From: Nanoarchaeota archaeon
Lineage (GTDB): Archaea > EX4484-52 > LFW-46
NCBI GenBank assembly: GCA_018897155.1
Contig: JAHILE010000045.1
Coordinates: forward strand, 5,402-69,401
Direction: 5' to 3'
DNA: 64,000 nt
Under the pieces are notes generated by a model. It did not search any database. It saw only the letters and a program-made list of their open reading frames with translations, and was not told the origin of the DNA. The number at the start of each line of letters is the position of its first letter. The stretch's first letter is position 1. The translations under genes and the position numbers were made by a program. This document shows, piece by piece, positions 1-64,000 of the stretch.

Positions 1-333
1 TTTCGCAATTGCATCGATGCGCTCCTTCTGGTAGTTTGAGTAAAGCGCGCCAGTTACGATACCGTCAACTTTTCCCTTTACCGTTGCGATGAGATTTTCA
101 AGGTCCTTTAGTTCTTTTTCCTTTTCACCTTTTGTTTTTCCAGTAATTTGTGGGATGTTCATAAGATCTGCCTGCATCGCAGTGAGATGGACGTTTGGGT
201 GGTGGAACATATAGCTGTCAGAACGCGCAGGCATCATTGTAAGAATATATGTGATTTCATGGCCTTTTTGCTTCATTGCATATATTGCGAAAATGGAATC
301 CTTTCCTCCGGAAATGAGTGCCGCGAGCTTCAT
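1..333 (-). CDS. dph6: Dph6-type diphthine-ammonia ligase, C-terminus outside window
   Basis: Partial gene; the first 111 codons are present and the rest lies left of base 1. Dph6 enzymes use ATP to amidate diphthine on elongation factor 2, the last step of diphthamide synthesis in the cytoplasm. The start is MKLAALISGGKDS, a PP-loop nucleotide-binding motif (SGGKDS at residues 8-13). It is followed by the family-typical SYMFHHPN and by VDGIVTGALYSNYQKERID, which separate it from thiouridine-forming PP-loop proteins. It begins 2 bases after the stop of the ubiquitin-like gene 336-536, so the two are probably cotranscribed. Family assignment is good; the exact substrate is inferred from family. 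Confidence 0.85.
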   Translation of the reverse strand, partial: MKLAALISGGKDSIFAIYAMKQKGHEITYILTMMPARSDSYMFHHPNVHLTAMQADLMNIPQITGKTKGEKEKELKDLENLIATVKGKVDGIVTGALYSNYQKERIDAIAK

Positions 334-335
334 AA

Positions 336-536
336 TTATCCGCCCGATACAACCTGAATAATCTCTATTTTGTCGTTGTTATTAAGCTCTTCGTTGTCCG
401 GAATTATTTCTCCGCCGCGCTTTATCAGGACCATTTCCGGATTAATTTTGAGAATCTGAAGTACATCCAGCCCGATTGCGCCGTATCTTAGCGCGAGCTT
501 CTTTTTCACTTTTCCGTATGTGACAAAAACGTGCAT
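336..536 (-). CDS. ThiS/MoaD/Urm1-like ubiquitin-fold protein ending in Gly-Gly
   Basis: A 66-residue beta-grasp protein of the ThiS/MoaD/SAMP group. Such proteins are adenylated at a C-terminal Gly-Gly and act as sulfur carriers or protein modifiers. The C-terminus reads IEIIQVVSGG, and the central part (KINPEMVLIKRGGEIIPDNEEL) has the usual ThiS spacing. A longer frame starts at 602, but the ATG at 534-536 is preferred because a TATA box is centred 27 bases upstream of it, fitting leaderless transcription. The dph6 homologue follows after 2 bases. Whether it serves tRNA thiolation, molybdopterin, thiamine or protein conjugation cannot be told from the sequence. Confidence 0.8.
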   Translation of the reverse strand: MHVFVTYGKVKKKLALRYGAIGLDVLQILKINPEMVLIKRGGEIIPDNEELNNNDKIEIIQVVSGG

Positions 537-558
537 ATCCGGTTTTAGTTCCTTTAAT

Positions 559-567
559 TTATATATA
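559..567. promoter_or_regulatory. Single TATA box shared by two divergent genes
   Basis: The near-palindrome TTATATATA is centred at 563, exactly 27 bases from the ATG of the ubiquitin-like gene (536, minus strand) and 27 bases from the ATG of the HIT gene (590, plus strand). Both distances match the archaeal TATA-to-start spacing of leaderless genes. No other TATA-like sequence was seen in this 53-base gap. Confidence 0.6.
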
Positions 568-589
568 CTTCCTTTGACAATATCCTGAT

Positions 590-1117
590 ATGAACGCCTC
601 AAATCCTCTTGAAGAAGATTATCAGAAGCTTACAAGGCAGGCAAGTTCGCTTCGGCCGCAAGGTGCGCAAAGGGCACCGCAATCCGCGGCACCGCGGCAG
701 GATGAGTGCATTTTCTGCAAAATGGCCAAGAAAGAGATAAGGACGCGCCAAATCGAGGAGAATGCGAAATTTTCTGCGTTTCTTGACATCCAGCCAAAAG
801 AGGCGGGGCATGTGATAATTCTTTCTAAAAGGCATTTTGCGCAGATGGATGAAATGGATGAGGTCGAGGCTTCTACTTTGGTAGACCTTATAAAAAGCGT
901 TTCATCGCGCATGAAAAAAGTTCTCGGAGCAACCGGATTTACAGTCATTTCCCAGAACGGTATATCTTCGGCGCAGGCTGTTGCGCATTTTGCCGTGCAT
1001 GTGATTCCGACATATTCACAAAACGCCGTGGATTTGCCTGTGATGAACCTGATACAGCCGCAGAAAGTTCCGGAGTTTGTGATGGCTGATATTGAAAGGC
1101 TGCTAAGGAAGGTTTAG
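590..1117 (+). CDS. HIT-domain protein lacking the nucleophilic histidine
   Basis: A 175-residue histidine-triad protein. HIT enzymes hydrolyse or transfer nucleoside monophosphates through a covalent histidine intermediate. Residues 1-38 are a Gln/Ala/Arg/Pro-rich leader; the HIT fold begins at DECIFCKMAKKEI. The triad region reads QAVAHFAVHVIPTY where family members have H-x-H-x-H: the first and third histidines are present but the middle one, the nucleophile, is alanine (codon GCC). It may therefore be a binding protein rather than a hydrolase. It shares a divergent promoter with the ubiquitin-like gene and is followed after 2 bases by the next gene. Confidence 0.85.
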   Translation: MNASNPLEEDYQKLTRQASSLRPQGAQRAPQSAAPRQDECIFCKMAKKEIRTRQIEENAKFSAFLDIQPKEAGHVIILSKRHFAQMDEMDEVEASTLVDLIKSVSSRMKKVLGATGFTVISQNGISSAQAVAHFAVHVIPTYSQNAVDLPVMNLIQPQKVPEFVMADIERLLRKV

Positions 1118-1119
1118 GT

Positions 1120-1602
1120 ATGCCGGCGCTAAAAGAGTTGAACAGCTTTCTAGGAATCGCTAGTTTATCTACGTACGCAGGCAGCGGACCTGAAGCAGAT
1201 CCGGAAGAGCTTGATTTTAAAGAGTTGGAATACGAAGAAGGAAAATGGCGTTACTTGGATAGCTACACAGGATTTTTTCAGTCATGGGGACGGGAAACTG
1301 TGTGGTATGATAAAAAGCCATTCTGGACTCAAGTATATGGCGGCGGAATGACAGAAAAATTTCAAATGGACAAAGATTTTGCGCACAAAACATTTGAATT
1401 TCTCAAAAAAGCATTATCTGCCGGCGAAAAACAAAAGAGCTTTCAGCCTCGCGGCCCAAATAAATTCGTTGATGGTGATTGGGAATATATTTGCGAATGG
1501 AAGGGCGATATTTCAAAATTTGAAGGGCATGAAAAAATTAAACTTAAAGGAGAATTAGCATTTACGCATGATTTCTTGGGCGGCTTAGTTCTTGATGGGT
1601 GA
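1120..1602 (+). CDS. DUF5680-like protein
   Basis: A 160-residue soluble protein with no membrane segment. The core, with WRYLDSYTGFFQSWGRETVWYDKKPFWTQVYGGGM at about residues 43-77, resembles the DUF5680 domain, which elsewhere occurs alone or fused to helix-turn-helix domains. Function is unknown. It starts 2 bases after the HIT stop codon, so it is probably read from the same transcript. The family match is from memory of the motif and should be taken as moderate. Confidence 0.65.
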   Translation: MPALKELNSFLGIASLSTYAGSGPEADPEELDFKELEYEEGKWRYLDSYTGFFQSWGRETVWYDKKPFWTQVYGGGMTEKFQMDKDFAHKTFEFLKKALSAGEKQKSFQPRGPNKFVDGDWEYICEWKGDISKFEGHEKIKLKGELAFTHDFLGGLVLDG

Positions 1603-1668
1603 AATCCAATATTTGATTAATTTATTCGATTGTGTCCGTATTTAAAGTTTCATTAAGATTCATATTTT

Positions 1669-3078
1669 ATGAATTCTTTACGTATGACCAAAATCGTCTG
1701 CACAATCGGACCAAAGACAGAATCTTATGAAATGCTTGAGAAGCTCGCGAAAGCAGGAATGAATGTTGCGCGCCTTAATTTCTCTCACGGCAGTTATGAA
1801 GAGCAGGGCGCAAAAATAAAGCGGATAAAAGAGCTTAATAAAAAAATAATCCATCCAATCGCGATTCTTCTTGACACGCAGGGGCCGGAGATAAGGACCG
1901 GCGTTCTGAAGGCAGACCTAAAGCTTCAGATGGGGGATAAATTCACATTTACTGTTGCAGATAAATTTGACGGAAAATGCGGCACTACAATCACATACAA
2001 GCAGATTGTCAAAGATGTGGAAAAAGGCCATATAATACTTGTTGATGACGGCATGCTGGAATTTGAGGTTGAAAAAATATCGGGAAACGATGTCATCTGC
2101 AAGGTGCTGAATTCAGGAATTCTTTCATCAAGAAAGGGTGTTAATATTCCGGGAATCAGTATAAACCTTCCGGCGCTTTCCGATAAAGATGTTAATGATA
2201 TAAACTTCGGAATAAAAAATGAAGTCGATTATATTGCCGTATCTTTTGTGCGAAGGCCTGAAGAGATAACCGCCTTGCGCAAGCTTATAAAAGATGAGGG
2301 GGCAAGCACACTGATACTCGCGAAAATCGAGCACATGGATGCTGTGAATAATTTCGACAAGATTCTTGAAGTTTCCGATGGCATACTGGTTGCGCGCGGA
2401 GATCTTGGCGTGCAGGTGCCGTTTGAGGAAATTCCGATAATTCAGAGCAGGCTTATAGCAAAATGCAACAAGGCCGGAAAACCGGTGATTACAGCGACGC
2501 ACATGCTTAACTCGATGACTGATTATCCCAGGCCGACTAGAGCTGAAGTTTCCGATGTTGCAAACAGCGTGCTGAATGGAACCGATGCAGTGATGCTTTC
2601 TGCAGAATCCGCAAAAGGAAAATACCCTGTTGAATCTGTTGCTGTAATGGATAAGATTTGCCGGGCGACAGAGAAAACACTTGAGAGCAATATTGAAAAA
2701 ATGATTTCGGGAAAGACTGTTCCGGAAATTATCGCGCGAGCAGTTGCCCAGAGCGCGGAAGTTGTCGGGGCAAAGGCAATAATTACGTTTACGATAACCG
2801 GAAACACCGCGCAGACAATATCCAAATTCAGGACAAAAGTGCCAATATTTGCAATGACTGTTTCGGATAAAATCATTCGCGCGACATCCCTTTCATGGGG
2901 AGTCTATTCTTTTCGGATGCGCGAGTATTCGTCAACAGACACAATGATAAAGGACGGCCTGTCTATTTTAAAGGAGAAAGGCGCGCTTGCAAAAGGTGAT
3001 TTGATTGTGATAACGAGCGGCGTGCCGCTTGGAAAAGCAGGAATGACGAATTTGGCGGAGATTAGGAGAGTGGAATAA
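1669..3078 (+). CDS. pyk: Pyruvate kinase
   Basis: Transfers phosphate from phosphoenolpyruvate to ADP, the last ATP-forming step of glycolysis. Length 469 residues is normal. The N-terminal barrel strand CTIGPKTES (11-19), MNVARLNFSHG (31-41), LLDTQGPEIRTG (67-78), metal and substrate residues in LAKIE (217-221) and ARGDLG (242-247), and the signature region ATHMLNSM (276-283) are all present. Domain B occupies about 78-165 and the C-terminal regulatory domain about 340-469. A TATA box (TATTTAAA, 1639-1646) is centred 26-27 bases before the ATG, so the gene is probably leaderless and independently transcribed. Confidence 0.97.
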   Translation: MNSLRMTKIVCTIGPKTESYEMLEKLAKAGMNVARLNFSHGSYEEQGAKIKRIKELNKKIIHPIAILLDTQGPEIRTGVLKADLKLQMGDKFTFTVADKFDGKCGTTITYKQIVKDVEKGHIILVDDGMLEFEVEKISGNDVICKVLNSGILSSRKGVNIPGISINLPALSDKDVNDINFGIKNEVDYIAVSFVRRPEEITALRKLIKDEGASTLILAKIEHMDAVNNFDKILEVSDGILVARGDLGVQVPFEEIPIIQSRLIAKCNKAGKPVITATHMLNSMTDYPRPTRAEVSDVANSVLNGTDAVMLSAESAKGKYPVESVAVMDKICRATEKTLESNIEKMISGKTVPEIIARAVAQSAEVVGAKAIITFTITGNTAQTISKFRTKVPIFAMTVSDKIIRATSLSWGVYSFRMREYSSTDTMIKDGLSILKEKGALAKGDLIVITSGVPLGKAGMTNLAEIRRVE

Positions 3079-3131
3079 TGTTGTAATGTCTGTCAATAGT
3101 TAGATATGTTGGTATCTGCGAGGGCATCTAT

Positions 3132-4382
3132 TTAAGAGTCTTGTAAAAGCCATTTCCATAGTGGTATGAATTTAATCTTTCCTTTCATATTAAACCATTC
3201 AGAATCTTCTTCAGCATCATAGTCTTCAGTAAGGATTAAGAGTTTATGGCATTTTAGTTCTTCTCCGGCTTTAAGCAATGCACGTATTTCCCGCTTTTTG
3301 GTTTCAGGATTGCTGATATCGTAGCATACTTGAATAAGTTGGGTTACTGCCAATTCTTTTTTAACTACAAAATCGACTTCTTCCTGCTGTGCGTTTTTCC
3401 AGTAATATGCACGTATTTCATGATTCAGTTCCGCTTTTTTTAATTTGCATGCCACAATATTTTCATAAAGTTTTCCGATATTCGGACTGAATTTGAATGC
3501 TTTAGCGTGTATGATACCGTTATCAGTGCAGTAAATTTTCTTATTTGAAGATATTTGTTCCTTTACCTTAAATGAAAAACGAGGTATTGCAAAAACCAAA
3601 AACGCTTCTTCTAAATAGCCTAAGTATTTTTCGACAGTGTATGGGCTTTTGCATTTCGTTATTTTGCTTAAGGAATTATAGGACTGTTCGTTTGCAATAT
3701 TTGAAATTAAATACAGCGCAAGGTTTTCAATTCCTTCTGCAAAACGTATTTTATGCCGTTTTATAATGTCTTTGTAAAGTACGGAATCAAATAATGTCGA
3801 AAGATATTCTTTGAAATCCAGATGCTTCATCAAAGGCTCTGGATAGCCCCCATAGGTTATGTATTTTAGCAGCATTTCTTTTGTTTCGGAAGTTGTCAGC
3901 TCTTTTTTTTCAAAATGTAAAAATTCCTTGAATGAAAAAGGGAATATGTGAATGAGGCTGTGCCTTCCGGTAAGGTGCGTTGCCAGTTCCGCACTCAAAA
4001 GTTTCGCGTTGCTTCCGGTGATTATTAAATTATATCCTTGCCTCGCAAGCCGGTTTGCAAATAGTTCCCATTTCGGCAAATTCTGGATTTCGTCAAACAG
4101 TATGTATTTCGGGTTGTAGTATATTGAATTTAAAGCTGAAACAATTTCGTCATAGTTTTGTGTTTCTGAAAGCTTTTCATCATCAAAATTTACGTATCCA
4201 AAATTGCCTTGTTTATTCAGAAAATGAAGCGCGAAAAAAGACTTTCCAGCCCTTCTTGGGCCAATAATCACTTTTATCAGAGGGCTATTTAGTTTATTCG
4301 AATCATAGTCTCTCTCAGCATATGGCTCTTTTAGCTTATTTTCAAGCTCTCTTTTTTGGAGCAGTAAAATGTCTCGAATCAT
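3132..4382 (-). CDS. AAA-type ATPase with DUF4143 C-terminus
   Basis: A member of the archaeal/bacterial AAA_14-DUF4143 ATPases, which are frequent accessory genes of unclear role. Walker A is GPRRAGKS (about residues 41-48), Walker B YILFDEI (93-99), and an ITGSN sensor-like motif follows near 122. The C-terminal half contains YYWKNAQQEEVDFVV, a nuclease-like pattern typical of DUF4143. The start at 4382 is chosen because AGGTG lies a few bases upstream; a GTG three codons earlier is possible. No partner gene adjoins it. Confidence 0.9.
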   Translation of the reverse strand: MIRDILLLQKRELENKLKEPYAERDYDSNKLNSPLIKVIIGPRRAGKSFFALHFLNKQGNFGYVNFDDEKLSETQNYDEIVSALNSIYYNPKYILFDEIQNLPKWELFANRLARQGYNLIITGSNAKLLSAELATHLTGRHSLIHIFPFSFKEFLHFEKKELTTSETKEMLLKYITYGGYPEPLMKHLDFKEYLSTLFDSVLYKDIIKRHKIRFAEGIENLALYLISNIANEQSYNSLSKITKCKSPYTVEKYLGYLEEAFLVFAIPRFSFKVKEQISSNKKIYCTDNGIIHAKAFKFSPNIGKLYENIVACKLKKAELNHEIRAYYWKNAQQEEVDFVVKKELAVTQLIQVCYDISNPETKKREIRALLKAGEELKCHKLLILTEDYDAEEDSEWFNMKGKIKFIPLWKWLLQDS

Positions 4383-4932
4383 AAAAAACACCTGATTTAT
4401 ACGGATTCATGAATTTGTCAAATATATGCAATTTTGACATATTTGCTCGATTTTGAGCATTTTCATGTATTTTAAACATTATAATACGAGAAAGTTTATA
4501 TATTTTTGTATTATGATGTTTTTCGTGTGTTTTGGTGTTCTAATGATTTTATTGTGTGTTTTAGTCAAAGCTTAGGGCTCGAGACGTAATAACTTGATAA
4601 ATTTACATATGTTTTTGTGTGCGTTGTGGCTCAAACAATATCATTTTACTTTGTCTTGCGCCCTTACGATATAATGGTAAACTTTTGGACGAAAGCTTAC
4701 GATACAACCGTAAGCTATTTGGGGAATATTTGAAAACAAGGAAAAAACCGCGCGCGGAAAAATAATGTATTTGCTACTCTGGAAGTGGCTATTGGCGCGC
4801 GAGTTTGGGAAAAAAGGCGTGTGATGGCGAATTCGGCGAATGGAGTAGAAAAAGGCGCGCGAAAATTATTGTCCCATTTTTGAACCATATGGATCATTAG
4901 TGAGACAATGGTTGCGTTGAGGTAATGAGTAT
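4383..4932. other. Gene-free AT-rich spacer with paired dyads
   Basis: About 550 bases with no convincing coding frame. The left half is very AT-rich. Two related 20-base dyads lie at 4663-4682 and 4696-4715, starting 33 bases apart. The second is an 8-bp inverted repeat (AGCTTACG / CGTAAGCT, 4694-4716) and the first is an imperfect version. They could be binding sites for a regulator. The right third contains runs of GCGCGC but no gene that I can support. Confidence 0.5.
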
Positions 4933-5766
4933 TCAAAAATCTCTTGGAACTGCGAAAAAAGAGGATTGTTTGCGATATCTTCGGGGTGTAGGATTTCTGT
5001 AATTCGTTCTTATCGTATGGACTAATTGTGGTCTTGTGTGTGAATCAATATTTTCCCGCGATTCTTTAGTCCATCTATATCCACAATATTTACATTCGTT
5101 TGTATTTTTATAAATTTTAATTCTCTCGATTCTATGTCTTCCTTCAGTATAGGTGCTATTTTTGTAAGTGCCATCTGAATAGAAGTATCGAGTTTCGATT
5201 CGATAGTTCCAAGGTATTCTTTCCATTCGTTCAAAATCTCTACCGATATGTTTTTTAACAAAAACTCTTTTACATACGGAGCATCTTGTAAAAACGAATA
5301 TGAATATCATGATAATATCAATTATCAAGAGTGTAGAAAAGATGTCCGGATATTCTGGGATTAATACATATGACGTAATTCCAATTAAAATTGATAAAAC
5401 TAATGGATCTTGATAGAATGGTAATGGTTCGATTTCACTACCAAATTTTAAACCCTTTTTAATAACACTTGATACGTAATTTAGTTCTTTTGGATAAATC
5501 CAAATGCATTTTATATTGTTTAAGCCATAAACCGATTTCTTTTCCTCATATCTTTTTCTTTATTCCATTCTTTCATTATCATTGCTTTTATCCCATCCAC
5601 CAGCATATTCGATATACGTATTATACTTTGGAAGAAAAAAATCAGCTCGTCTAAATCTCTTTGAATCTTCGTTCAAAAAAGTTATTTCTTTTTCTTGTTC
5701 ATAGGTTATTCCTAAATTATCTAAAGCAGCACGAACTGCGCGTTCTCCATCAGATTCAATGTTCAT
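4933..5766 (-). pseudogene. Nuclease-like, membrane and zinc-ribbon protein interrupted by one in-frame stop
   Basis: A single reading frame of about 277 codons runs from ATG 5766 to 4933 and is broken only by a TAA at 5560-5562. Before the stop is a restriction-endonuclease-like domain (ERAVRAALDNLGITYEQEKEI, then RRADFFLPKYNTYIEYAGGWDK, which has a plausible D...E-x core). After it the frame continues with RKRYEEKKSVYGLNNIKCIWIYPKEL, the expected end of that domain, then two hydrophobic stretches and a zinc-ribbon-like CSVC...CKYC pair. A Tyr codon changed to TAA would explain everything. The exact nuclease family is not recognised. It lies beside the nucleotidyltransferase pair in an accessory region. 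Confidence 0.65.
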
Positions 5767-5814
5767 ATAGGTCCTCTTGAATATGTTTTAATTTTCTAAG
5801 GTGTTAATCAATTA

Positions 5815-5844
5815 GTATCCCTCGGCGTTAAGCTTGTTTCGCGC
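5815..5844. repeat. Copy of the aspS 3' end
   Basis: Thirty bases matching 6677-6706 at 27 positions. The three differences are all transitions. Read on the minus strand in the aspS frame it encodes RETSLTPRDT, against REASLTPRDT in aspS. It begins directly beyond the stop of the small gene 5846-6019. Confidence 0.75.
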
Positions 5845-5845
5845 G

Positions 5846-6019
5846 TCATTTCCCCTTCATCTGCGAATCAATAAGCTCCTTTTGCTGCGCGCTCCAGACG
5901 TTGTCCGGAGTTTTTTTGATGTAGTCGACCCACAAATCTATGAATTTCAGGCGCTCCTTGAAGTTCTGCTCTTTCTTTTTGCGAAGCTCTTGCGCGCTGA
6001 TTTTGAGTTTAGTCGGCAT
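5846..6019 (-). CDS. Small charged protein paired with a nucleotidyltransferase
   Basis: A 57-residue Lys/Glu-rich protein (MPTKLKISAQELRKKKEQNF onward) that I do not recognise. Its ATG lies inside the last codons of the nucleotidyltransferase gene, overlapping it by 11 bases, so the two are translationally coupled. Pairs of a nucleotidyltransferase and a small partner are often toxin-antitoxin or abortive-infection modules, which is inference here. The stop codon is immediately followed by a 30-base copy of the aspS 3' end. Confidence 0.6.
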   Translation of the reverse strand: MPTKLKISAQELRKKKEQNFKERLKFIDLWVDYIKKTPDNVWSAQQKELIDSQMKGK

Positions 6020-6623
6020 ATAGCGCCTCCAAATGTTTTTTTGCAGTCTTTTCGGCTTTAAGCGACTTTATGAGTGATTTCAATTCTTCATTATTTAATT
6101 TATCTTTGAAAAGTGAAAACAAAAAATAGGCGTCTTCAATGTCTTTTTCTCCGCTTAAATAAAATTTATATGCAATCTGCATCTCAAGAGGCGACAAAAA
6201 AAGCGTTTTATCGCCTATTTCAACGCGTATTTTTTTGTTTAAAGAATATCGCTCTATTTCATCTTTTACAAATTTGACTTCCATGTTAGGGATGATTTTA
6301 TTGTTCTCTGCAACGCGAATTGATGATCTATCGTTCAGTATTTCAAACGCATCCTTTTCGGTTGTTGAATTTATAATCCAATAGCCATTTTTAATAAGCG
6401 TTGCGTAAAGTTCTGAAAATCTTTCTTTGGATATGGGCTCGATAAGAACATCTATATCCTCTGTTGCGCGGCTTCTTCCGAAAAGTATTGCGACGTAGCC
6501 CGAAACAATAACATAATTTATTTGCAATGAATCAAGGATCTCGATAAAAGAAATTACGAAATTATCCAGTTCGTTTGTTTCTTTATCAAAAATTATATTA
6601 TTTCCGACCATTTTTGGAAGCAT
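6009..6623 (-). CDS. AbiEii-like nucleotidyltransferase
   Basis: A 204-residue predicted nucleotidyltransferase. The N-terminal third has the pattern VSGYVAILFGRSRATEDIDVLI, corresponding to the G-[SG] helix turn followed by a D-x-D metal-binding pair (EDIDVL). The C-terminal part is helical and Lys-rich. Such proteins include AbiEii/MNT toxins and related defence enzymes; the target is unknown. It lies 34 bases downstream of aspS on the same strand and overlaps the 57-residue gene at its 3' end. The pair is bounded by two copies of the aspS 3' end, suggesting it was inserted there. Confidence 0.75.
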   Translation of the reverse strand: MLPKMVGNNIIFDKETNELDNFVISFIEILDSLQINYVIVSGYVAILFGRSRATEDIDVLIEPISKERFSELYATLIKNGYWIINSTTEKDAFEILNDRSSIRVAENNKIIPNMEVKFVKDEIERYSLNKKIRVEIGDKTLFLSPLEMQIAYKFYLSGEKDIEDAYFLFSLFKDKLNNEELKSLIKSLKAEKTAKKHLEALYAD

Positions 6624-6657
6624 AACTCTATTTGTCGTCTTTTCTTTAAAAACGCTT

Positions 6658-7935
6658 TCACGGCGTCAGCCTTTCGGTATCCCTCGGCGTCAAGCTCGCT
6701 TCGCGCACATTCTCAAGATTCAGAATTTTCATTGTCAGTCGCTCGATTCCTATTGCCAGGCCCCCGTGCGGAGGCATGCCGTATTTGAAAAAGCGCAAGT
6801 GGTCAAAGCTCGCAGGGTTGATTCCTTTCTCTTTTATATTCGCGACGCGCTCGTCATACCTGTGCTCACGTATCCCACCGCTTGTGATTTCAAGGCCGTT
6901 GTAAAGCAAATCAAACGACAGCGTGCCTTCTTTTCCCTTGCGCATTATATAGAACGGCTTTTTTGCAAACGGGAATTCTGTGACAAAAACAAAGGATGTG
7001 CCGTGCTCCTTTTGCGCCCACTCAGAGAGCTTTCGCTCGCCTTCCGGAGTAAGGTCAGTTTTTTCGGTTTCGACTTTCATCTTAGCGAGGATTTCATTTG
7101 CTTCTGCAAGCGTCACGCGCGGTATTTTCTTTGGCACATCAAGCGTTATTTTGTACATGTCAAGAATATGCTTGCATCTTTTGTTCAATTCCGTGAAAAT
7201 GAACTGCATCATCTTCTCTTCCATCGCAAGCACATCTTCAAGTTCCTGCGCGACCATCTCCAAGTCAAACGAGGCATACTCGCACAAATGCCTTGGCGTG
7301 TGGTGCGGCTCTGCGCGATACACAAAACCGATGTCATAAACCCTATCTACGCCTGACGCAAGAACGCTTTCTTTTATCAACTGCGGGCTTTGCGCAAGGA
7401 ATGCCTCCTTGTTGAAATAAAGAATCGGGAAATATTCTGTTCCGCCTTCTGTTGCCGCGCCTGTCAATCTTGATGAGAAAATCCGCATGAATGACTCTTT
7501 TTGCATAAATTCTTCCATCAAGTGAGTTATTTCGCTTTCAAGCCTGAAGACTGCCATGATTTCCGGTCTGCGCATGTCGATAAATCTCCAGTCCAACCTT
7601 CTGTCGAAATTCGATTCGATTTTCCCGACATCAATCGGAAGAGGGATTTCGGAATTCGCAATAACTTCAAGAGAATCCGGAACCATCTCAAATCCGTTTG
7701 GCGCGCGGTCATTTTTAACAGCGTTTCCAGAAACAGTAATCAATGTCTCTTTGTGTATCTCTTTGAACTGCGTAAAAAGAGGATTGTCAGCCTTTACAGT
7801 AATCTGCACAATGCCTTCGCGGTCGCGCAAAGTGATGAATATGAGTTTGCCCATGTTTCTGATGTCCTGCGCCCAGCCTGTTACGCGCGCGGATTTTCCT
7901 GCCTCAATCTGGTTTGAGTAATGCGTTCTTAACAT
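6658..7935 (-). CDS. aspS: Aspartyl-tRNA synthetase, archaeal type
   Basis: Charges tRNA-Asp; archaeal enzymes of this size (425 residues) may also charge tRNA-Asn. The N-terminal OB-fold anticodon-binding domain (about 1-100, with VTGWAQDIRNMGKLIFITLRDREG) is followed by the class II catalytic core. That core has the motif 2 region YRAEPHHTPRHLCEYASFDLEM and the motif 3 region GGLAIGIERLTMKILN near the C-terminus. It lacks the bacterial insertion domain. The last codons (REASLTPRDTERLTP) contain the sequence duplicated at 5815-5844. Confidence 0.95.
   Translation of the reverse strand: MLRTHYSNQIEAGKSARVTGWAQDIRNMGKLIFITLRDREGIVQITVKADNPLFTQFKEIHKETLITVSGNAVKNDRAPNGFEMVPDSLEVIANSEIPLPIDVGKIESNFDRRLDWRFIDMRRPEIMAVFRLESEITHLMEEFMQKESFMRIFSSRLTGAATEGGTEYFPILYFNKEAFLAQSPQLIKESVLASGVDRVYDIGFVYRAEPHHTPRHLCEYASFDLEMVAQELEDVLAMEEKMMQFIFTELNKRCKHILDMYKITLDVPKKIPRVTLAEANEILAKMKVETEKTDLTPEGERKLSEWAQKEHGTSFVFVTEFPFAKKPFYIMRKGKEGTLSFDLLYNGLEITSGGIREHRYDERVANIKEKGINPASFDHLRFFKYGMPPHGGLAIGIERLTMKILNLENVREASLTPRDTERLTP
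6677..6706. repeat. aspS 3'-end repeat, functional copy
   Basis: This copy lies inside aspS and encodes part of its C-terminus. Its partner at 5815-5844 lies about 860 bases away on the other side of the nucleotidyltransferase pair, in the same orientation. Confidence 0.75.
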
Positions 7936-8030
7936 AAAGTCACGAGTTAAATGGTGCGAGAAGGCTTATATTTATTGTTAATTGGCTTCCCTTTAGCTAA
8001 GCATATAAGCAACAAATACGAATTAATCTT

Positions 8031-8360
8031 ATGGCGGACAGACGAATCATTTATGGCACGATGATACTTATTTTCGTAGTTGTTGCAGGTGTCGGGCTTT
8101 ATCTATTCAGTAAGCAATTGAATAATCAGTTCGATCAAATATCCGTTTCTGCTTCTTCTTCATCTTCTTTAGTAAACGGCACGTTTATCGCATGCGGATG
8201 CGGGTGTTGCATTGGCGTTGAGCCGGAAGAAAAATGCCTGTATCATTCAAAAAAAGACAGTTTGCAGAAAATTATTGAAAAAGACAAGCAAGAGGCCAAG
8301 ACTATGGAATGCCCTATGCTGGGATGTAATTATCCCATTAAATATACTTACTGTGATTGA
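8031..8360 (+). CDS. Small membrane-anchored Cys-rich protein
   Basis: A 109-residue protein with one N-terminal membrane segment (about residues 9-27, TMILIFVVVAGVGLYLF) and a probably extracytoplasmic domain. That domain holds a dense cysteine cluster (CGCGCC near 55-60, then C, CPMLGC and a terminal C) and a serine-rich linker before it. The cysteines could bind metal or form disulfides. A TATA box (CATATAAG near 8001-8008) is centred about 27 bases before the ATG, supporting leaderless transcription. I do not recognise the family. Confidence 0.7.
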   Translation: MADRRIIYGTMILIFVVVAGVGLYLFSKQLNNQFDQISVSASSSSSLVNGTFIACGCGCCIGVEPEEKCLYHSKKDSLQKIIEKDKQEAKTMECPMLGCNYPIKYTYCD

Positions 8361-8363
8361 TTC

Positions 8364-8618
8364 TCAAATATTTATGGCTAGCACCCATACAAGGTACCAG
8401 AAAGTGAGATAGGGTATGAGGCCGTTTGCATTAAGCCATGTTCCGTCCTTTAAGAAGAGTTTTTCCGCACCTTTTCTAATGCCCACTAATGCGGCAATGC
8501 CTGCGGGCAATGCGTAGGTTGCAACGCCCAATATCGATGAAACGCCGCCCATCGCCACTCCTGCGCCTGAGAAAAGTATCATTGATTTCAGTTCTTCAGT
8601 GATTTCGAATTTTTGCAT
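8364..8618 (-). CDS. Small integral membrane protein
   Basis: An 84-residue hydrophobic protein with two or three predicted membrane segments (about 14-48 and 67-83) separated by a short charged loop (RKGAEKLFLKDG). The family is not recognised with confidence. It is convergent with the preceding Cys-rich gene, 3 bases apart. A TATA-like TTTTTAAAT is centred about 27 bases before the ATG. Confidence 0.6.
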   Translation of the reverse strand: MQKFEITEELKSMILFSGAGVAMGGVSSILGVATYALPAGIAALVGIRKGAEKLFLKDGTWLNANGLIPYLTFWYLVWVLAINI

Positions 8619-8717
8619 AACCTATATTAGAAACAGGGCTTTTTAAATGTTGATTTTGTTTCAGATATTCTTACTTTGTTATCACGAGAATATATGCCTT
8701 CGTGATTATAATAAAAT

Positions 8718-9080
8718 ATGGTCGATAGTACTAATCCTACAAAAACAGATTCTATTTTTGCCGAAAAAAAGGATTATATGCCGTTTGATGTTCTGAATTT
8801 TTGCCAATACTGCAATATGAGCAAATCAAAAGAAAACAATATGATTGATGCCTCAGGCATGCGCAGCGCAGCCCTTGATAGCGCAAAGAGTTACACGAAT
8901 CCCGCAGCTAAGGATAAAATGATACTGGACCTTGCCGGCGCGAAATCCAGTGTTTGCGAGCTTGAGGCAAAAGACCCGGAGACCTACAAAAAAGTTCTTG
9001 GAGTTTTCGAAAAAACAATCGATGCTGTTAATTATTTCACGGATTTTTGCACAAAAGAGTGCGCAAACCGTTCAACATAA
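8718..9080 (+). CDS. Hypothetical protein with Cys pairs
   Basis: A 120-residue soluble, mostly helical protein with CQYC near residue 29 and CTKEC near the C-terminus, so metal binding is possible. I do not recognise a family. A TATA box (GAATATATG, 8688-8697) is centred about 26 bases before the start. It precedes herA in the same direction but herA has its own promoter. Confidence 0.65.
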   Translation: MVDSTNPTKTDSIFAEKKDYMPFDVLNFCQYCNMSKSKENNMIDASGMRSAALDSAKSYTNPAAKDKMILDLAGAKSSVCELEAKDPETYKKVLGVFEKTIDAVNYFTDFCTKECANRST

Positions 9081-9136
9081 GATTGTCTTGCAATCCATGG
9101 ATTACATATATATTTCTTTTCCTCTAATTTAGTGTT

Positions 9137-11110
9137 ATGCTCATCGGCGAAGTTTTCGGAAGCACAGGAACAAAGACTTTTAATTTCCGCGCGGAAAAGG
9201 AAGTGCGCAAACTTGATTTTGTAGTTGTTGAAGGCGAGAACAAGACCTGGGTCCTATCGCAGGTTGAAAATATTGAAAGCAGGCCTGACGGCAAGAACAT
9301 AGCATTTGCAAAAGCCATCGGATACAGGGAAGACGGAATCCTGAAAGTGCCTATGACGCCGATAAAGTCGAATGCAAGAGTCTATTCTGCAGACGCGGGC
9401 ATAATTCAGGACACGCTTAAGCTTGACAAAAACGGGCTTTATCTCGGTTGCCTTGATGCGAACAAGGAAGTGCCGGTTTATATCGATCCGACAGATCTCA
9501 TCTCGCGGCATGTCGCAGTCCTTGCGGCAACAGGTTCCGGGAAATCATATACGGTTGCAGTTATTCTTGAAGAGCTTCTTGAAAAGAACATACCTATTGT
9601 TATAATAGATCCCCACGGAGAGCACACCTCTTTAGGGGTTGCAAACGATAATGCAGAAGAAATCGAGAAGGCGCAGAAATTCAACATTCTCTCAAAAAAC
9701 TATCTTGTTGTCGAATACAGCCCGGACACAAATGTCAATTCAGGTGCGCAGCAAATATCCTTTTCCGACAAGAATCTTGAAGCATCTGAAATACTTCATC
9801 TTCTTCCGACAAAGCCGTCGTCCTCGCAGATAGGTGTGCTTTACAGCGCGATAAAGGAACTGAAAGAAATGGGCAAGCCGTACGAGCTAAAGGATATAAT
9901 CAAGGCAGTTGAAGACAACCAGAGCGCATCAAAATGGGCTGTTATAAACATGCTTGAAGTTGTCCGGGGCACAGGGCTTTTCTCGTCAAAGCCGACAAAT
10001 ATCCGCGAGCTGGTCAAAGCAGGGCAGGCATCGATAATAAATCTGCGTGGCATAACACAGGAGATACAGACAGTTGTCGCATATAAAATTATCGAGAAGC
10101 TTTTTGAGGAACGTAAAGTTGGCCGAGTTCCGCCGATGTTTTTGGTGGTTGAAGAGGCGCATAATTTCTGCCCTGAAAAAGAAGTTCGGGCATCCTCAAA
10201 AATCATACGCACTGTTGCATCTGAAGGGAGAAAATTCGGCTTCGGCTTGTGCGTTATTTCGCAGAGGCCTGCTCGGGTTGACAAGAACGTGCTTTCACAG
10301 TGCAATACCCAGATTGTCCTTCGCATGACAAATCCGAATGACTTGAAAGCGGTTTCTTATGCAGAGGGGCTTACAAGTGGAATTGAGAAAGAGATAAAAA
10401 ATCTAAATCCCGGAACAGCTTTGATTTTGGGCCGCGAATTTCCTATATTTGTGAATATCCGAATCCGAAGAACAAAGCACGGAGGCGTCACAGTCAATAT
10501 CAGCGAGCCTGTAAAAGAGGTTACTGAACTTTTAGCATTCCGGAATTACGAGAAAAAATACATCGAGAAAAAATTCGGGTCCGTTCATACGATATATTAT
10601 CCGTGCTGGCGCATATACGGCGAGAAGACCTACCTTATAGAAGCGGTGCGTGGCAAAGTGATTTTCGAGGATTCTGATGCGACAAAAGAGTGTGACATAG
10701 AGCTTAACGATGATCATGCGCTGATTCTGAGCGAAATGAAATTCAACAGGACTTTGCAGGAGCTTCTTGAGCGGACAAAATTGACTGAAGACGATCTTGT
10801 CAAGGCGCTGAAAGAATTGCGCGATAAAGGCTATGTAAATGAAAAAGAGGAGAATGAGAAATTCGTTTATGAAAAAACAGAAAAAAGCGTTTTTCGCGAC
10901 TTTGCAATAGAGCCTGCAACAATTGAAAAAGACAATAATTCAGAGACGCTGAAATTCGAGTTCACAAAAGAGGATGCTCTGAAGCGCGCGAAGCTTTTGT
11001 TTGGCGCGGTTGATAACATCGAGCCGGTCTATTATACATATTATCTTGACGAAAACCAGAAGTTCTTGATTGACGGCGTGACCGGGATAAAGAAAGAAAC
11101 CGGGAATTAG
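9137..11110 (+). CDS. herA: HerA-family DNA translocase/helicase
   Basis: A 657-residue hexameric ATPase of the HerA/FtsK group, which in archaea works with NurA in DNA end resection. An N-terminal HAS-barrel (about 1-110) is followed by the ATPase core: Walker A AATGSGKS (130-137), IIDPHGEH (156-163), Walker B MFLVVEEAHNF (334-344), then ASEGRKFG and ISQRPARV. The C-terminal 180 residues are an extra region with a possible winged-helix segment (LTEDDLVKALKELRDKGYV). No nurA gene adjoins it, which is unusual for archaea. A TATA box near 9105-9115 is centred 27 bases upstream. Confidence 0.9.
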   Translation: MLIGEVFGSTGTKTFNFRAEKEVRKLDFVVVEGENKTWVLSQVENIESRPDGKNIAFAKAIGYREDGILKVPMTPIKSNARVYSADAGIIQDTLKLDKNGLYLGCLDANKEVPVYIDPTDLISRHVAVLAATGSGKSYTVAVILEELLEKNIPIVIIDPHGEHTSLGVANDNAEEIEKAQKFNILSKNYLVVEYSPDTNVNSGAQQISFSDKNLEASEILHLLPTKPSSSQIGVLYSAIKELKEMGKPYELKDIIKAVEDNQSASKWAVINMLEVVRGTGLFSSKPTNIRELVKAGQASIINLRGITQEIQTVVAYKIIEKLFEERKVGRVPPMFLVVEEAHNFCPEKEVRASSKIIRTVASEGRKFGFGLCVISQRPARVDKNVLSQCNTQIVLRMTNPNDLKAVSYAEGLTSGIEKEIKNLNPGTALILGREFPIFVNIRIRRTKHGGVTVNISEPVKEVTELLAFRNYEKKYIEKKFGSVHTIYYPCWRIYGEKTYLIEAVRGKVIFEDSDATKECDIELNDDHALILSEMKFNRTLQELLERTKLTEDDLVKALKELRDKGYVNEKEENEKFVYEKTEKSVFRDFAIEPATIEKDNNSETLKFEFTKEDALKRAKLLFGAVDNIEPVYYTYYLDENQKFLIDGVTGIKKETGN

Positions 11111-11119
11111 AAAAACATA

Positions 11120-11300
11120 TGGACACGGCGCGATTTTCATCAGTTCTGGGTAGTTTTGCGCCTCGACGAAGTCGAGGTCGCTGGTTTTTCTCTTTATACC
11201 CAGATTTGTTTTTCTCTTCTTCAAAAGAGAAAGAAACTGGATTTGAACGCGCGGCCTCTGCGTTGCGAACGCAGCGATCTACCAGCTGATCTACGTGCCC
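11120..11300 (-). tRNA. tRNA-Ala(CGC) with an intron in the T loop
   Basis: The 5' exon (11300-11242) gives acceptor GGGCACG, a D arm, the anticodon arm CTGCG-TTCGCAA-CGCAG (anticodon CGC), and the T-stem strand GCGCG followed by TTCAAA. The 3' exon (11133-11120) supplies T, CGCGC, CGTGTCC and the discriminator A. Together they form a 5-bp T stem, a TTCAAAT loop and a 7-bp acceptor with one G-U pair. The 108-base intron is 11134-11241. Around the junctions, TTCA pairs with TGAA between two 3-base AAT bulges on opposite strands, with the T stem outside and CAGTT/AACTG inside. That is a bulge-helix-bulge, and cutting after AA in each bulge restores the loop exactly. The intron contains the hairpin CCTCGACTTCGTCGAGG (11161-11177). 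No CCA is encoded. Confidence 0.85.
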
Positions 11301-11346
11301 ACGCATAGAATTCTTTCAGAAATTATTTAAAAGGAACGTGTTGCGA

Positions 11347-11532
11347 TTACATTATTCCGAGTTTTTCAAACACGAACCAGATTGTCAGAAGAAGCAATGC
11401 AACTGCAGCCCAGCCGATGTTGGACGAAAACGCGCTGCCGAAAATCCAGATTTTGAGGATTTGATATCCTATGTAAATCGAAATAATATCCCGAAGGATG
11501 CCGCGGAGCGCCATATAACTTATTGTGCGCAC
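11347..11532 (-). CDS. Small membrane protein
   Basis: A 61-residue hydrophobic protein with two likely membrane segments (about 13-29 and 37-55) and a short polar C-terminus. An internal ATG at residue 7 may be the true start. It has no recognised family and could be a chance frame, but composition and the absence of a competing frame favour a gene. Confidence 0.45.
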   Translation of the reverse strand: MRTISYMALRGILRDIISIYIGYQILKIWIFGSAFSSNIGWAAVALLLLTIWFVFEKLGIM

Positions 11533-11554
11533 ACTCTTAATAATTTGATATTTC

Positions 11555-11965
11555 TTATTTTAGTATTTTGTAGTATTCCGGACCTTTTCCGCAACGAATA
11601 AAACCTCGATTTTTTATAAAATCTTCCATGAGGCCAGTTGGAAAAACAATCATTGCTTTTGAAGGATAGTTTTTGCAGTCTTTGACTACGTCCATATATA
11701 TTTCGGATCCAACACCTCTTTTCATATGATCTTCAAGTTCTTTATTGGATGCGCTTCTATGTTCTTTATCGGGAAATGTTCCATGAGGATCAAACCATAT
11801 CAGATCTGCAATTTCGTCAAAATCAGTTAAGTTTTTTAATCCTAATTTTTTGCGCGTTTCTTCGTACTTGCAATCTTTTAGATGCTTGAAGGTCACAGTA
11901 ACAGATCCATGCGGTCGAGATGGATTTTCATAAATAATTTCATATTGATCTGTACGCTTTCCCAA
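11555..11965 (-). CDS. Hypothetical protein
   Basis: A 136-residue soluble protein with no membrane segment. It has a GVGSEIYMDVVKDC stretch near residues 85-98 followed by a hydrophobic strand and MEDFIKNRGFIRCG. This order is faintly like the acetyl-CoA-binding part of GNAT folds, but the similarity is too weak to name it. Confidence 0.55.
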   Translation of the reverse strand: MGKRTDQYEIIYENPSRPHGSVTVTFKHLKDCKYEETRKKLGLKNLTDFDEIADLIWFDPHGTFPDKEHRSASNKELEDHMKRGVGSEIYMDVVKDCKNYPSKAMIVFPTGLMEDFIKNRGFIRCGKGPEYYKILK

Positions 11966-12077
11966 TGTTTTTCGGATATCAACTTTTAGAGTACTTTCAA
12001 GTGATATATCTTTAAATTAGGTTCTAACTTTATAAACTTTGTATGACATGTTCAAATAAGCGAATTATGTGATTTCT

Positions 12078-12587
12078 ATGATTTGGTCCGGCAAAAAAAC
12101 CGCAGAATGTATTGAAGGAGACAAGAAAATAGGGCCAAACGGCTGCGATTTGAAGATTTGCGAAATAGCTAAAGTTCCGGAAGATGCAACCATATACTTG
12201 CATGACAAAAAGCGCGGCTATCTTGTCAACGGCGAATTCAAGGAGCAGGCGGATGTAAAGAAACCGATTGCGCCGAATGCGGACGGCTTTTATGAGCTGT
12301 CTTACGGGGCATATGAGGTCCGAATTGCAAACAAGGTGAATGTGCCGAAGAACGCAGTTGGATTTGCATTTCCGCGCTCAACTTTCAATCGCCTTGGCAT
12401 AATAAAATCAGAAAGCGCGGTATGGGATTCAGGGTATTCCGGAATGGGCACATGCACAATAGTAGTCCCCTTGAAAAAAGCGCTTATTCATAAGGACGAA
12501 TATTGGGTCCAGTTTGTTCTTTTTGACGCAGAGGAAAGCGATAAGCAGTACAACGGTTTCTATCAGGGCGAGCTAAAGAAGCAATAA
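12078..12587 (+). CDS. dut: dUTPase / dCTP deaminase family protein
   Basis: A nucleotide-pool enzyme of the trimeric dUTPase-dCTP deaminase superfamily, removing dUTP or making dUMP. The signature RSTFNRLGI (about 115-123 of the frame) and AVWDSGYSGMGTC correspond to the conserved substrate-binding motifs (PRSS/ST and DSGYRG-like). Length of about 169 residues is normal. The ATG at 12078 is chosen because TGTGAT lies just upstream as a ribosome-binding site; a GTG at 12069 is in frame. Which of the two activities applies cannot be told here. Confidence 0.8.
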   Translation: MIWSGKKTAECIEGDKKIGPNGCDLKICEIAKVPEDATIYLHDKKRGYLVNGEFKEQADVKKPIAPNADGFYELSYGAYEVRIANKVNVPKNAVGFAFPRSTFNRLGIIKSESAVWDSGYSGMGTCTIVVPLKKALIHKDEYWVQFVLFDAEESDKQYNGFYQGELKKQ

Positions 12588-12717
12588 CTCAGAAAGCGCT
12601 CCAATAGTTATTTAAAGTTCGTCAACTGTTGAATATGTGGTGCAAAAAATATAACCCTCTTAGTGATATGAATACCATACTATGACTGCCTTAAAATAAC
12701 CTGTTTGTGTGAAGCCT

Positions 12718-13449
12718 ATGATAAAGGAAGAAATTTCTCTTGATTCACTTGCAAAGAACATAGCGGGCGAAATCGTGCTTTCTGAAAATCCGGGCAATGC
12801 CATACAAAAATGGCGCAATATTTTCAAAGTCCCCCAGAGGCAGCTGGCCGATAAAATGGATGTAATGCCTTCGGTTATTTCGGATTATGAGAGCGGAAGG
12901 AGAAAGTCTCCTGGCATTCAGTTCATAAAGCGGATAGTTAATTCTCTTCTTGAAGTAGATCGCACAAATGGAAATACAGTTTCAAATGAGTTTCGGTCGA
13001 TCTATTCAAATGAGGTTCTAAGCGATGCGATTATTGATATGAAAGATTATTCAAATCCTATTTCGCTCGACGGCTTTGCAAAATCGATTGATGGATTGGT
13101 TATTAATGGTTTTGAGGGGCCGAGCAATGTCATACACGGCCATACGATAATAGATTCTCTTAAGGTTGTTATGGAACTTTCTCATACGGATTTGGCGCGC
13201 CTTTATGGACTAACAACTGAAAAAGCTATGATAATAACCAATGTAAGCTCCGGAAAAACAGCGCTTGTGGCAATAAAAGTGACAAACCTTAAGCCGAGCG
13301 CAGTCATTTTTCACGGCATAAAAGAAGTTGACCCTCTTGCAATTCGCATAGCAAAAACAGAGAAAATACCGATTATTTTGTCAAAAATGAGAACTGTGGA
13401 TGAACTTATCGTCGCTCTCAAGGTACATGCATCAAAGGAAAAGAAATGA
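12718..13449 (+). CDS. HTH transcriptional regulator of the COG1709 type
   Basis: About 243 residues. An XRE-like helix-turn-helix near residues 30-80 (KVPQRQLADKMDVMPSVISDYESGRRKSPG) is followed by a conserved archaeal C-terminal domain containing PSAVIFHGIKEVDPLAIRIA and ending in a possible ligand- or sensor-binding part. This arrangement is typical of an archaeal group of uncharacterised regulators. An ATG at 12718 behind TGTGAAG is preferred to GTG 12709. Confidence 0.75.
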   Translation: MIKEEISLDSLAKNIAGEIVLSENPGNAIQKWRNIFKVPQRQLADKMDVMPSVISDYESGRRKSPGIQFIKRIVNSLLEVDRTNGNTVSNEFRSIYSNEVLSDAIIDMKDYSNPISLDGFAKSIDGLVINGFEGPSNVIHGHTIIDSLKVVMELSHTDLARLYGLTTEKAMIITNVSSGKTALVAIKVTNLKPSAVIFHGIKEVDPLAIRIAKTEKIPIILSKMRTVDELIVALKVHASKEKK

Positions 13450-13515
13450 ACTTACTACACTCGTATGCATTTGGCAGCGCAAAAACTATTTATACATTAT
13501 CAAACAAATAGATGT

Positions 13516-14922
13516 ATGAAATTTTCAGGTATTCTATTGTCTTTGTTCATAACGGCAACGCTTTTTTCCATTCCGGTGCTTTCGGAGGAGATTGCATCGA
13601 CGCTTAATGTATCTATACTTTCTGAGAAAGATGCAATATTTCCCGGCGAATGCAACAAATACATTGCAACAGTGGATAATCATGGCGGTATGCAGAGAGT
13701 TGATTTTATAATCGAGGGAACAAGATTAGCTTGGATAACGCTTGGAGACGCATATTATGATTTCAATAACAGCGGCTCTAAAAACGTTATGTTTTACTTA
13801 TGTCCTCCGATAGGGACTCCTTCTGCAACACACAATTTCGTATTTAATGCGCGAGACCGCATAAACAATCGCACGACATCGCAGCCGTTTGCGATGTATA
13901 TAATGGATCGCCCATATCTTGAATTGCGCGATGTGACCACATCAAAAGACAATTACAAGATTGGTGAGGATGTTGATTTCTCAGTTAATGTGCGTAATTT
14001 GGGACTTTCAGATGCAAAGAGAATCAAAATCCTTGCAGAAATATCCGGACAAGGTGCTCCGGAAAAACAGCGCCTTGAAATACCGCTTATAGAAGCAGAA
14101 CGAGGCGCCAGCGCAACAGGAAAATTTGAATTCGACAGGTTTGAGGCGCGCGGAAATTATGTGATAACCGGCTCAATAGTTGATGATATCGGCGATGTGC
14201 TTTACACAAAAACAAAGAATGTGCGAATCGAGGAAAAAAGCGAAGTGAAAAAAGACACTGCTGTAAAGAGCAATGCGCTTTCAAAGGAAGTGGTGATGAG
14301 TGCAATAAATACGGGAAACAAAAAAGAAACCGTGGTTTTTGAAAGCAGGGGATTGAGCTATCTTGCACTTTATTCTTTTAACCGGCAGCCGGATTCAATA
14401 GAATACAGCGGGGCGCATAAAATATTCCGATGGACGTGCGATCTTGCGCCAGCAACATCATGTTCTGTATCATATGTTGTGGAATACTGGTTGTTCCTTG
14501 TGATTATAATTGCCGCTTTAGGAATCACCTACGTTGTCTATAGCATTGTTGAACAGCCAGAAATAAAGAAAAAATTGGTACGGGTGCACGAACGCGAGCA
14601 TACGGTTCACATAATAATCAAGAACAGGAGCAGAAAAGCGCTTCGTGAAGTGCATGTTGTTGACGTTATTCCGGACATTGTTTCTGTTGTGCCGAATTCA
14701 TTTTCTCCATCAATAAAGCCGATTGCAAAAGGAAAGAGGGGCGGGACCGAAATTGTCTGGACATTCGCAAAGCTTGAGCCCAAAGAAGAGCGCGTGCTGA
14801 CGTATAAGATACGGCCTCTTGTGATGCTGATGGGCAATGTCAGGCTTCCAAAGGCGCGCATCTACGCCGTAGACGCGCTTGGAAAGAAGTATCGCGCAGA
14901 AAGCGCGGTGATGGTGGATTAA
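13516..14922 (+). CDS. Secreted membrane-anchored protein with CARDB-like repeats
   Basis: About 468 residues. The N-terminus is a signal peptide (MKFSGILLSLFITATLFSIPVLS). It is followed by beta-rich extracellular domains of the CARDB/NEW3 kind (about 150-260, LRDVTTSKDNYKIGEDVDFSVNVRN), a membrane helix at about 326-346 (WLFLVIIIAALGITYVVYSIV), and a C-terminal beta domain with NRSRKALREVHVVDVIPDIV. The upstream in-frame methionine at 13465 is rejected because a TATA box (TTTATAC near 13486-13496) sits about 27 bases before ATG 13516 and the signal peptide begins there. It is probably a cell-surface protein. Confidence 0.75.
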   Translation: MKFSGILLSLFITATLFSIPVLSEEIASTLNVSILSEKDAIFPGECNKYIATVDNHGGMQRVDFIIEGTRLAWITLGDAYYDFNNSGSKNVMFYLCPPIGTPSATHNFVFNARDRINNRTTSQPFAMYIMDRPYLELRDVTTSKDNYKIGEDVDFSVNVRNLGLSDAKRIKILAEISGQGAPEKQRLEIPLIEAERGASATGKFEFDRFEARGNYVITGSIVDDIGDVLYTKTKNVRIEEKSEVKKDTAVKSNALSKEVVMSAINTGNKKETVVFESRGLSYLALYSFNRQPDSIEYSGAHKIFRWTCDLAPATSCSVSYVVEYWLFLVIIIAALGITYVVYSIVEQPEIKKKLVRVHEREHTVHIIIKNRSRKALREVHVVDVIPDIVSVVPNSFSPSIKPIAKGKRGGTEIVWTFAKLEPKEERVLTYKIRPLVMLMGNVRLPKARIYAVDALGKKYRAESAVMVD

Positions 14923-15034
14923 ATACACTTATTCTTGATGTGAACGACAAATAATAAATAAAATATTCTATCGGCAACTTGTATGCGTCAAATATAAATG
15001 CTTAAAGACCGTTTCATACACAGTATAATAGAAA

Positions 15035-15083
15035 GCTTATATACTAGTGTAACATAATATTAACAATAAGTTACATAATGTAA
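15035..15083 (+). promoter_or_regulatory. Promoter and two operator-like sites before the RM regulator
   Basis: A TATA box (GCTTATATAC, 15035-15044) is followed by two related 13-base sites, TAACATAATATTA (15050-15062) and TTACATAATGTAA (15071-15083). They start 21 bases apart and match at 10 of 13 positions. The second is palindromic around its central base. Placement between TATA and start codon suits repression by the ribbon-helix-helix protein encoded next. Confidence 0.5.
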
Positions 15084-15244
15084 TGGGTGTTGTGATGGGT
15101 GTTGTTCGAATTGATGACAAGCTGATAAAAGAAGTCCAAGCGTGGCTGGATGAGAACGGAAATAAGTATAAACATCCAACTCTTTCTGCATTTGTAAATA
15201 ATGCCGTCTATGAGAAATTAAAAGAGGTTAAATCAAAAAAATAG
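15083..15244 (+). CDS. Ribbon-helix-helix regulator of the RM locus
   Basis: A 53-residue protein, or 49 if the second ATG (15095) is used. The layout is a short strand (GVVRIDDKLIKEVQAWL) followed by two helices with SAFVNNAVYEKLKEV, typical of CopG/Arc-type DNA-binding proteins. It ends 8 bases before the C5 methyltransferase and is probably its cotranscribed controller, comparable in place to the C proteins of bacterial RM systems. That role is inference from position and from the operator-like repeats in front. Confidence 0.7.
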   Translation: MGVVMGVVRIDDKLIKEVQAWLDENGNKYKHPTLSAFVNNAVYEKLKEVKSKK

Positions 15245-15252
15245 GTGTTCCG

Positions 15253-16257
15253 ATGAAAAAGAAATTAAGAATAATGTCTTTATTTGCCGGTTGCGGCGGC
15301 ATGGATTTGGGATTCCTTATGGCTGAACACCCCGAACTGGCTTATGAGCTTGTTTGGGCTAATGATTTTGATAAAACCGCCTGCGAAACATACAAAAAGA
15401 ATTTTAAGCACGACATAATATGCGGCGACATTTGGGATGTTGACTTAGAGAAGACACCAAGTGTGGATGTAATTGTTGGCGGTTTTCCATGCCAAGATTT
15501 TTCAATTCTTAGAGGGGAAAAAAGGCAGGGCTTCGACTCTAAAAGAGGGCTGTTATACACCAGATTTGTAGAAGCAGTTGCCAAAAAACTGCCGTTATTT
15601 TTTGTGGCTGAAAATGTTAAGGGGCTGCTTACAGCTCACGATGGATGGGCTATAAAAAAGATAAAAGAAGATTTTGAAAAAGTTGATCATGTCGGCTACA
15701 AAGTCTGCCATAAACTGATAAACTTTGCAGATTACGGCGTGCCGCAAAATAGAGAAAGAGTAATAATCGTGGGAATAAGAAGCGACATAAAGGCAAGTTT
15801 TGTATTTCCCGAGCCGACGCATAAAGACAAGCATGTTCCTGCAAAAATTGCATTGTTAGGAGTGGAAACTGTGAAACTTAATAATGAAAAGATAAATATT
15901 CAGCCTTCGACAAGAAAAAAACTTGAGTTAATTCCAGCAGGCGGCAATTATCGCAGTTTGCCCGGTTATGAAAATAGAAATTGGATGAGTTTAATATATA
16001 AGCGGCTTCATCCAAATCAGCCATCCCCAACTATCGTGGCAAACGGAGGAGGAGGAACATGGGGATATCACTATTCAGAGCCAAGACCTTTAACAAACAG
16101 GGAGCGGGCAAGAATACAAACATTTCCCGACGATTTTGAATTTGCGGGCAATATTTCCGAAGTTAGAAAGCAGCTGGGCAATGCGGTTCCGCCGCAGGGA
16201 ATAAAGCCTATTGCTGAACAGCTTCTTAGAGCTATAAATGGTGTTAAAACGGCTTAA
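15253..16257 (+). CDS. DNA (cytosine-5) methyltransferase
   Basis: Modification enzyme of RM locus 1, methylating C5 of cytosine using S-adenosylmethionine. 334 residues. Motif I is MSLFAGCGGMDLGF (8-21), motif IV GGFPCQDFS with the catalytic Cys, motif VI AENVKG, motif VIII-like QNRERV, and motifs IX-X at the C-terminus with LGNAVPP. The target-recognition part is about 200-285. A GGTGTT ribosome-binding site precedes the ATG. Sequence specificity is not predictable by eye. Confidence 0.95.
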   Translation: MKKKLRIMSLFAGCGGMDLGFLMAEHPELAYELVWANDFDKTACETYKKNFKHDIICGDIWDVDLEKTPSVDVIVGGFPCQDFSILRGEKRQGFDSKRGLLYTRFVEAVAKKLPLFFVAENVKGLLTAHDGWAIKKIKEDFEKVDHVGYKVCHKLINFADYGVPQNRERVIIVGIRSDIKASFVFPEPTHKDKHVPAKIALLGVETVKLNNEKINIQPSTRKKLELIPAGGNYRSLPGYENRNWMSLIYKRLHPNQPSPTIVANGGGGTWGYHYSEPRPLTNRERARIQTFPDDFEFAGNISEVRKQLGNAVPPQGIKPIAEQLLRAINGVKTA

Positions 16258-16299
16258 TCGCAAGTGATGCTTTATATTCTTTTCTACTCAATAGTGTTT

Positions 16300-17103
16300 A
16301 TGCCGAATTTGGATTTGAATAACGCTTCAGAGTACATTGGTATAAAAAGGGCTCTTCTTGAGCGTATAATAAAAGACGGGCGCGAATTGGAGCGCGTTAA
16401 AGAAGGCAGAAAATATGTTTTAAAAAGTGAAGATATTGATGTTTGGAAGCAGAGAAAACAGCAGAGACTTGTTGGCTTGGATAAAAACGATTTTATCAAG
16501 GCGTTTAAGTTTGCGATAGAAATTAATTATGCAGGTCATACAAGAGCGGATTTTGGCACGGCGAGGCAAAGAAGTGTAACTCAAGCTGTTGAAAATTGGA
16601 CCCAAGGCGCCCTTGCAGAAATAGCACTTGCAAAGTTTATCAAACAAAAATTCAATGTGGATATTGAGCTTGAGTACCGAATATTTGAAGATTCTATTGT
16701 CGGTCAGGACATAGTGTCGGTTAAACGGCGGGGCGTCGCAAATCCTCCAAGAAAACGCATAAGCGTCAAAAGCGGAAAAGAAAATGGAATGATGCTGATT
16801 GTTCCAGTCAATGAAGTCGAAAGAGACGAGAGGGTTTCGGATTCTTATGTTTTCGTAAGGGTGTTTTACCCAACTGATTTTATCTTGAGGCTCTTAAGAG
16901 ACCTTCCAGACATTTCGGATAAAAAAGATAAAATTCCTGAATTTTCTGGCTCTAAAGCGGAAATTGTCGGATATTGTCCGAAAGGTGAACTTGAGAAGAG
17001 GGCAGTTCCAGAAGCAGGCATAGAGGAAGAGCGGTACGTTAAGCCAAGCGGAAAAATGCATAACAGCGACGTCGATTGGCAAAGATTTGCCAACGAACTA
17101 TAA
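16300..17103 (+). CDS. Probable type II restriction endonuclease with N-terminal HTH
   Basis: About 267 residues. The N-terminus (NASEYIGIKRALLERIIKDG to DVWKQRK) looks like an excisionase/MerR-type DNA-binding helix-turn-helix. The rest is a nuclease-like domain with GQDIVSVKRRG and RKRISVKSGK, a plausible PD-(D/E)xK core. The role is inferred from position between a C5 methyltransferase and Vsr. ATG 16300 is chosen because a TATA box (TTTATATT, 16271-16278) is centred about 26 bases before it, giving the nuclease its own promoter 42 bases after the methyltransferase stop. Confidence 0.7.
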   Translation: MPNLDLNNASEYIGIKRALLERIIKDGRELERVKEGRKYVLKSEDIDVWKQRKQQRLVGLDKNDFIKAFKFAIEINYAGHTRADFGTARQRSVTQAVENWTQGALAEIALAKFIKQKFNVDIELEYRIFEDSIVGQDIVSVKRRGVANPPRKRISVKSGKENGMMLIVPVNEVERDERVSDSYVFVRVFYPTDFILRLLRDLPDISDKKDKIPEFSGSKAEIVGYCPKGELEKRAVPEAGIEEERYVKPSGKMHNSDVDWQRFANEL

Positions 17104-17496
17104 CTTTTTAACCAGCCTTGAGATGCATGACTTTGCATCTTTCTTGATTTCATGTTCCCATATTTTCACTACTTTGAAGCCTTGTTCTTTAAGGATTTTT
17201 TCGTTTTCTCTATCTCTTTTTACAGTTCTTTCAATTTTTGGCAACCAGTAGTCTTTATGACTTTTTGGCTCATTATAGCATTTTGGACATTTGTGCCAAA
17301 AGCAACCGTGCAGAAAAACCGCAGTATTCGTTTCGTATATTAGACTGTCTGGACTCCCTCTTATTTTTGGATGCATCTTATGTTTTATTTTTTTGGCTTT
17401 CAAATAATTATGCATCTTTTTTTCTTGAGACGTCCATTTACTTCGTATTCTTGACATTGTTCTGCTTCTTTGCTCTTTTGTAAGTGTATCTGTCAT
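17098..17496 (-). CDS. vsr: Very-short-patch-repair endonuclease
   Basis: Vsr nicks 5' of T in the T:G mismatch produced by deamination of 5-methylcytosine at methylated sites. 132 residues from ATG 17496, with the family signature RSRTMSRIRSKWTSQEK, the nuclease strand DSLIYETNTAVFLHGCFWHKC, and C-terminal KVVKIWEHEIKKD. Zinc-binding cysteines (CFWHKCPKC) are present. It is convergent with the endonuclease gene and overlaps it by 6 bases. A TATA-like sequence about 27 bases upstream supports the start. Confidence 0.95.
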   Translation of the reverse strand: MTDTLTKEQRSRTMSRIRSKWTSQEKKMHNYLKAKKIKHKMHPKIRGSPDSLIYETNTAVFLHGCFWHKCPKCYNEPKSHKDYWLPKIERTVKRDRENEKILKEQGFKVVKIWEHEIKKDAKSCISRLVKKL

Positions 17497-17638
17497 ATAT
17501 ACGCTATAGATATTCAAGACATTTTATTAATGTTTTGAAAACTATCGTTGTGACTATTATGCCCGAAAGATTCTAATTAACCCTACCGGTAACCGTATTC
17601 AAAAATTCACTAAAGATTAAAGAAAAAGAACTATAAAA

Positions 17639-17678
17639 GCAGCCGCACTCGCGCCTAATTACGCAAAAGTGCAGCTGC
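17639..17678 (-). terminator. Stem-loop after the ribosomal stalk operon
   Basis: GCAGC-C-GCACT (17639-17649) pairs with AGTGC-A-GCTGC (17668-17678), a 10-bp stem with one mismatch, 30 bases beyond the rpl12 stop codon. It may be a 3'-end structure of the operon transcript; no strong U-tract follows on the minus strand. Confidence 0.4.
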
Positions 17679-17707
17679 CTCATTAGCATTTGCTTCTGCT
17701 AGAAAGT

Positions 17708-18013
17708 TTATCCGAACAGCGCGCCGAGTCCAGCAGCTGCTTCTTCTTCCTTCTTTGCAGTGTCTTCTTTCTTTTCTTCCTTCTTTTCAGCCTTTGCTTC
17801 TCCGCCAGCCGCTGCAGGTGCTGCCGCAACTTGTGCGACTGCTGCCTTTGCGATAGCTTCGTCGATGTTCACGCCATCAAGAGCTGAAACAAGGGCTTTG
17901 ACTTTTGCGTCATCAACCTTTGCTCCCGCTGATTCGAGAACTTTTTTCACGCCATTTTCATCGACTTTTTGCCCTGCGCTGTGCAGAAGCATTGCAGTGT
18001 AGATATATTCCAT
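17708..18013 (-). CDS. rpl12: Ribosomal protein L12 (P1), archaeal
   Basis: Acidic stalk protein that recruits translation factors to the large subunit. 101 residues: an N-terminal dimerisation helix domain ([14 protein letters not shown]), an Ala-rich hinge (about 60-75), a Lys/Glu-rich tail, and the conserved C-terminus GLGALFG that contacts elongation factors. A GGTGATATT leader places a ribosome-binding site just before the ATG. It is the last gene of the stalk operon. Confidence 0.97.
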
Positions 18014-18038
18014 AATATCACCATTAAATCATTAGTTA

Positions 18039-18230
18039 TCAATATTCATCAATTACGTAGGTTGTATTCAAAATTTTTGCTGAAACATTATTATTTTTTA
18101 GGAACTCTATAAATCCATCTTCACTATGTTTATCACCTTTATCATGGTATGCGCGAAGATATTTTTTCATTTCTACATCAGTCATGTTGGATTCGACCTC
18201 TATTCGAACAGGTCTTCCAGGTATCTCCAT
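18039..18230 (-). CDS. Hypothetical protein between rpl10 and rpl12
   Basis: A 63-residue acidic protein with no recognised family. It interrupts the normally adjacent rpl10-rpl12 pair. A TATA-like AAATATAT is centred about 27 bases before the ATG, so it may be expressed from its own promoter. Confidence 0.55.
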   Translation of the reverse strand: MEIPGRPVRIEVESNMTDVEMKKYLRAYHDKGDKHSEDGFIEFLKNNNVSAKILNTTYVIDEY

Positions 18231-18283
18231 TTTTTGAGTGCTCTATAAGATATCTCAAATATATTTCTCATATATTTCACGAA

Positions 18284-19129
18284 TTACTGAATCTTTGCAG
18301 TACTTTTCACCGAAATCGCCTGCAGATTTGCCTTTGCAAGCAGGTGCGGAATTATTTCCTTTTCAAGGATTGTTGCGTTTATGCCGAGGTTCAGTGCATT
18401 TCTATAAGCTTCAGATAGTTTCAGAAGCACAACGTCTTTTGTGAGGTAGTTTGCATTATATGCAAGATTGAAAGCATTCCTATATGCCTGCACAATCTGA
18501 TTAACATAAGCGGCTTCATCAACTGCAAGCAAATCTTTTCCATAGACAATGCCGCCTTCATATATTCCAGGCACATTCAGGCATATTTCCATTGGCTTTA
18601 TATTTAGTTTTCCAAGAATTCCTGCAGCGGCTTCGTTTATGACTTCACCCTGTTTTACTAGTGTTTTTGTTTCTTTGATCACTATATTAGGTCCCTGTAT
18701 TGCTGCTTTTATCCCTGCTTTTTGAAATTCTGCGATTGCAGGTCCTGGAGGCAGGTTTGTCGGGCCTTCTTGAACTATGATGTCTATCGGCGCAATATCT
18801 CCTGCTTTTGCCGATGCTTCTGATTTGTTCTTTTCGATTTTCTTGTATAGCTTGAATGGATTGTCTGTGCTTACAATCAATGCAGGAATATGAACTTTGA
18901 GTTTTGTGAGTTCGCTGATTTTGTCTTTTTTCTTCTGCGATGCTTCAATTGCCCTGTAAATGACGCTTTTCTTTGTGACGATTATTTCGGCTGAACCGCG
19001 CAATCCCTTTTTTATGTTTTGAAGCATCGAAGAAGGAAGCTTGCTTATGTCGACAATCCCGACAGTTGCATTTGATTCAATAAGCTTTTCAAGATCTTTT
19101 ACTTTTTCAGTTTTCCATTTTTGAACCAT
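18284..19129 (-). CDS. rpl10: Ribosomal protein L10 (P0), short form
   Basis: Stalk base protein that binds rRNA and L12 dimers. 281 residues. The N-terminal rRNA-binding domain (MVQKWKTEKVKDLEKLI) and the second domain (NLPPGPAIAEFQKAGIKAAIQ) are normal. The C-terminal spine contains two similar helix units (AYRNAFNLAYNANYLTKD and AYRNALNLGINATILEKE) that should bind L12 dimers. The charged hinge and the GLGALFG-type tail that usually end archaeal P0 are missing; the protein stops at SVKSTAKIQ. Confidence 0.95.
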   Translation of the reverse strand: MVQKWKTEKVKDLEKLIESNATVGIVDISKLPSSMLQNIKKGLRGSAEIIVTKKSVIYRAIEASQKKKDKISELTKLKVHIPALIVSTDNPFKLYKKIEKNKSEASAKAGDIAPIDIIVQEGPTNLPPGPAIAEFQKAGIKAAIQGPNIVIKETKTLVKQGEVINEAAAGILGKLNIKPMEICLNVPGIYEGGIVYGKDLLAVDEAAYVNQIVQAYRNAFNLAYNANYLTKDVVLLKLSEAYRNALNLGINATILEKEIIPHLLAKANLQAISVKSTAKIQ

Positions 19130-19188
19130 TTTTAATCATCTCTTTTTACATTGGATTAAAAAGCTTGAAAATCTCGAAGATTTTCAAG
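19130..19188 (-). repeat. Leader element of rpl10, related to the nusG leader, plus hairpin
   Basis: Bases 19130-19167 match the region in front of nusG (21355-21394): TTTTAATCAT, a short spacer, then CATTGGATTAAAAAGCTTG. An AT-rich block of this element lies about 27 bases before the ATG and could act as a TATA box. Just beyond it is an 11-bp hairpin, CTTGAAAATCT / AGATTTTCAAG with loop CGA (19164-19188). Confidence 0.5.
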
Positions 19189-19202
19189 ATAAACATTACC
19201 TC

Positions 19203-19829
19203 TTAAATTAATTTTACCGGCGCGCCCATCGTCGCTTTCAAATAAACCGCCTTTATGTTCTGCTTTCCATTCGGAAGGCGCTTTTCAACTCCTGCAAGAA
19301 CTGCTTCAAGGTTTTTTCCAAGTGCGTCATCATTCATTTGTTCCATTCCTATCGGGCAGCTTATTACCGGTGCGTCTTTTACAACAACCCTTACTGTTTT
19401 TTTCAAGCGCTCTATCAAGGGCTTTGGATCAACTGTGCCTGGAAGCGGTTTTGGCATTTTTCCTTTAGGACCAAGCCGCTTACCGAGGGATTTTCCGATG
19501 CGCGCCATAAACTGCGGTTCGGATATGAAATAATCAATATTTCTTAAAAGTATCTTCTGCTCTTTTGCACTTCCCTCTATTTGCGCAAGTCTCTGTTCAT
19601 TTATAAGTTCATCAGCTTTGTCCTTTGCAGTGACTACGAGGTTTGCTCCAATTACACCTACTTTTACATCTTTGCCTCTGCCTTCTGGAAGAATTACTTC
19701 TTCAACAAAACGGTTTTCCTGTTTTTTTGAGTCATAATGCTTAAGATTAATAATTACGTCGATTGTCTGGTTGAAGTTTCTCTTAGGCTCCTGCTTTCTT
19801 ATTTCCGCGAGCTGTTTTGAAATGTCCAT
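19203..19829 (-). CDS. rpl1: Ribosomal protein L1
   Basis: L1 stalk protein of the large subunit, often an autogenous repressor of its operon in archaea. 208 residues, normal length. Recognisable are FNQTIDVIINLKHYD, GRGKDVKVGVIG, the central LGKRLGPKGKMPKPLP (about 137-152), and the C-terminal NIKAVYLKATMGAP. It follows rpl11 after 13 bases. Confidence 0.97.
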   Translation of the reverse strand: MDISKQLAEIRKQEPKRNFNQTIDVIINLKHYDSKKQENRFVEEVILPEGRGKDVKVGVIGANLVVTAKDKADELINEQRLAQIEGSAKEQKILLRNIDYFISEPQFMARIGKSLGKRLGPKGKMPKPLPGTVDPKPLIERLKKTVRVVVKDAPVISCPIGMEQMNDDALGKNLEAVLAGVEKRLPNGKQNIKAVYLKATMGAPVKLI

Positions 19830-19842
19830 AAATACACACCCT

Positions 19843-20598
19843 CTATTTCTTTGTATCTTTCTTAGCAGCTGGTGCAGTACCTACCACAGCCGCTGCTCCA
19901 GCAGGCGCTTCCTTCGGCATCACCATTTCCATTATATCTTTTGGTATGCCAAGTTCCTCGAGTTTGTGCTTGATTCTGAATGCTTCCTGTCCCTTCATTT
20001 CTTCGACAGTCTTCTTTGCAAGTGTTTCGAACCTCTCGCGTCTTGCTTTTGATTCTTCTGCCATTGTCTTCTTTTCTTCTTCGATTTGCTTGAGCTCTTC
20101 TGTTGAAAGCTCTGTTTTTTCCTGTGTAATTTCAATATCATAAACGCCTTTTTCTATGTCTTTTACAAGTTCTTTTGCAGGTTTTCCTTCAACAAGAACT
20201 CCGAGCGATACGCAGCTTCCGACAACCATCTTTACGCCGTTTTTGAGGTTGCGTGAAAGCATCCCATCTTCCTTCATCTTTGCGATTTTGATTGCTTGTT
20301 CGATTCTCATATCTGCGATATTTTCAATACCTGATTTTGATGCGAGCTTATCAAGTTTTAATTCTTTTTTAATAAGTTCTGCAGTACTTGGGCTTCCCAC
20401 TTTTATTGAGAATTCCTTTGTTGCAGGATCAACTATGACTTTAACAGGTACTTTTATTCCAGCAAATGCTTTTGTCTTTTCATTGATTTGATCCACTATT
20501 GCCTTTACATTGACTCCAAGCGGTGCGAGTCCCGGACCTAAAGGCGGTCCCGGCGTTGCCTTTCCGCCATCAACTATAACATCGAATGTTTTTGACAT
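19843..20598 (-). CDS. rpl11: Ribosomal protein L11 with long C-terminal extension
   Basis: Binds the GTPase-associated region of 23S rRNA. The first ~155 residues are a normal L11 (VDGGKATPGPPLGPGLAPLGVN at 10-31, ending GVYDIEI). Archaeal L11 usually ends here; this one continues for about 95 residues. The extension is a Glu/Lys-rich helical segment (TEELKQIEEEKKTMAEESKARRERFETLAKK), then EELGIPKDIMEMVMP, then an Ala-rich tail ending KKDTKK. The Ala/Lys tail resembles stalk-protein hinges. Confidence 0.95.
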   Translation of the reverse strand: MSKTFDVIVDGGKATPGPPLGPGLAPLGVNVKAIVDQINEKTKAFAGIKVPVKVIVDPATKEFSIKVGSPSTAELIKKELKLDKLASKSGIENIADMRIEQAIKIAKMKEDGMLSRNLKNGVKMVVGSCVSLGVLVEGKPAKELVKDIEKGVYDIEITQEKTELSTEELKQIEEEKKTMAEESKARRERFETLAKKTVEEMKGQEAFRIKHKLEELGIPKDIMEMVMPKEAPAGAAAVVGTAPAAKKDTKK

Positions 20599-20614
20599 AA
20601 AATCATCTCATAAG

Positions 20615-20926
20615 TTAAGCTGTTGCGTTCATGGTTACATGGCAAATTTTTCGTACATAGGGATCGTATGTTGTTGGATTAACTAAACAAAAATCTTTTC
20701 CTTCCAAATCAGCTACAACCTTGTGTGTAAAGTCATTGTAAACCGCAGGTACTTCAATCATCATGTGTTCGCTCGTATTTCCTTTTAGCATATCTTCAAG
20801 GCGTGCAGCACTGATATTATCACCCAATTTCTTAAGGCAATATAGGATTTCTGGAATTGAGGTGGGATATCTTTCAAGTCTTATTTTATTGGAACCACTT
20901 TTCAATCTAATAAAGTCGACAGTCAT
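20615..20926 (-). CDS. Hypothetical protein between nusG and rpl11
   Basis: A 103-residue protein, no recognised family, containing two Cys near the C-terminus. Its ATG overlaps the nusG stop codon (ATGA), so it is translationally coupled to nusG, and rpl11 follows after 16 bases. Stable insertion in this operon suggests it is expressed with ribosomal genes; the function is unknown. Confidence 0.65.
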   Translation of the reverse strand: MTVDFIRLKSGSNKIRLERYPTSIPEILYCLKKLGDNISAARLEDMLKGNTSEHMMIEVPAVYNDFTHKVVADLEGKDFCLVNPTTYDPYVRKICHVTMNATA

Positions 20927-21354
20927 TTAATCACTTTCAATAAATCTAATTTAATTGTAATCGGTATCGGAACCGCGCTTTCGATGAGCTCGATTCTTGC
21001 TTCGCGTTTGTCTTCATCGATTCGCACAATCTTTGCTTTTTCGTGCTTGAAAGGGCCACCGATTACTTCGACAATATCATTTACTTTCATTGTGATTTCT
21101 TTTGTTGCGACTTTCATGAATGTTTCAAGCTGCTCTATTGCAACCGGCTTGTTTATCAGGCCGCGAACATGAGGTACGCCTCGAAGGACATCTGTGATGC
21201 CTTCTTCAGAGCCTTCTATGAAAAGATAGCCTTTCAATTCTGCAGGCGCAAATATTGATTTTATGTCAACCGGCTTCATATGGGCTTTTGTGGTCAGTGT
21301 GTCCAGTACAGTTCTTTCACGTCCTACAGTTGTCCTTATTGTGAGTATTGTCAT
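20923..21354 (-). CDS. spt5: Transcription elongation factor Spt5 (NusG)
   Basis: Binds the RNA polymerase clamp and raises processivity; in archaea it normally pairs with Spt4. 143 residues: NGN domain (about 1-85, ILTIRTTVGRERTVLDTL, KGYLFIEGS, VPHVRGLI) and a KOW domain (VNDIVEVIGGPFKHEKAKIVRIDEDKREARIEL). It stands between secE and rpl11, as expected for archaea. Its leader carries a tandemly duplicated element and a hairpin. Confidence 0.95.
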   Translation of the reverse strand: MTILTIRTTVGRERTVLDTLTTKAHMKPVDIKSIFAPAELKGYLFIEGSEEGITDVLRGVPHVRGLINKPVAIEQLETFMKVATKEITMKVNDIVEVIGGPFKHEKAKIVRIDEDKREARIELIESAVPIPITIKLDLLKVIK

Positions 21355-21491
21355 TTTTAATCATTCTCCAATTGCATTGGATTAAAAAGCTTGGTACAAG
21401 CCATGATTTTTAATCATTCTCCATTTGACTGGATTAAAATCATCTCGTTTGCTGTTACAAACTTGAAGCTTTTGAGCTTCGCTCAAAAAGC
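21355..21491 (-). repeat. Tandemly duplicated leader element and hairpin before spt5
   Basis: Two copies of TTTTAATCATTCTCCA followed by GGATTAAAA lie at 21355-21394 and 21408-21439. Each can fold because TTTTAATC pairs with GATTAAAA. The proximal copy resembles the rpl10 leader. Further upstream GCTTTTGAGC (21468-21477) pairs with GCTCAAAAAGC (21481-21491), one base bulged, loop TTC. Confidence 0.55.
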
Positions 21492-21522
21492 ATAAAACTT
21501 GATTTTCCTGATAAACATACAC

Positions 21523-21696
21523 TTATACTGCGCCGATAGCCACCATGATAATGTAAATCACATATCCAATTAATCCCATTAAAAGCGCACCTATTCCCGT
21601 AACCTTTGCAGCTGCCACGAATTCCTCACGGCTTGGTTTCTTCATAATTTGGAGCACGCGGATATATTTTTGCAAATAATCTCTGATTGGCATCAT
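21523..21696 (-). CDS. secE: SecE/Sec61-gamma preprotein translocase subunit
   Basis: A 57-residue single-span membrane protein that clamps SecY in the translocon. The N-terminal amphipathic helix (YLQKYIRVLQIMKKPSREEF) with the conserved KPSREEF-type hinge is followed by one membrane helix (about 35-55, GALLMGLIGYVIYIIMVAIG). Two consecutive ATG codons make the start ambiguous by one residue. Position upstream of spt5 is typical of archaea. Confidence 0.9.
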   Translation of the reverse strand: MMPIRDYLQKYIRVLQIMKKPSREEFVAAAKVTGIGALLMGLIGYVIYIIMVAIGAV

Positions 21697-21887
21697 GATC
21701 ACTTATAACATTTTTTTGAGAGAAATAGTTGTTAAACTAAATCCCTCCTGCCGAAGCAGTCATGAAAATCTTTACGCATATTGTTCAGATTTTCAAGCTT
21801 TTCAAAGTTGAAGCGAGCCTCAACTATTGAAAATTGTTGCGGGTCTTATTTTCTTTGCGCTAAAGATTTATAAATACATTGGAATAC

Positions 21888-22059
21888 CTATTCTTCACAT
21901 CTGCCGCTTGAAAGGCAGCCGTATGTGTTGCAACCAAATAGATAACATTCCTCTGTTGGTGATGCAGATTTTGGAATGAACTCTTCCAACCGTTTCTGTT
22001 TTGTATTTTTTTCTATTTCAAATATTCTGTCTGAGTAAATTTTATTTATGTCTGCCATA
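21888..22059 (-). pseudogene. Small Cys-rich protein gene with a frameshift
   Basis: The ATG at 22059 is preceded by a textbook ribosome-binding site (GTGATTTT). Translation gives MADINKIYSDRIF and then stops at TGA. Dropping one T from the TTTT run gives a continuous 56-residue protein that ends with four cysteines (CYLFGC, YGC, GRC) and a natural TAG. The homopolymer at the break means either a true frameshift mutation or a sequencing error. No family recognised. Confidence 0.5.
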
Positions 22060-22102
22060 AAATCACTTAAATTAGTGGCACCAGAATTATTTAAATCTTG
22101 TT

Positions 22103-23287
22103 TTATTCCACTACATATCTTAATATGGCGCCAATTCCGCCCAACTGTATAAATTGCGCGCCTTCCTGCGTTTCTACAGATACTAGCTCGAATTTCGCGC
22201 CGGTGTTTTTCGCCAGCTCTTCGAGTTTTGCAAATACGTCAATTTCATCAGGCGTTATTTGCGCGCTGCATTTAGGGCAGAATGTTGGAGCATGCTCTGC
22301 TCGTTTAACAATCTCATCTTCATGGCTGCAGGCCGTGCATTTGATGGAATACGCTTTGAATTCAAAGCCTTCCGAAACAATCAATGTATCAACAGCGCCG
22401 ATAGACATCGCTTTTTCAACTTCGAGAAACCCATAGGTTACAAGCCGCGTGTCTTTTTTCAGGTGCTCGAAGAATTTGTTCAGGATTTCCTTTTCTTTCA
22501 TCACTGATGCTTCTTTTAGGATGTCGCTTGAGCGCTCGACAAGCTCGCGCAATCCGTCTTCTCCTGCATAACCCGTATCTTTTATTCCGAGTATTTTTTT
22601 CTTTACGGATTCAAAAAGAAAGTTGCCGTTAACGAATTCGTCTTTTATTTGTCCCGGACCTCCGACAATTATTCCGACAATGTCTTTTTCTACTTCAAAA
22701 GTCTTGTTCACAAGATCCCCGAAGTCTTTCATGAATTTGAAAAGAATCTCTTCTCTTATTCGCGAGAAACGGATGCTTGATTGTCCTCCTTTTCTCTGTT
22801 TTCCGGGCACGTGCGATGTTTTTTTGACAGCTACGCTTATTGCTTTTCCGCGAAGGAATGCGACAGTGGCTTCATGGGTGTCAATTGAAATCAAGCCGTA
22901 GTTTTCCCGCTCGCGTATCATGTCCTGAAGCGGCTCAAGCACAAATGTCTGATCGCATCTGTAAATGCGCGTGGTTACCGGTTCAGGCGGAATGATTTCC
23001 CAGATGCGCATGTCTGTTTGGCCTTCGTTCTCAGAAATATTGCCGCAAAGTATGGCCAGGCCATTTTCCGGCGTGACTTTATAGTTCTTCAGCTTCTGGC
23101 CCGCTCTTTCAAGAGCGGTTGTTACATTTTTTCGTGTTGTTCGAGATTTTATGTTTTCTGCAGTCGCCGCCTCGTTGAATACGAGGTTTCTTATCTCGTT
23201 TATATTGTAACCTTTCGGAATGTATATGCTCACAAGATCAGTGTGCCTGCCGCGCATTTTTGACAGCTCTGTGACAAGGCGCTTCAA
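22103..23287 (-). CDS. prf1: Peptide chain release factor aRF1
   Basis: Recognises all three stop codons and triggers peptide release. 394 residues, near the usual archaeal length. The N-domain has the stop-codon motif NIKS (45-48), the M-domain the catalytic GGQ (167-169, in KQRKGGQSSIRF), and the C-domain a zinc-ribbon-like CTACSHED...CPKC near 316-340. It stands upstream of the stalk operon on the same strand. Confidence 0.96.
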   Translation of the reverse strand: MKRLVTELSKMRGRHTDLVSIYIPKGYNINEIRNLVFNEAATAENIKSRTTRKNVTTALERAGQKLKNYKVTPENGLAILCGNISENEGQTDMRIWEIIPPEPVTTRIYRCDQTFVLEPLQDMIRERENYGLISIDTHEATVAFLRGKAISVAVKKTSHVPGKQRKGGQSSIRFSRIREEILFKFMKDFGDLVNKTFEVEKDIVGIIVGGPGQIKDEFVNGNFLFESVKKKILGIKDTGYAGEDGLRELVERSSDILKEASVMKEKEILNKFFEHLKKDTRLVTYGFLEVEKAMSIGAVDTLIVSEGFEFKAYSIKCTACSHEDEIVKRAEHAPTFCPKCSAQITPDEIDVFAKLEELAKNTGAKFELVSVETQEGAQFIQLGGIGAILRYVVE

Positions 23288-23430
23288 TTGTTTTGAGGTA
23301 TAATTTGGATTGATAGAATCACCGGATACGATATGACTACATTAATCTATGGATAATAAATAATCTAATATATTGAATGGAGAAGAAATTTTAATAAATC
23401 GATGCTATAATATCACTGAATTGCTTTTTT

Positions 23431-23667
23431 CTAAATAATTGTTAAATTCAGCTCAAAATGTACGCCACGCTCGTTAGTTTTAATTATATAATATACATTT
23501 TCTTTTATCGGCGTCAGGTCCCCAAGTTCAATAGGGGGTTTTGGGACGGGAATTTCAACGCTAAGGAAATTTCCATTCCCATATCTTGTTTGAAAGTAGC
23601 TTCCGCAATTTATCGACACAAAATCGCTTTCATACGAGTTCAAATATTTTTTCGAACAGTTATCCAT
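23431..23667 (-). CDS. Hypothetical protein
   Basis: A 78-residue protein with no recognised family; the second half is rich in beta-forming residues and prolines (VEIPVPKPPIELGDL). A TATA-like TTTAAAAATG is centred about 25-27 bases before the ATG. It lies alone between aRF1 and topA and could be a lineage-specific gene. Confidence 0.5.
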   Translation of the reverse strand: MDNCSKKYLNSYESDFVSINCGSYFQTRYGNGNFLSVEIPVPKPPIELGDLTPIKENVYYIIKTNERGVHFELNLTII

Positions 23668-23774
23668 GCGCTTATCTTATTTATTAATTTTAAAAATGTT
23701 TATTTCTGGTTAATTTAACAATTTTTGAACTATTTGAGTGATTATGACTTAATTCAAGACAAATAAACGCGGAA

Positions 23775-25958
23775 TCACTTTGAATTAATTCTATTGCTTT
23801 CTGTCTTTTGCTTAGAAGAAGCAATATCCCATGTAGCCTTATTTTCGGGCACGGCAGTTTGCACAGTTTTTGATTTGTTGTTATTCCATGCATCCTTTGT
23901 CTTGCACTTCGGGTCAATGCATAGAATCCACGGCCGTTTGCCTTTGGAAATAATTTTCACTATCGGCGAATTGCATTCTTTGCAGATATCCTTTGTTGTC
24001 TTGAGCATGCCAACCTGCGGCAGCGGATATGATGTTCTGCATCCGTCTGCATATCCCGAACATCCGACAAAGCGTTTTTTTGTCATTTTGGAAACAATCA
24101 CTCGAAGGTCTTTTCCGCAAGCAGGGCAAATGCCTACAATATTTTCAACTGCAGCGGTTTCATTTAATGCTATAAGAAGCGCGCCTCCGACCTCTTTTTC
24201 CTTAAGCCTGAATTTTGAAAGTTCGCTTGTCAGTTCTGCTTCTGCTTCTGAAAGCACGTCTTTTGGCAATCTTTTCTTTTTTTCAATATCTGCTATCTCA
24301 TCTTCAAACCTGCGCGTGAGTTCAACAGAAACAATCTCGGGCAGGTATTTTTCAAGTACGCTGCTTGTCTTCAGGCCAAGGTCACTTACTTCGATTGGCG
24401 TGCCTTTTACATAGCCGCGCAGCACCAGGTTGTTGACGATTTCCGCGCGCGTCGCCTTTGTTCCAATATTCAGCCGTTCCATCTCGCGAATAATTGATGC
24501 CGGCGTGTACCTTCGCGGAGGCTCTGTTTCTTTTGCAAGAAGATTGAGCTTTTTCACATCGATTTTCTGCCCTTCTGTTAGAGGCGGAAGAATGACGTCC
24601 TTGTTTTTTGAATACGGCGCGTAAAGCAAATACCAATTCGGCTCAACATTTCTTTTTCCGGATGCGTTGAATATGTGCGGGCCGATATTTAGTTTTGCCG
24701 CTATGTTTTCGTTTAATGCGGCGTCGCCGAATGTTGCAATAAAGCGCTTTACAACAAGGTCGTAGACCTTCTTTTCATAGGGGTTCAGGGACTTTGGAGC
24801 CTCGCCGGTCGGGTGTATTGCAGGGTGCGCTTCGTCTGTTTTTTGGCCCTCATTCGGAACAAGCGTTTTCTTTGACAGAACGATTTTTGCGATTTGCGCA
24901 TATTCTGCCTGTTTTGCGAGATTTTCAAGAATGCTCCTGAGATTAAGCACTGCCGGCAGCTTTTGCGACGATGTTCGCGGATAGCTGATAAGCGCTGCTT
25001 CATATAGTTTTTGCGCTATTTCCTGTGTCATTTTTGGGGATAGTTTAAATGTTCTGTAAGCTTCTGTCTGAAGGTCTGTCAGGTTGAATGGCTCCGGAGG
25101 CTTGTGCATTACTGTCTTTTTATTAACTTTAGAGACAATCGCGTCTTTTCCAGTGCATTCTTCAACTATTTTCTTTGCGTCAGCTTCTTTTTCGATTTTT
25201 GAGCCTTGCTCAAAAAGCTTCGAGCTTTGCGAGATGATTTTTTCGTTTTCATAAAGCGCAGAGAAGTCTTTTGCTTGGAGCTCAATCTGCCAGAAGGGAG
25301 TCGATTTGAATGCTTTTATTGCAAGCTCTTTGTCTGCAAGAATTTTCAAAGTAGGTCCCTGCACTCTGCCGGAACTCATTATTTTGTATTTGCCGGCGCT
25401 TTTCATTGCAAGTGTGAGTGCGCGCGATACATTTATGCCGAAATAATAATCAAGAATATGCCGTGTAACGCCGGCATTGGCAAGGTCGCGTTCGATGTGC
25501 GGGCTTGCATTGTCGTAGGATTTTTCAAGTTCTGCTTTTGTAAGCGTGGAGTATTTCATCCTCTTTGCATCATTGACTTTGCAGATGAATCGCAGGATGT
25601 TGTATGCGATGACTTCGCCTTCTATATCAAAGTCTGTTCCGACAACAAAGCTGTCAGCGTCTTTTGCAAGCGCTTTTAGCGTATCATAATAGTTCTTGAC
25701 ATAGGCGGCGTCTTTTGAAATCTTGAAAGTCGGCAGCCATTCGACGTCAAAAACCGGGTAGGTCCAGGTGCCGCTTTTCTGCTTTAAGCCAAATATGTGG
25801 CCGACTGCAGGCACAACTACGATTGTCTTTCCATTGCGCGTGATTTCGTAGTATTTGACTGATTTGATGGATTTTACTGCGCGCTTTCCATCGGCGATTG
25901 AGGCAGAAATTCTATCTGCAGCATTCGGTTTTTCGGCAATCAGAAGCTCGTATGACAT
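23775..25958 (-). CDS. topA: DNA topoisomerase I, type IA
   Basis: Relaxes negative supercoils by passing one strand through a transient break. 727 residues. The N-terminal Toprim domain has LLIAEKPNAA (5-14) and the acidic cluster TDFDIEGE (108-115). The active-site tyrosine is Y326 in ISYPRTSS. The C-terminus carries zinc ribbons (CPACGKDL...CSGYADGC and CKECNSPI...CIDPKC) and ends in a basic, Asn/Ser-rich tail. Confidence 0.96.
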   Translation of the reverse strand: MSYELLIAEKPNAADRISASIADGKRAVKSIKSVKYYEITRNGKTIVVVPAVGHIFGLKQKSGTWTYPVFDVEWLPTFKISKDAAYVKNYYDTLKALAKDADSFVVGTDFDIEGEVIAYNILRFICKVNDAKRMKYSTLTKAELEKSYDNASPHIERDLANAGVTRHILDYYFGINVSRALTLAMKSAGKYKIMSSGRVQGPTLKILADKELAIKAFKSTPFWQIELQAKDFSALYENEKIISQSSKLFEQGSKIEKEADAKKIVEECTGKDAIVSKVNKKTVMHKPPEPFNLTDLQTEAYRTFKLSPKMTQEIAQKLYEAALISYPRTSSQKLPAVLNLRSILENLAKQAEYAQIAKIVLSKKTLVPNEGQKTDEAHPAIHPTGEAPKSLNPYEKKVYDLVVKRFIATFGDAALNENIAAKLNIGPHIFNASGKRNVEPNWYLLYAPYSKNKDVILPPLTEGQKIDVKKLNLLAKETEPPRRYTPASIIREMERLNIGTKATRAEIVNNLVLRGYVKGTPIEVSDLGLKTSSVLEKYLPEIVSVELTRRFEDEIADIEKKKRLPKDVLSEAEAELTSELSKFRLKEKEVGGALLIALNETAAVENIVGICPACGKDLRVIVSKMTKKRFVGCSGYADGCRTSYPLPQVGMLKTTKDICKECNSPIVKIISKGKRPWILCIDPKCKTKDAWNNNKSKTVQTAVPENKATWDIASSKQKTESNRINSK

Positions 25959-26093
25959 TTTATTCTGGTTTGTGTAAGGCGAAGAAAGTTTATAAGCTTT
26001 GTAAGGAATCTGATTTTTGAGGGTATTTTTGAAACTTTGTTATGAATTAAAATGTTTATAAATACTGTTGGGTAATTGTATTATGTGAGTGAT

Positions 26094-26423
26094 ATGGCAT
26101 ATAAGAATAATTCAAAAGGTCTTGAAATGGCTGACGTTAAAATTCAAGAATCTGACGTAGATGAAGTGTATGCTGCTGCAATTAAACCTAAGATGCACAA
26201 TTTTGAATCCGCCGTACATCGGATTGAAGAACAACATGGACAACCATATGCTATAGGTGCTCTCGTTAAAGCAAGGGAGAAATTATTGGATGACGTGCCC
26301 GGAATGGTGACATTTGATGGAAGAGGACACGCAATTATGAAAAACACATCCAGTAATGATGCATATTTAAAAGGTAATGAATGGATAGAACATGAATTGA
26401 GGAAAAAGAATGTTTTGAAATAA
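26094..26423 (+). CDS. Hypothetical protein
   Basis: About 109 residues from ATG 26094, soluble and helical, no recognised family. The start is chosen because GTGAGTGAT lies directly upstream; a TTG at 26076 is in frame. A TATA box (TTATAAAT, near 26056) is well placed for a short leader. Confidence 0.6.
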   Translation: MAYKNNSKGLEMADVKIQESDVDEVYAAAIKPKMHNFESAVHRIEEQHGQPYAIGALVKAREKLLDDVPGMVTFDGRGHAIMKNTSSNDAYLKGNEWIEHELRKKNVLK

Positions 26424-26468
26424 TTTTAGCTTTATAATAATTTGCCTTTGACATTTCCTTAAGTATAA

Positions 26469-26795
26469 TTAATCCTTCAGCCTTAACACAAAATTCTTAT
26501 CGGCCTCTACAAGTTCAGTTATCGGAACAAGCCGCCAGCCGGCATTGTCGCGCTTGATACAATAGACGCATTCGCCTCCGAATTCTTCTGCGACTTTCTC
26601 AAGATGCCGGACTTCTGCTTTGTTAAGATAAATAATATCTGATGCAGTTGATTTGCACTCGATTATCAGGATTTTGCCATTTCTTGCACAGACTAAATCA
26701 GGCTTTTTGCTTCCGCCCGAACGGATTACTGTCCAGCCGTCGGATTCAAGATGCAGTTTCAACGCGCGCTCAAATGCATAGCCTTTTTTGTACAT
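26469..26795 (-). CDS. hjc: Holliday junction resolvase Hjc
   Basis: Cuts four-way junctions in homologous recombination. 108 residues, slightly short for the family. The conserved N-terminal KGYAFERALKLHLESDGW, then the nuclease core RSGGSKKPDLVCARNGKILIIECKS (metal residues D and E-x-K) are clear. A GAGGATT ribosome-binding site precedes the ATG. RM locus 2 begins 30 bases upstream on the same strand. Confidence 0.95.
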   Translation of the reverse strand: MYKKGYAFERALKLHLESDGWTVIRSGGSKKPDLVCARNGKILIIECKSTASDIIYLNKAEVRHLEKVAEEFGGECVYCIKRDNAGWRLVPITELVEADKNFVLRLKD

Positions 26796-26825
26796 GTGAA
26801 TCCTCTTGAAGAAATTCTGCCGCGT

Positions 26826-27890
26826 TTATAATGGATTTGCCTGCAGCGACCATTTTCCTTTAAGCTGTTTTATGTCATATCCTCTTTCCTTCAAGAAAGG
26901 CGCGATTTCAGTTGTTGTCGGAAACTCAGAATTGAATTCTCTTTTTAAATCGGAAATAAGGGGCTTTCCCAAAGAAGATTCATACTTTTGCGAGAGGCAT
27001 AGCGCATACCATTCTTTCAAATTGGAAAATGTTATTATTCCTTGAATCCTGCTGCTAAAAGGCAGTTGCTTCATAACTGTGTTTACTGTTTTTGCTTCAG
27101 CGTCAAGGCAAACCAATATTATTTTGTCCGCGCTTATTGTGTCAGAAACGTCTTCCGCCAATTCCTCGCTCAAAGAAACATGCTTTACTTGAACAGCAGG
27201 CCCGAAATTAGACCACATATCTAAGCCTCTGTCGGCCGCGTTGGTGACGCCCGCTCGAAATAGCTTTGCAGGCATGCTTATTCTCTTTTTATTTTTCGAA
27301 AGCCCGAGCGTCAATTTAATGAAATCCTTAAAATCGCTTAAAATCTCTTCATTAGAATCTTTTATTGATATGCTGACTTCCGCATTTAATGCGCGCACAA
27401 TCGCGCTGAACAGCGCGTAAACGGTTATTTCATACGCTTTGTCCACGCTTCTCTTTAAGCCGGGATTTTGCGCAAATAATGATAGGAACTCATCAAGCCC
27501 GAAAGTTTTCGGCGTTGCGGAATCAATATATCTATATGCGCCGAGCACCATCGATAGCCTTTCCTGAAGCCTGTGGTATATGTAGTTTTCGACAAGCCCT
27601 CCGTTTTTTTTGTTGAATTCCGCCAGTTCCCTGAGAAATTCCGGCGGCATTGCGTTAGGCTCGAAAAGATTGTCTTGGAATTTTTGAGATGATGTGGAAA
27701 CTCTTCCGATAAGCCTTCTGCTGACCTCATCTCTCCATTTTTTGCTGATATTTTTATAGGATTCAAAATCAGAAGGATTTGCGCTATTTTCGCTCCTATA
27801 ATGGTGCAGAATTTCCGCAATCTGTATGGGCTTGTATAAATGAACTCTGCTCTTTCTTATAATTTTATCCAGCGCAATTTTGCTTTTAAT
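26826..27890 (-). CDS. HaeII-family type II restriction endonuclease, apparent ATT start
   Basis: By similarity to HaeII it should cut RGCGCY-type sites. The frame matches that family from its N-terminus (ALDKIIRKSRVHLYKPIQIAEIL) through KKWRDE, RLIGRVSTSSQKFQDNLFE, PGLKRSVDKAYEI and VQVKHVSLS to the end. The first ATG in frame (27650) would remove 80 conserved residues. No ATG, GTG or TTG exists between it and the stop at 27897-27899. An ATT at 27890 is preceded by GGTGAT with a 5-base gap, the local ribosome-binding pattern, and gives 354 residues, close to HaeII itself. The gene overlaps the methyltransferase end by 5 bases. Confidence 0.85.
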   Translation of the reverse strand: MKSKIALDKIIRKSRVHLYKPIQIAEILHHYRSENSANPSDFESYKNISKKWRDEVSRRLIGRVSTSSQKFQDNLFEPNAMPPEFLRELAEFNKKNGGLVENYIYHRLQERLSMVLGAYRYIDSATPKTFGLDEFLSLFAQNPGLKRSVDKAYEITVYALFSAIVRALNAEVSISIKDSNEEILSDFKDFIKLTLGLSKNKKRISMPAKLFRAGVTNAADRGLDMWSNFGPAVQVKHVSLSEELAEDVSDTISADKIILVCLDAEAKTVNTVMKQLPFSSRIQGIITFSNLKEWYALCLSQKYESSLGKPLISDLKREFNSEFPTTTEIAPFLKERGYDIKQLKGKWSLQANPL

Positions 27891-28881
27891 AAGACATCAC
27901 CATTTGCAATGAAGTTTGTTTGCAGCCATTTTTAGTCGCGATTATGGCCGGAAGCGGCTCGGATCGCATTGCCGCAATCATTCTTTTTGCCACTTCTCGA
28001 ATCATATTCACAGGAACGCTGTTTCCGGCAAGCTTCTTTATCTGCGCGTCCGGAACAGCCATTTTGAAGCTTTTTGGAAATCCTTGCAGCAAAAGCTGCT
28101 CTCTTGGGGTGAGGCGCCGTATTCCATCCACCAGCAAATAATTATGCGATGCTCCAGATCTCAGGGCGCACGAATATTCATGAACTCCTATATGGCCTTC
28201 TTTGTTTTCGTGCCAGATAGACGGCTTCGGGACTTTCTTTTCTCCGATTTTAGCCAATCTTTTTTTAACAATATCCTCGGAAGCAAAATACTTTTTATCC
28301 ACCATATCGTGCGATTCTATAATTTCGATTAGGCGCGCTTCCCTTTTTAATGGCTCAGGAAACGTAAATGGATAGTTTTTCTTAAATCCGACAATAATAA
28401 CCCGCTCTCTTTTTTGAGGCAGCCCATAATCCAGCGCATTTAATACTTTCCAATGAGTCTGATACCCCAATTGTTCGAGCTTAAACAGTATTGCTTTGAA
28501 CGTTCTTCCTTTGTCATGGCTTGCGAGCCGTTTAACGTTTTCCAGCAAAAATGCTTCCGGCTCCTTTTCTTTCAATATTCTCTCAATTTCGAAAAATAAT
28601 GTTCCTCGAGTATCCGCAAATCCTAACCCCTTGCCAATTATGCTAAATGGCTGGCATGGAAAGCCCGCAAGCAGCAGGTCATGATCCGGAATTTCGCTTG
28701 AAGGTATTTTGGTGATGTCTCCTTTTGGCATTTCCCCAAAGTTCGCTTCATACATTTTTTGAGCCGCAGAATCAAATTCAGAAGAAAATACGCACAAACC
28801 TCCCAATTCTTCAAAAGGAATCCTAATGCCGCCGATTCCCGCAAAAAGATCTATGAATTTAAACGCTCGCTCCATATTCAT
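27886..28881 (-). CDS. DNA (cytosine-5) methyltransferase, partner of the HaeII-like nuclease
   Basis: 331 residues. Motif I FIDLFAGIGGIR (about 8-19), motif IV AGFPCQPFS with the catalytic Cys, motif VI LLENVKRL, motif VIII QKRERV, and motif X near GNSVPVNMI. It should protect the HaeII-like target by C5 methylation. The target-recognition domain is about 185-270. Its last codons overlap the endonuclease start. A start at the third codon (MERAFKF) is possible. Confidence 0.95.
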   Translation of the reverse strand: MNMERAFKFIDLFAGIGGIRIPFEELGGLCVFSSEFDSAAQKMYEANFGEMPKGDITKIPSSEIPDHDLLLAGFPCQPFSIIGKGLGFADTRGTLFFEIERILKEKEPEAFLLENVKRLASHDKGRTFKAILFKLEQLGYQTHWKVLNALDYGLPQKRERVIIVGFKKNYPFTFPEPLKREARLIEIIESHDMVDKKYFASEDIVKKRLAKIGEKKVPKPSIWHENKEGHIGVHEYSCALRSGASHNYLLVDGIRRLTPREQLLLQGFPKSFKMAVPDAQIKKLAGNSVPVNMIREVAKRMIAAMRSEPLPAIIATKNGCKQTSLQMVMSY

Positions 28882-28939
28882 TCAATATGTGTTTTCGCGC
28901 TTATTAACCTTGCCATATCCATTAATTTAATGGCTTGAT

Positions 28940-29356
28940 ATGGCGGACACAGTCACTAAAAAAGAAAGAAGCAGAATCATGGCTAAAATAAAAAGCAAGA
29001 ACACCCGAGTTGAAATGACCTTTAGAAAACAGCTGCGCACAAATGAAATACGTTATCGCTTAAACTATGCGCTGGAAGGGAAGCCGGATATTGTGATTCC
29101 TTCAAAGAAACTCGCAATATTTATTGACGGCTGTTTTTGGCACGGATGCGCAAAGCATTTCAGGATGCCAAAATCCAATAAAGCATATTGGCGCTCAAAG
29201 ATAGAAAGAAATATGGCGCGGGACAAAGCCGTGAAAAAAACTCTGAAATCAAAAGGGTGGAAAGTGATGCGTATTTGGGAGCATGAAATTAAAAACAGTT
29301 CTGAAAGAGCCGCGAAAAGGGTAAAACGCGTTTTAAACCCGTTTAAAAGTATATAA
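28940..29356 (+). CDS. vsr: Very-short-patch-repair endonuclease, second copy
   Basis: 138 residues with the Vsr signature RSRIMAKIKSKNTRVEM, KPDIVIPSKKLAIFIDGCFWHGC and the C-terminal KVMRIWEHEI. It is divergent from the C5 methyltransferase 58 bases away and should repair deamination damage at that enzyme's sites. It differs clearly in sequence from the Vsr at 17098-17496, so the two are not a recent duplication. Confidence 0.95.
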   Translation: MADTVTKKERSRIMAKIKSKNTRVEMTFRKQLRTNEIRYRLNYALEGKPDIVIPSKKLAIFIDGCFWHGCAKHFRMPKSNKAYWRSKIERNMARDKAVKKTLKSKGWKVMRIWEHEIKNSSERAAKRVKRVLNPFKSI

Positions 29357-29379
29357 AGGTTCTGTTTTATATAGTCAAA

Positions 29380-29440
29380 CATCCCGCATTCGTCAGCGCT
29401 TCGAGCAAGTGCGATGAATCAGCGTGTTACTTGCGGGATA
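29380..29440 (+). ncRNA. Candidate small structured RNA or structured leader
   Basis: ATCCCGCA (29381-29388) pairs with TGCGGGAT (29432-29439). Inside it, TTCGTC and GCGCTT pair with AAGTGC and GATGAA to form a 12-bp stem with one bulged A and the loop CGAGC. A TATA box (GTATATAAAG, 29349-29358) is centred 27 bases before the first stem, so transcription should begin at the structure. It could be an independent RNA or the leader of the DUF167 gene at 29460. It is not a tRNA: there is no T arm. Confidence 0.4.
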
Positions 29441-29459
29441 CATATAATAATTAACTGAT

Positions 29460-29744
29460 ATGAATTTTATGTTTGAAATCAAAGGAAATAATGTGATGAT
29501 GTCGGTTACAGTAAAGCCGCTCTCACATAGATTTAAAATACTGGTCGATGAAAACAGAATTATCATATGCTTGAAGAGCATACCTGAAGACAATAAGGCG
29601 AATATCGAACTTATAAAAGGGCTTGAGAGGCTTTTGAAAAAACATCTTTCGATTGTTTCGGGCGAAAAGTCAAAAAAAAAGAAATTGTTGATATACAACG
29701 CAACTGAAAGCGAAATCAGACGCGCGTTTGAACGATCTCGGTAG
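29460..29744 (+). CDS. DUF167 (YggU/UPF0235) family protein
   Basis: 94 residues, or 91 from the second ATG. The pattern VTVKPLSHRFKILVDENRIIICLKSIPEDNKANIELIKGLERLLKK matches the DUF167 fold, a small alpha/beta protein of unknown function found in all domains of life. It may share a transcript with the structured element at 29380. Confidence 0.8.
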   Translation: MNFMFEIKGNNVMMSVTVKPLSHRFKILVDENRIIICLKSIPEDNKANIELIKGLERLLKKHLSIVSGEKSKKKKLLIYNATESEIRRAFERSR

Positions 29745-29781
29745 GAGATTAATATTTATCAAATTCACCATTTGTTTATAT

Positions 29782-29817
29782 TCGGAATTGACTTCCGATT
29801 ATTGATTGGAAAATCAA
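29782..29817. other. Two adjacent hairpins between the DUF167 gene and dnaG
   Basis: TCGGAA-TTGAC-TTCCGA (29782-29798) and TTGATT-GGAA-AATCAA (29802-29817) are perfect 6-bp hairpins in tandem, in an otherwise gene-free 187-base gap. They may mark the end of the DUF167 transcript. Confidence 0.35.
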
Positions 29818-29930
29818 AAACATCCAAATACAGATAATGTTAATCTCTTTCTGAATTGGCGTGCGTAATTTGAATCGTATTCTTTTGCTAATGACTAAAA
29901 ATAACATTTAATGTAATTTGAGTGATATCT

Positions 29931-31265
29931 ATGGCAAAACTAGCACAAACATCAGTGAAATACCTGATAAAGGCAAAATTTGACGCAAGTGGAATAGTTG
30001 AAAAACCCGATGTTATCGGGGCTCTTTTTGGACAAACTGAAGGCCTTCTTGGTCCTGAGCTTGATTTGAGGGAGCTTCAGCGAACCGGTCGAATAGGCAG
30101 AATCGAAGTGAAAAGCGTTTCGCAAAGAGGAAAGGCTGTTGGAGAAATTACAATACCATCGAGCCTTGACAGCACAGAAACTGCACTTATCGCAGCATCT
30201 CTTGAAACAATAGATCGCGTAGGTCCGTGTGATGCTAAAATACATATAGAATCTGTTGAGGATCTTCGCACAATAAAGAGAAACTACATTGTCGAACGGG
30301 CAAAGGAACTTCTTGCAGGCCTTCTTAATCAGATGCCGGATACAGCGGTTATGAGTGAGGAGCTTATGCAGAACCTTAGAACCGCAGAAGTTGTGGAATT
30401 CAAGGGCTTGCCAGCAGGTCCGGATGTTTTAACAGGCGATGCAATAATAGTTTGCGAAGGAAGAGCTGATGTTGTAAACCTGCTTAAACACGGTGTGAAA
30501 AATGCTGTAGCAATAGGCGGAACTTCCGTTCCCCAGGCTTTTGCAGAAATCTTCCGTGAAAAAGAAGTTACTGTTTTCCTTGATGGAGACCGCGGAGGAG
30601 ATATAATCCTTAAAGAGCTGCAGCAGCTTGGAGAAATTGATTTTGTTGCAAGAGCTCCTGAAGGAAAGGAAGTTGAGGAGCTGACAAAGAAAGAAATATT
30701 CAAAGCGCTTAGGGACAAGGTTCCAACAGGGCAGGCGACTGATATCAGGCCACTTTCGCAGCCGCAGCATCAACAGACTGTGAATCACGGGGCTGACTTT
30801 ATTTCGCAGAATGAACGGGCTGAGCCTTTTGATGTTTTGGAAACATCTGAATCAAAGGAAAAATCCGCGCAGTTCAAGAGCTATTCTGTGAAGACCTCTA
30901 CACCTATTTTATCGAACACGAGGCGCGTAACATCTGTTTCATCATCAAGCGCGCCAATGAAAAAGAAGGCCCTTGATAGCGAAACGTCAGCCAAATTCAA
31001 GGAGCATTTGAGCGAGCTTGTAGGGACGCGCGCTGCAGCAATCTTTGACAAGGACAGCAATTTTGTCGGAAGAGTGCCTGTGAAGGAAATAACAACGTCT
31101 CTTAAGCAGATTGAGAGCCCTTCTGCAGTGATTCTTGACGGATATATAGACAAGTTTCTTGTGAAAGCTGCTGAGGATGCCGGAGTGCAGTTCTTAATCG
31201 GCACATCGCTGAAAGACAAGCCGTTTTCGAGCAAACTGTCGATAATCAGCGAGAACGAATTATAA
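29931..31265 (+). CDS. dnaG: Archaeal DnaG Toprim protein
   Basis: Archaeal DnaG has a Toprim primase domain and is also associated with the RNA exosome as its poly(A)-binding cap component. 444 residues. The N-terminal domain (MAKLAQTSVKYLIKAKFDASGIVEKPDVIGALFGQTEGLLG) is diagnostic. The Toprim domain is about 165-255 with IIVCEGRADV (E176) and FLDGDRGGD (D218, D220). ATG 29931 follows GAGTGAT, a ribosome-binding site; a GTG nine bases earlier is rejected. Confidence 0.96.
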   Translation: MAKLAQTSVKYLIKAKFDASGIVEKPDVIGALFGQTEGLLGPELDLRELQRTGRIGRIEVKSVSQRGKAVGEITIPSSLDSTETALIAASLETIDRVGPCDAKIHIESVEDLRTIKRNYIVERAKELLAGLLNQMPDTAVMSEELMQNLRTAEVVEFKGLPAGPDVLTGDAIIVCEGRADVVNLLKHGVKNAVAIGGTSVPQAFAEIFREKEVTVFLDGDRGGDIILKELQQLGEIDFVARAPEGKEVEELTKKEIFKALRDKVPTGQATDIRPLSQPQHQQTVNHGADFISQNERAEPFDVLETSESKEKSAQFKSYSVKTSTPILSNTRRVTSVSSSSAPMKKKALDSETSAKFKEHLSELVGTRAAAIFDKDSNFVGRVPVKEITTSLKQIESPSAVILDGYIDKFLVKAAEDAGVQFLIGTSLKDKPFSSKLSIISENEL

Positions 31266-31278
31266 ATTAGACTTATTT

Positions 31279-31301
31279 GCGGCGCCAAAAAATGGCGCCG
31301 C
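31279..31301 (+). promoter_or_regulatory. GC hairpin enclosing a start codon
   Basis: GCGGCGCC (31279-31286) pairs perfectly with GGCGCCGC (31294-31301) around the loop AAAAAAT. The ATG at 31292 of the following methyltransferase spans the end of the loop and the first base of the stem. Each arm contains GGCGCC, which is also an RGCGCY sequence. It stands 14 bases after the dnaG stop and could be a terminator or a translational switch. Confidence 0.45.
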
Positions 31302-32251
31302 GATATCCTTTTTATGATGTTTTTATGGAAAATCAATCAGAGCTTTCTGAAAAATTAGAGAATATCTGTAATGTGTTTAATATAACTCAGGTTCTGGATT
31401 TGAAAATAAATAACAAATATATACAAAAATATTATTTAGTAAACAGAATTCCATATTCTTTATTTCACAGCAGTACGGACCTAATTCATATGGCAATAAG
31501 TCGTGATGGTTTATACAAAGAAGATGATTTATTTGAACCTGCAAGAATTGTGGGCAATTATATCAATAAATCAGCAGGGCGAAGTGTTTTGGAATTGGCT
31601 ACGGGGCGCGGGGCAAATTCGGTTTATCTTTCCCGTAAATTTTCGGCTACAAAATTCTATGGGATAGACATATCTAAAGGGCAGTTGGAATACGCTTTTA
31701 AGAAAGCGAAAATCGTTCATAATTATTATCCTGATTTTGGCGATTATCACGACCTTAGCAGATTCAAAAATGAAACGTTTGATATCGTTTTTGTAGTCGA
31801 GGCGTTATGTTACAGCACCGATAAAAACAAGGTTTTGGCAGAAGCTTACCGCGTTTTAAAGAAAGATGGCGTTTTCATCATATTTGACGGATATTCAAAC
31901 AAAAATCTAAATCAATTATTGCATGAGGAAAGAATCGCATTACAGCTTGCCGGAAAGGGAATGGCGATGGAAAAATTTGAGAGCTATCGGAGTTTTATCC
32001 GCAAAGCAAAAAAAGAGAAGTTTAAGATAGATTTTGAAGAAAACGTCTCGCAATTTGTTCTTCCAAATATGGAGCGTTTCGAAAAGAAAGCCGCTTCATT
32101 TTTTAAACGCCCAAAAACAGCCAAGATACTCTCACGGATTCTTCCGAAAGAATTTACTTACAATATAATTTCAGGGTATTTATCAACAACACTGATGAGA
32201 CAGAATATATGTAATTATATGATAACTGTATTAAAGAAAGAAAAAAGATAA
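31292..32251 (+). CDS. Class I SAM-dependent methyltransferase
   Basis: About 319 residues. The Rossmann core has VLELATGRGANSVYLSRKF (motif I), FYGIDISKGQLEYA, FDIVFVVEALCYSTD and a later VLKKDGVFIIFDGY, typical of small-molecule or lipid methyltransferases of the Methyltransf_11 type. Substrate unknown. The start ATG 31292 is chosen because TTATAAAT is centred about 28 bases upstream; an ATG at 31325 is an alternative. Confidence 0.75.
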   Translation: MAPRYPFYDVFMENQSELSEKLENICNVFNITQVLDLKINNKYIQKYYLVNRIPYSLFHSSTDLIHMAISRDGLYKEDDLFEPARIVGNYINKSAGRSVLELATGRGANSVYLSRKFSATKFYGIDISKGQLEYAFKKAKIVHNYYPDFGDYHDLSRFKNETFDIVFVVEALCYSTDKNKVLAEAYRVLKKDGVFIIFDGYSNKNLNQLLHEERIALQLAGKGMAMEKFESYRSFIRKAKKEKFKIDFEENVSQFVLPNMERFEKKAASFFKRPKTAKILSRILPKEFTYNIISGYLSTTLMRQNICNYMITVLKKEKR

Positions 32252-32273
32252 TCTATTGATAGGTGTTTTGAAA

Positions 32274-33389
32274 ATGGCTAATCAATCCCGCATTGTCGCG
32301 CTGACACAAAAACTCATCCGCACAAATTCCGAGAATCCCGGAGGAACAGAGAAAGCAGTCGCGCAAATTGTCGAAAAAGAGCTTATGGATTGCGGATTTG
32401 TTGTAAAGACTTACGAGTTTGCAAAGGACAGGACAAATGTTGTTGGCGTTCTGAAAGGAAAAAATTCCGCCAAGTCATTATTACTCACACCGCATATTGA
32501 TACCGTGCCTGCAGGCGGTGGCTGGAAGCACAATCCTTTTGGCGCGGAAATCTTCGATGGCAAAATCTACGGCAGGGGCGCAGCAGACTGCAAGTGCAAT
32601 ATTGCGATTTGCCTTGAAGTGGCGCGCCTTTTGAAAGAAAACAACATAAAGCTAGATTACGACTTGATAATCGCTGCAACTGCAGATGAGGAAATGGGCA
32701 GCAAACTTGGGTTGATTCCGCTTCTTGAAAAACAAATCATAAAGCCAACGCAAACACTTGTTATGGATGTAGAGGGATTCAAAATCGCAATAATGCAAAA
32801 GGGCGTATTGCAAATGAAGGCGACGGTATATGGAAAGAAAGCGCATGGCGCGTATCCCTGGAAAGGCGAAAATGCAGTTGAAGCGGCGTCAAAGGCGATA
32901 GTCGAATTAAAGAACTACGAGTTTAACGTTAAGCCGCACCAGCTTGTCCATCCGCCGACAATCAATATCGGGATTATTAAGGGCGGCGAAGCAGTAAATA
33001 TTGTGCCGGATGTTTGCGAATTTACAATAGATGCAAGATACCTGCCGGGTATGGATGCTGACGCACTCATTCTTGAAATAAAAAAAACCATTGAAAAAGC
33101 AACTAAAAATTACAAATTAGAAACACTGAATATTCAGCTGCCTTACGAAATGAACAGGAACAGCCCGCTTATAACAAAACTTGAATTTGCGATGAAAAAT
33201 AACGGGGTTGAGCCCAAAATAGATGGTTCTGAGGGCGCTACTGTGATGACATTTTTTCAGAATTATAAAATACCTGCGGTATCGTTTGGCATTGGCCCTG
33301 ATATGGCGCACCAGACAGACGAATATGTTGAAGTTGACGCGCTCGTATATGGCGCGAATGTTCTTTTAGATTTCTTGAAAGAATTCTGA
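32274..33389 (+). CDS. M20-family metallopeptidase (ArgE/DapE/CPG2 type)
   Basis: A di-zinc hydrolase that removes acyl or amino acid groups, acting on N-acyl amino acids or short peptides. 371 residues. Zinc and catalytic residues are seen in LTPHIDTVP (H, D), GRGAADCK (D) and TADEEMGS (E-E). The dimerisation domain (about 170-280) begins near AHGAYPWKGENAVEAA, and a late histidine follows in MAHQTDEYV. Substrate cannot be chosen between arginine, lysine or peptide pathways; no biosynthetic neighbours help. Confidence 0.88.
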   Translation: MANQSRIVALTQKLIRTNSENPGGTEKAVAQIVEKELMDCGFVVKTYEFAKDRTNVVGVLKGKNSAKSLLLTPHIDTVPAGGGWKHNPFGAEIFDGKIYGRGAADCKCNIAICLEVARLLKENNIKLDYDLIIAATADEEMGSKLGLIPLLEKQIIKPTQTLVMDVEGFKIAIMQKGVLQMKATVYGKKAHGAYPWKGENAVEAASKAIVELKNYEFNVKPHQLVHPPTINIGIIKGGEAVNIVPDVCEFTIDARYLPGMDADALILEIKKTIEKATKNYKLETLNIQLPYEMNRNSPLITKLEFAMKNNGVEPKIDGSEGATVMTFFQNYKIPAVSFGIGPDMAHQTDEYVEVDALVYGANVLLDFLKEF

Positions 33390-33411
33390 TGCCTGCAAAG
33401 GAGGGTATATT

Positions 33412-34089
33412 ATGATAAAAGCCATAATATTCGACTGGGATGATGTTATTGTAGCTGGCTCGACAAAAGGCTATATTAACTGCTACCATGAAACACTGTC
33501 AAGGCTTGGCGTCTTTCTTGAAGCAGAAGAAGAAAAGCGAAGGATTTTTGAGAACTGGGGGAAGGCTCCAAAAGCCGAACTGAGCGGTTTGCTAAAAGAA
33601 CATCCCGGAAAGCTTGACGAAGCATACAGATTATATGACGGCATTCTACTTAATTCAGATACGTTTGTCAACTGCGTAAAACCAATAAATGGAGTGAACA
33701 TACTGCTAGAAAATCTGGCAAAAAAATATGCTCTCGCGATTGCTACCGGAATTCATCCTGTTTTGCTGAAGAAAATCATGGACAAATTCAACACTCCGAA
33801 AGTTTTTTCAAAAATAATTTCTGCATATGATATCGAAGAGAAAAATCAGAAGCCTTCGCCTTATTCTCTTAATGAGATAATGGCGTTTCTTAAAGTAAAA
33901 TCCGAAGAGACGATTTATGTCGGCGACGCAAAGAACGATGTTTTGATGGCAAGAAACGCGCGTATAGAACCTATTGTTGTGCTTACAGGCCATTTGTCAA
34001 AGTCGGAAGCTGAAGTCTTGAAAGTAAAGCACATAATTCCGGACGTAACCGAAATTGAAGAAGTTCTTGAATCAATTGGCAGCAAGTGA
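33412..34089 (+). CDS. HAD-superfamily hydrolase
   Basis: 225 residues. Motif I is IIFDWDDVI, with the nucleophile Asp followed by D two residues on; motif II is near ALAIATG; motif III Lys is in KNQKPSPY; motif IV is TIYVGDAKNDVLMARN. The cap domain lies between motifs I and II, as in phosphoglycolate phosphatase-like enzymes. A strong GGAGGGTAT ribosome-binding site precedes the ATG. Substrate unknown. Confidence 0.88.
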   Translation: MIKAIIFDWDDVIVAGSTKGYINCYHETLSRLGVFLEAEEEKRRIFENWGKAPKAELSGLLKEHPGKLDEAYRLYDGILLNSDTFVNCVKPINGVNILLENLAKKYALAIATGIHPVLLKKIMDKFNTPKVFSKIISAYDIEEKNQKPSPYSLNEIMAFLKVKSEETIYVGDAKNDVLMARNARIEPIVVLTGHLSKSEAEVLKVKHIIPDVTEIEEVLESIGSK

Positions 34090-34093
34090 ACTT

Positions 34094-34708
34094 TTATTTC
34101 ACTTCAACTTTCCTGACTTCAACGCTTCTTATCGGGAATATCTTTGCCGCCGCTTCATGTATTACTCGCGTCAGTTTTTCGTTGTTCATAGTCATGACCG
34201 CTTCATCAAGCGGCCTTCCCGCAAGCATTTCGCTCGAGGTTTTTATAGTGAGCGCGCGAAGGTGTTTTCTTACTGTAGTATTTGCTTTTTTTGCTGTGAT
34301 TATTGTCATTTTCAGGCGCAGTTTCTTGTCCTTTAGCGTGATGTCCTGAATTGAGTCGACGCGTGAGCTCCATCTTCGAATAAGGCGTGCCAATGCATCT
34401 TTTAGAAGTTCCTGACCGGAGTATTCTGTTTTTGCCTTTTTGCCATCAATTCCTGTAATTTTTAGGCTTGCTGTTGTGTGCATTTGCTTGTAATTCTTTG
34501 TAAGCTCAGATAATGAGACTTTTACAGTCCTTCCAATAATATTAGAATCCTTCAAAGAAGGAATTTCTGCAATTACTTCTTCGCCAAAAACACTTGGAGA
34601 CGACACCATATACCATGATTTTTTTGACCATGTGTCCTTTCCAGCCTTTGGCTTTGCTGCTGTATCTGCTTTTTTCGCTTCTCCGGGCTGTTGCATTATT
34701 TCAACCAT
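34094..34708 (-). CDS. rps3ae: Ribosomal protein eS1 (S3Ae)
   Basis: Small-subunit ribosomal protein shared by archaea and eukaryotes. 204 residues: a basic Ala/Lys-rich N-terminus (about 1-25), then WSKKSWYMVSSPSVFGE, IIGRTVKVSLSELT, and a C-terminal part with KTSSEMLAGRPLDEAV and FPIRSVEVRKVEV. A TGTGATTTC ribosome-binding site directly precedes the ATG. It is convergent with the HAD gene, 4 bases apart. Confidence 0.95.
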   Translation of the reverse strand: MVEIMQQPGEAKKADTAAKPKAGKDTWSKKSWYMVSSPSVFGEEVIAEIPSLKDSNIIGRTVKVSLSELTKNYKQMHTTASLKITGIDGKKAKTEYSGQELLKDALARLIRRWSSRVDSIQDITLKDKKLRLKMTIITAKKANTTVRKHLRALTIKTSSEMLAGRPLDEAVMTMNNEKLTRVIHEAAAKIFPIRSVEVRKVEVK

Positions 34709-34791
34709 GAAATCACATATTTAGTACATATTACCTTACAATAACCATACATTAATGCGGAAGATTTATTAAGGTTATGGAAAGCCATACG

Positions 34792-36207
34792 CTAAGGCTC
34801 CACATTAACTTCCGCTAAATCAACAACATCTGTTTCATTTTCCCATTTTTTTATAAGAAGCGGATCTATAAGCTGTATGAACTTTGCTTCAGTTCCAAGA
34901 GGTATTTTGGCTCCGGCAGCGTTTGTATGGCCTCCACCTTCCCCGCCAAGCTCTTTCGAGGCTTGTAGAATCGCCTTTCCAAGATTTGCTTCGTTGGAGT
35001 TTATTAGTATCCTTCCTGAAACTTTAACACCGTTGTCAGAATTCGCAAATCCGATGGCAACATTGGCTTTAAGTATTGAGCGCATTGCAATTGAAACTGA
35101 CGTGCCTATCATGTTGTCGGAAATATTGTTTCCAGCAATCACATAAACTGCGTTATCTGTTTTGACAAAGAGATCTTTATTTGTTTTTATCCATTCAAGG
35201 TACACAGCGATTTTCTTTCTGTACGCACCCATTATAGTGTCTGCAGAATCAATATGCCCAAGGCATAATTTCATACCCTCTACAGGTTTTTCTATCCTTC
35301 CGCAGGCGTTAAGTATTGTTGTAAATTCACGTATTTCGTAGTTGTTATGAAGCTTGTAGACATTTCCTATTAATGTTCCGGGTTTGACTCCTGCATGCGT
35401 TGCCTCTATCAGAAGCGCGCTTGCAAGCTTTTTTTCATCATCCTTTGAAAGATCCGCAAGCCGCAGCCATGCGCCTGCTTTGTCTTTGATAGGGATGCCG
35501 TAGTTGTTAAGAAATTGCAATGCTCCGGATTGATCTCCCGATATGTTTGGAATAAAAGGATCTGTCGAGTATTCAATCGCTTTAATTAGCGGCCTCGTAT
35601 ATCTTCCGAAAAGCCGCAAGCCTTTATCGACTTTTAATTTTCCTGCAAGCTCAGCATCTTTTACAAACATCTCATTTACGCCTTTGTAATTTCCGTTGAC
35701 TTTTTGCATGTCGCCGGCAGCGCCTATCACTGCGAGATCCACAAGCTTCCATGCCTTTGAAGTGAGCATCCGGCATACCAGATAGGCCACTCCAGCTCCT
35801 GAGATTTCATCTTTTCCGTCGATTCCTGTCAGATGGGGGTTTACGTGGATTAGTCCGTCCCACGAAAGATCAACTGGCTGATGATGGTCTGCGACAACGA
35901 TTTTTTTCCCGGGAAAGAATTCTTTTATTGCGTCAAGCTGACCGCTTCCAAGATCTGTAAAAATCCACAAGTCTGCAGAATCCTTGTCTTTTGACAGATC
36001 CTGTGCAACATCGCGCTCAAGCTGCTTTACAAAGTCAATTTCAAAATTTTTTTTCAGCGCGTTTAGCGTTTCATGCATTATGGCTCCGGCGCATATTCCG
36101 TCGGCATCAAAATGAGTCACGACGCGTATGTGGCCTTTTTCTGATTTGATAACGTCTGCTGCGCGCGAAGCTAATGCGAGAAGAGAATTAAGGTTGTCTG
36201 TGTTCAT
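34792..36207 (-). CDS. recJ: DHH-DHHA1 phosphoesterase, RecJ-like
   Basis: Archaeal RecJ-like proteins are single-strand nucleases linked to replication and repair, some bound to the CMG helicase. 471 residues. The DHH domain has VVTHFDADGICAGA (about 28-41), a D near FTDLGSG and the name-giving VADHHQPVD. The C-terminal DHHA1 domain ends with GGEGGGHTNAAGAKIP, the RNA/DNA-binding GGGH signature. It lies 83 bases upstream of eS1 on the same strand. Confidence 0.9.
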   Translation of the reverse strand: MNTDNLNSLLALASRAADVIKSEKGHIRVVTHFDADGICAGAIMHETLNALKKNFEIDFVKQLERDVAQDLSKDKDSADLWIFTDLGSGQLDAIKEFFPGKKIVVADHHQPVDLSWDGLIHVNPHLTGIDGKDEISGAGVAYLVCRMLTSKAWKLVDLAVIGAAGDMQKVNGNYKGVNEMFVKDAELAGKLKVDKGLRLFGRYTRPLIKAIEYSTDPFIPNISGDQSGALQFLNNYGIPIKDKAGAWLRLADLSKDDEKKLASALLIEATHAGVKPGTLIGNVYKLHNNYEIREFTTILNACGRIEKPVEGMKLCLGHIDSADTIMGAYRKKIAVYLEWIKTNKDLFVKTDNAVYVIAGNNISDNMIGTSVSIAMRSILKANVAIGFANSDNGVKVSGRILINSNEANLGKAILQASKELGGEGGGHTNAAGAKIPLGTEAKFIQLIDPLLIKKWENETDVVDLAEVNVEP

Positions 36208-36258
36208 AGATGACTTATTGCGCGCAAAGTATTAAAAATTAAATGCGCTATTTTGTTT

Positions 36259-36594
36259 ATGGAATCTGATCGTTCTGATGCTGAAAAAATCAGGATATTC
36301 GATAAATGCAATGCCGGCTTTCTGGATTTTGTATATGGCGGCCCTTCCCAATGCTTGTTTGTATGGAAAGGCGACCTGTCAAAAGCAATCAGCCTGTATT
36401 CTTGCATTCAAAGTGTGATGAAAGAATTTGAAATCGGGAACATCCATTTTGGAAAATTGTCCCATTGCGATGCTGCATGGGGCAATTGCGCATATATTAT
36501 GATGGACGATGTTTTGAGCCCGCAGCAAAAATATAAAATCATAAAGGGCATAGAATCAAAAGGATATGCAACCGCTGTTGAGCCGCTTTTCTGA
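36259..36594 (+). CDS. Hypothetical protein with scattered cysteines
   Basis: 111 residues from ATG 36259, no recognised family. It contains five cysteines and motifs such as VYGGPSQCLFVWKGDLSK and HCDAAWGNCAYIMMDD, and looks like a compact alpha/beta protein. A TATA-like TATTAAAAATTAAAT is centred about 27 bases upstream, on the far side of the RecJ-like start, so the two are divergent. Confidence 0.6.
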   Translation: MESDRSDAEKIRIFDKCNAGFLDFVYGGPSQCLFVWKGDLSKAISLYSCIQSVMKEFEIGNIHFGKLSHCDAAWGNCAYIMMDDVLSPQQKYKIIKGIESKGYATAVEPLF

Positions 36595-36642
36595 ATTTAT
36601 GGTACCATATGCTTATATTCCCGACCGCATCATAGATTATTA

Positions 36643-37014
36643 ATGTGGCGCGGCGTAATTATCGAGGAAAGTTTGAATGATAAATCGCTTCTGAACTTAG
36701 CGAAAATTGTTGAAACAAAAAAGTCGACATTGGAAGGCGAGAAAAAAGCAGGAACTATGACATTTCACAAAATCGAGCTGTTTGATGCAGATAAAGAAAA
36801 GTTTTTGAATCTGGCGCGCACATCAATAAAAGACAAATTCTATTTGCATATCTGTAGCGGTGGCGTAATGGTTGTTGTTTACAAAAACAGTATGTTTGAA
36901 TTCTCGAAAAATGATTGTGGCAAAATAAATGAAGCGCGCGACTACGGCGCAGAGCACGGTATTTTAAGAGAGCAGATGGATTTTGAAGTGCTGGTTGATG
37001 CGCCTTGGGCTTAA
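36643..37014 (+). CDS. Conserved archaeal hypothetical protein
   Basis: A 123-residue soluble protein of a kind seen in several archaea: an N-terminal MWRGVIIEESL, then KFYLHICSGGVMVVVYKNSMFEFSKND and a C-terminal YGAEHGILREQMDFEVLVDAPW. Function unknown. A TATA box (GCTTATATT, near 36610) is placed for a leaderless start. Confidence 0.65.
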   Translation: MWRGVIIEESLNDKSLLNLAKIVETKKSTLEGEKKAGTMTFHKIELFDADKEKFLNLARTSIKDKFYLHICSGGVMVVVYKNSMFEFSKNDCGKINEARDYGAEHGILREQMDFEVLVDAPWA

Positions 37015-37105
37015 AATAAGGCAAAGCATAGCGAAAAATTATCGGCAATTCTCGAATGTGCGGAATCAAATAACCTTTATAAAGTTTAATTATCCAGTAA
37101 ACGAT

Positions 37106-37855
37106 ATGCTTAATTCTGAGTTGATTACTGATGCAAAAAACAGATGCTCACAAACTGGATTTTTAAGAACCGGATTTTCGGTGAAACTTTCAGGTGCAGA
37201 AGGTGGCCATGAAAATGGAAAGCTGAAAACCGGAACAACAACTGTCGGGCTTGTCTGCAAGGACGGGATTGTCTTGGCAACAGACAATAAAGCTACAATG
37301 GGACATCTGATTGCGTCAAAGACGGCAAAGAAAATACTTGAAGTGTCGCCTAAAATGGCGGTAACGATTGCAGGGGATGTTGGAGATGCGCAGGCGGTTG
37401 TAAGGCTCCTTAGCGCGGAACTCCGATTATATACTCTTTCAGAAAAAGTGCTTACTGTAAAAGCAGCAGCAACGCTTCTTGGAAATATGTTAAGAGATGC
37501 ATACAAGTCATGGATGCCGGAAATGATACAGCTCATACTTGGCGGCGCAGATGACAGGGGCGTAATGCTTTATTCAATAACTGCGGACGGCGCAGTTATG
37601 ATTGAGGACGAGTATACTTTCAGCGGTTCAGGGTCGGTAATTGCAATAGGTGTGCTTGAAGATGCATACAAAAAAGACATGCCTGTTGATGAGGGGATAA
37701 AACTTTCGGTAAGGGCGATAAAAGCGGCGCGTGAGCGCGACGTATTCACTGGCGGAAAGGATATAAACGTTGTTACAATAACGCAAAAGGACGGCGTGAA
37801 ATGGGTTCCGCAGGATAAAATAAATTTGATTATAAAGGAAACGGACAAAAAGTAA
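37106..37855 (+). CDS. psmB: Proteasome beta subunit
   Basis: Catalytic subunit of the archaeal 20S proteasome. 249 residues including a propeptide of 43 residues, which is long for archaea. Cleavage in LKTG-TTTVGL would expose the nucleophile Thr44; Asp and Lys of the active site follow in TDNKATMG and around TAKKILEVS. The start at 37106 is chosen because TTTATAAAG is centred 27 bases before it; the frame extends further upstream without such support. The alpha subunit is not in the window. Confidence 0.93.
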   Translation: MLNSELITDAKNRCSQTGFLRTGFSVKLSGAEGGHENGKLKTGTTTVGLVCKDGIVLATDNKATMGHLIASKTAKKILEVSPKMAVTIAGDVGDAQAVVRLLSAELRLYTLSEKVLTVKAAATLLGNMLRDAYKSWMPEMIQLILGGADDRGVMLYSITADGAVMIEDEYTFSGSGSVIAIGVLEDAYKKDMPVDEGIKLSVRAIKAARERDVFTGGKDINVVTITQKDGVKWVPQDKINLIIKETDKK

Positions 37856-37859
37856 ATCA

Positions 37860-38204
37860 AGGATTTTGCAAAAAATTAGATATTTCAGAAAAGGAGTTCT
37901 AAACCCAAACATATTTTTAGCGAGAATTGAATTGATGCAGAAATGGATAGTATTGCTCAAAATGATAACATAATAATTGATAGTCAATTGGCGGTTTTTT
38001 TGCAAGTTATGCTATATTTATGGCATTAGTTTCTAATGCAGAAATAGCCGGCAACAAATAAGTCTATTAACTGGTGAAACACGTCATGAAAGCTTGCACA
38101 TAACGCGCTTTCAAGCTTTTGAACCCAAGGAAAATGAGGAATGGTCCAAAATCTTGATGCTTCGCATCAAGCTTTCAAACCCAAATTAAATGAGATGGTT
38201 TAAA
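37860..38204 (+). promoter_or_regulatory. Long structured leader of the aCPSF1 gene
   Basis: About 345 bases without a supported gene. AAAGCTTG (38089-38096) pairs with CAAGCTTT (38112-38119). CTTGATGC (38153-38160) pairs with GCATCAAG (38164-38171), loop TTC. After each hairpin comes a related block: GAACCCAA...ATGAG...TGGT...AAAAT, then AAACCCAA...ATGAG...TGGT...AAAATG. The second block ends at the start codon, so the region looks like a duplicated translation-start segment. Confidence 0.5.
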
Positions 38205-40085
38205 ATGGAACTAAAAGAATTAATCGAACGCCTTCCAAAGGCAGCGATGATAACTAGCGCAGGATTTGAAGGCGCTGAAGTTGTGCTTTATACGAAAAGC
38301 AAGAAGTTTTTCGTTGAGAGCTCAGATGAAATAAAGGCACTTGTTTCTGAAATTCATAAGAGAATAGATGTTCGGCCGGACCCGGAAATATGCACTGAGC
38401 AGGAATCTGCAAAATCGAAAATAAAAGAGCTGGTTCCAAAAGAAGCTGCTGTTGAGAAGATAGAATTTGAGCCGGAGTTCGGCAAAGTTATAATTTATGC
38501 ACAAAAGCCGGGTGTTGTAATAGGCAAGGCAGGGGAAACTTTGCGCGCAATAAAAGAACAGACCGTCTGGAGCCCTGAAATACAGCGAGTTCCGCTATTC
38601 GTTTCAAATATTGTCAATAAAGCGCGGGAAATCGTGCATGAAGAGGCTAAATACCGAAGAAAATTCTTGACAAAAATCGGCGAAAAAATCCAGCTGAAAA
38701 AAGGCGCAAAAGAAGGCTGGGTAAGGCTTTCATTTTTAGGCGGATTTAGGGAAGTCGGAAGATCGTGCCTGTTTTTGCAGACAAAAGAGAGCCGAGTTCT
38801 TTTGGACTGTGGGGAAGGCATGTCGAATATAGATGCCCATCCATCAATAGATGTTCCTGAATTTGATCTTGGCAGGCTTGACGCGATCATAGTATCTCAT
38901 GCGCATCTTGACCACTCGGGATTTGTGCCATATCTTTATGAATACGGTTATGAAGGTCCTGTTTATTCGACGCTCCCTACAAGAGACTTGATGACGATGC
39001 TTCAGCTTGATTATATAGACATCGCCCAGCGCGAACACGGCCGATCGCCATATAGCTCAAAAGGTATCAAGAATGCCATTAAGCATTCAATAACTTTGGA
39101 TTACAACGAAGTCTGTGATATAACGCCAGACATGCGGTTGACTTTTCAGAATGCCGGGCATATTCTTGGTTCTGCAATAACGCACCTTCATATAGGTGAA
39201 GGGTTTTACAATCTCGTTTATTCAGGCGACATAAAATTCGGCAGGACACACTTGTTTGAGCCGGCTTTTACAAACTTTTCGCGTGTTGAAGGTCTTGTTA
39301 TAGAAAGCACTTATGGCGCGCAGGGGGATATCGTTCCACAACTGCAGGTTGGCGAACAAAAAATTATCGACATAATAAAGAGGGTTTCGGCAGAGAAAGG
39401 CAAGGTGATAATTCCTTCATTTTCCGTTGGAAGATCGCAGGAAATCATGGTAATACTTGCAGAATGCGCGAGAAAGGGCATTCTTGATGTTCCCGTATAT
39501 CTTGACGGCATGGTTTGGGATGCAACTGCCATACACACAACATATCCCGAATTTTTGTCGCGCGAACTTCAAAAGCAGATATTTCATAACGATATAAACC
39601 CATTTGTGGGTGAGCATTTCAAGAAAGTGACCGGCTCGAACGAAAGAAAAGCGGTTATAGAAAGCCCTGAATCAGGCGTTATAATAACGACATCAGGAAT
39701 GATGACTGGCGGGCCTGTGATGGAATACGTCCGCGAGCTTGGCGACAGCAAAAAGAACACTCTTGTTTTTGTCGGATATCAGGCAGAAGGCACACTTGGC
39801 TCAAAAATACAGCGCGGTTTCCGAGATATTCCAATACCTGGAAGTGACGGAAGCATGAAGTCAATGCGACTTGAAATGGATATTCAGACTGTTGAAGGAT
39901 TTTCAGGGCACTCTGATAGGAACCAGTTGATGAATTTTGTTTCGCATTTGAGGGCGCGTCCAGAAAAAATCATAGTCAATCATGGAGAGGTTTCAAAGTC
40001 CTTGAATCTTGCAAGCGCCATTCACAAGACATTCAGGATTGATACAGAAGTTCCAGGAAATATGGATGCGATGAGGCTGAGGTAG
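38205..40085 (+). CDS. aCPSF1 (FttA) beta-CASP ribonuclease
   Basis: The archaeal homologue of CPSF73, an endo/5'-exoribonuclease that drives transcription termination. 626 residues. N-terminal KH-type RNA-binding domains occupy about 1-145 (GKAGETLRAI near 107-116). The metallo-beta-lactamase core follows with HAHLDHSG (232-239), FQNAGHILGSA and the beta-CASP insertion; late motifs include TSGMMTGGP, FSGHSD and VNHGE. ATG 38205 is preferred over 38190 by homology of the N-terminus. Confidence 0.95.
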   Translation: MELKELIERLPKAAMITSAGFEGAEVVLYTKSKKFFVESSDEIKALVSEIHKRIDVRPDPEICTEQESAKSKIKELVPKEAAVEKIEFEPEFGKVIIYAQKPGVVIGKAGETLRAIKEQTVWSPEIQRVPLFVSNIVNKAREIVHEEAKYRRKFLTKIGEKIQLKKGAKEGWVRLSFLGGFREVGRSCLFLQTKESRVLLDCGEGMSNIDAHPSIDVPEFDLGRLDAIIVSHAHLDHSGFVPYLYEYGYEGPVYSTLPTRDLMTMLQLDYIDIAQREHGRSPYSSKGIKNAIKHSITLDYNEVCDITPDMRLTFQNAGHILGSAITHLHIGEGFYNLVYSGDIKFGRTHLFEPAFTNFSRVEGLVIESTYGAQGDIVPQLQVGEQKIIDIIKRVSAEKGKVIIPSFSVGRSQEIMVILAECARKGILDVPVYLDGMVWDATAIHTTYPEFLSRELQKQIFHNDINPFVGEHFKKVTGSNERKAVIESPESGVIITTSGMMTGGPVMEYVRELGDSKKNTLVFVGYQAEGTLGSKIQRGFRDIPIPGSDGSMKSMRLEMDIQTVEGFSGHSDRNQLMNFVSHLRARPEKIIVNHGEVSKSLNLASAIHKTFRIDTEVPGNMDAMRLR

Positions 40086-40127
40086 TAGAGTTAGGCGCGC
40101 GGGAAGGGGCGGACGACCTAGGGGATT

Positions 40128-40670
40128 TTACATCGATGACTTTACTTTCTTACGCTTGCCAAATACCTTGTAAATCTTCTTTACCATTTTGATTTGCCTC
40201 TTTTGGAGGTAAAGTAAATGCCTAATGAAACCATCATCATTCAGTTTTTTAGGGCTGTCTCCAAGCGGGTAAAAAAATATTTTCTCTTTGAATGTCCCTA
40301 ATTTCTCGGCATCTCTCTTTAAAGTATCCGCTTCCTTTTTTAATGAATAGAACGCTTTCTTTGTTTCTGGTTCGATTTCGATTGTTCTTTCTTTTAAAAA
40401 TTTAATTTCAATCTCATTTATAGCCTCTTTTGCTTCTTTAGGATGCCACTCTTCAATGTGTGTATAGAAATCGACATATTTTTCTTCTTCTCTCAAATTT
40501 CTGTCCAAATGTATTTTTATCTTGCACACTGGACATATTAATGATTTTTGTATTTTTGTCATAGTTATCACATTGCGCATTTCCGGATTCTTCTTTACAA
40601 AGGAAAGTTCCTTTCGCATCAGCCGCTTGCTTGAAACGACATCTTTTAACAGATTTTGCTTTGATTTCAT
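40128..40670 (-). CDS. Unrecognised zinc-finger-like protein
   Basis: 180 residues, very basic. A C-x2-C...H-x4-H pattern (CPVCKIKIH, then YTHIEEWHP, about 46-75) suggests a zinc finger. The rest is helical and Lys-rich. A GAGGGATT ribosome-binding site precedes the ATG. It is the last gene of a three-gene minus-strand group (40128-42048), 54 bases after its neighbour. No family recognised. Confidence 0.6.
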   Translation of the reverse strand: MKSKQNLLKDVVSSKRLMRKELSFVKKNPEMRNVITMTKIQKSLICPVCKIKIHLDRNLREEEKYVDFYTHIEEWHPKEAKEAINEIEIKFLKERTIEIEPETKKAFYSLKKEADTLKRDAEKLGTFKEKIFFYPLGDSPKKLNDDGFIRHLLYLQKRQIKMVKKIYKVFGKRKKVKSSM

Positions 40671-40724
40671 ACAATCCCTCTTTAATTGGCTTGAGTAGTA
40701 TAACTGTCTCTATGCACGAGTTTG

Positions 40725-41651
40725 TTATAAACTTTTTTGTTTTTCTTGCAATTCTTCAAGTCTTTTCTTTTTAGTTTCAAGATTTGAAAGTGCACCATCA
40801 TATTGTTCAGTACTAATTTTTCCGATAGATTTCTGGCTGTCCCAAATTCGTTTAGCTCGCGTCAATGAGGGCACTTCTTTTTCTAATTCTTTTAGTTCTT
40901 TTACATCATCCTTTAACATTTTTTTCATTTCTGACTCCGACTTAATCTTCTTGCATATTTCGAGCACCTCAAATGCCGCACGTATGTTTGTTTTGAATTC
41001 CTCATTAGATGGATGCTGAGGAAATGATGTTTCTATCAGGTGTATGCTTGGATTTATCCTAAATGGTAGTTTTGTGCTAGGATTCACATTTGGACCATGA
41101 CTCGGTTTCTCTTTATTTTCTTTACGTTTCGTTCTATTGTCAGCACCCTTTTTGAACAATCTTACGCATTCTGCAAACATTTCTTTAATCTTGGCTTCAT
41201 TTATTTCGTTTGACTTTATGGTAAACTCGGACGGAAGGTATTTCGGTTTATCCTTATATACATCATTTACCTTTTCATCAACTGAAGTTTTCCAATTAGG
41301 CCCTAATTTTGATAATTTAGTTAACAAATCTTTTCTCTCAGCATTATGAATGTCAGTCAATATATTTTTTAATTTTTTTACAGAATCCACTTTATCAAAA
41401 GCCAGTCCAATGGTGATTTGAGCATTTTTGTTGATAGTTACATATATATTCGGCTCAGCAGATGCTTTTAACGATTCCTTTGGAGAACCATTCAAATCGA
41501 ATCCAATCCAATCCTCACCTCTTTCATCGTCAGGACTAATAAGGTCTTCAATCTCTTTATCTGTTCTTGTTGGCACCCAAACGTCATTATTTATGACGGT
41601 TTTCGTCAGATTATACAATTCGATAAATTTTTTGATTTTTTTCGCGTCCAT
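40725..41651 (-). CDS. Unrecognised protein with C-terminal coiled coil
   Basis: 308 residues, no recognised family. The N-terminal half is mixed alpha/beta with YVTINKNAQITIGLAFDKVD; the middle is basic and proline-rich (TKRKENKEKPSHGPNVNPS); the C-terminal 70 residues are predicted coiled coil (VKELKELEKEV...LETKKKRLEELQEKQK). A perfect GGTGATTTT ribosome-binding site precedes the ATG. Composition is AT-rich compared with the housekeeping genes around it. Confidence 0.65.
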   Translation of the reverse strand: MDAKKIKKFIELYNLTKTVINNDVWVPTRTDKEIEDLISPDDERGEDWIGFDLNGSPKESLKASAEPNIYVTINKNAQITIGLAFDKVDSVKKLKNILTDIHNAERKDLLTKLSKLGPNWKTSVDEKVNDVYKDKPKYLPSEFTIKSNEINEAKIKEMFAECVRLFKKGADNRTKRKENKEKPSHGPNVNPSTKLPFRINPSIHLIETSFPQHPSNEEFKTNIRAAFEVLEICKKIKSESEMKKMLKDDVKELKELEKEVPSLTRAKRIWDSQKSIGKISTEQYDGALSNLETKKKRLEELQEKQKSL

Positions 41652-41664
41652 AAAATCACCAATA

Positions 41665-42048
41665 TTATATTTTCTTTTCTGAAAATTGTTTTGCCATTTC
41701 CGAAAGAGGCAAACCGAGCATTTCTTGACAGAATTTATCCGCGGATTGTGTTAATGCAGTTTTTCCGTCAGTTAGTTTAATCAGCGAAGGATTTTTTCCC
41801 ACGTAAAAGCCGCCAGCGCCCCTTATATCCTTCCCCATTTTAGTGCACCAAAGCTCTCGGAATTGCTCGTCGGATACAACCCCTCCGCGATTGTATATTC
41901 TACCCCATAATTCCACGCGGTCGCGCATCCAATCAGGTACTTCTACTGAAGATTTTTCATCAAGTAGGGACTGTATTTTTTTCGCGAGACGCTGAAGTTC
42001 GTCTCGGGTTTCCATCACTATTTTTTTCTCTGTTTCAGTTAATGCCAT
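41665..42048 (-). CDS. Unrecognised helical protein
   Basis: 127 residues, first gene of the three-gene group, followed by its neighbour after 13 bases. An N-terminal helix (ALTETEKKIVMETRDELQRLAKKIQSLL) is followed by WMRDRVELWGRIYNRGGVVSDEQFRELWC, which may be a small helical DNA-binding or adaptor fold. TGTGATAAC precedes the ATG. No family recognised. Confidence 0.6.
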   Translation of the reverse strand: MALTETEKKIVMETRDELQRLAKKIQSLLDEKSSVEVPDWMRDRVELWGRIYNRGGVVSDEQFRELWCTKMGKDIRGAGGFYVGKNPSLIKLTDGKTALTQSADKFCQEMLGLPLSEMAKQFSEKKI

Positions 42049-42302
42049 GTTATCACATTCACTATTTTGATTATAACCTTTTTAAACTTTACTATTATGT
42101 TTTAAAATATGAATAACAAAATTTATTATTAGCATATTGTACTTAGAAGTATTTAAGTACCTATGTAACTTAATGATATATGAGGGGGTGCGCTAATCAG
42201 CAGGTTATTTTAAGAATTATTGGTGGATGGGCTTTCACCCACCAAAAACGCCTATTTAAATTCTGCCATACATTATAATAAGATACTAATAACGTGATAT
42301 AA

Positions 42303-42446
42303 ATGGCAAAGCCAATCAGAGCAACACCGACATTAAGGGGCAAGGACGCAGCCGAATTTTTGAGAAGAATGCGCATCGAAGAAACACGCCCGATAACGGA
42401 AAAGGACAGGGAATTAGCGAGACGCATAGCGGCATTTAAGCTCTAA
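42303..42446 (+). CDS. Small antitoxin-like protein
   Basis: A 47-residue basic protein (MAKPIRATPTLRGKDAAEFL, then RRMRIEETRPITEKDRELARRI). Small archaeal proteins with a P-[IV]-x-A-T-P-x-L-x-G-x-D-A start are commonly found beside toxin-like genes. It is convergent with the GNAT gene, ending 2 bases from it. A TATA-like ATTATAATA is centred about 27 bases upstream and GTGAT lies just before the ATG. The antitoxin role is inference. Confidence 0.6.
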   Translation: MAKPIRATPTLRGKDAAEFLRRMRIEETRPITEKDRELARRIAAFKL

Positions 42447-42448
42447 GC

Positions 42449-43003
42449 TTATTCGCGCTTAATTCTTATCAGGTTCAGCAGATCGCGATACATGGGCAAA
42501 GTGCCCTTTTCTCTTGCTTTCAGGACGGCAAAATCCATCTTCTTGTAAAAGTGTACTGCATCCTTCTTTGCATCAACGATGAGAAACCGGCACCCTATGG
42601 CTACTTGCTCATTTATTGCAACGAGCTTTTTTATGGCAAAATCGGTTGTTAGCGTGCCTATTCCACGTCTTGCATAATCCTTGCTTACGCAAAGTCTGCC
42701 TACCTTTAACGCGGGCATAGTTTTGTATTCTACACCCTTGTCCAGAAAAGTCTGTCCGAGAAAGGTTCCATGAACCCGTACAGCATCTGCAAGCAACGTA
42801 ATATATGCAACAAGCTCATTATTTTTCTTGTAAAACCAGAGGTATGTGTAGGATATGCCCATTTCCTGATTTCCTAGGGCGTCTTCTATCAGGAATTGCT
42901 TGAGTTCTGTATTATCAGTTTTGAAGGTTTCGAGAATATTTTTGTGTTTCTCCGAGATTAGTTCAATATCCAAATCTTCCCGGAAAATACTCTCTTCTGC
43001 CAT
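42449..43003 (-). CDS. GNAT-family N-acetyltransferase, TacT-like
   Basis: 184 residues. The acetyl-CoA-binding motif is VGRLCVSKDYARRGIGTLTTDFAI (about 101-124), preceded by a beta strand ending AYITLLADAV and followed by GCRFLIVDAKKDAVHFYKKMDFA. This pattern resembles GNAT toxins that acetylate charged tRNA as well as ordinary acetyltransferases. The adjacent convergent 47-residue gene would be the candidate antitoxin. Confidence 0.8.
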   Translation of the reverse strand: MAEESIFREDLDIELISEKHKNILETFKTDNTELKQFLIEDALGNQEMGISYTYLWFYKKNNELVAYITLLADAVRVHGTFLGQTFLDKGVEYKTMPALKVGRLCVSKDYARRGIGTLTTDFAIKKLVAINEQVAIGCRFLIVDAKKDAVHFYKKMDFAVLKAREKGTLPMYRDLLNLIRIKRE

Positions 43004-43098
43004 AGAATCTACTGTTATTTATCGGAAGAATTTTATAAGCTCAAACTAATGGAACCCATTTCGGATTCTTTTGATTCAGCCATACCCATTTTCGGGTA

Positions 43099-44358
43099 TC
43101 ATCTTGATACAAGATAATCGCTTCTTGCTTGTTCAATCTCCGCTACAACCGTATCGCCTAATTTTCCTTCTTTCAGAAGCACAGGTTTGTACGCGAAATT
43201 CCTGCCGATTGGCGTTCCGTCATCCATTTCAGTTACAAGGACATCTCCCTTCCAGCCGAGCCATTCTTCGTTTTTCATATCCGCATATTTCATTGAAAGT
43301 GTTTTCACTTCATCCGAGCGGTTCTTTATTTTCCAAGAAGGTATCTGGTCCGGCATTGAGGCTGCTTTTGTCAGCGGCCTTACGCTATAATTGTATGCCT
43401 TGAGAACATCCGGCTTTATTTCGTTTATCAGTGCGATAGTTTTTCCGAAATCCTCGTCGCTTTCGCCAGGGAAGCCTATGATGACGTCTGTTGCTATTGT
43501 TGTGTTCGAGTATGCTTTTCTGAATTCCGCAACAATGTTTTTGTACTGTTCTGCGGTGTATTCGCGCTTCATTTCTGCAAGTATTTTGTTCGAGCCCGAT
43601 TGCATCGGAATTTCCAAATATTTGTAGATTTTCGGGTGGTTGTATGCAAGAATCAAATCCTTAAGTATCGGCATAACATTTGTAGGATTCATTGAGCCGA
43701 GCTTTATTCTGAATTCTCCGGGAATTGATGTGAGCTTTCTAAGCAGTGCCGGAAGGCGCGAGCCATTATCTTTTCCATAAGCTGCAACATCCTGCGCAAC
43801 AAGATGTATTTCCCTTGCCCCGGAAGCCACAGCATTCTGCACTTCGCGGATAATTCTATCCGGTTCGTTGCTTATCAATATGCCGCGCGTTATCGCATCA
43901 ATACAATATGAGCAGTTTTCCGAGCATCCGTCAGATATGGGGATTATTGCAACATACTGATTTATTTTCAGTTTCGGAGAATTTATGAGCTGAATGGGCT
44001 TGTCCTTGAATCTGAGGACCCGTGTGTTTGACTGCATCTTTTCAAGTATTTCAACAACATGTGCTGTTGAGCTGACTGCAGCAATGCTTGCAGTCGGTGC
44101 CACTTCCTCGATTTTTTCTTTTATTATTTCAGTTAGGCAGCCCATTACAAGAACGCGTTTTCTTTGCATATTAAGCTCTGATAGCCTGCGAAGAATCTTG
44201 TTTTCAGTTGATAGCTGAAGCGCGCATGTGTTAAGTATTATGACTTCCGCCGAATCAAAAGGCACCATCTGGTGGCCAGCTTCTGCAATCAGTCCTGCAA
44301 TTGTCTCAGAAGAAGAAACATTGCTTTCGCATCCGTAAGTTTCTATATTAATTTTCAT
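43099..44358 (-). CDS. MiaB-like tRNA methylthiotransferase (MtaB/CDKAL1 type)
   Basis: Radical-SAM enzyme that adds a methylthio group to t6A37 of tRNAs. 419 residues from ATG 44358. The N-terminal UPF0004 domain starts MKINIETYGCESNVSSSETIAG with conserved Cys, then NTCALQ and MGCLTE. The radical-SAM motif is CSENCSYC; a TRAM domain ends the protein. Fifty-five in-frame codons further upstream are rejected because homology starts at MKINIETYGC and GGGTGTC precedes that ATG. Confidence 0.92.
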   Translation of the reverse strand: MKINIETYGCESNVSSSETIAGLIAEAGHQMVPFDSAEVIILNTCALQLSTENKILRRLSELNMQRKRVLVMGCLTEIIKEKIEEVAPTASIAAVSSTAHVVEILEKMQSNTRVLRFKDKPIQLINSPKLKINQYVAIIPISDGCSENCSYCIDAITRGILISNEPDRIIREVQNAVASGAREIHLVAQDVAAYGKDNGSRLPALLRKLTSIPGEFRIKLGSMNPTNVMPILKDLILAYNHPKIYKYLEIPMQSGSNKILAEMKREYTAEQYKNIVAEFRKAYSNTTIATDVIIGFPGESDEDFGKTIALINEIKPDVLKAYNYSVRPLTKAASMPDQIPSWKIKNRSDEVKTLSMKYADMKNEEWLGWKGDVLVTEMDDGTPIGRNFAYKPVLLKEGKLGDTVVAEIEQARSDYLVSR

Positions 44359-44395
44359 TTTTGACACCCACATACTTAGAAAAAATGAAATCCTT

Positions 44396-44466
44396 TCGCA
44401 AGCTTTCGCTTGCTCTAGGCTTTTCGACATTATGTCGAAAAAGTTTCGAGTTCGCGAGCAGCGAAC
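44396..44466 (-). promoter_or_regulatory. Three tandem hairpins in the methylthiotransferase leader
   Basis: GCAAGC-TTTC-GCTTGC (44398-44413), TTTTCGACAT/ATGTCGAAAA (44421-44441) and GTTCGC-GAGCA-GCGAAC (44450-44466) stand in a row between the upstream glycosyltransferase and the methylthiotransferase start at 44358. They could end the upstream transcript or control the downstream gene. Confidence 0.45.
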
Positions 44467-44529
44467 GAGATGACTTTCATAGTTCTCCCCGTTATTATTA
44501 TGTAGTGCAAAGCTTAAATTCATAATTGA

Positions 44530-45231
44530 TTAAGCGCCAAGCCTTCTTAGAACGAGATTGAAGAACATCTTCGGGGATTCAAGCATGCTGAATTTCGCCT
44601 CTTTTTTTCCGCGCCAGATTATCGGCACTTCTTTTATCGAATATCCTGCGTGTTTTATGCGCCAGAGCATTTCGATATCGAATTCAAAGCTGCTTGAGCG
44701 CATTGCAGGCATTATTTTTTCGATAGCTTCGCGCGAAAAAATCTTTGCTCCGCATTGAGTATCGTGAATTTCGAGGCCAAAAAGCAGTTTGGCAAGCGAA
44801 TTAAGCGCTTTGCTTCCAAATTTTTGCATCTCGCCTCTTGATTCGAATATTCTTGAGCCTTCGATTTTTCGCGAGGCTATTACACAATCCGCGCTTTCTA
44901 TGACTGCGGAGATAAGCTTTTCATATTCTTCCGGCGTTACTGCATTATCCGCATCAACAAATCCGAGATAATCGCCACTCGCGGCATTAAATCCCGCAAA
45001 CACTCCGCCGCCTTTTCCAAGCCTTCGGGCAAATTCAAGAACTTTGACGTTTTTGAAGCGCTTTGCGATTTTTGCTGTTTTATCCAGACAGCCGTCGCAT
45101 ACAACAATCAGCTCGATAAGAAGCCCGTTTTTGCGAGATGCTTTCGAAAACTCAGAATATGCCTTAAGTGTTGAGGTTATGCGCGCCTCTTCATTATATG
45201 CAGGGATTATTATCGAAATATTTTGGGGCAT
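44530..45231 (-). CDS. Family 2 glycosyltransferase, dolichyl-phosphate type
   Basis: 233 residues. The GT-A core has ISIIIPAYNEEARITSTL (4-21), VVCDGCLDKTA, FVDADNA (D-x-D) and later QCGAKIFSREA. This resembles dolichyl-phosphate glucosyl- or mannosyltransferases that make lipid-linked sugar donors. The start ATG shares its A with the TGA of the upstream GT39 gene (TGATG), showing coupling. It probably supplies the donor for that membrane transferase. Confidence 0.88.
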   Translation of the reverse strand: MPQNISIIIPAYNEEARITSTLKAYSEFSKASRKNGLLIELIVVCDGCLDKTAKIAKRFKNVKVLEFARRLGKGGGVFAGFNAASGDYLGFVDADNAVTPEEYEKLISAVIESADCVIASRKIEGSRIFESRGEMQKFGSKALNSLAKLLFGLEIHDTQCGAKIFSREAIEKIMPAMRSSSFEFDIEMLWRIKHAGYSIKEVPIIWRGKKEAKFSMLESPKMFFNLVLRRLGA

Positions 45232-46679
45232 CAAACAACCTTTTGTTTTTGGAATATATAATAATCGCATTTGGAGTCATTTCCATAGTAAATCGTTTTG
45301 CTGTTTTTTTGTATGTCTCTTGCAAATGCCTTTATAGTATTCGAGCATTCAATATCCTCTTCCGGGCACGGAAAATCGCATGAATTGAATATCGCATATC
45401 CTGTTTCATCATGTATTGCGTCGTAATTGTTCTGCGTGAAAATCAGCGAGTAATATATCGGCGTTATTTTTAGGTCCGAATAAACCACTATGTTTCGCGT
45501 TGAGGAAAATAAAGGACCTTTCCCGAAATCCATTTTCGAGTATGTTTTCTCGAATTCTGAAATATTTCCGACTTCCTTCGCCCTTTCAATATCTACAAGA
45601 ACGAGATTCCATACAGTTATTGACAAGAAGATTATCGAAATTACTGAGGCAATCTGCTTGTACGGCGCTTTTTCAAACATTCGCAGAATCTCAAAAAAGC
45701 CGTATGCTGCGATGATGAATAGATAGGGGAGGAAAGCCAGCATGTATCTGGCTTCCTTGTGGTTCAGGAGCGTGAAATAGATTATGAGGAACAGCCCGGC
45801 TACAAAAACAGGCAGTTTTTCTTTATCCTGCCAGAGTTTTCCTGCCACAAAATAGATTATTCCGATAGCAGTAAATGCGAGAAATGTGCTTTGAATCCAC
45901 AGTTCATTAAAATAGAATCCATATCCCAAATCATAAAGCCAGGAATATATTTTTGTTATGTTTTTGTTCGCGGAAATGAATGGTTTTGCAAAAGAGCCGT
46001 AAAGATACTCATTTATGAGAAGGTAGGGAATTACCAAAAACAGCACCCCCGACATAAAATCATATATTTTATTAAGGGTGCTTTCAAAACTAAACGCGCC
46101 TTTTTTGCCGTATTTTTCTGATATTATGATTGAAACCGCTATTGCCGCCGCAACCGCAGCCATTGGGAATCGCGTAAGGAATGCCATCGATACAAATATG
46201 CCTGTGATGAACATTGATTTTTCTGATTTTATCGAGATGTATGCGTATATGGCAGCCATTGCGAAGAAAAGCGAGATTATATCGCTTAAAAGAAGCGTGC
46301 TGAAATAGAAATATATTTTCGTGAAAGCAAGAAGCACTGCCGCAGTAATGCCTTCCTTTTCGCCAAATGCGCGCCTTCCAATAAGATAGGTAAGAACGAT
46401 TGTGCCTGCAGAAAAAAGCATTGCCATAGTGCGGCCTGCAGACAGCGGATCAAATCCGAGTTTCCAAAGAATTCCAGAGAAAAGAGGCATTATGGGAGGC
46501 CTTATTTCTTCCCAGAACCCTATTGAACATCCGGAAAAAATATATTTTCCCATTCCGATATAAACTGCTTCATCCCACCATAACGGATTATTGTGGTATA
46601 GAGTAAGGATTTGAAGCGCTATGAATAGAATCAGGGCTATGTAAAAAATTATCACGTATTTCTTATTTTCGGGATGCAT
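45231..46679 (-). CDS. GT39-like membrane glycosyltransferase
   Basis: 482 residues, about ten or more membrane segments. The first periplasmic loop has LWWDEAVYIGMGKYI with the catalytic-type Asp-Glu pair of the ArnT/PMT fold, and RPPIMPLF follows. These enzymes transfer sugars from polyprenyl phosphate to proteins or lipids on the outer face. The C-terminal part (from about 385) is a soluble domain with several cysteines. Coupled to the downstream GT2 gene. Confidence 0.82.
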   Translation of the reverse strand: MHPENKKYVIIFYIALILFIALQILTLYHNNPLWWDEAVYIGMGKYIFSGCSIGFWEEIRPPIMPLFSGILWKLGFDPLSAGRTMAMLFSAGTIVLTYLIGRRAFGEKEGITAAVLLAFTKIYFYFSTLLLSDIISLFFAMAAIYAYISIKSEKSMFITGIFVSMAFLTRFPMAAVAAAIAVSIIISEKYGKKGAFSFESTLNKIYDFMSGVLFLVIPYLLINEYLYGSFAKPFISANKNITKIYSWLYDLGYGFYFNELWIQSTFLAFTAIGIIYFVAGKLWQDKEKLPVFVAGLFLIIYFTLLNHKEARYMLAFLPYLFIIAAYGFFEILRMFEKAPYKQIASVISIIFLSITVWNLVLVDIERAKEVGNISEFEKTYSKMDFGKGPLFSSTRNIVVYSDLKITPIYYSLIFTQNNYDAIHDETGYAIFNSCDFPCPEEDIECSNTIKAFARDIQKNSKTIYYGNDSKCDYYIFQKQKVV

Positions 46680-46767
46680 GTGAGATATTATTGGATGAAA
46701 TCAGATATAAAAACATAATCTAATAAATATCCGCAGGTTTTATTGGCGTTTTATGGATTCTTTGATA

Positions 46768-47478
46768 TCAATAATATCCGGAACATTCGGTTTGATTTTC
46801 TTTGTCAATGTATTGCGGACATATTTCTTTGAGCAGTTCAGTGCGTGTCAGGAATTGTTCAACTTTCTTATCATTTATAATGAGCGTAGGGTACTTGGTT
46901 ATGTTGTACTTATTTTTTAGAAGTATTACCATCGGCTCATTTATGAAGTCGCTGTCTATCGCAAATATGAGTATCTTGTTTTCAAAGGCCTGCTTAAGGT
47001 TTGAAAGAATGACTCCTTGGGACTCAAGACAGACTTTGCAATCGTTGCTGAAAAAATAAAGGACGGTTACAGAATCCCCACTACATGTCTTTTTGAATTC
47101 TTCGGATAGAAGCCAATACTTAAGGTTTGAAAGAAGATATTGCCTTTTAAGAAACAGGTAATTCGTGCTGTTCACGTTTTTGCTTTTTTCATAATCCAGC
47201 ATCTGATTAAGCGTCGGCGCAAGCGTTCTTATGTTGTTTTCAAGCGTCTGGTATAATGTAGGGCATTTTTCCGTCCCCTGTATACTTTCAAGATAAAGAT
47301 ATTGAAGCTGCAAGCTCGTGAATTCAAGCTCTTGTTGCTTTACAACTTCCTGAACATAGCCCCGTTTATAATCGTCAAAGAAGTTTCCAAGAAGAAAGCC
47401 GAGCGTAAATACCATGATTGTAATAACCAGAGCTACTGCGTATTTGTCTTTTCTTAGATTTCGCATTTCAGCCTGCAT
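46768..47478 (-). CDS. Membrane-anchored thioredoxin-fold protein
   Basis: 236 residues: one N-terminal membrane helix (about 13-31), a coiled region, then a thioredoxin-like domain with SVTVLYFFSNDCKVCLESQG (C-x2-C) and YNITKYPTLIIN, the cis-proline region. Extra cysteines are at about 73, 128 and near the C-terminus. It is probably an extracytoplasmic thiol-disulfide protein acting on surface proteins; the neighbouring genes build surface glycans. Confidence 0.78.
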   Translation of the reverse strand: MQAEMRNLRKDKYAVALVITIMVFTLGFLLGNFFDDYKRGYVQEVVKQQELEFTSLQLQYLYLESIQGTEKCPTLYQTLENNIRTLAPTLNQMLDYEKSKNVNSTNYLFLKRQYLLSNLKYWLLSEEFKKTCSGDSVTVLYFFSNDCKVCLESQGVILSNLKQAFENKILIFAIDSDFINEPMVILLKNKYNITKYPTLIINDKKVEQFLTRTELLKEICPQYIDKENQTECSGYY

Positions 47479-47511
47479 ATTACCATCTTTTTAGTTTATA
47501 ATTTCTTAAAA

Positions 47512-48759
47512 TTACCATCTTTTTACGCGCTTTAAAACAAGAAGCTCAAACATCGAGCCCACCCAGATGAACGATAGGATAATATAGTATACCACAAAAT
47601 ATAAAAGCAGCGGGATTATCTGGTATGCTGAAAGCTTTTCACTGCCATTTTTAAACCCCTTCAGCATCCAGTAAATGCCTATTGCAAATATCAGAATTAT
47701 TATGAATATCTTCGTGTAGTCATACATTAGAAGAAGCGATTTGAGTTCTACAGCAGTGTATCGTGGAATATATATATTAAAGTTCAGCAGAAACAGATTT
47801 GATATTTTCGTAATTATCGGCGATATAAAATACTTGAAAAAAAGAGTGACCGTTATAAAAGGCAATATTAGCCCCATTACAAGTGTTGGAAGCTGGAAAA
47901 TTCCGAAATCGCCGTATTTTTTATTTAATAACATATCGCGGTACTGGTATATTGTTATTACCGAACCTTTGAACCATCGGCATCTTTGATTGTAGAGTTC
48001 TGATAGGTTCTTAGGCGCTATTGTAAGCACTTCACCCGTAGTGCTTTGCAGGATTTTGTAGTGGTTTCTTTGTATTCTATAGCATATTTCCTGGTCCTCT
48101 ACAATTGTTTTTTCGTCAAAGCCTCCTATTTTTTGTATCGCGCTTTTTCTGTAAATGCTGAAAGGGCCGGATGTAACATGAATGCTGTTCATGCTTGAAA
48201 AAATACATTTGAGAAATCCGTAGAGCAGATACTCTAATGCCTGAAGCCTTTGAAGAATTGTTTTTGGCTGATACACTTTCATTAGCGGAGACACCGCGGC
48301 AATATCCCCCTCGTAAAAGTATCGCATCATTTCTTTTAGCGTGTCGCTTCTCACCATAGAATCTGCGTCAAGGCATGCTACAAAATCTCCTTTTGCGCGT
48401 TTTATTCCCTCATTTAGAGCTGCGCCTTTTCCCAAATTTTTCTGATTGATTAGCAGCAGCTTAAAATGATGTTCCTTTTGCATAAAACCCTCGGCAATGT
48501 TTTGGGTTTTGTCTTTTGAGCCGTCGTTGACTACAATTATTTCAAGCAGATCTTTTGGATAATCTAAGTTCATTAACGATTCAAGCGTCTTTCCTATGGA
48601 TTCTTCTTCATTGTATGCAGGCACTATAACGCTTACCGAAGGAATCGTATCGAGCCTTTTTGGAGGCGGACGTTTCTCAAAAAAAGTGATAAGAAGAAAA
48701 ACCGAGACATAAAGCGAAAAGAAATACACTGCCCAGAAAACAATATCAGAGAAATACAT
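47512..48759 (-). CDS. Processive family 2 glycosyltransferase, membrane-bound
   Basis: 415 residues with one N-terminal and four or so C-terminal membrane segments around a cytoplasmic GT-A domain. Seen are VSVIVPAYNEEESIGKTL, VVNDGSKDKTQ, ACLDADSMV, and the processive signature EDQEICYR plus QRCRWFKGS (QxxRW). Enzymes with this pattern make polysaccharides such as hyaluronan, N-acetylglucosamine polymers or cellulose. It starts 15 bases after pth2 and may share its promoter. Confidence 0.88.
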   Translation of the reverse strand: MYFSDIVFWAVYFFSLYVSVFLLITFFEKRPPPKRLDTIPSVSVIVPAYNEEESIGKTLESLMNLDYPKDLLEIIVVNDGSKDKTQNIAEGFMQKEHHFKLLLINQKNLGKGAALNEGIKRAKGDFVACLDADSMVRSDTLKEMMRYFYEGDIAAVSPLMKVYQPKTILQRLQALEYLLYGFLKCIFSSMNSIHVTSGPFSIYRKSAIQKIGGFDEKTIVEDQEICYRIQRNHYKILQSTTGEVLTIAPKNLSELYNQRCRWFKGSVITIYQYRDMLLNKKYGDFGIFQLPTLVMGLILPFITVTLFFKYFISPIITKISNLFLLNFNIYIPRYTAVELKSLLLMYDYTKIFIIILIFAIGIYWMLKGFKNGSEKLSAYQIIPLLLYFVVYYIILSFIWVGSMFELLVLKRVKRW

Positions 48760-48774
48760 GATAGTTTCACCATT

Positions 48775-49113
48775 TTAAAGAAGCTTTAGTTTTCCTGCAA
48801 CAGCATCTATTTTATCATCATCTTCAGGCCCGATACCAACGCATGTCGCAGTTCCTGGCTCAAGCTGTGTTTTTCCAGCATCGCGGATTAATGCTGCGGG
48901 AATTTTCGCCTTTTTTGCAGTCATAAAAACATCTATTAGCTCTTTTTCGCCAGAAACTTTCAATATTACCTTTTTCTGGCCTTCGGATTCCCATGATTCT
49001 GCCGAATCGAAATCTGCTTTTTTATACGATTCAAGGGATGCATGCGCGGCCTGCGCGGCAAGCTTACCTTTTGTCATTTTCAGATCTGCGCGAATTATTA
49101 TTGCCTGTTTCAT
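48775..49113 (-). CDS. pth2: Peptidyl-tRNA hydrolase, Pth2 type
   Basis: Frees tRNA from stalled peptidyl-tRNA. 112 residues, normal. The family motifs KQAIIIRADLKMTKGKLAAQAAHAS (2-26), KVILKVSGEKEL, LIRDAGKTQLEPGTATCVGIGP are all present. Confidence 0.96.
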   Translation of the reverse strand: MKQAIIIRADLKMTKGKLAAQAAHASLESYKKADFDSAESWESEGQKKVILKVSGEKELIDVFMTAKKAKIPAALIRDAGKTQLEPGTATCVGIGPEDDDKIDAVAGKLKLL

Positions 49114-49161
49114 AGAATGAATTTGTGCGGACAGGTATAAAAAGGCTCTTATTTTGTTAGG

Positions 49162-49887
49162 CTATCTCTTTCCATGAACCTCATTTTTCAATCTTTCGAA
49201 GAATTCTTGCATAAAACCCATTCTTTCTTTAGCGATTTCTTTTGCTTTTTGAGTATATAATTTGTCGGGTATGTGTATGACTTTTGTCACAAAATCAAGG
49301 TTTGGCGAGTGTTTTGACGGGTTTTTTATTCTTCCGTTCGGCTTTCCGCCGACAAGATTATCGCTTATATATTCTTCAATTGGCGTATCTACGTATATTT
49401 TTTCGCCATGTTCTCCGGCAACCATGAAAAGGCGCGCGATTCCGACTGCTCCGAGCGTGTCGAGCTTATCCGCGTCAAAAAGTATTTTTGCTTCTATTGT
49501 CTTTGGCTCGTTGCCGGTTCTGAAGCGATGGCATGCTATGCTGTGTTTTACTTTCTCTATTTTTTCAGGAGGGAAGTTAAGCTCTTTTAGTATTTTTTCA
49601 GACATGACAGAGCCAAGAACTGCGTGATCAGTATTTCCAGTATTGTCGCCGGCTTCTTTAACGCGCGCGATATCGTGAAGAAGAACTGAGGCTTCAAGGA
49701 CATCTTTGTCAACATCTTTTTCGCCATCTGCAATCTCCGTTCGCTTGCTTTCGGCTCTTGCAGCCATCTCTGCGTCTGCAAGATGCATGCATAAATCATG
49801 GACGCGCATTACATGGTCCATACTGTGCGCGGAGCCGGAAAGTTCTTTTTCCATGATTGCCTTAATTTTCTGTTGAATTTCGTTCAT
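49162..49887 (-). CDS. HD-domain phosphohydrolase
   Basis: About 241 residues. HD-superfamily metal residues are visible as SMDHVMRVHDLC (H), VLLHDIARVKE (HD) and FDADKLDTLGAVG (D). It belongs to the YedJ-like group of predicted metal-dependent phosphohydrolases. ATG 49887 is chosen over 49899. Substrate unknown. Confidence 0.85.
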   Translation of the reverse strand: MNEIQQKIKAIMEKELSGSAHSMDHVMRVHDLCMHLADAEMAARAESKRTEIADGEKDVDKDVLEASVLLHDIARVKEAGDNTGNTDHAVLGSVMSEKILKELNFPPEKIEKVKHSIACHRFRTGNEPKTIEAKILFDADKLDTLGAVGIARLFMVAGEHGEKIYVDTPIEEYISDNLVGGKPNGRIKNPSKHSPNLDFVTKVIHIPDKLYTQKAKEIAKERMGFMQEFFERLKNEVHGKR

Positions 49888-49915
49888 AAGAAATCGCAAT
49901 TGAATGTTTGTGGGG

Positions 49916-51169
49916 TTATTGCTTGATTACGCCCCAACCAATGAGCCGCCATTTGCTTTCTATCTGGCGCGATAGCGCGACTTTGTCCCCGATTGATGCG
50001 CATACCGGAATTTTTAGTAGGAATTCGGCAACTTTTCCGGGTTTTGTGCAAATTCCAATCGTTCTTGAAGTATTGACATTCATGAGCAAGGCATCATTTT
50101 GCTTTACTTCATTTTTCACCTGTTTTGCATCAACAAGGCGCTCAAAAGTGTGCATTTCAAGCTTTAAATTATTGAATACGGCGGGGAGTTTTCCTTCAAG
50201 CCCAAGAACATTTCCAACAAGGTTATCTGATTTTGCTAGAGACGGATCTAAGAGAGTTCCGACACTAAGAAGCCCTCCGGGTTTTCCGGCATCAAGCGAT
50301 GCATTGCCCTGATTTATACTTACAATCGTTGATTTAAGAGGAACCCATTTACTCTCCTTTTTTGCACCAGGGCGTATTTCTATTTTGTCGCCTTTTTTTA
50401 GATTCCCGCGCACAAGGCTTCCTCCGACCACGCCGCCGACAAGTTCAGATATATCGGTTCCGGGCCGGTTTACATCAAAGCTTCGCGCGATATACATAAT
50501 AGGGTCTGCATTCGAATCATGCGGCTTTGGCTGTATTATATCAGTTATTGCTGCAAGAAGAACATCAATGTTTGCCTGATGCTGCGCAGAAACAGGAATT
50601 ATCGGCGCGTTTTCTGCAACCGAGCCTTTGATAAAAGCCTTTATCTGGCCGTAGTTTTTTCGCATCTGTGCCTCATCAACAAGATCCACTTTGTTTTGCA
50701 CAATAACTATATTTTTTATTCCTGCGATATTTAAGACCATTAGATGCTCTGCAGTTTGCGGCTGCGGGCATTGTTCATTTGCCGCGATTACCAAAAGCGC
50801 GCCATCCATAAGAGATGCTCCTGTCAGCACTGTCGCCATCAATGTTTCGTGTCCGGGGCAGTCGATTACAGACAAGGCACGGACATATTCGGTATTAACT
50901 TCATGTTCTAAGCATTTCGGCATTGTGGTGTATGCTTTAATGCTCTCGCACTTTGGGCATTTTCTTATTTCCATATCTGCGTAACCGAGGCGAATTGAAA
51001 TGCCGCGCTTCAGCTCTTCGGAATGTTCGTCTGTGAATTTTCCGGTAAGCGCCTGAGTAAGCGTGGTTTTTCCATGGTCGACGTGGCCGACAATTCCGAT
51101 GTTCATTTCCGGAAGGTGCCTGTCTGCTTTGTTTTGCGCAACATCCGATTCTGATTTTTTAGAAACCAT
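49916..51169 (-). CDS. eif2g: Translation initiation factor aIF2 subunit gamma
   Basis: GTP-binding core of aIF2, which brings initiator Met-tRNA to the ribosome. 417 residues. G1 is GHVDHGKTT (28-36), G3 DCPGHE, G4 NKVD; a zinc-binding set CPKCESIKAYTTMPKC is as in archaeal homologues. A TATA-like GATTTAAAT is centred about 27 bases before the ATG. Confidence 0.97.
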   Translation of the reverse strand: MVSKKSESDVAQNKADRHLPEMNIGIVGHVDHGKTTLTQALTGKFTDEHSEELKRGISIRLGYADMEIRKCPKCESIKAYTTMPKCLEHEVNTEYVRALSVIDCPGHETLMATVLTGASLMDGALLVIAANEQCPQPQTAEHLMVLNIAGIKNIVIVQNKVDLVDEAQMRKNYGQIKAFIKGSVAENAPIIPVSAQHQANIDVLLAAITDIIQPKPHDSNADPIMYIARSFDVNRPGTDISELVGGVVGGSLVRGNLKKGDKIEIRPGAKKESKWVPLKSTIVSINQGNASLDAGKPGGLLSVGTLLDPSLAKSDNLVGNVLGLEGKLPAVFNNLKLEMHTFERLVDAKQVKNEVKQNDALLMNVNTSRTIGICTKPGKVAEFLLKIPVCASIGDKVALSRQIESKWRLIGWGVIKQ

Positions 51170-51298
51170 AGAACCATTAATTGAAAAGAAAGATTTAAAT
51201 AGAAAGGCGAAACATAAAATGCAAGCACGTAGATGAAAACAGCTAAACTATCCGCAGGCTAAAAAGTTATTTAAATAAACCTTAGCATAGGTATTTTT

Positions 51299-53077
51299 AT
51301 GCCAAAAATAACTGACGAAATCATGCGCGAAGCAGAAAACAAGCATTATGATTTTCAGACAGGGTGCTATTTCTCAGGCTCAAAGAAAATCCGCGGCGCA
51401 CGCCTTATATGGAGCGACAAAATCAGTGATATGTATTGGAATTATGCGACTAAAATCAATGCAGATGAAAAAACCAAGGGCGCGTTAATAAAAGAAATTA
51501 TCGCTTTTTACAAAGAAAAAAACAGGCAGCCTGAATTGTATATCACGCCGTTTACTGAGCCGAAGAATCTTGCAGAGTATGCAAAACTAATTGGCTTTAA
51601 ATTAGCATTTAGAGATGCTTGGATGTTTTATGAGGGGCAAAAAAAACAAATCAAAACGCTTGAAAATTTTATAATAAAGCAAGTCAAGACAAAAGAAGAA
51701 ATGAAACTCTTTATTGATGTTTTTCATCAGGCGTATGGCGGCGCAACTCTGAACGAACCTTATGGAGCGCTTCCAAAAGAATACGGAGAATGCCTTATTA
51801 ATTCGTTTACAAATCCGCTAAAAGGAAAAACCACCATTCATTATTTAGGGCTTTTAAACGGGATTGCGGTTGGCATTGCAACCCTGTTTTATTCAGAAAA
51901 ATTCGGATGCATCACTAATGTTGGAGTTGTTTCGTTTCAAAGAAAAAAAGGAATCGGGGCTCTTTTAACAATAAATGCGATTGCGGATTCGATTAAGAAT
52001 AAAGCTGAAATAGTGTTTTTGTATACTGAAGAAGGCAGCATCAATGAAAAATACTATCAAAAACTTGGCTTTTCTACAAAATTTATCGGTGAATCATTTT
52101 TGCTTGATGCTCTTGAATACGGAGTTTACCAAACCGTTAATTCCTGCGTAAAGATAAAACCAAATGAAAATGTGGTAATACTCACAGACAATAAAATAAA
52201 GGCAGTTGCGGCGCGTATTGCCGATGCCGTAAAGAAAATAACGCCCAATATTAAGACATACACACTTAATGATTACGGAAAACGGCCTTTTAAAATACCG
52301 CCATTTATTCTTGAAGACATCAAAAAATCCGATGCTGCATTCGTTATTACCGAGTACATTTATGGTGATATGCCCGTACTTTATGAACCGGTGAATGGCG
52401 CAGTTACTAAAAGCCGGACGCGCATGGCTGCATTAGTCGATATAGACGAATCGCTGTTAAAAGACGGGATGAATGCAGATTATGAAAAAATCGGCAAGTT
52501 TTCAAAGAAAATATATCGCATTGTTAAAAATGCTAAGAAAATACGCGTTATTACCGATTTAGGAACTGATATTACTGTAACTCTCGGCTATAAATGGGCT
52601 GTGTTTGACGGAATTCCAAGACCCGGAAAATGGGTTAATTTGCCTGATGGAGAGGTATTGACTGCGCCAAAAAATGTTGATGGCGTAGTTGTTGTTGATG
52701 GCAGTATAGAATTTCTGGGAATTTTGACACAACACCCTATGAAAATTGAAATCAAAGACGGCTTTGCACAAAAAGAAAGCGTATCATGTGCGCGTAAGGA
52801 AATAAAAGACAAATTTACTGAACTCGTTTTTACAACGGACGAAAATTCAAGCCGTGTAGGAGAGTTCGCATTCGGAACTAACTTATTCCTAAAAAATTTG
52901 TCAGGCAATCTGCTTCAGGACGAGAAATTTCCAAGCATCCATATCGCATTCGGAGACCCGCACGGAAGCCTGACAGGGGCAAAGTGGAGGAGCAATAATC
53001 ACATGGATGCAATTATATTAAAGCCGACAGTATTTGTTGATGATGTTAAGGTTATGGAAAAGGAAAATATCTTATAG
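51299..53077 (+). CDS. GNAT acetyltransferase fused to an M29-type aminopeptidase
   Basis: 592 residues. The N-terminal half (about 1-270) is a GNAT protein with motif NVGVVSFQRKKGIGALLTINAIA and a terminal YYQKLGFSTKF. The C-terminal half (about 280-592) matches M29 aminopeptidases: LPDGEVLTAP (metal Glu), RVGEFAFGTN (Glu), HIAFGDPHG and SNNHMDAI (His, Asp). The Tyr usually found after the HIAFG-type motif is not obvious. A TATA box (TTATTTAAAT) is centred about 28 bases upstream. The fusion suggests linked N-terminal acetylation and amino-acid removal; this is inference. Confidence 0.82.
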   Translation: MPKITDEIMREAENKHYDFQTGCYFSGSKKIRGARLIWSDKISDMYWNYATKINADEKTKGALIKEIIAFYKEKNRQPELYITPFTEPKNLAEYAKLIGFKLAFRDAWMFYEGQKKQIKTLENFIIKQVKTKEEMKLFIDVFHQAYGGATLNEPYGALPKEYGECLINSFTNPLKGKTTIHYLGLLNGIAVGIATLFYSEKFGCITNVGVVSFQRKKGIGALLTINAIADSIKNKAEIVFLYTEEGSINEKYYQKLGFSTKFIGESFLLDALEYGVYQTVNSCVKIKPNENVVILTDNKIKAVAARIADAVKKITPNIKTYTLNDYGKRPFKIPPFILEDIKKSDAAFVITEYIYGDMPVLYEPVNGAVTKSRTRMAALVDIDESLLKDGMNADYEKIGKFSKKIYRIVKNAKKIRVITDLGTDITVTLGYKWAVFDGIPRPGKWVNLPDGEVLTAPKNVDGVVVVDGSIEFLGILTQHPMKIEIKDGFAQKESVSCARKEIKDKFTELVFTTDENSSRVGEFAFGTNLFLKNLSGNLLQDEKFPSIHIAFGDPHGSLTGAKWRSNNHMDAIILKPTVFVDDVKVMEKENIL

Positions 53078-53393
53078 AATAAAAGATAGGATACGTTTTG
53101 AGATAGGTTGATTTCTACATAGTAAAATAAAACGTAGCGGCGCGCATAATCCATAGTTGTAATTTAAATAATTTAATGATGGAAGAACAAAGCGCCTCCA
53201 ATGAAAGAGGCGCAAAATAAACTCAATGATCAACTAAATAATAACCATTACTCAATTATTTTTTTTTCGCTGGTTTTGGTCCTATCATTTAAGTCACCTA
53301 TGGAAGACGAGGAATGGGTTATGGGTGGGTCAACCACACATATCTTATGAACGACTGAGATTATATACTCCATTATGGAGTTTATTGAAGCCG
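53078..53393. other. Gene-free spacer with hairpins
   Basis: About 316 bases without a supported gene. GCGCCTC (53192-53198) pairs with GAGGCGC (53207-53213), a GC hairpin that could terminate the GNAT-M29 transcript. ACTCCAT-T-ATGGAGT (near 53367) is a second palindrome. A 9-base T run lies at 53259-53267. On the minus strand a GGTGA-preceded ATG opens a frame of only ten codons (MIGPKPAKKK), which I do not count as a gene. Confidence 0.4.
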
Positions 53394-53957
53394 TTAAATT
53401 TTATCTTTAGAATACGGTTTTGATGCATGTGTTTGGTAAACCCTTCCCGATTTGACAAGAACATTCGCATCATTCACCTTTAAGCTAATTTCCTGCGCGA
53501 TTTTTACATCGCGCGGCAATACCGCCATTATCCATCTATTTCCCCTTGTCAGGCGGTCGTTCCAGAATTCTTCAAAAACCTTTTTGTTTACTTCATGCCG
53601 CGGGCCGTACCACGGATCGCAGAAAAACACATTTTTTGCAGTTACTTTAATCATCACGCTGTAATGCCCGATTTCGCTGATGTTGTCGGTCCAATCAATT
53701 ATCACCGGCAGATGCGCCTTCAAAAATGCTTTTACAGTTGCCATATTTGCATTTTCATGCACAAAGCATGAGAACCCGATTTTTTTGCAAGCATCAATCA
53801 TTCCCTGATGGTGCGTGCCGCATTTTTCGCTTGTGTTTGCAATACGCGCGATTTCATCTTCTGTTTTTTTGATCCCAAGCGTTTCAAGAACCATCTTAAG
53901 GCAGGTGGGGCCGCAGAAATAGCAGTTCTTCTGGTGGTGGTAAGGAACTTTAACAGG
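53394..53957 (-). CDS. C39-like cysteine peptidase domain protein
   Basis: 187 residues from ATG 53957. The catalytic Cys is in NCYFCGPTCLKMVL, the His in SEIGHYSVMIKV and the Asp in FFCDPWYG, the order of Peptidase_C39_2 proteins. No signal peptide or transporter is attached, so it is not a standard bacteriocin processing enzyme. An upstream in-frame methionine (53999) is rejected because homology begins at MPVKVPYHHQKN. Confidence 0.82.
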   Translation of the reverse strand, partial: PVKVPYHHQKNCYFCGPTCLKMVLETLGIKKTEDEIARIANTSEKCGTHHQGMIDACKKIGFSCFVHENANMATVKAFLKAHLPVIIDWTDNISEIGHYSVMIKVTAKNVFFCDPWYGPRHEVNKKVFEEFWNDRLTRGNRWIMAVLPRDVKIAQEISLKVNDANVLVKSGRVYQTHASKPYSKDKI

Positions 53958-53998
53958 CATAGTAATACATGGTAAGGTACACATATATAGAAAATGCA

Positions 53999-54115
53999 TT
54001 TTTGGATAGTGCTGGGCGGGTAGACTGTAGAAGTTACGCCAACAAGGTCTGGCATTGTTCCATGGAGCTGCGGAATGGGCATGCTTCGGGGAAGCTTTAC
54101 GGTAGCTGATTAGAA
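53999..54115. other. GC-rich segment with several hairpins
   Basis: A GC-rich island in an AT-rich spacer before the FKBP gene. GCTTC-GGG-GAAGC (near 54091) is a perfect hairpin, and TTGTTCC can pair with GGAATGG. It could be a small RNA, but I cannot match it to tRNA, SRP, RNase P or box RNAs and no clear promoter places its ends. Confidence 0.25.
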
Positions 54116-54209
54116 AACTGCTTCGAATGGCTGAAATATTTGTTTAATAAAGATATGAGCGAATTTATTATTCAATTTATATTGTGATTTAATAGATCGA
54201 GTTGATGCA

Positions 54210-54749
54210 ATGGCTCCAAAAAAAGCAGATGTAAAAACAGATTTAAAAGAAGAATTGACTATAAAAAAAGGTGACGCTGAAGTGCCGGCAGAGAATGGTG
54301 GTGCAAAATTGGCTGTAACGCATGGAGATACTGTAAAAGTTCATTATACAGGAACCCTTGAAGACGGAACTGTTTTTGACAATTCGGAAAGCCACGGCAC
54401 TCCGCTTGAGTTTCAGATTGGCGCGAATCAGGTAATTCCCGGATTTGAAAACGCAATGGTCGGCATGAAAGAAGGCGAAGAAAAAAATGTCAAGCTTTCA
54501 GTGGCAGACGCTTACGGAGAATACAATCCGCAGATGGTCGGGAAAGTGCCTAAAGCTCAGCTTCCGAAAGGCCAGGAGCCGAAAATCGGAATGATTCTGA
54601 TGGTCGGCTTGCCAAACGGAATGCAAGTGCCTGTAAAGATAGTGGCTGTCGATGCCGAATCGGTTTCAATTGATCTTAACCATCCCCTTGCAGGAAAGGC
54701 GCTGAATTTCAAGATTAAGATTGTGGGAATTGGCGATTCGAAGCAATAA
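54210..54749 (+). CDS. FKBP-type peptidyl-prolyl isomerase
   Basis: 179 residues. Catalyses proline isomerisation and assists folding. A charged N-terminal extension (about 1-35) precedes the FKBP domain DTVKVHYTGTLEDGTVFDNSE, which is interrupted by an insert-in-flap domain (EYNPQMVGKVPKAQLPKGQ) as in SlyD, and ends LNHPLAGKALNFKIKIVGI. Cytoplasmic; no signal peptide. Confidence 0.93.
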   Translation: MAPKKADVKTDLKEELTIKKGDAEVPAENGGAKLAVTHGDTVKVHYTGTLEDGTVFDNSESHGTPLEFQIGANQVIPGFENAMVGMKEGEEKNVKLSVADAYGEYNPQMVGKVPKAQLPKGQEPKIGMILMVGLPNGMQVPVKIVAVDAESVSIDLNHPLAGKALNFKIKIVGIGDSKQ

Positions 54750-54755
54750 ATGAAA

Positions 54756-55001
54756 TTATCCTCTAAACGCCTTTGCGCAATGAACGCAGCAGAAAACGAC
54801 ATCCTTTCCTTTGATTTTTTCGCGATGCCCCCCTTCAAACACTTTGCAGCCGCAATGCGCGCAAACCGTAAGTCTCGGCTCTACGGCAAAATCAACAAGA
54901 TCGTCGAAATGCATTAGTATGCGCTTTACAAACGCCTTGCCTTCGGGCGTGAGTGCGTATGTTTTTTTCTCGCGCGCGCCGGGAATTCCCGTCTTAATAA
55001 A
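54756..55001 (-). pseudogene. C-terminal fragment of a wHTH regulator with zinc ribbon
   Basis: The minus strand encodes about 80 residues: RHFIKTGIPGAREKKTYALTPEGKAFVKRIL, typical of the wing and C-terminal helix of PadR-like winged-helix regulators, then a zinc-ribbon-like CAHCGC...CCVHC and a natural stop. The N-terminal DNA-binding helices are missing. Where they should be, the plus strand begins the LamG-domain gene. No start codon is available, so this is a beheaded gene. Confidence 0.65.
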
Positions 55002-55562
55002 GTGTCTGTCGAACTGTGGGCAAATCCGGCAAACTCCGGCAACTACACCATTCTTGAGAGGTCCGGCACATACAGGTTATATATCAATAATTCGAGGATT
55101 ATGGGCGGAATATATAATGGAACCGGCTGGCATGAAACGCAGGGCGCAACTATTCTTTCAGATAATATATGGCATTACTTTGCCATGGCATACTCCAACG
55201 AAAGCGGGCTGAAGCTCTATCTTGACGGTGTCCAAGACGCATCGCTCGGCGTCGGCGGGCAGATAAAAACAGAATCATCTAAATCATTGCAGAATTATCG
55301 GTTGTATGCATATTTTGCTTACATTATTACTGCCGCAATATTGGCTATGGCGTGGTTTGCAATAAAGAAAAGGCAGGTGGGCAAAAATCCGAAATATGAA
55401 GAACCTGCGCATGGAACCGAAGCTGCAAAGATTGCGGCAGAAAAGCCAGCCATAAAAACTCCTGAAAAAAAGAAAAAAGCGCGCAAAATGCCTGCTTCAA
55501 AAGATAATCTGGATGATATGGAGAAGCGGATAGAGGAAATAAAGAAGAAACTGAATGAATGA
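55002..55562 (+). pseudogene. N-terminally truncated LamG-domain membrane protein
   Basis: The frame begins abruptly in the middle of a concanavalin/LamG fold (VELWANPANSGNYTILERSG). It continues through LYLDGVQDASLGVGG, one membrane helix (about 102-120, LYAYFAYIITAAILAMAWFAI) and a Lys/Glu-rich cytoplasmic tail. A LamG domain normally has 30-60 more residues and a signal peptide before this point. The GTG at 55002 is only the first possible start. The fragment abuts the beheaded regulator on the other strand. It may still be expressed in some form, but export is unlikely. Confidence 0.6.
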
Positions 55563-55661
55563 TCAATATTAATATCTTCGGATATTGAATGATAATACCC
55601 TATTCTATTATATACCGGCTGAACAAAAAACGCATATAATGACAAATACCCAATTAACAAT

Positions 55662-58403
55662 ATGCTTTACGTTCACGAAAAACCACCCCACGCGCTTTTG
55701 GCAAAGGAAGTTGTAAAGCATCTTAGCTCCCACGAATCGTGCGGGCTTTCTTCCGGTGAATCAGAAAAACGGTTGCAGAAAAACGGCCCGAATACACTAG
55801 ATACAAAAAAGAAAATTACAGCGCTTGATATATACGCCAGGCAGTTCAAAAGCGCGGTAATCGCGATTCTTGCATTTGCTTCAGTTATTTCATATTCTAT
55901 CGGCGAGATGATTGAGGCATATGCGATACTTGGAATGATATTTGTTGTTACGCTTATCGGTTTTTATCAGGAGTACAAGGCAGAGAACATTCTTGAGTCA
56001 ATAAAAAATATGGTTGTGACGCGTGTCCGGGTCTTTCGCAACGGAAAAATTGCCGAAATTTCCTCAATTGGACTTGTTGCAGGTGACATGATTTTTCTTG
56101 AGGCTGGAGATAAGGTTCCTGCAGATGCAAGGATTGTCCGCTCAAGCGAGCTTTATGTGGATGAATCATCTATGACTGGTGAATCCAATCCTGTTTTGAA
56201 AAGGGATTGCGTTCTTTCTGAGGATACGCCGCTTGCAGACCGGAAAAACATGCTTTTTATGGGAAGTTATGTTTCAGGAGGTAATGCCAGCGCAATAGTC
56301 ACGCACACAGCGGAAAGGACAGAGATAGGAAAAATAGCAAAAGAAGTGCCGCAAGACGAGGAAACGCCTCTTGAGAAAAGTGTTAGTGATTTTGGTAAGA
56401 AGCTTTCTGCAATAGTTATTGTTCTTGGCATTTTCATGATTGTGTTTCAAGTGCTAAAAGGAGCGCCGATAGAGGATATTCTTATAGTGAGCATCGCAGT
56501 GGCAGTTTCCGGGATTCCGGAAGGCCTTCCAATAATAATGACTATCGGCCTTTCGCACGGCGTTCACGCAATGGCAAAAAAGAACGCACTTATAAGAAAA
56601 ATGGGCGCTGTGGAAACTCTTGGCTGCGTCAGTGTGATATGCACTGATAAGACAGGAACACTGACTAAAAATGAGATGACGGTTGCTAAACTTTATTCGA
56701 ATGATTCGATTATCGGTGTTCAAGGTACGGGATACAGTCCTGAAGGCGCGCTTATCTTGAATGGTAAAAAAATTACTGCAAAAAATAATGAGACGCTGAA
56801 TCGCTTCATTACTGCAGGAGTGCTGTGCAACAACGCGCGCCTGAAAAAGGAAGATAACGGATGGTTCGTAATGGGCGATTCCACAGAGGGGAGCCTCATT
56901 GTTCTTGGCAAAAAGGCAGGCCTTTCGGAGGATCAGCTGAGTATTGAATATGAGCGCGCCGGAGAGCTGACATTCACATCCGAGCGCAAGTGCATGAGTA
57001 CGATCCATATAAAAGGCGGCGATAGGTATATGTTTTCAAAAGGCGCGCCAGGCTATCTTCTTGAGAATTGCGCCCACATAGAAAAAGACGGCAAGATAAC
57101 ACTTCTTTCAAAAAAAGAAAAAGAGAAAATAATCGAAACCTATGAATCATTTTCTTCAGAAGCGCTTCGTGTAATCGCGATTGCATATAAGACATTGCCT
57201 TCAGGAAAAATGCCAAGGGTAAAAGACGAAATCGCTGATGAAAAAGATCTCATTTTTCTCGGTCTTGCAGGAATCCAGGATCCTATTCGTGACGGCGTAA
57301 AAGAATCTATTGAAGCATGCAGAAAAGCAGGCATAAAAACCGTGATGATAACTGGTGATCACATCACAACAGCAACCTCAATTGCCCGCGAAATTGGCCT
57401 GATAAAAAGCAACGAGCTTGTTATGGAAGGCTCCGAGCTTGACAAATTGTCTGAGGAAGAATTCTCATCTATTGTGGAGCGAATTTCTGTTTATGCTCGG
57501 GTGACTGCAGAGCATAAGCTGCGGATAATTGCGGCTTTTGAAAAAAAAGGACACGTTGTTGCAATGACAGGTGATGGCGTGAATGACATAATCGCGCTGA
57601 AAAAAGCGCACGTCAGCATAAGTATGGGCCTTAAAGGGACGGATATCGCAAAAGAAGCATCTGACATAATACTTCTTGACGATAATTTTAATACAATTGT
57701 TTCAGCGATAAAAGAGGGGCGCTCGACATATAATAACCTGAAGAATGCTATGCGATTTATGCTTTCGATATCTTACGCAGAAATGTGTGTGGTTGTAACT
57801 GCAATACTCATTGGAATTCCACTTCCGATTACTGCGCTGATGGTGCTTTTTATAAATCTTGTGACTGATGACCTTCCGGGTATGGGAATGAGCATGGACT
57901 CTGCAAAACACGAGGTTATAAACAGGAATCCACGGAAAAAAGACGAGCCTTTGATAGACCGAAGCACTCTTGAATCAATAATTTATAACGGCACAATTTT
58001 CACAATTGCAGTTCTCGGGTTTTTTTCAATAAATTATTTTTATTTTGGCGAAGATCTGCTTAAAAGCCAGACCGTAGCTTTTGCATCGCTAATGGCAATG
58101 GAGATAATATTTGCCTACGGCATAAAGATTGATGGCGTGCAAAGCATAAAGCATGCATTCTCAAACAAGTCTTTGAATTTTATGGTTGTTTTGGCAACAA
58201 TAGCTGCAATTCTTGCAATAGAACATCCCTTGCTTCAGTCAATTTTTGAGACAACCGGACTCACTTTATTAGAATGGATTTCAGTGATTCTGGCAAGCAC
58301 AATTGTTGTTGCGATAATTATCCTTTTGCGCGGCAAAGCAGAAGAAAAAGAGCGCGCAATTGTTAAGGATCTTGAGGGTATAAAACGGGCAATAAGCGGT
58401 TAA
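55662..58403 (+). CDS. P-type cation ATPase, calcium-pump type
   Basis: 913 residues, a P2-type pump for Ca2+ or related cations across the membrane. Seen are the TGES actuator motif (MTGESNP), the phosphorylation site CTDKTGTLTKNE (Asp near residue 328), the TGDH and TGDGVND hinge motifs, and ten membrane segments. The M4 motif VSGIPEGLP and M6 NLVTDDLPG carry the residues that bind Ca2+ in SERCA-like pumps. The N-terminal cation-ATPase domain (GLSSGESEKRLQKNGPN) is present. Confidence 0.93.
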   Translation: MLYVHEKPPHALLAKEVVKHLSSHESCGLSSGESEKRLQKNGPNTLDTKKKITALDIYARQFKSAVIAILAFASVISYSIGEMIEAYAILGMIFVVTLIGFYQEYKAENILESIKNMVVTRVRVFRNGKIAEISSIGLVAGDMIFLEAGDKVPADARIVRSSELYVDESSMTGESNPVLKRDCVLSEDTPLADRKNMLFMGSYVSGGNASAIVTHTAERTEIGKIAKEVPQDEETPLEKSVSDFGKKLSAIVIVLGIFMIVFQVLKGAPIEDILIVSIAVAVSGIPEGLPIIMTIGLSHGVHAMAKKNALIRKMGAVETLGCVSVICTDKTGTLTKNEMTVAKLYSNDSIIGVQGTGYSPEGALILNGKKITAKNNETLNRFITAGVLCNNARLKKEDNGWFVMGDSTEGSLIVLGKKAGLSEDQLSIEYERAGELTFTSERKCMSTIHIKGGDRYMFSKGAPGYLLENCAHIEKDGKITLLSKKEKEKIIETYESFSSEALRVIAIAYKTLPSGKMPRVKDEIADEKDLIFLGLAGIQDPIRDGVKESIEACRKAGIKTVMITGDHITTATSIAREIGLIKSNELVMEGSELDKLSEEEFSSIVERISVYARVTAEHKLRIIAAFEKKGHVVAMTGDGVNDIIALKKAHVSISMGLKGTDIAKEASDIILLDDNFNTIVSAIKEGRSTYNNLKNAMRFMLSISYAEMCVVVTAILIGIPLPITALMVLFINLVTDDLPGMGMSMDSAKHEVINRNPRKKDEPLIDRSTLESIIYNGTIFTIAVLGFFSINYFYFGEDLLKSQTVAFASLMAMEIIFAYGIKIDGVQSIKHAFSNKSLNFMVVLATIAAILAIEHPLLQSIFETTGLTLLEWISVILASTIVVAIIILLRGKAEEKERAIVKDLEGIKRAISG

Positions 58404-58412
58404 ACGACCCAT

Positions 58413-58667
58413 CTAGTATTTTCTTGTTTGAGGGTAATCATTTAATTCATTAACAAAAGGGTCATTTTTTGTTTCATGAGGCACATTATTAAAATCCCGA
58501 CCTATTGAAGTATCTTTCAAATAATCCGGATCGAGATGCGGCGAATATACGAATTTATTTGGTGCTGAAATTTCAAATTCTAAAGCGAGATCGTCTTCTT
58601 TTTGTTTATACTCACCCGTATTAAAAGATTTATGATTATCAAGAGTTTCTCCGCCGCATATAAAAAT
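58413..58667 (-). CDS. Hypothetical acidic protein without a standard start
   Basis: An open frame of 82-84 codons (CGGETLDNHKSFNTGEYKQK onward, ending DYPQTRKY) with protein-like composition. A TAA stands at 58674-58676, and the only possible initiator before the conserved-looking part is ATT at 58667, preceded by AGGT. Alternatively it is a gene fragment. No family recognised. Confidence 0.4.
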   Translation of the reverse strand: MFICGGETLDNHKSFNTGEYKQKEDDLALEFEISAPNKFVYSPHLDPDYLKDTSIGRDFNNVPHETKNDPFVNELNDYPQTRKY

Positions 58668-58754
58668 ACCTGTTTAAATGATGCAAAAGCACCACGAGTA
58701 AATGACTACGGATACTTTTAAAGCGTTGTACTTGGAGAAAAAATTAGTGCTAAC

Positions 58755-60128
58755 TCACATTTTTTTTAAAGAGTCCAAAACTTCTTTTGCCCTGTCCACT
58801 CGCACCTTTTTTTCAGCAACAAGAACGTCAACCACTTTGTCGATTTCTACGCCTTCTGCGCCAGCCATTATCGCAATGTTGCGCGCATGCAATTCCATAT
58901 GCCCGCGTTGTATGCCTTCTGTTGTAAGCGCCTTTAGCGCGCCCAAGTTCTGCGCAAGCCCGACTGATGCCATGACTTCGGAAAGCTCGCGCGCAGTTTT
59001 CACGCCAAGAATTTTGAGATTTGTCTTTGCAATCGGATTTGTTCCTGTTGCTCCGCCAATTATTCCTGCAGCTATCGGAAGCTCGATTTCACCAATCAAG
59101 TCCCCGTCTGAATTCTTTGACCATTTTGTAAGCGTTTTGTACTTTCCCGGAAGCGTCTTGTATTTTCCATACTTTCCGGAATCTTCTGCGTAATCATTCT
59201 CTCCACGACATTTCGTTTTCACAGGAAACAGCTCTGCAATGGTGTACTTTCCTGAATATGCTGCGTAGGCATGCGCGCCTGCTTCAATTGCGCGGAAATC
59301 ATTTCCCGTAGCAATCGCTACTGAATCAATGCCGTTCATTATGCCTTTATTATGCGTTGCGCCTCTGAATGGATCTGCGTCTGCAAATGCCCATGCAAGA
59401 ATTATTTTGTCCACAACATCTTCGCCGCCAATCTCTGTTTTATCAAAAACTGCTGTTGCGCGAGCAAGCCGGTATATCGCAAGATTCGAAATTATTCGAA
59501 TAAGTGCCTTTCCGCCGGAAATTTCTTCAAGAGTTTGTTTTACTGATTCTGACATTGTGTTTACCGCGTTTGCACCCATAGCATCGCGGCAGTCTACAAG
59601 AAGATGGACAATTAACATAAGTCCCTTTTCAGTGTCGATTATCCTTACCTCAATATCACGTGCACCTCCGCCGAATTTTACAAGAATAGGATCGACTTCA
59701 TTTGCTTTTGCAATTATCTCGGATTTCTTTGCAAGAATTGCCGCTCTAGCAGCTTTCGGATCTTTGACATTGATGAGCTGAATCTGGCCAATCATTATAG
59801 GCTCTGTGCTTGACGCCGAAAAGCCGCCTTTGGTTCTTGCGAGCTTTGCCATATTCGATGCTGCGGCAACAACGCTTGGCTCTTCAAGTGCCATCGGGAT
59901 GAGATAATCTTTTCCGTTTATCCGGAAATTCGCGGCAATGCCAAGAGGCATCTCCATTTTTCCAATGACGTTTTCAATCATGCGGTTTGCAGTATCAAGC
60001 GGAAGTCCTCCTGTTTTTAAGGCATTTGTTTCCTCTGGCGTAAGTCCTGCAAAATCAGCAACGATTTTTGCGCGTTCATCAAGCGTTAGCTTGTAGAATC
60101 CGGATAATTTTGATGTTTTTTCTGGCAT
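58755..60128 (-). CDS. hmgA: HMG-CoA reductase, class II type
   Basis: Makes mevalonate for archaeal isoprenoid lipids. 457 residues. The sequence is of the class II kind (FYKLTLDERAKIVADFAGL, EEPSVVAAASNMAKLAR, DCRDAMGANAVNTM, and the C-terminal RGHMELHARNIA with the catalytic His) rather than the class I form of most archaea. Around residues 310-335 a Lys/Tyr-rich insert contains the near repeat GKYKTLPGKYKTLTKW, coded by a tandem 21-base duplication (about 59125-59175). Confidence 0.93.
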   Translation of the reverse strand: MPEKTSKLSGFYKLTLDERAKIVADFAGLTPEETNALKTGGLPLDTANRMIENVIGKMEMPLGIAANFRINGKDYLIPMALEEPSVVAAASNMAKLARTKGGFSASSTEPIMIGQIQLINVKDPKAARAAILAKKSEIIAKANEVDPILVKFGGGARDIEVRIIDTEKGLMLIVHLLVDCRDAMGANAVNTMSESVKQTLEEISGGKALIRIISNLAIYRLARATAVFDKTEIGGEDVVDKIILAWAFADADPFRGATHNKGIMNGIDSVAIATGNDFRAIEAGAHAYAAYSGKYTIAELFPVKTKCRGENDYAEDSGKYGKYKTLPGKYKTLTKWSKNSDGDLIGEIELPIAAGIIGGATGTNPIAKTNLKILGVKTARELSEVMASVGLAQNLGALKALTTEGIQRGHMELHARNIAIMAGAEGVEIDKVVDVLVAEKKVRVDRAKEVLDSLKKM

Positions 60129-60178
60129 GATGATTGGATGCGCGTTATACTTTTAAATAGGTTGTTTCTGGCTTGCGC

Positions 60179-60985
60179 TTAAATTTCAGTAACTTTACTA
60201 AACAGCGCCGGCCAATTATTTTGTTTAATTCTAAATTTGGTGCCGTGATTATGTCCTGTTCTGGCATCAAAATCTACAAATACTACGCCGTTTAATATTC
60301 CCCTAAGAAGATTATTGAACGCGAAATCTTCAAGCAATTCTATTTTTTCATACTTAAATTCCTCTTGTTCATTTACTTTTCTTGAATCCGCAATAACATA
60401 GATAGTATTTCTAATTTTACCCGCACATTTTTTATTTAGAACATCAAAGTCCCAAGAAGCCAGCACCGTTGCACCTACCAGATGATACTTAAGTACATTA
60501 GTTAACCAGTCTCCATGTCTTTGTTTATCAACTTTTTCTGGATCGAAGAAGATCTCTACTTTTCGTCCTACGCTATTTACATTTACTTTAAGACCACGAT
60601 CAGTAAATCGATTTCCTGTCAATGTAGCTCTAAAACTCATTTCACCTTTTGGATACATTTTTCCTGCTTCGTCGTGTGGCCAACCATACTTTGGAAGCAA
60701 TACGTTTGCTACAACGCTTTTTGGTTTCCTAGGTTCAGGATCCTGATGGAATAAGGTAATTAATGACCCCGTGCTCTTTCTCTGCGTTTTTAATTCCCAA
60801 TCCACCGTATTGGCAATGGCCAAATTATTTTCAGGTATGTGAAGAAGATCTTCAAGAGTATTTCCAACCGCACCGTCATTCTTTGATCGGTTCGTGTGAA
60901 TCCAATCAAGTTTTTTGATCGCTCTAAGTTTTTCTAATAATTCTTCTTTTTTGATATTCAGCAATTCCATCATCATCATCATCAT
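60179..60985 (-). CDS. MvaI/BcnI-family type II restriction endonuclease
   Basis: 268 residues. By similarity to MvaI and BcnI it is expected to act on short CC-N-GG-like sites. The family pattern is DWIHTNRSKNDGAVGNTLEDLLHIPENNLAIANTVDWELKTQR, with the nuclease core D...E-x-K in VDWELKTQ. The start is six consecutive ATG codons behind GGGTGA, so the true initiator is uncertain by up to five residues. Its first ATG abuts the stop of the upstream methyltransferase. Confidence 0.85.
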   Translation of the reverse strand: MMMMMMELLNIKKEELLEKLRAIKKLDWIHTNRSKNDGAVGNTLEDLLHIPENNLAIANTVDWELKTQRKSTGSLITLFHQDPEPRKPKSVVANVLLPKYGWPHDEAGKMYPKGEMSFRATLTGNRFTDRGLKVNVNSVGRKVEIFFDPEKVDKQRHGDWLTNVLKYHLVGATVLASWDFDVLNKKCAGKIRNTIYVIADSRKVNEQEEFKYEKIELLEDFAFNNLLRGILNGVVFVDFDARTGHNHGTKFRIKQNNWPALFSKVTEI

Positions 60986-61702
60986 TCACCCGTGTTTAAG
61001 GCATTTTTTAGGGTCTGTTTTTTTTTTCATTACAAATAAATATTTGAATCCTCTCAAATAAAAATTATGTTCTATAGCTCTTTGTTTCCATAAAGGAGTA
61101 TTTGAAGTTTGGTGCCTTCTCGTAAGGCAAATAATATCGAGAGGAGTAAAGTGCTTTTCCAACATTTGATATATTTTTATCCCAACAGGGATAAAGCCCG
61201 AATTACTTCTCCAATGGTCTCCAATAACCCAACCAACTACTTTCCCATTTTTCAATACTCTGTGAAGTTCTTTAGCGACTTTTTCAAGTTCTTGATAAAA
61301 TTCCTCTTTTTCACATGAAATTTTTCCAATACATTCTGCTTGTTCAGAGTATCTCACATTATCACCGTATGGAGAATCTATGAAAATCATATCAACAGAA
61401 TTATCCGATAATGGAATTTTTCTTGCGTCATTTTGAATTATATCCGGTCTTGTGGGCGCAATATCATATCCGATTACATTTCTATTTTCCTCTTTGCACA
61501 CATCGATTGTTGTCCCACTTCCACACATAGGATCAACAACTAAGTCCCCTTCTTTTGTGTATCGACTTATCAGATTCAAAATAACGCCTGCGGGAGTTAC
61601 ACCATTAAATTTACAATTGCCTTTTTGTGTAGTGCCATAACTTTGTTTTGGAAAATCCCACAGTGTTGTGGGTTCTAGAAGAAGTTCATCTTGTTTTATC
61701 AT
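60986..61702 (-). CDS. DNA amino-methyltransferase (N4/N6), motif DSPY
   Basis: 238 residues. LWDFPKQSYG, then DPMCGSGTTIDV (SAM-binding motif I) and FIDSPYGDNVRYSEQ, where DSPY takes the place of the usual D/S-PPY catalytic motif. Amino-methyltransferases of this shape methylate N4 of cytosine or N6 of adenine. It overlaps the upstream endonuclease gene by 17 bases and abuts the MvaI-like gene, which it probably protects against. Confidence 0.85.
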   Translation of the reverse strand: MIKQDELLLEPTTLWDFPKQSYGTTQKGNCKFNGVTPAGVILNLISRYTKEGDLVVDPMCGSGTTIDVCKEENRNVIGYDIAPTRPDIIQNDARKIPLSDNSVDMIFIDSPYGDNVRYSEQAECIGKISCEKEEFYQELEKVAKELHRVLKNGKVVGWVIGDHWRSNSGFIPVGIKIYQMLEKHFTPLDIICLTRRHQTSNTPLWKQRAIEHNFYLRGFKYLFVMKKKTDPKKCLKHG

Positions 61703-62366
61703 TTACTAAAACCTTTAGATCTTCAATAAATTTATCAAACATCTTTACTTTTTTACTTTCTTCGATATTGGTTTCGCTCAAAACATAGCTTCCATCCGTA
61801 TCAACTTCAACAATCGCTCTACCTTTCTTTGTAGGCTTTTTTACCGTTAGCGTTCCGTCCTCGTCGGGCGTTACGAAATAAACTTTAATATGTTTTGTTG
61901 CCTCATCAGAAGCAAGTTTTATTTTCCAATAGCCTGTTTGGGCAATTCTCTCTCGCAAAGTAACTTTACTTGATAAAACGGCAATAACCTCACTCGTTTT
62001 CGGATTATAAATAATCAAATCAACATCTGGTAAGTGCGAGCCAAATTCGCCATAATCCACAATCAAATTTCTTTTAACCAAGCTCAATTCTTTTGATAAA
62101 TTTGATCCGTTTGTTCTTTCAAGGCCGTTTCCATTAACAACTTGTAATCCCAATGCTCTAACTTCATCGGTGATAATGTATTCAACCAGTTTTTCCAAAT
62201 TTTTACCTTTGAAAGCACGCCAAGATTGCTCGTGATCATCGCCAGTAAAATCCTTTTTGTGTTGTTCTTTTGCTTCTTTCAAAACATTTGAAATATGTCT
62301 GTATGCTTGAAGACCATGTTTCTGCTTCTTTGTTTCGTAAATTTTGATCAAATCGTTTATTTTCAT
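61686..62366 (-). CDS. BsaWI-like type II restriction endonuclease
   Basis: 226 residues. The nuclease core LPDVDLIIYNPKTSEVIAVLSSKVTLRERIAQTGYWK has the order of acidic residues and terminal lysine expected for BsaWI-type enzymes, which cut WCCGGW-like sites. The family name is my best match and is moderate. It starts 6 bases after the stop of the upstream methyltransferase, so that enzyme is its likely partner. Confidence 0.7.
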   Translation of the reverse strand: MKINDLIKIYETKKQKHGLQAYRHISNVLKEAKEQHKKDFTGDDHEQSWRAFKGKNLEKLVEYIITDEVRALGLQVVNGNGLERTNGSNLSKELSLVKRNLIVDYGEFGSHLPDVDLIIYNPKTSEVIAVLSSKVTLRERIAQTGYWKIKLASDEATKHIKVYFVTPDEDGTLTVKKPTKKGRAIVEVDTDGSYVLSETNIEESKKVKMFDKFIEDLKVLVNDKTR

Positions 62367-62372
62367 AGCGCC

Positions 62373-63725
62373 CTATTTCTCCATTATTAAAATATATTCT
62401 GTCGGATAAGCAAAAATTTTGTTTTTATCGGTTATACTTGCAAATTTACCTGTTTTTTCATCTCTAACAGAAGGCAAATTTTTTGAGGGTATTTCTCGTT
62501 TTATAATATCGGCAATTTTCAGCCCTAAGTTTTGTAATTGTTCAACAAAAACTTCCGCATTAAGTATCTCAACACCCTTTAAACTCGTATTTCCAATAAC
62601 AATACAGGTTTTTCCGCCTTTTTTTAACATTCTTTTCATCTCAATAAATACCTGATTCATCTCACTAAAGTATGTTGAAACTTCCTCAGCGGTTTTTTTA
62701 TCTTTTTTAAGTAATTCTTTTTGAATATTTTCTGCGATTGAGCTGTTTAGCAGTAAATCTTTTTTGTTGTGATAGGAAGTGCCAATAAATCGTTTTCGGA
62801 AATCACTCAAATCTTTAGCATATTCCAACCACAAAGCAGTAAGTTGGTGTAAATCAGCGTATTCGTAAGAAGTAACGTAGGGTGGTGATGTAACAATCAG
62901 ACTAACGCTATTGTCTTTTGCAGGAATCGTTCTTGCATCCGTACAAAATACATCGCTCGGCACTTTTAAATAATCTTTTTCAGATAATGATTCAAATAAT
63001 CGAGCATTGCCTCGCAACATCATTTTTATTTGCCTTGAAAATGTTTTGATCGGATCCGACGGGGTTTTCTCGAAATCTCTTGTTGGCTTATTACTTTTTT
63101 GCAACCAAATTGAACAGTTTTTGAGTATATTTGAAAATCCACAAAAGAAAAAGTCTTTAATATCTTGATCTTTGATTTTTGAAATTTCGGTAAAGATAAA
63201 AGCGAGTTTTCTTTTTTCTTCCGGCTTAAACCAATAATCAATTCGTTCATGTTCAGGGACATTTACTTTAGTACTTTCGTTGTAAGCTTCCAATTTATTT
63301 TGAAGATTTGAAAATTCTTTTTCAATTTTATCGGGATCAATAGGTGTGGTTTTCGCCGTTGTGATTAAAACGGCAACGGGATTAATATCAACAGCAATTG
63401 ATGGTCGTCCCATGACTTTTGACTCAACGAGTGTTGTTCCGCAACCGCCAAAAGGATCAACGACTAAATCGCCCTCTTTTGTATATTCTTCAATTAATCT
63501 ATGCGCTAATTGAGGAATAAATTTTGCAGGATATCGATGATATCCGTGCGTTATGTATGCGGTATCTTTGCGTGTCAAATGTTCAAACGCCCAGGATTCA
63601 TCCACCTTAATAGAATCGAGTGAAAATGGTGCGTTTCTAAGAGCATTTGGAAGCACAGTTCTCAAGTTAGACATATAATGTGGTTTCTTTTCAAAGCTTT
63701 TTACAGTTTCTATAAGTTCCGCCAT
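62373..63725 (-). CDS. DNA amino-methyltransferase, motif TSPPY
   Basis: 450 residues. Motif I DPFGGCGTTLVES (about 90-102) and motif IV VTSPPYVTSYEY (near 280) are clear; TSPPY is common among N4-cytosine enzymes. YRYPAKF-type residues (YHRYPAKFIPQL) precede motif I. It shares the stretch YTKEGDLVVDP with the smaller methyltransferase downstream, so the two are related. It is the first gene of the four-gene operon. Confidence 0.9.
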   Translation of the reverse strand: MAELIETVKSFEKKPHYMSNLRTVLPNALRNAPFSLDSIKVDESWAFEHLTRKDTAYITHGYHRYPAKFIPQLAHRLIEEYTKEGDLVVDPFGGCGTTLVESKVMGRPSIAVDINPVAVLITTAKTTPIDPDKIEKEFSNLQNKLEAYNESTKVNVPEHERIDYWFKPEEKRKLAFIFTEISKIKDQDIKDFFFCGFSNILKNCSIWLQKSNKPTRDFEKTPSDPIKTFSRQIKMMLRGNARLFESLSEKDYLKVPSDVFCTDARTIPAKDNSVSLIVTSPPYVTSYEYADLHQLTALWLEYAKDLSDFRKRFIGTSYHNKKDLLLNSSIAENIQKELLKKDKKTAEEVSTYFSEMNQVFIEMKRMLKKGGKTCIVIGNTSLKGVEILNAEVFVEQLQNLGLKIADIIKREIPSKNLPSVRDEKTGKFASITDKNKIFAYPTEYILIMEK

Positions 63726-63832
63726 ATATCTTATTTAATCACAGTACATATAAAGCTAATCCCTATGTGATATTATCCAATTAAAGTCATCTATAAAAAC
63801 TCCTGTTACCAAATAGGTATAGAGGAATTTCT

Positions 63833-64000
63833 ATGCCGTTCAAATGTCCAAAATGCAGTTCTGCAAATTATGCCAAAAAAGGTTTTCGACACAATGCATG
63901 TGGTAAAAAACAGAAATACCGATGCAAAGACTGCAAAGCGTGGTTTGTCAAAGACGATGGATTTAAGCGTATGAGGCATAAGCCAGAAGACATCACTCGT
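63833..64000 (+). CDS. Transposase N-terminus, continues past window
   Basis: The first 56 codons of an IS1/IS1595-like transposase. A zinc-ribbon of two Cys pairs (FKCPKCSSANYAKKGF, then YRCKDCKAWF) begins the protein, the usual DNA-binding head of these enzymes; the catalytic domain lies outside the window. It is next to the RM operon and divergent from it, suggesting the operon lies in a mobile region. Confidence 0.75.
   Translation, partial: MPFKCPKCSSANYAKKGFRHNACGKKQKYRCKDCKAWFVKDDGFKRMRHKPEDITR

Follow-up and report, generated by a model that had tools for sequence, protein, structure and literature searches.

A dispersed repeat with a predicted triplex-forming core in tRNA T-loop introns of a genus of DPANN archaea

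The intron that splits a tRNA-Ala(CGC) gene of a Nanoarchaeota archaeon is one copy of a dispersed repeat that occurs in this genome and in that of LFW-46, and we consider it probable, judging from the anatomy of the copies, that this repeat is a mobile, triplex-forming DNA element that persists inside tRNA genes since it is cut out of the RNA by the splicing endonuclease. As a T-loop intron, it adds a member to a known class; what is new is a dispersed repeat whose triplex core covaries and which resides mainly in tRNA introns. Its splicing, triplex formation and movement are what we infer from the sequences. The gene lies in a window of 64,000 nucleotides (assembly GCA_018897155.1, contig JAHILE010000045.1, positions 5,402–69,401 of the forward strand), to which all coordinates below refer, and the window is part of contig 45 of a home genome (G000) of 1.43 Mb and 96% completeness. 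The sole congener within the collection is LFW-46 (G001), which has been placed in lineage LFWA-IV of the GTDB phylum EX4484-52 of DPANN, sister to Nanohaloarchaeota (PMC8561730). Both are metagenome assemblies, the repeat loci were read as stretches around search matches rather than as whole genomes, and some of the host tRNA anticodons were assigned by eye.

The tRNA-Ala(CGC) gene is encoded on the minus strand (11300–11120) and is complete once the 108 nt of 11134–11241 are taken out. An earlier note on this DNA had claimed that the exons rebuild a tRNA-Ala only after this removal, and the joined exons indeed give a full tRNA of 73 nt that ARAGORN calls as tRNA-Ala(CGC), with a 7-bp acceptor stem including G3:U70, the anticodon CGC, a 5-bp T stem (GCGCG/CGCGC) and the 7-nt T loop TTCAAAT, which is the loop that the cut had been said to restore. 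The 5' exon (11242–11300) comprises positions 1–59 and the 3' exon (11120–11133) positions 60–73, with the discriminator A73 at 11120 and no encoded CCA, so that the intron interrupts the T loop at the 59/60 junction, a position already known from other archaea. The strict bulge-helix-bulge (BHB) described previously was recovered as well: a central helix of 4 bp is formed by TTCA (11244–11247) and TGAA (11136–11139), both on the minus strand, between two 3-nt AAT bulges with the cut site AA/T (11243–11241 and 11135–11133); the first inner pair is a C-A mismatch, which is followed by CAGTT/AACTG. The precursor folds with a z-score of −4.5 relative to shuffles, and the orthologous gene of the congener has its intron at the identical site, the whole precursors being 84% identical. 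Standard searches had been predicted to miss the gene, and this was borne out: ARAGORN made no call on the unspliced gene under any intron setting tried, and the Rfam tRNA model gave one marginal match (11231–11300, 30.9 bits versus a cut-off of 29) that misplaces the 3' end, which runs into the intron. A second intact tRNA-Ala(CGC), which had been named beforehand as the observation that would speak against this reading, was not found in the 96%-complete home genome, where the other Ala gene seen is Ala(UGC). The data support the view that the locus is a tRNA gene whose T loop is interrupted at 59/60 by an intron with a strict BHB, and splicing of the intron is predicted.

The cell's single tRNA splicing endonuclease should, from this anatomy, cut the 108-nt intron at the BHB. 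EndA matches above the cut-off were obtained in 27 of 34 genomes of the order, with one gene each, and a second EndA gene was found in none of the 34. Relative to the M. jannaschii EndA, this family has an insertion of 5–6 residues (FGKWIDEEK...), and the loops of the broad-specificity EndA enzymes of ARMAN and crenarchaea lie at the place of that insertion (PMC12397907); the single EndA of the home genome carries the insertion at this broad-specificity loop position. In all 12 aligned EndA sequences of the order (L021, L119–L129), the catalytic Lys of the classical triad is replaced by Ala (NIRA for SVRK). No other tRNA splicing endonuclease was found in these genomes, which are nevertheless rich in introns of tRNA genes.

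In a DNA search, the intron but not the tRNA body recurred elsewhere in the home genome with 74–91% identity, and nearly all full-length copies lie inside the T loops of other tRNAs. In the two genomes together, the repeat occupies the identical T-loop site in 18 tRNA genes of differing identity (Ala, Ile, Asp, Thr, Pro, Ser, Leu and Arg). The hosts in G000 are Ala(CGC), Ile(GAU), Asp(GUC), Thr(GGU), Pro(GGG), Pro(CGG), Leu(GAG) and Ser(GCU); those in G001 are Ala(CGC), Asp(GUC), Pro(GGG), Pro(UGG), Pro(CGG), Ser(GGA), Ser(GCU), Leu(CAG), Leu(CAA) and Arg(UCU), and a further G001 copy is found in the anticodon loop of Ser(CGA). A script that evaluated the possible cuts ranked the 59/60 junction, which leaves the T stem complete and the loop with 7 nt, first in 18/18 T-loop cases, and in the 17 T-loop cases of the family besides Ala(CGC), that cut always restores a T stem of 5 bp and a T loop of 7 nt. 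The central BHB helix has all four pairs in 16 T-loop cases and three of four in 2, and it covaries with T-loop base 57, being TTCA/TGAA in some copies and TTCG/CGAA in others. T-loop introns are common in this lineage and not exceptional. At the same site, Arg, Glu and Thr genes (L067, L075, L078, L115, L065) contain T-loop introns that are mostly unrelated to the repeat, and tRNA-Pro(CGG) (L061, L100) has introns in the anticodon loop and the T loop, in G000 apparently also in the D loop. The idea that Pro(CGG) might be a split tRNA was dropped, as its 5' exon turned up upstream, along with additional introns. Another repeat, AAAAGCCGAGAGC...GCGAACGGAT, lies 3' of many tRNA genes in both genomes (e.g. 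L058, L070, L078, L106).

Outside tRNA genes, six intergenic copies were found in G000 and G001, and all six directly follow the TAA stop codon of a protein gene in sense orientation; two of them are without strand 3 of the core described below. Sense orientation also prevails in the T loops (16/18), the exceptions being the introns of tRNA-Ser(GCU) in both species, in which the repeat is inverted (one orthologous pair). The core that intergenic and inverted copies have in common ends near a hairpin, and the T-loop copies have an additional 3' segment, which base-pairs with the linker and makes the BHB complete. Behind the TFB gene of G001 (L135), a different palindromic repeat begins a few bases past the stop codon; it has the same ATGCGGTTTC end and contains AAATCCG, and by this example the post-stop repeats may form a wider class.

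The repeat core of about 85 nt consists, in this order, of a pyrimidine strand, a purine strand, a linker, a mirror purine strand and a hairpin. In the Ala(CGC) intron, strand 1 (TCTTTCTCTTTT) lies at 11223–11234, its Watson-Crick partner strand 2 (AGAAGAGAAAAA) at 11209–11220, the conserved 11-nt linker (CAAATCTGGGT) at 11198–11208, strand 3 (ATAAAGAGAAAA) at 11186–11197, and the hairpin (CCTCGACTTCGTCGAGG) at 11161–11177, all on the minus strand. Strand 3 is the mirror image of strand 2, as its sequence in 5'–3' direction equals strand 2 read 3'–5', and it sits downstream of the strand 1/2 hairpin. Over 23 copies with 12 positions each, 261 of 276 triads are T-A·A (194) or C-G·G (67), and strands 1 and 2 form 266 Watson-Crick pairs with a single wobble. 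Four strand types exist, with G at positions {2,6,8}, {2,7,11}, {4,7,11} or {2,4,10}, and strand 3 has the same set in nearly every copy, with the four types representing few independent events because the copies within one type are related. The mirror match of strands 2 and 3 is 94% at register 0 and at most 66% at other mirror registers, and among permutations of distinct pairs only 1 in 100,000 was as good; the Ala(CGC) copy itself matches at only 10 of 12 positions. An alternative pairing as direct repeat was rejected, since the best direct register reached 76% versus the 94% of the mirror. A motif scan of the whole window matched the Ala(CGC) intron alone, among all fetched loci it matched only this repeat, and 10 simulated windows gave no match. 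At the level of sequence, the three-strand covariation is the signature of a class II (Y-R-R) intrastrand DNA triplex; strands 1 and 3 may instead be related directly, by parallel Hoogsteen pairing, which would predict nearly the same covariation. Purine-motif (class II) intrastrand triplexes form in DNA and are reported not to form in RNA (PMC4666352), and the repeat therefore most likely acts as single-stranded DNA. Other hairpin repeats, in many cases linked through AAGCTT, lie nested within the repeat at fixed points (L107, L109, L114, L062, L064, L053, L060), namely in the linker after CAAATC, just before strand 3, or in the loop of the last hairpin, and they leave strand 3 intact in most copies.

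The alternative that fares best among those we considered, although we regard it as unlikely, is a spread by RNA, in which the excised intron would enter other T loops by reverse splicing and then return to the genome as a copy, with strand 3 as a by-product. The identical site of every T-loop copy with its BHB-ready ends would be expected from such a route, and so would the nearly constant sense orientation. However, inverted copies exist, the intergenic post-stop copies are without the 3' BHB part, and it is not evident what the mirror covariation would do in an RNA in which the purine-motif triplex is reported not to form (PMC4666352). The sense-strand bias fits RNA-borne spread or an RNA role as well as it fits a mobile DNA repeat. 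Such a role, as guide, regulator or 3' stabiliser, defines a second and somewhat less likely alternative, in which a functional intron RNA was copied together with its tRNA host and the conserved fold is an RNA fold. Eight aligned T-loop introns do share a three-way junction of 40 pairs, of which 93% are kept and 16 have changed on both sides, and 0 of 500 shuffles were as good in cells paired, double changes or covariation score. One of its helices, P3, can form in the RNA of the Ala(CGC) intron between 11197–11204 and 11145–11152, and G-U pairs are tolerated in P3 and hardly in the strand 1/2 helix, the copies compared not being independent. The position of sense copies directly after stop codons would suit a functional RNA as well. 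Against this alternative, Rfam matched only tRNA within the window, inverted copies are not expected, and strand 3 is unpaired in the RNA fold, yet it covaries with strands 1 and 2. The G-U pattern fits a picture in which the putative triplex belongs to the DNA level, and the junction and the BHB to the RNA level.

The two species differ in which sites are filled. In G000, the repeat interrupts the T loops of Ile(GAU) and Leu(GAG), whereas in G001 the Ile(GAU) T loop and that of the orthologous Leu(GAG) gene are intact. Conversely, the HerA-like gene (Pfam; 9137–11110, plus strand) that ends 10 bases from tRNA-Ala(CGC) has at its end, at 11108–11119, a TAG stop and a spacer without repeat, whereas its G001 orthologue is followed by an intergenic copy. 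Orthologous post-stop sites are free of the repeat in the other species, and three of four comparable sites have TAG or TGA without and TAA with the repeat. At five shared tRNA sites (Ala, Asp, Pro(GGG), Pro(CGG) and Ser(GCU)), the repeat type differs between the species, and copies thus seem to replace or convert each other often. This is what conversion would give if old, vertically inherited T-loop introns had been homogenised between tRNA genes without any mobile element. We nevertheless judge this third alternative improbable, slightly more so than the functional RNA, as it accounts neither for the two intact orthologous T loops nor for copies that are inverted or outside tRNA genes, and the model search described below found the repeat in no relative outside the genus. 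That the tRNA-Ala(CGC) locus is a dead pseudogene with an insertion, as the failure of ARAGORN and Rfam to see an intact gene might suggest, is highly improbable, given its perfect exons with G3:U70, the absence of a second Ala(CGC) copy among the genes found, and the conservation of intron position and BHB in the congener despite a changed intron sequence.

The repeat is genus-specific. A model search (E≤1e-5) gave 10 matches in the home genome, 13 in LFW-46 and none in 32 other genomes of the phylum, and an exact 24-base pattern scan of a collection of 84,980 species, which misses diverged copies and may not contain the home-genome records, matched LFW-46 only. A weak model match in G018 (27 bits) does not have the features of the repeat and was treated as chance; a viral origin was likewise discarded, the one viral pattern match being a chance hit that lacks all other parts of the repeat. 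In other families of the phylum, short unrelated T-loop introns occur at the same site in Ala(CGC) of G007 (L003) and Ala(UGC) of G004 (L009), and the Ala genes of some further families have no T-loop intron. By these unrelated introns, the T-loop site seems to be an intron hot spot in the phylum.

How archaeal tRNA introns are gained has been in question since similar introns were seen in different tRNAs of Thermoproteales. Those introns resemble our repeat in that similar sequences are shared by tRNAs that differ in identity, that both canonical and noncanonical sites are occupied, and that splicing is by BHB and the gain recent. In contrast to them, our repeat stems from DPANN (EX4484-52), has copies also outside tRNA genes, and is a structured intron of about 110 nt with a three-strand motif, for which intact and occupied orthologous sites are seen. 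The exact pattern scan with LFW-46 as its only match argues against a close relationship to the Thermoproteales introns. With the class II triplex repeats BoxC, PIT and TM-ECO of Enterobacteria (Holder 2015, PMC4666352), it shares the pyrimidine-purine-purine mirror order on one strand and dispersed copies that vary between close relatives. Unlike these, it has an A/T-rich stem of 12, an 11-nt conserved linker and an extra hairpin, its strand identities change in concert between copies, and it sits in tRNA introns; its second loop, the 11-nt linker, is longer than the 1–6 nt of the ITxF loop criterion. REP/RAYT systems are similar as short palindromic dispersed repeats, with GTAG/GTGG in the linker and Y1 transposases in the genomes, but the GTAG of the archaeal repeat is not at a hairpin foot. 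Y1 transposases are present in both genomes and were rejected as movers, since the flanks of the four genes have no repeat-like ends, and neither a clear target-site duplication nor a clearly matching transposon end was found.

In summary, we favor a mobile DNA repeat that, as comparison of the two genomes indicates, has reached the T loops of many tRNA genes and the bases immediately behind stop codons. Its core has most likely been under selection for folding back into a class II (purine-motif) triplex, which most likely acts in single-stranded DNA during replication or transfer, and copies would persist in tRNA genes because their ends complete a BHB together with the T loop, leaving the mature tRNA unharmed. 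With slightly less than even confidence, we go further and propose a mobile element of single-stranded-triplex DNA that has tRNA T loops as its main refuge and ends that complete the splice motif, an archaeal counterpart of the eukaryotic introner elements and a natural triplex backed by concerted changes in three strands. The three-strand covariation represents unusual evidence of selection for a triplex in natural sequence, and as class II triplexes are reported to be restricted to DNA, the level at which the repeat acts is testable. The sister species offer intact and occupied sites as well as inverted and non-tRNA copies, by which the moving unit can be delimited. For annotation, the finding means that ordinary searches overlook many tRNA genes of this lineage, and for the evolution of tRNA genes, the repeat family offers a tangible example of how such introns can be acquired.
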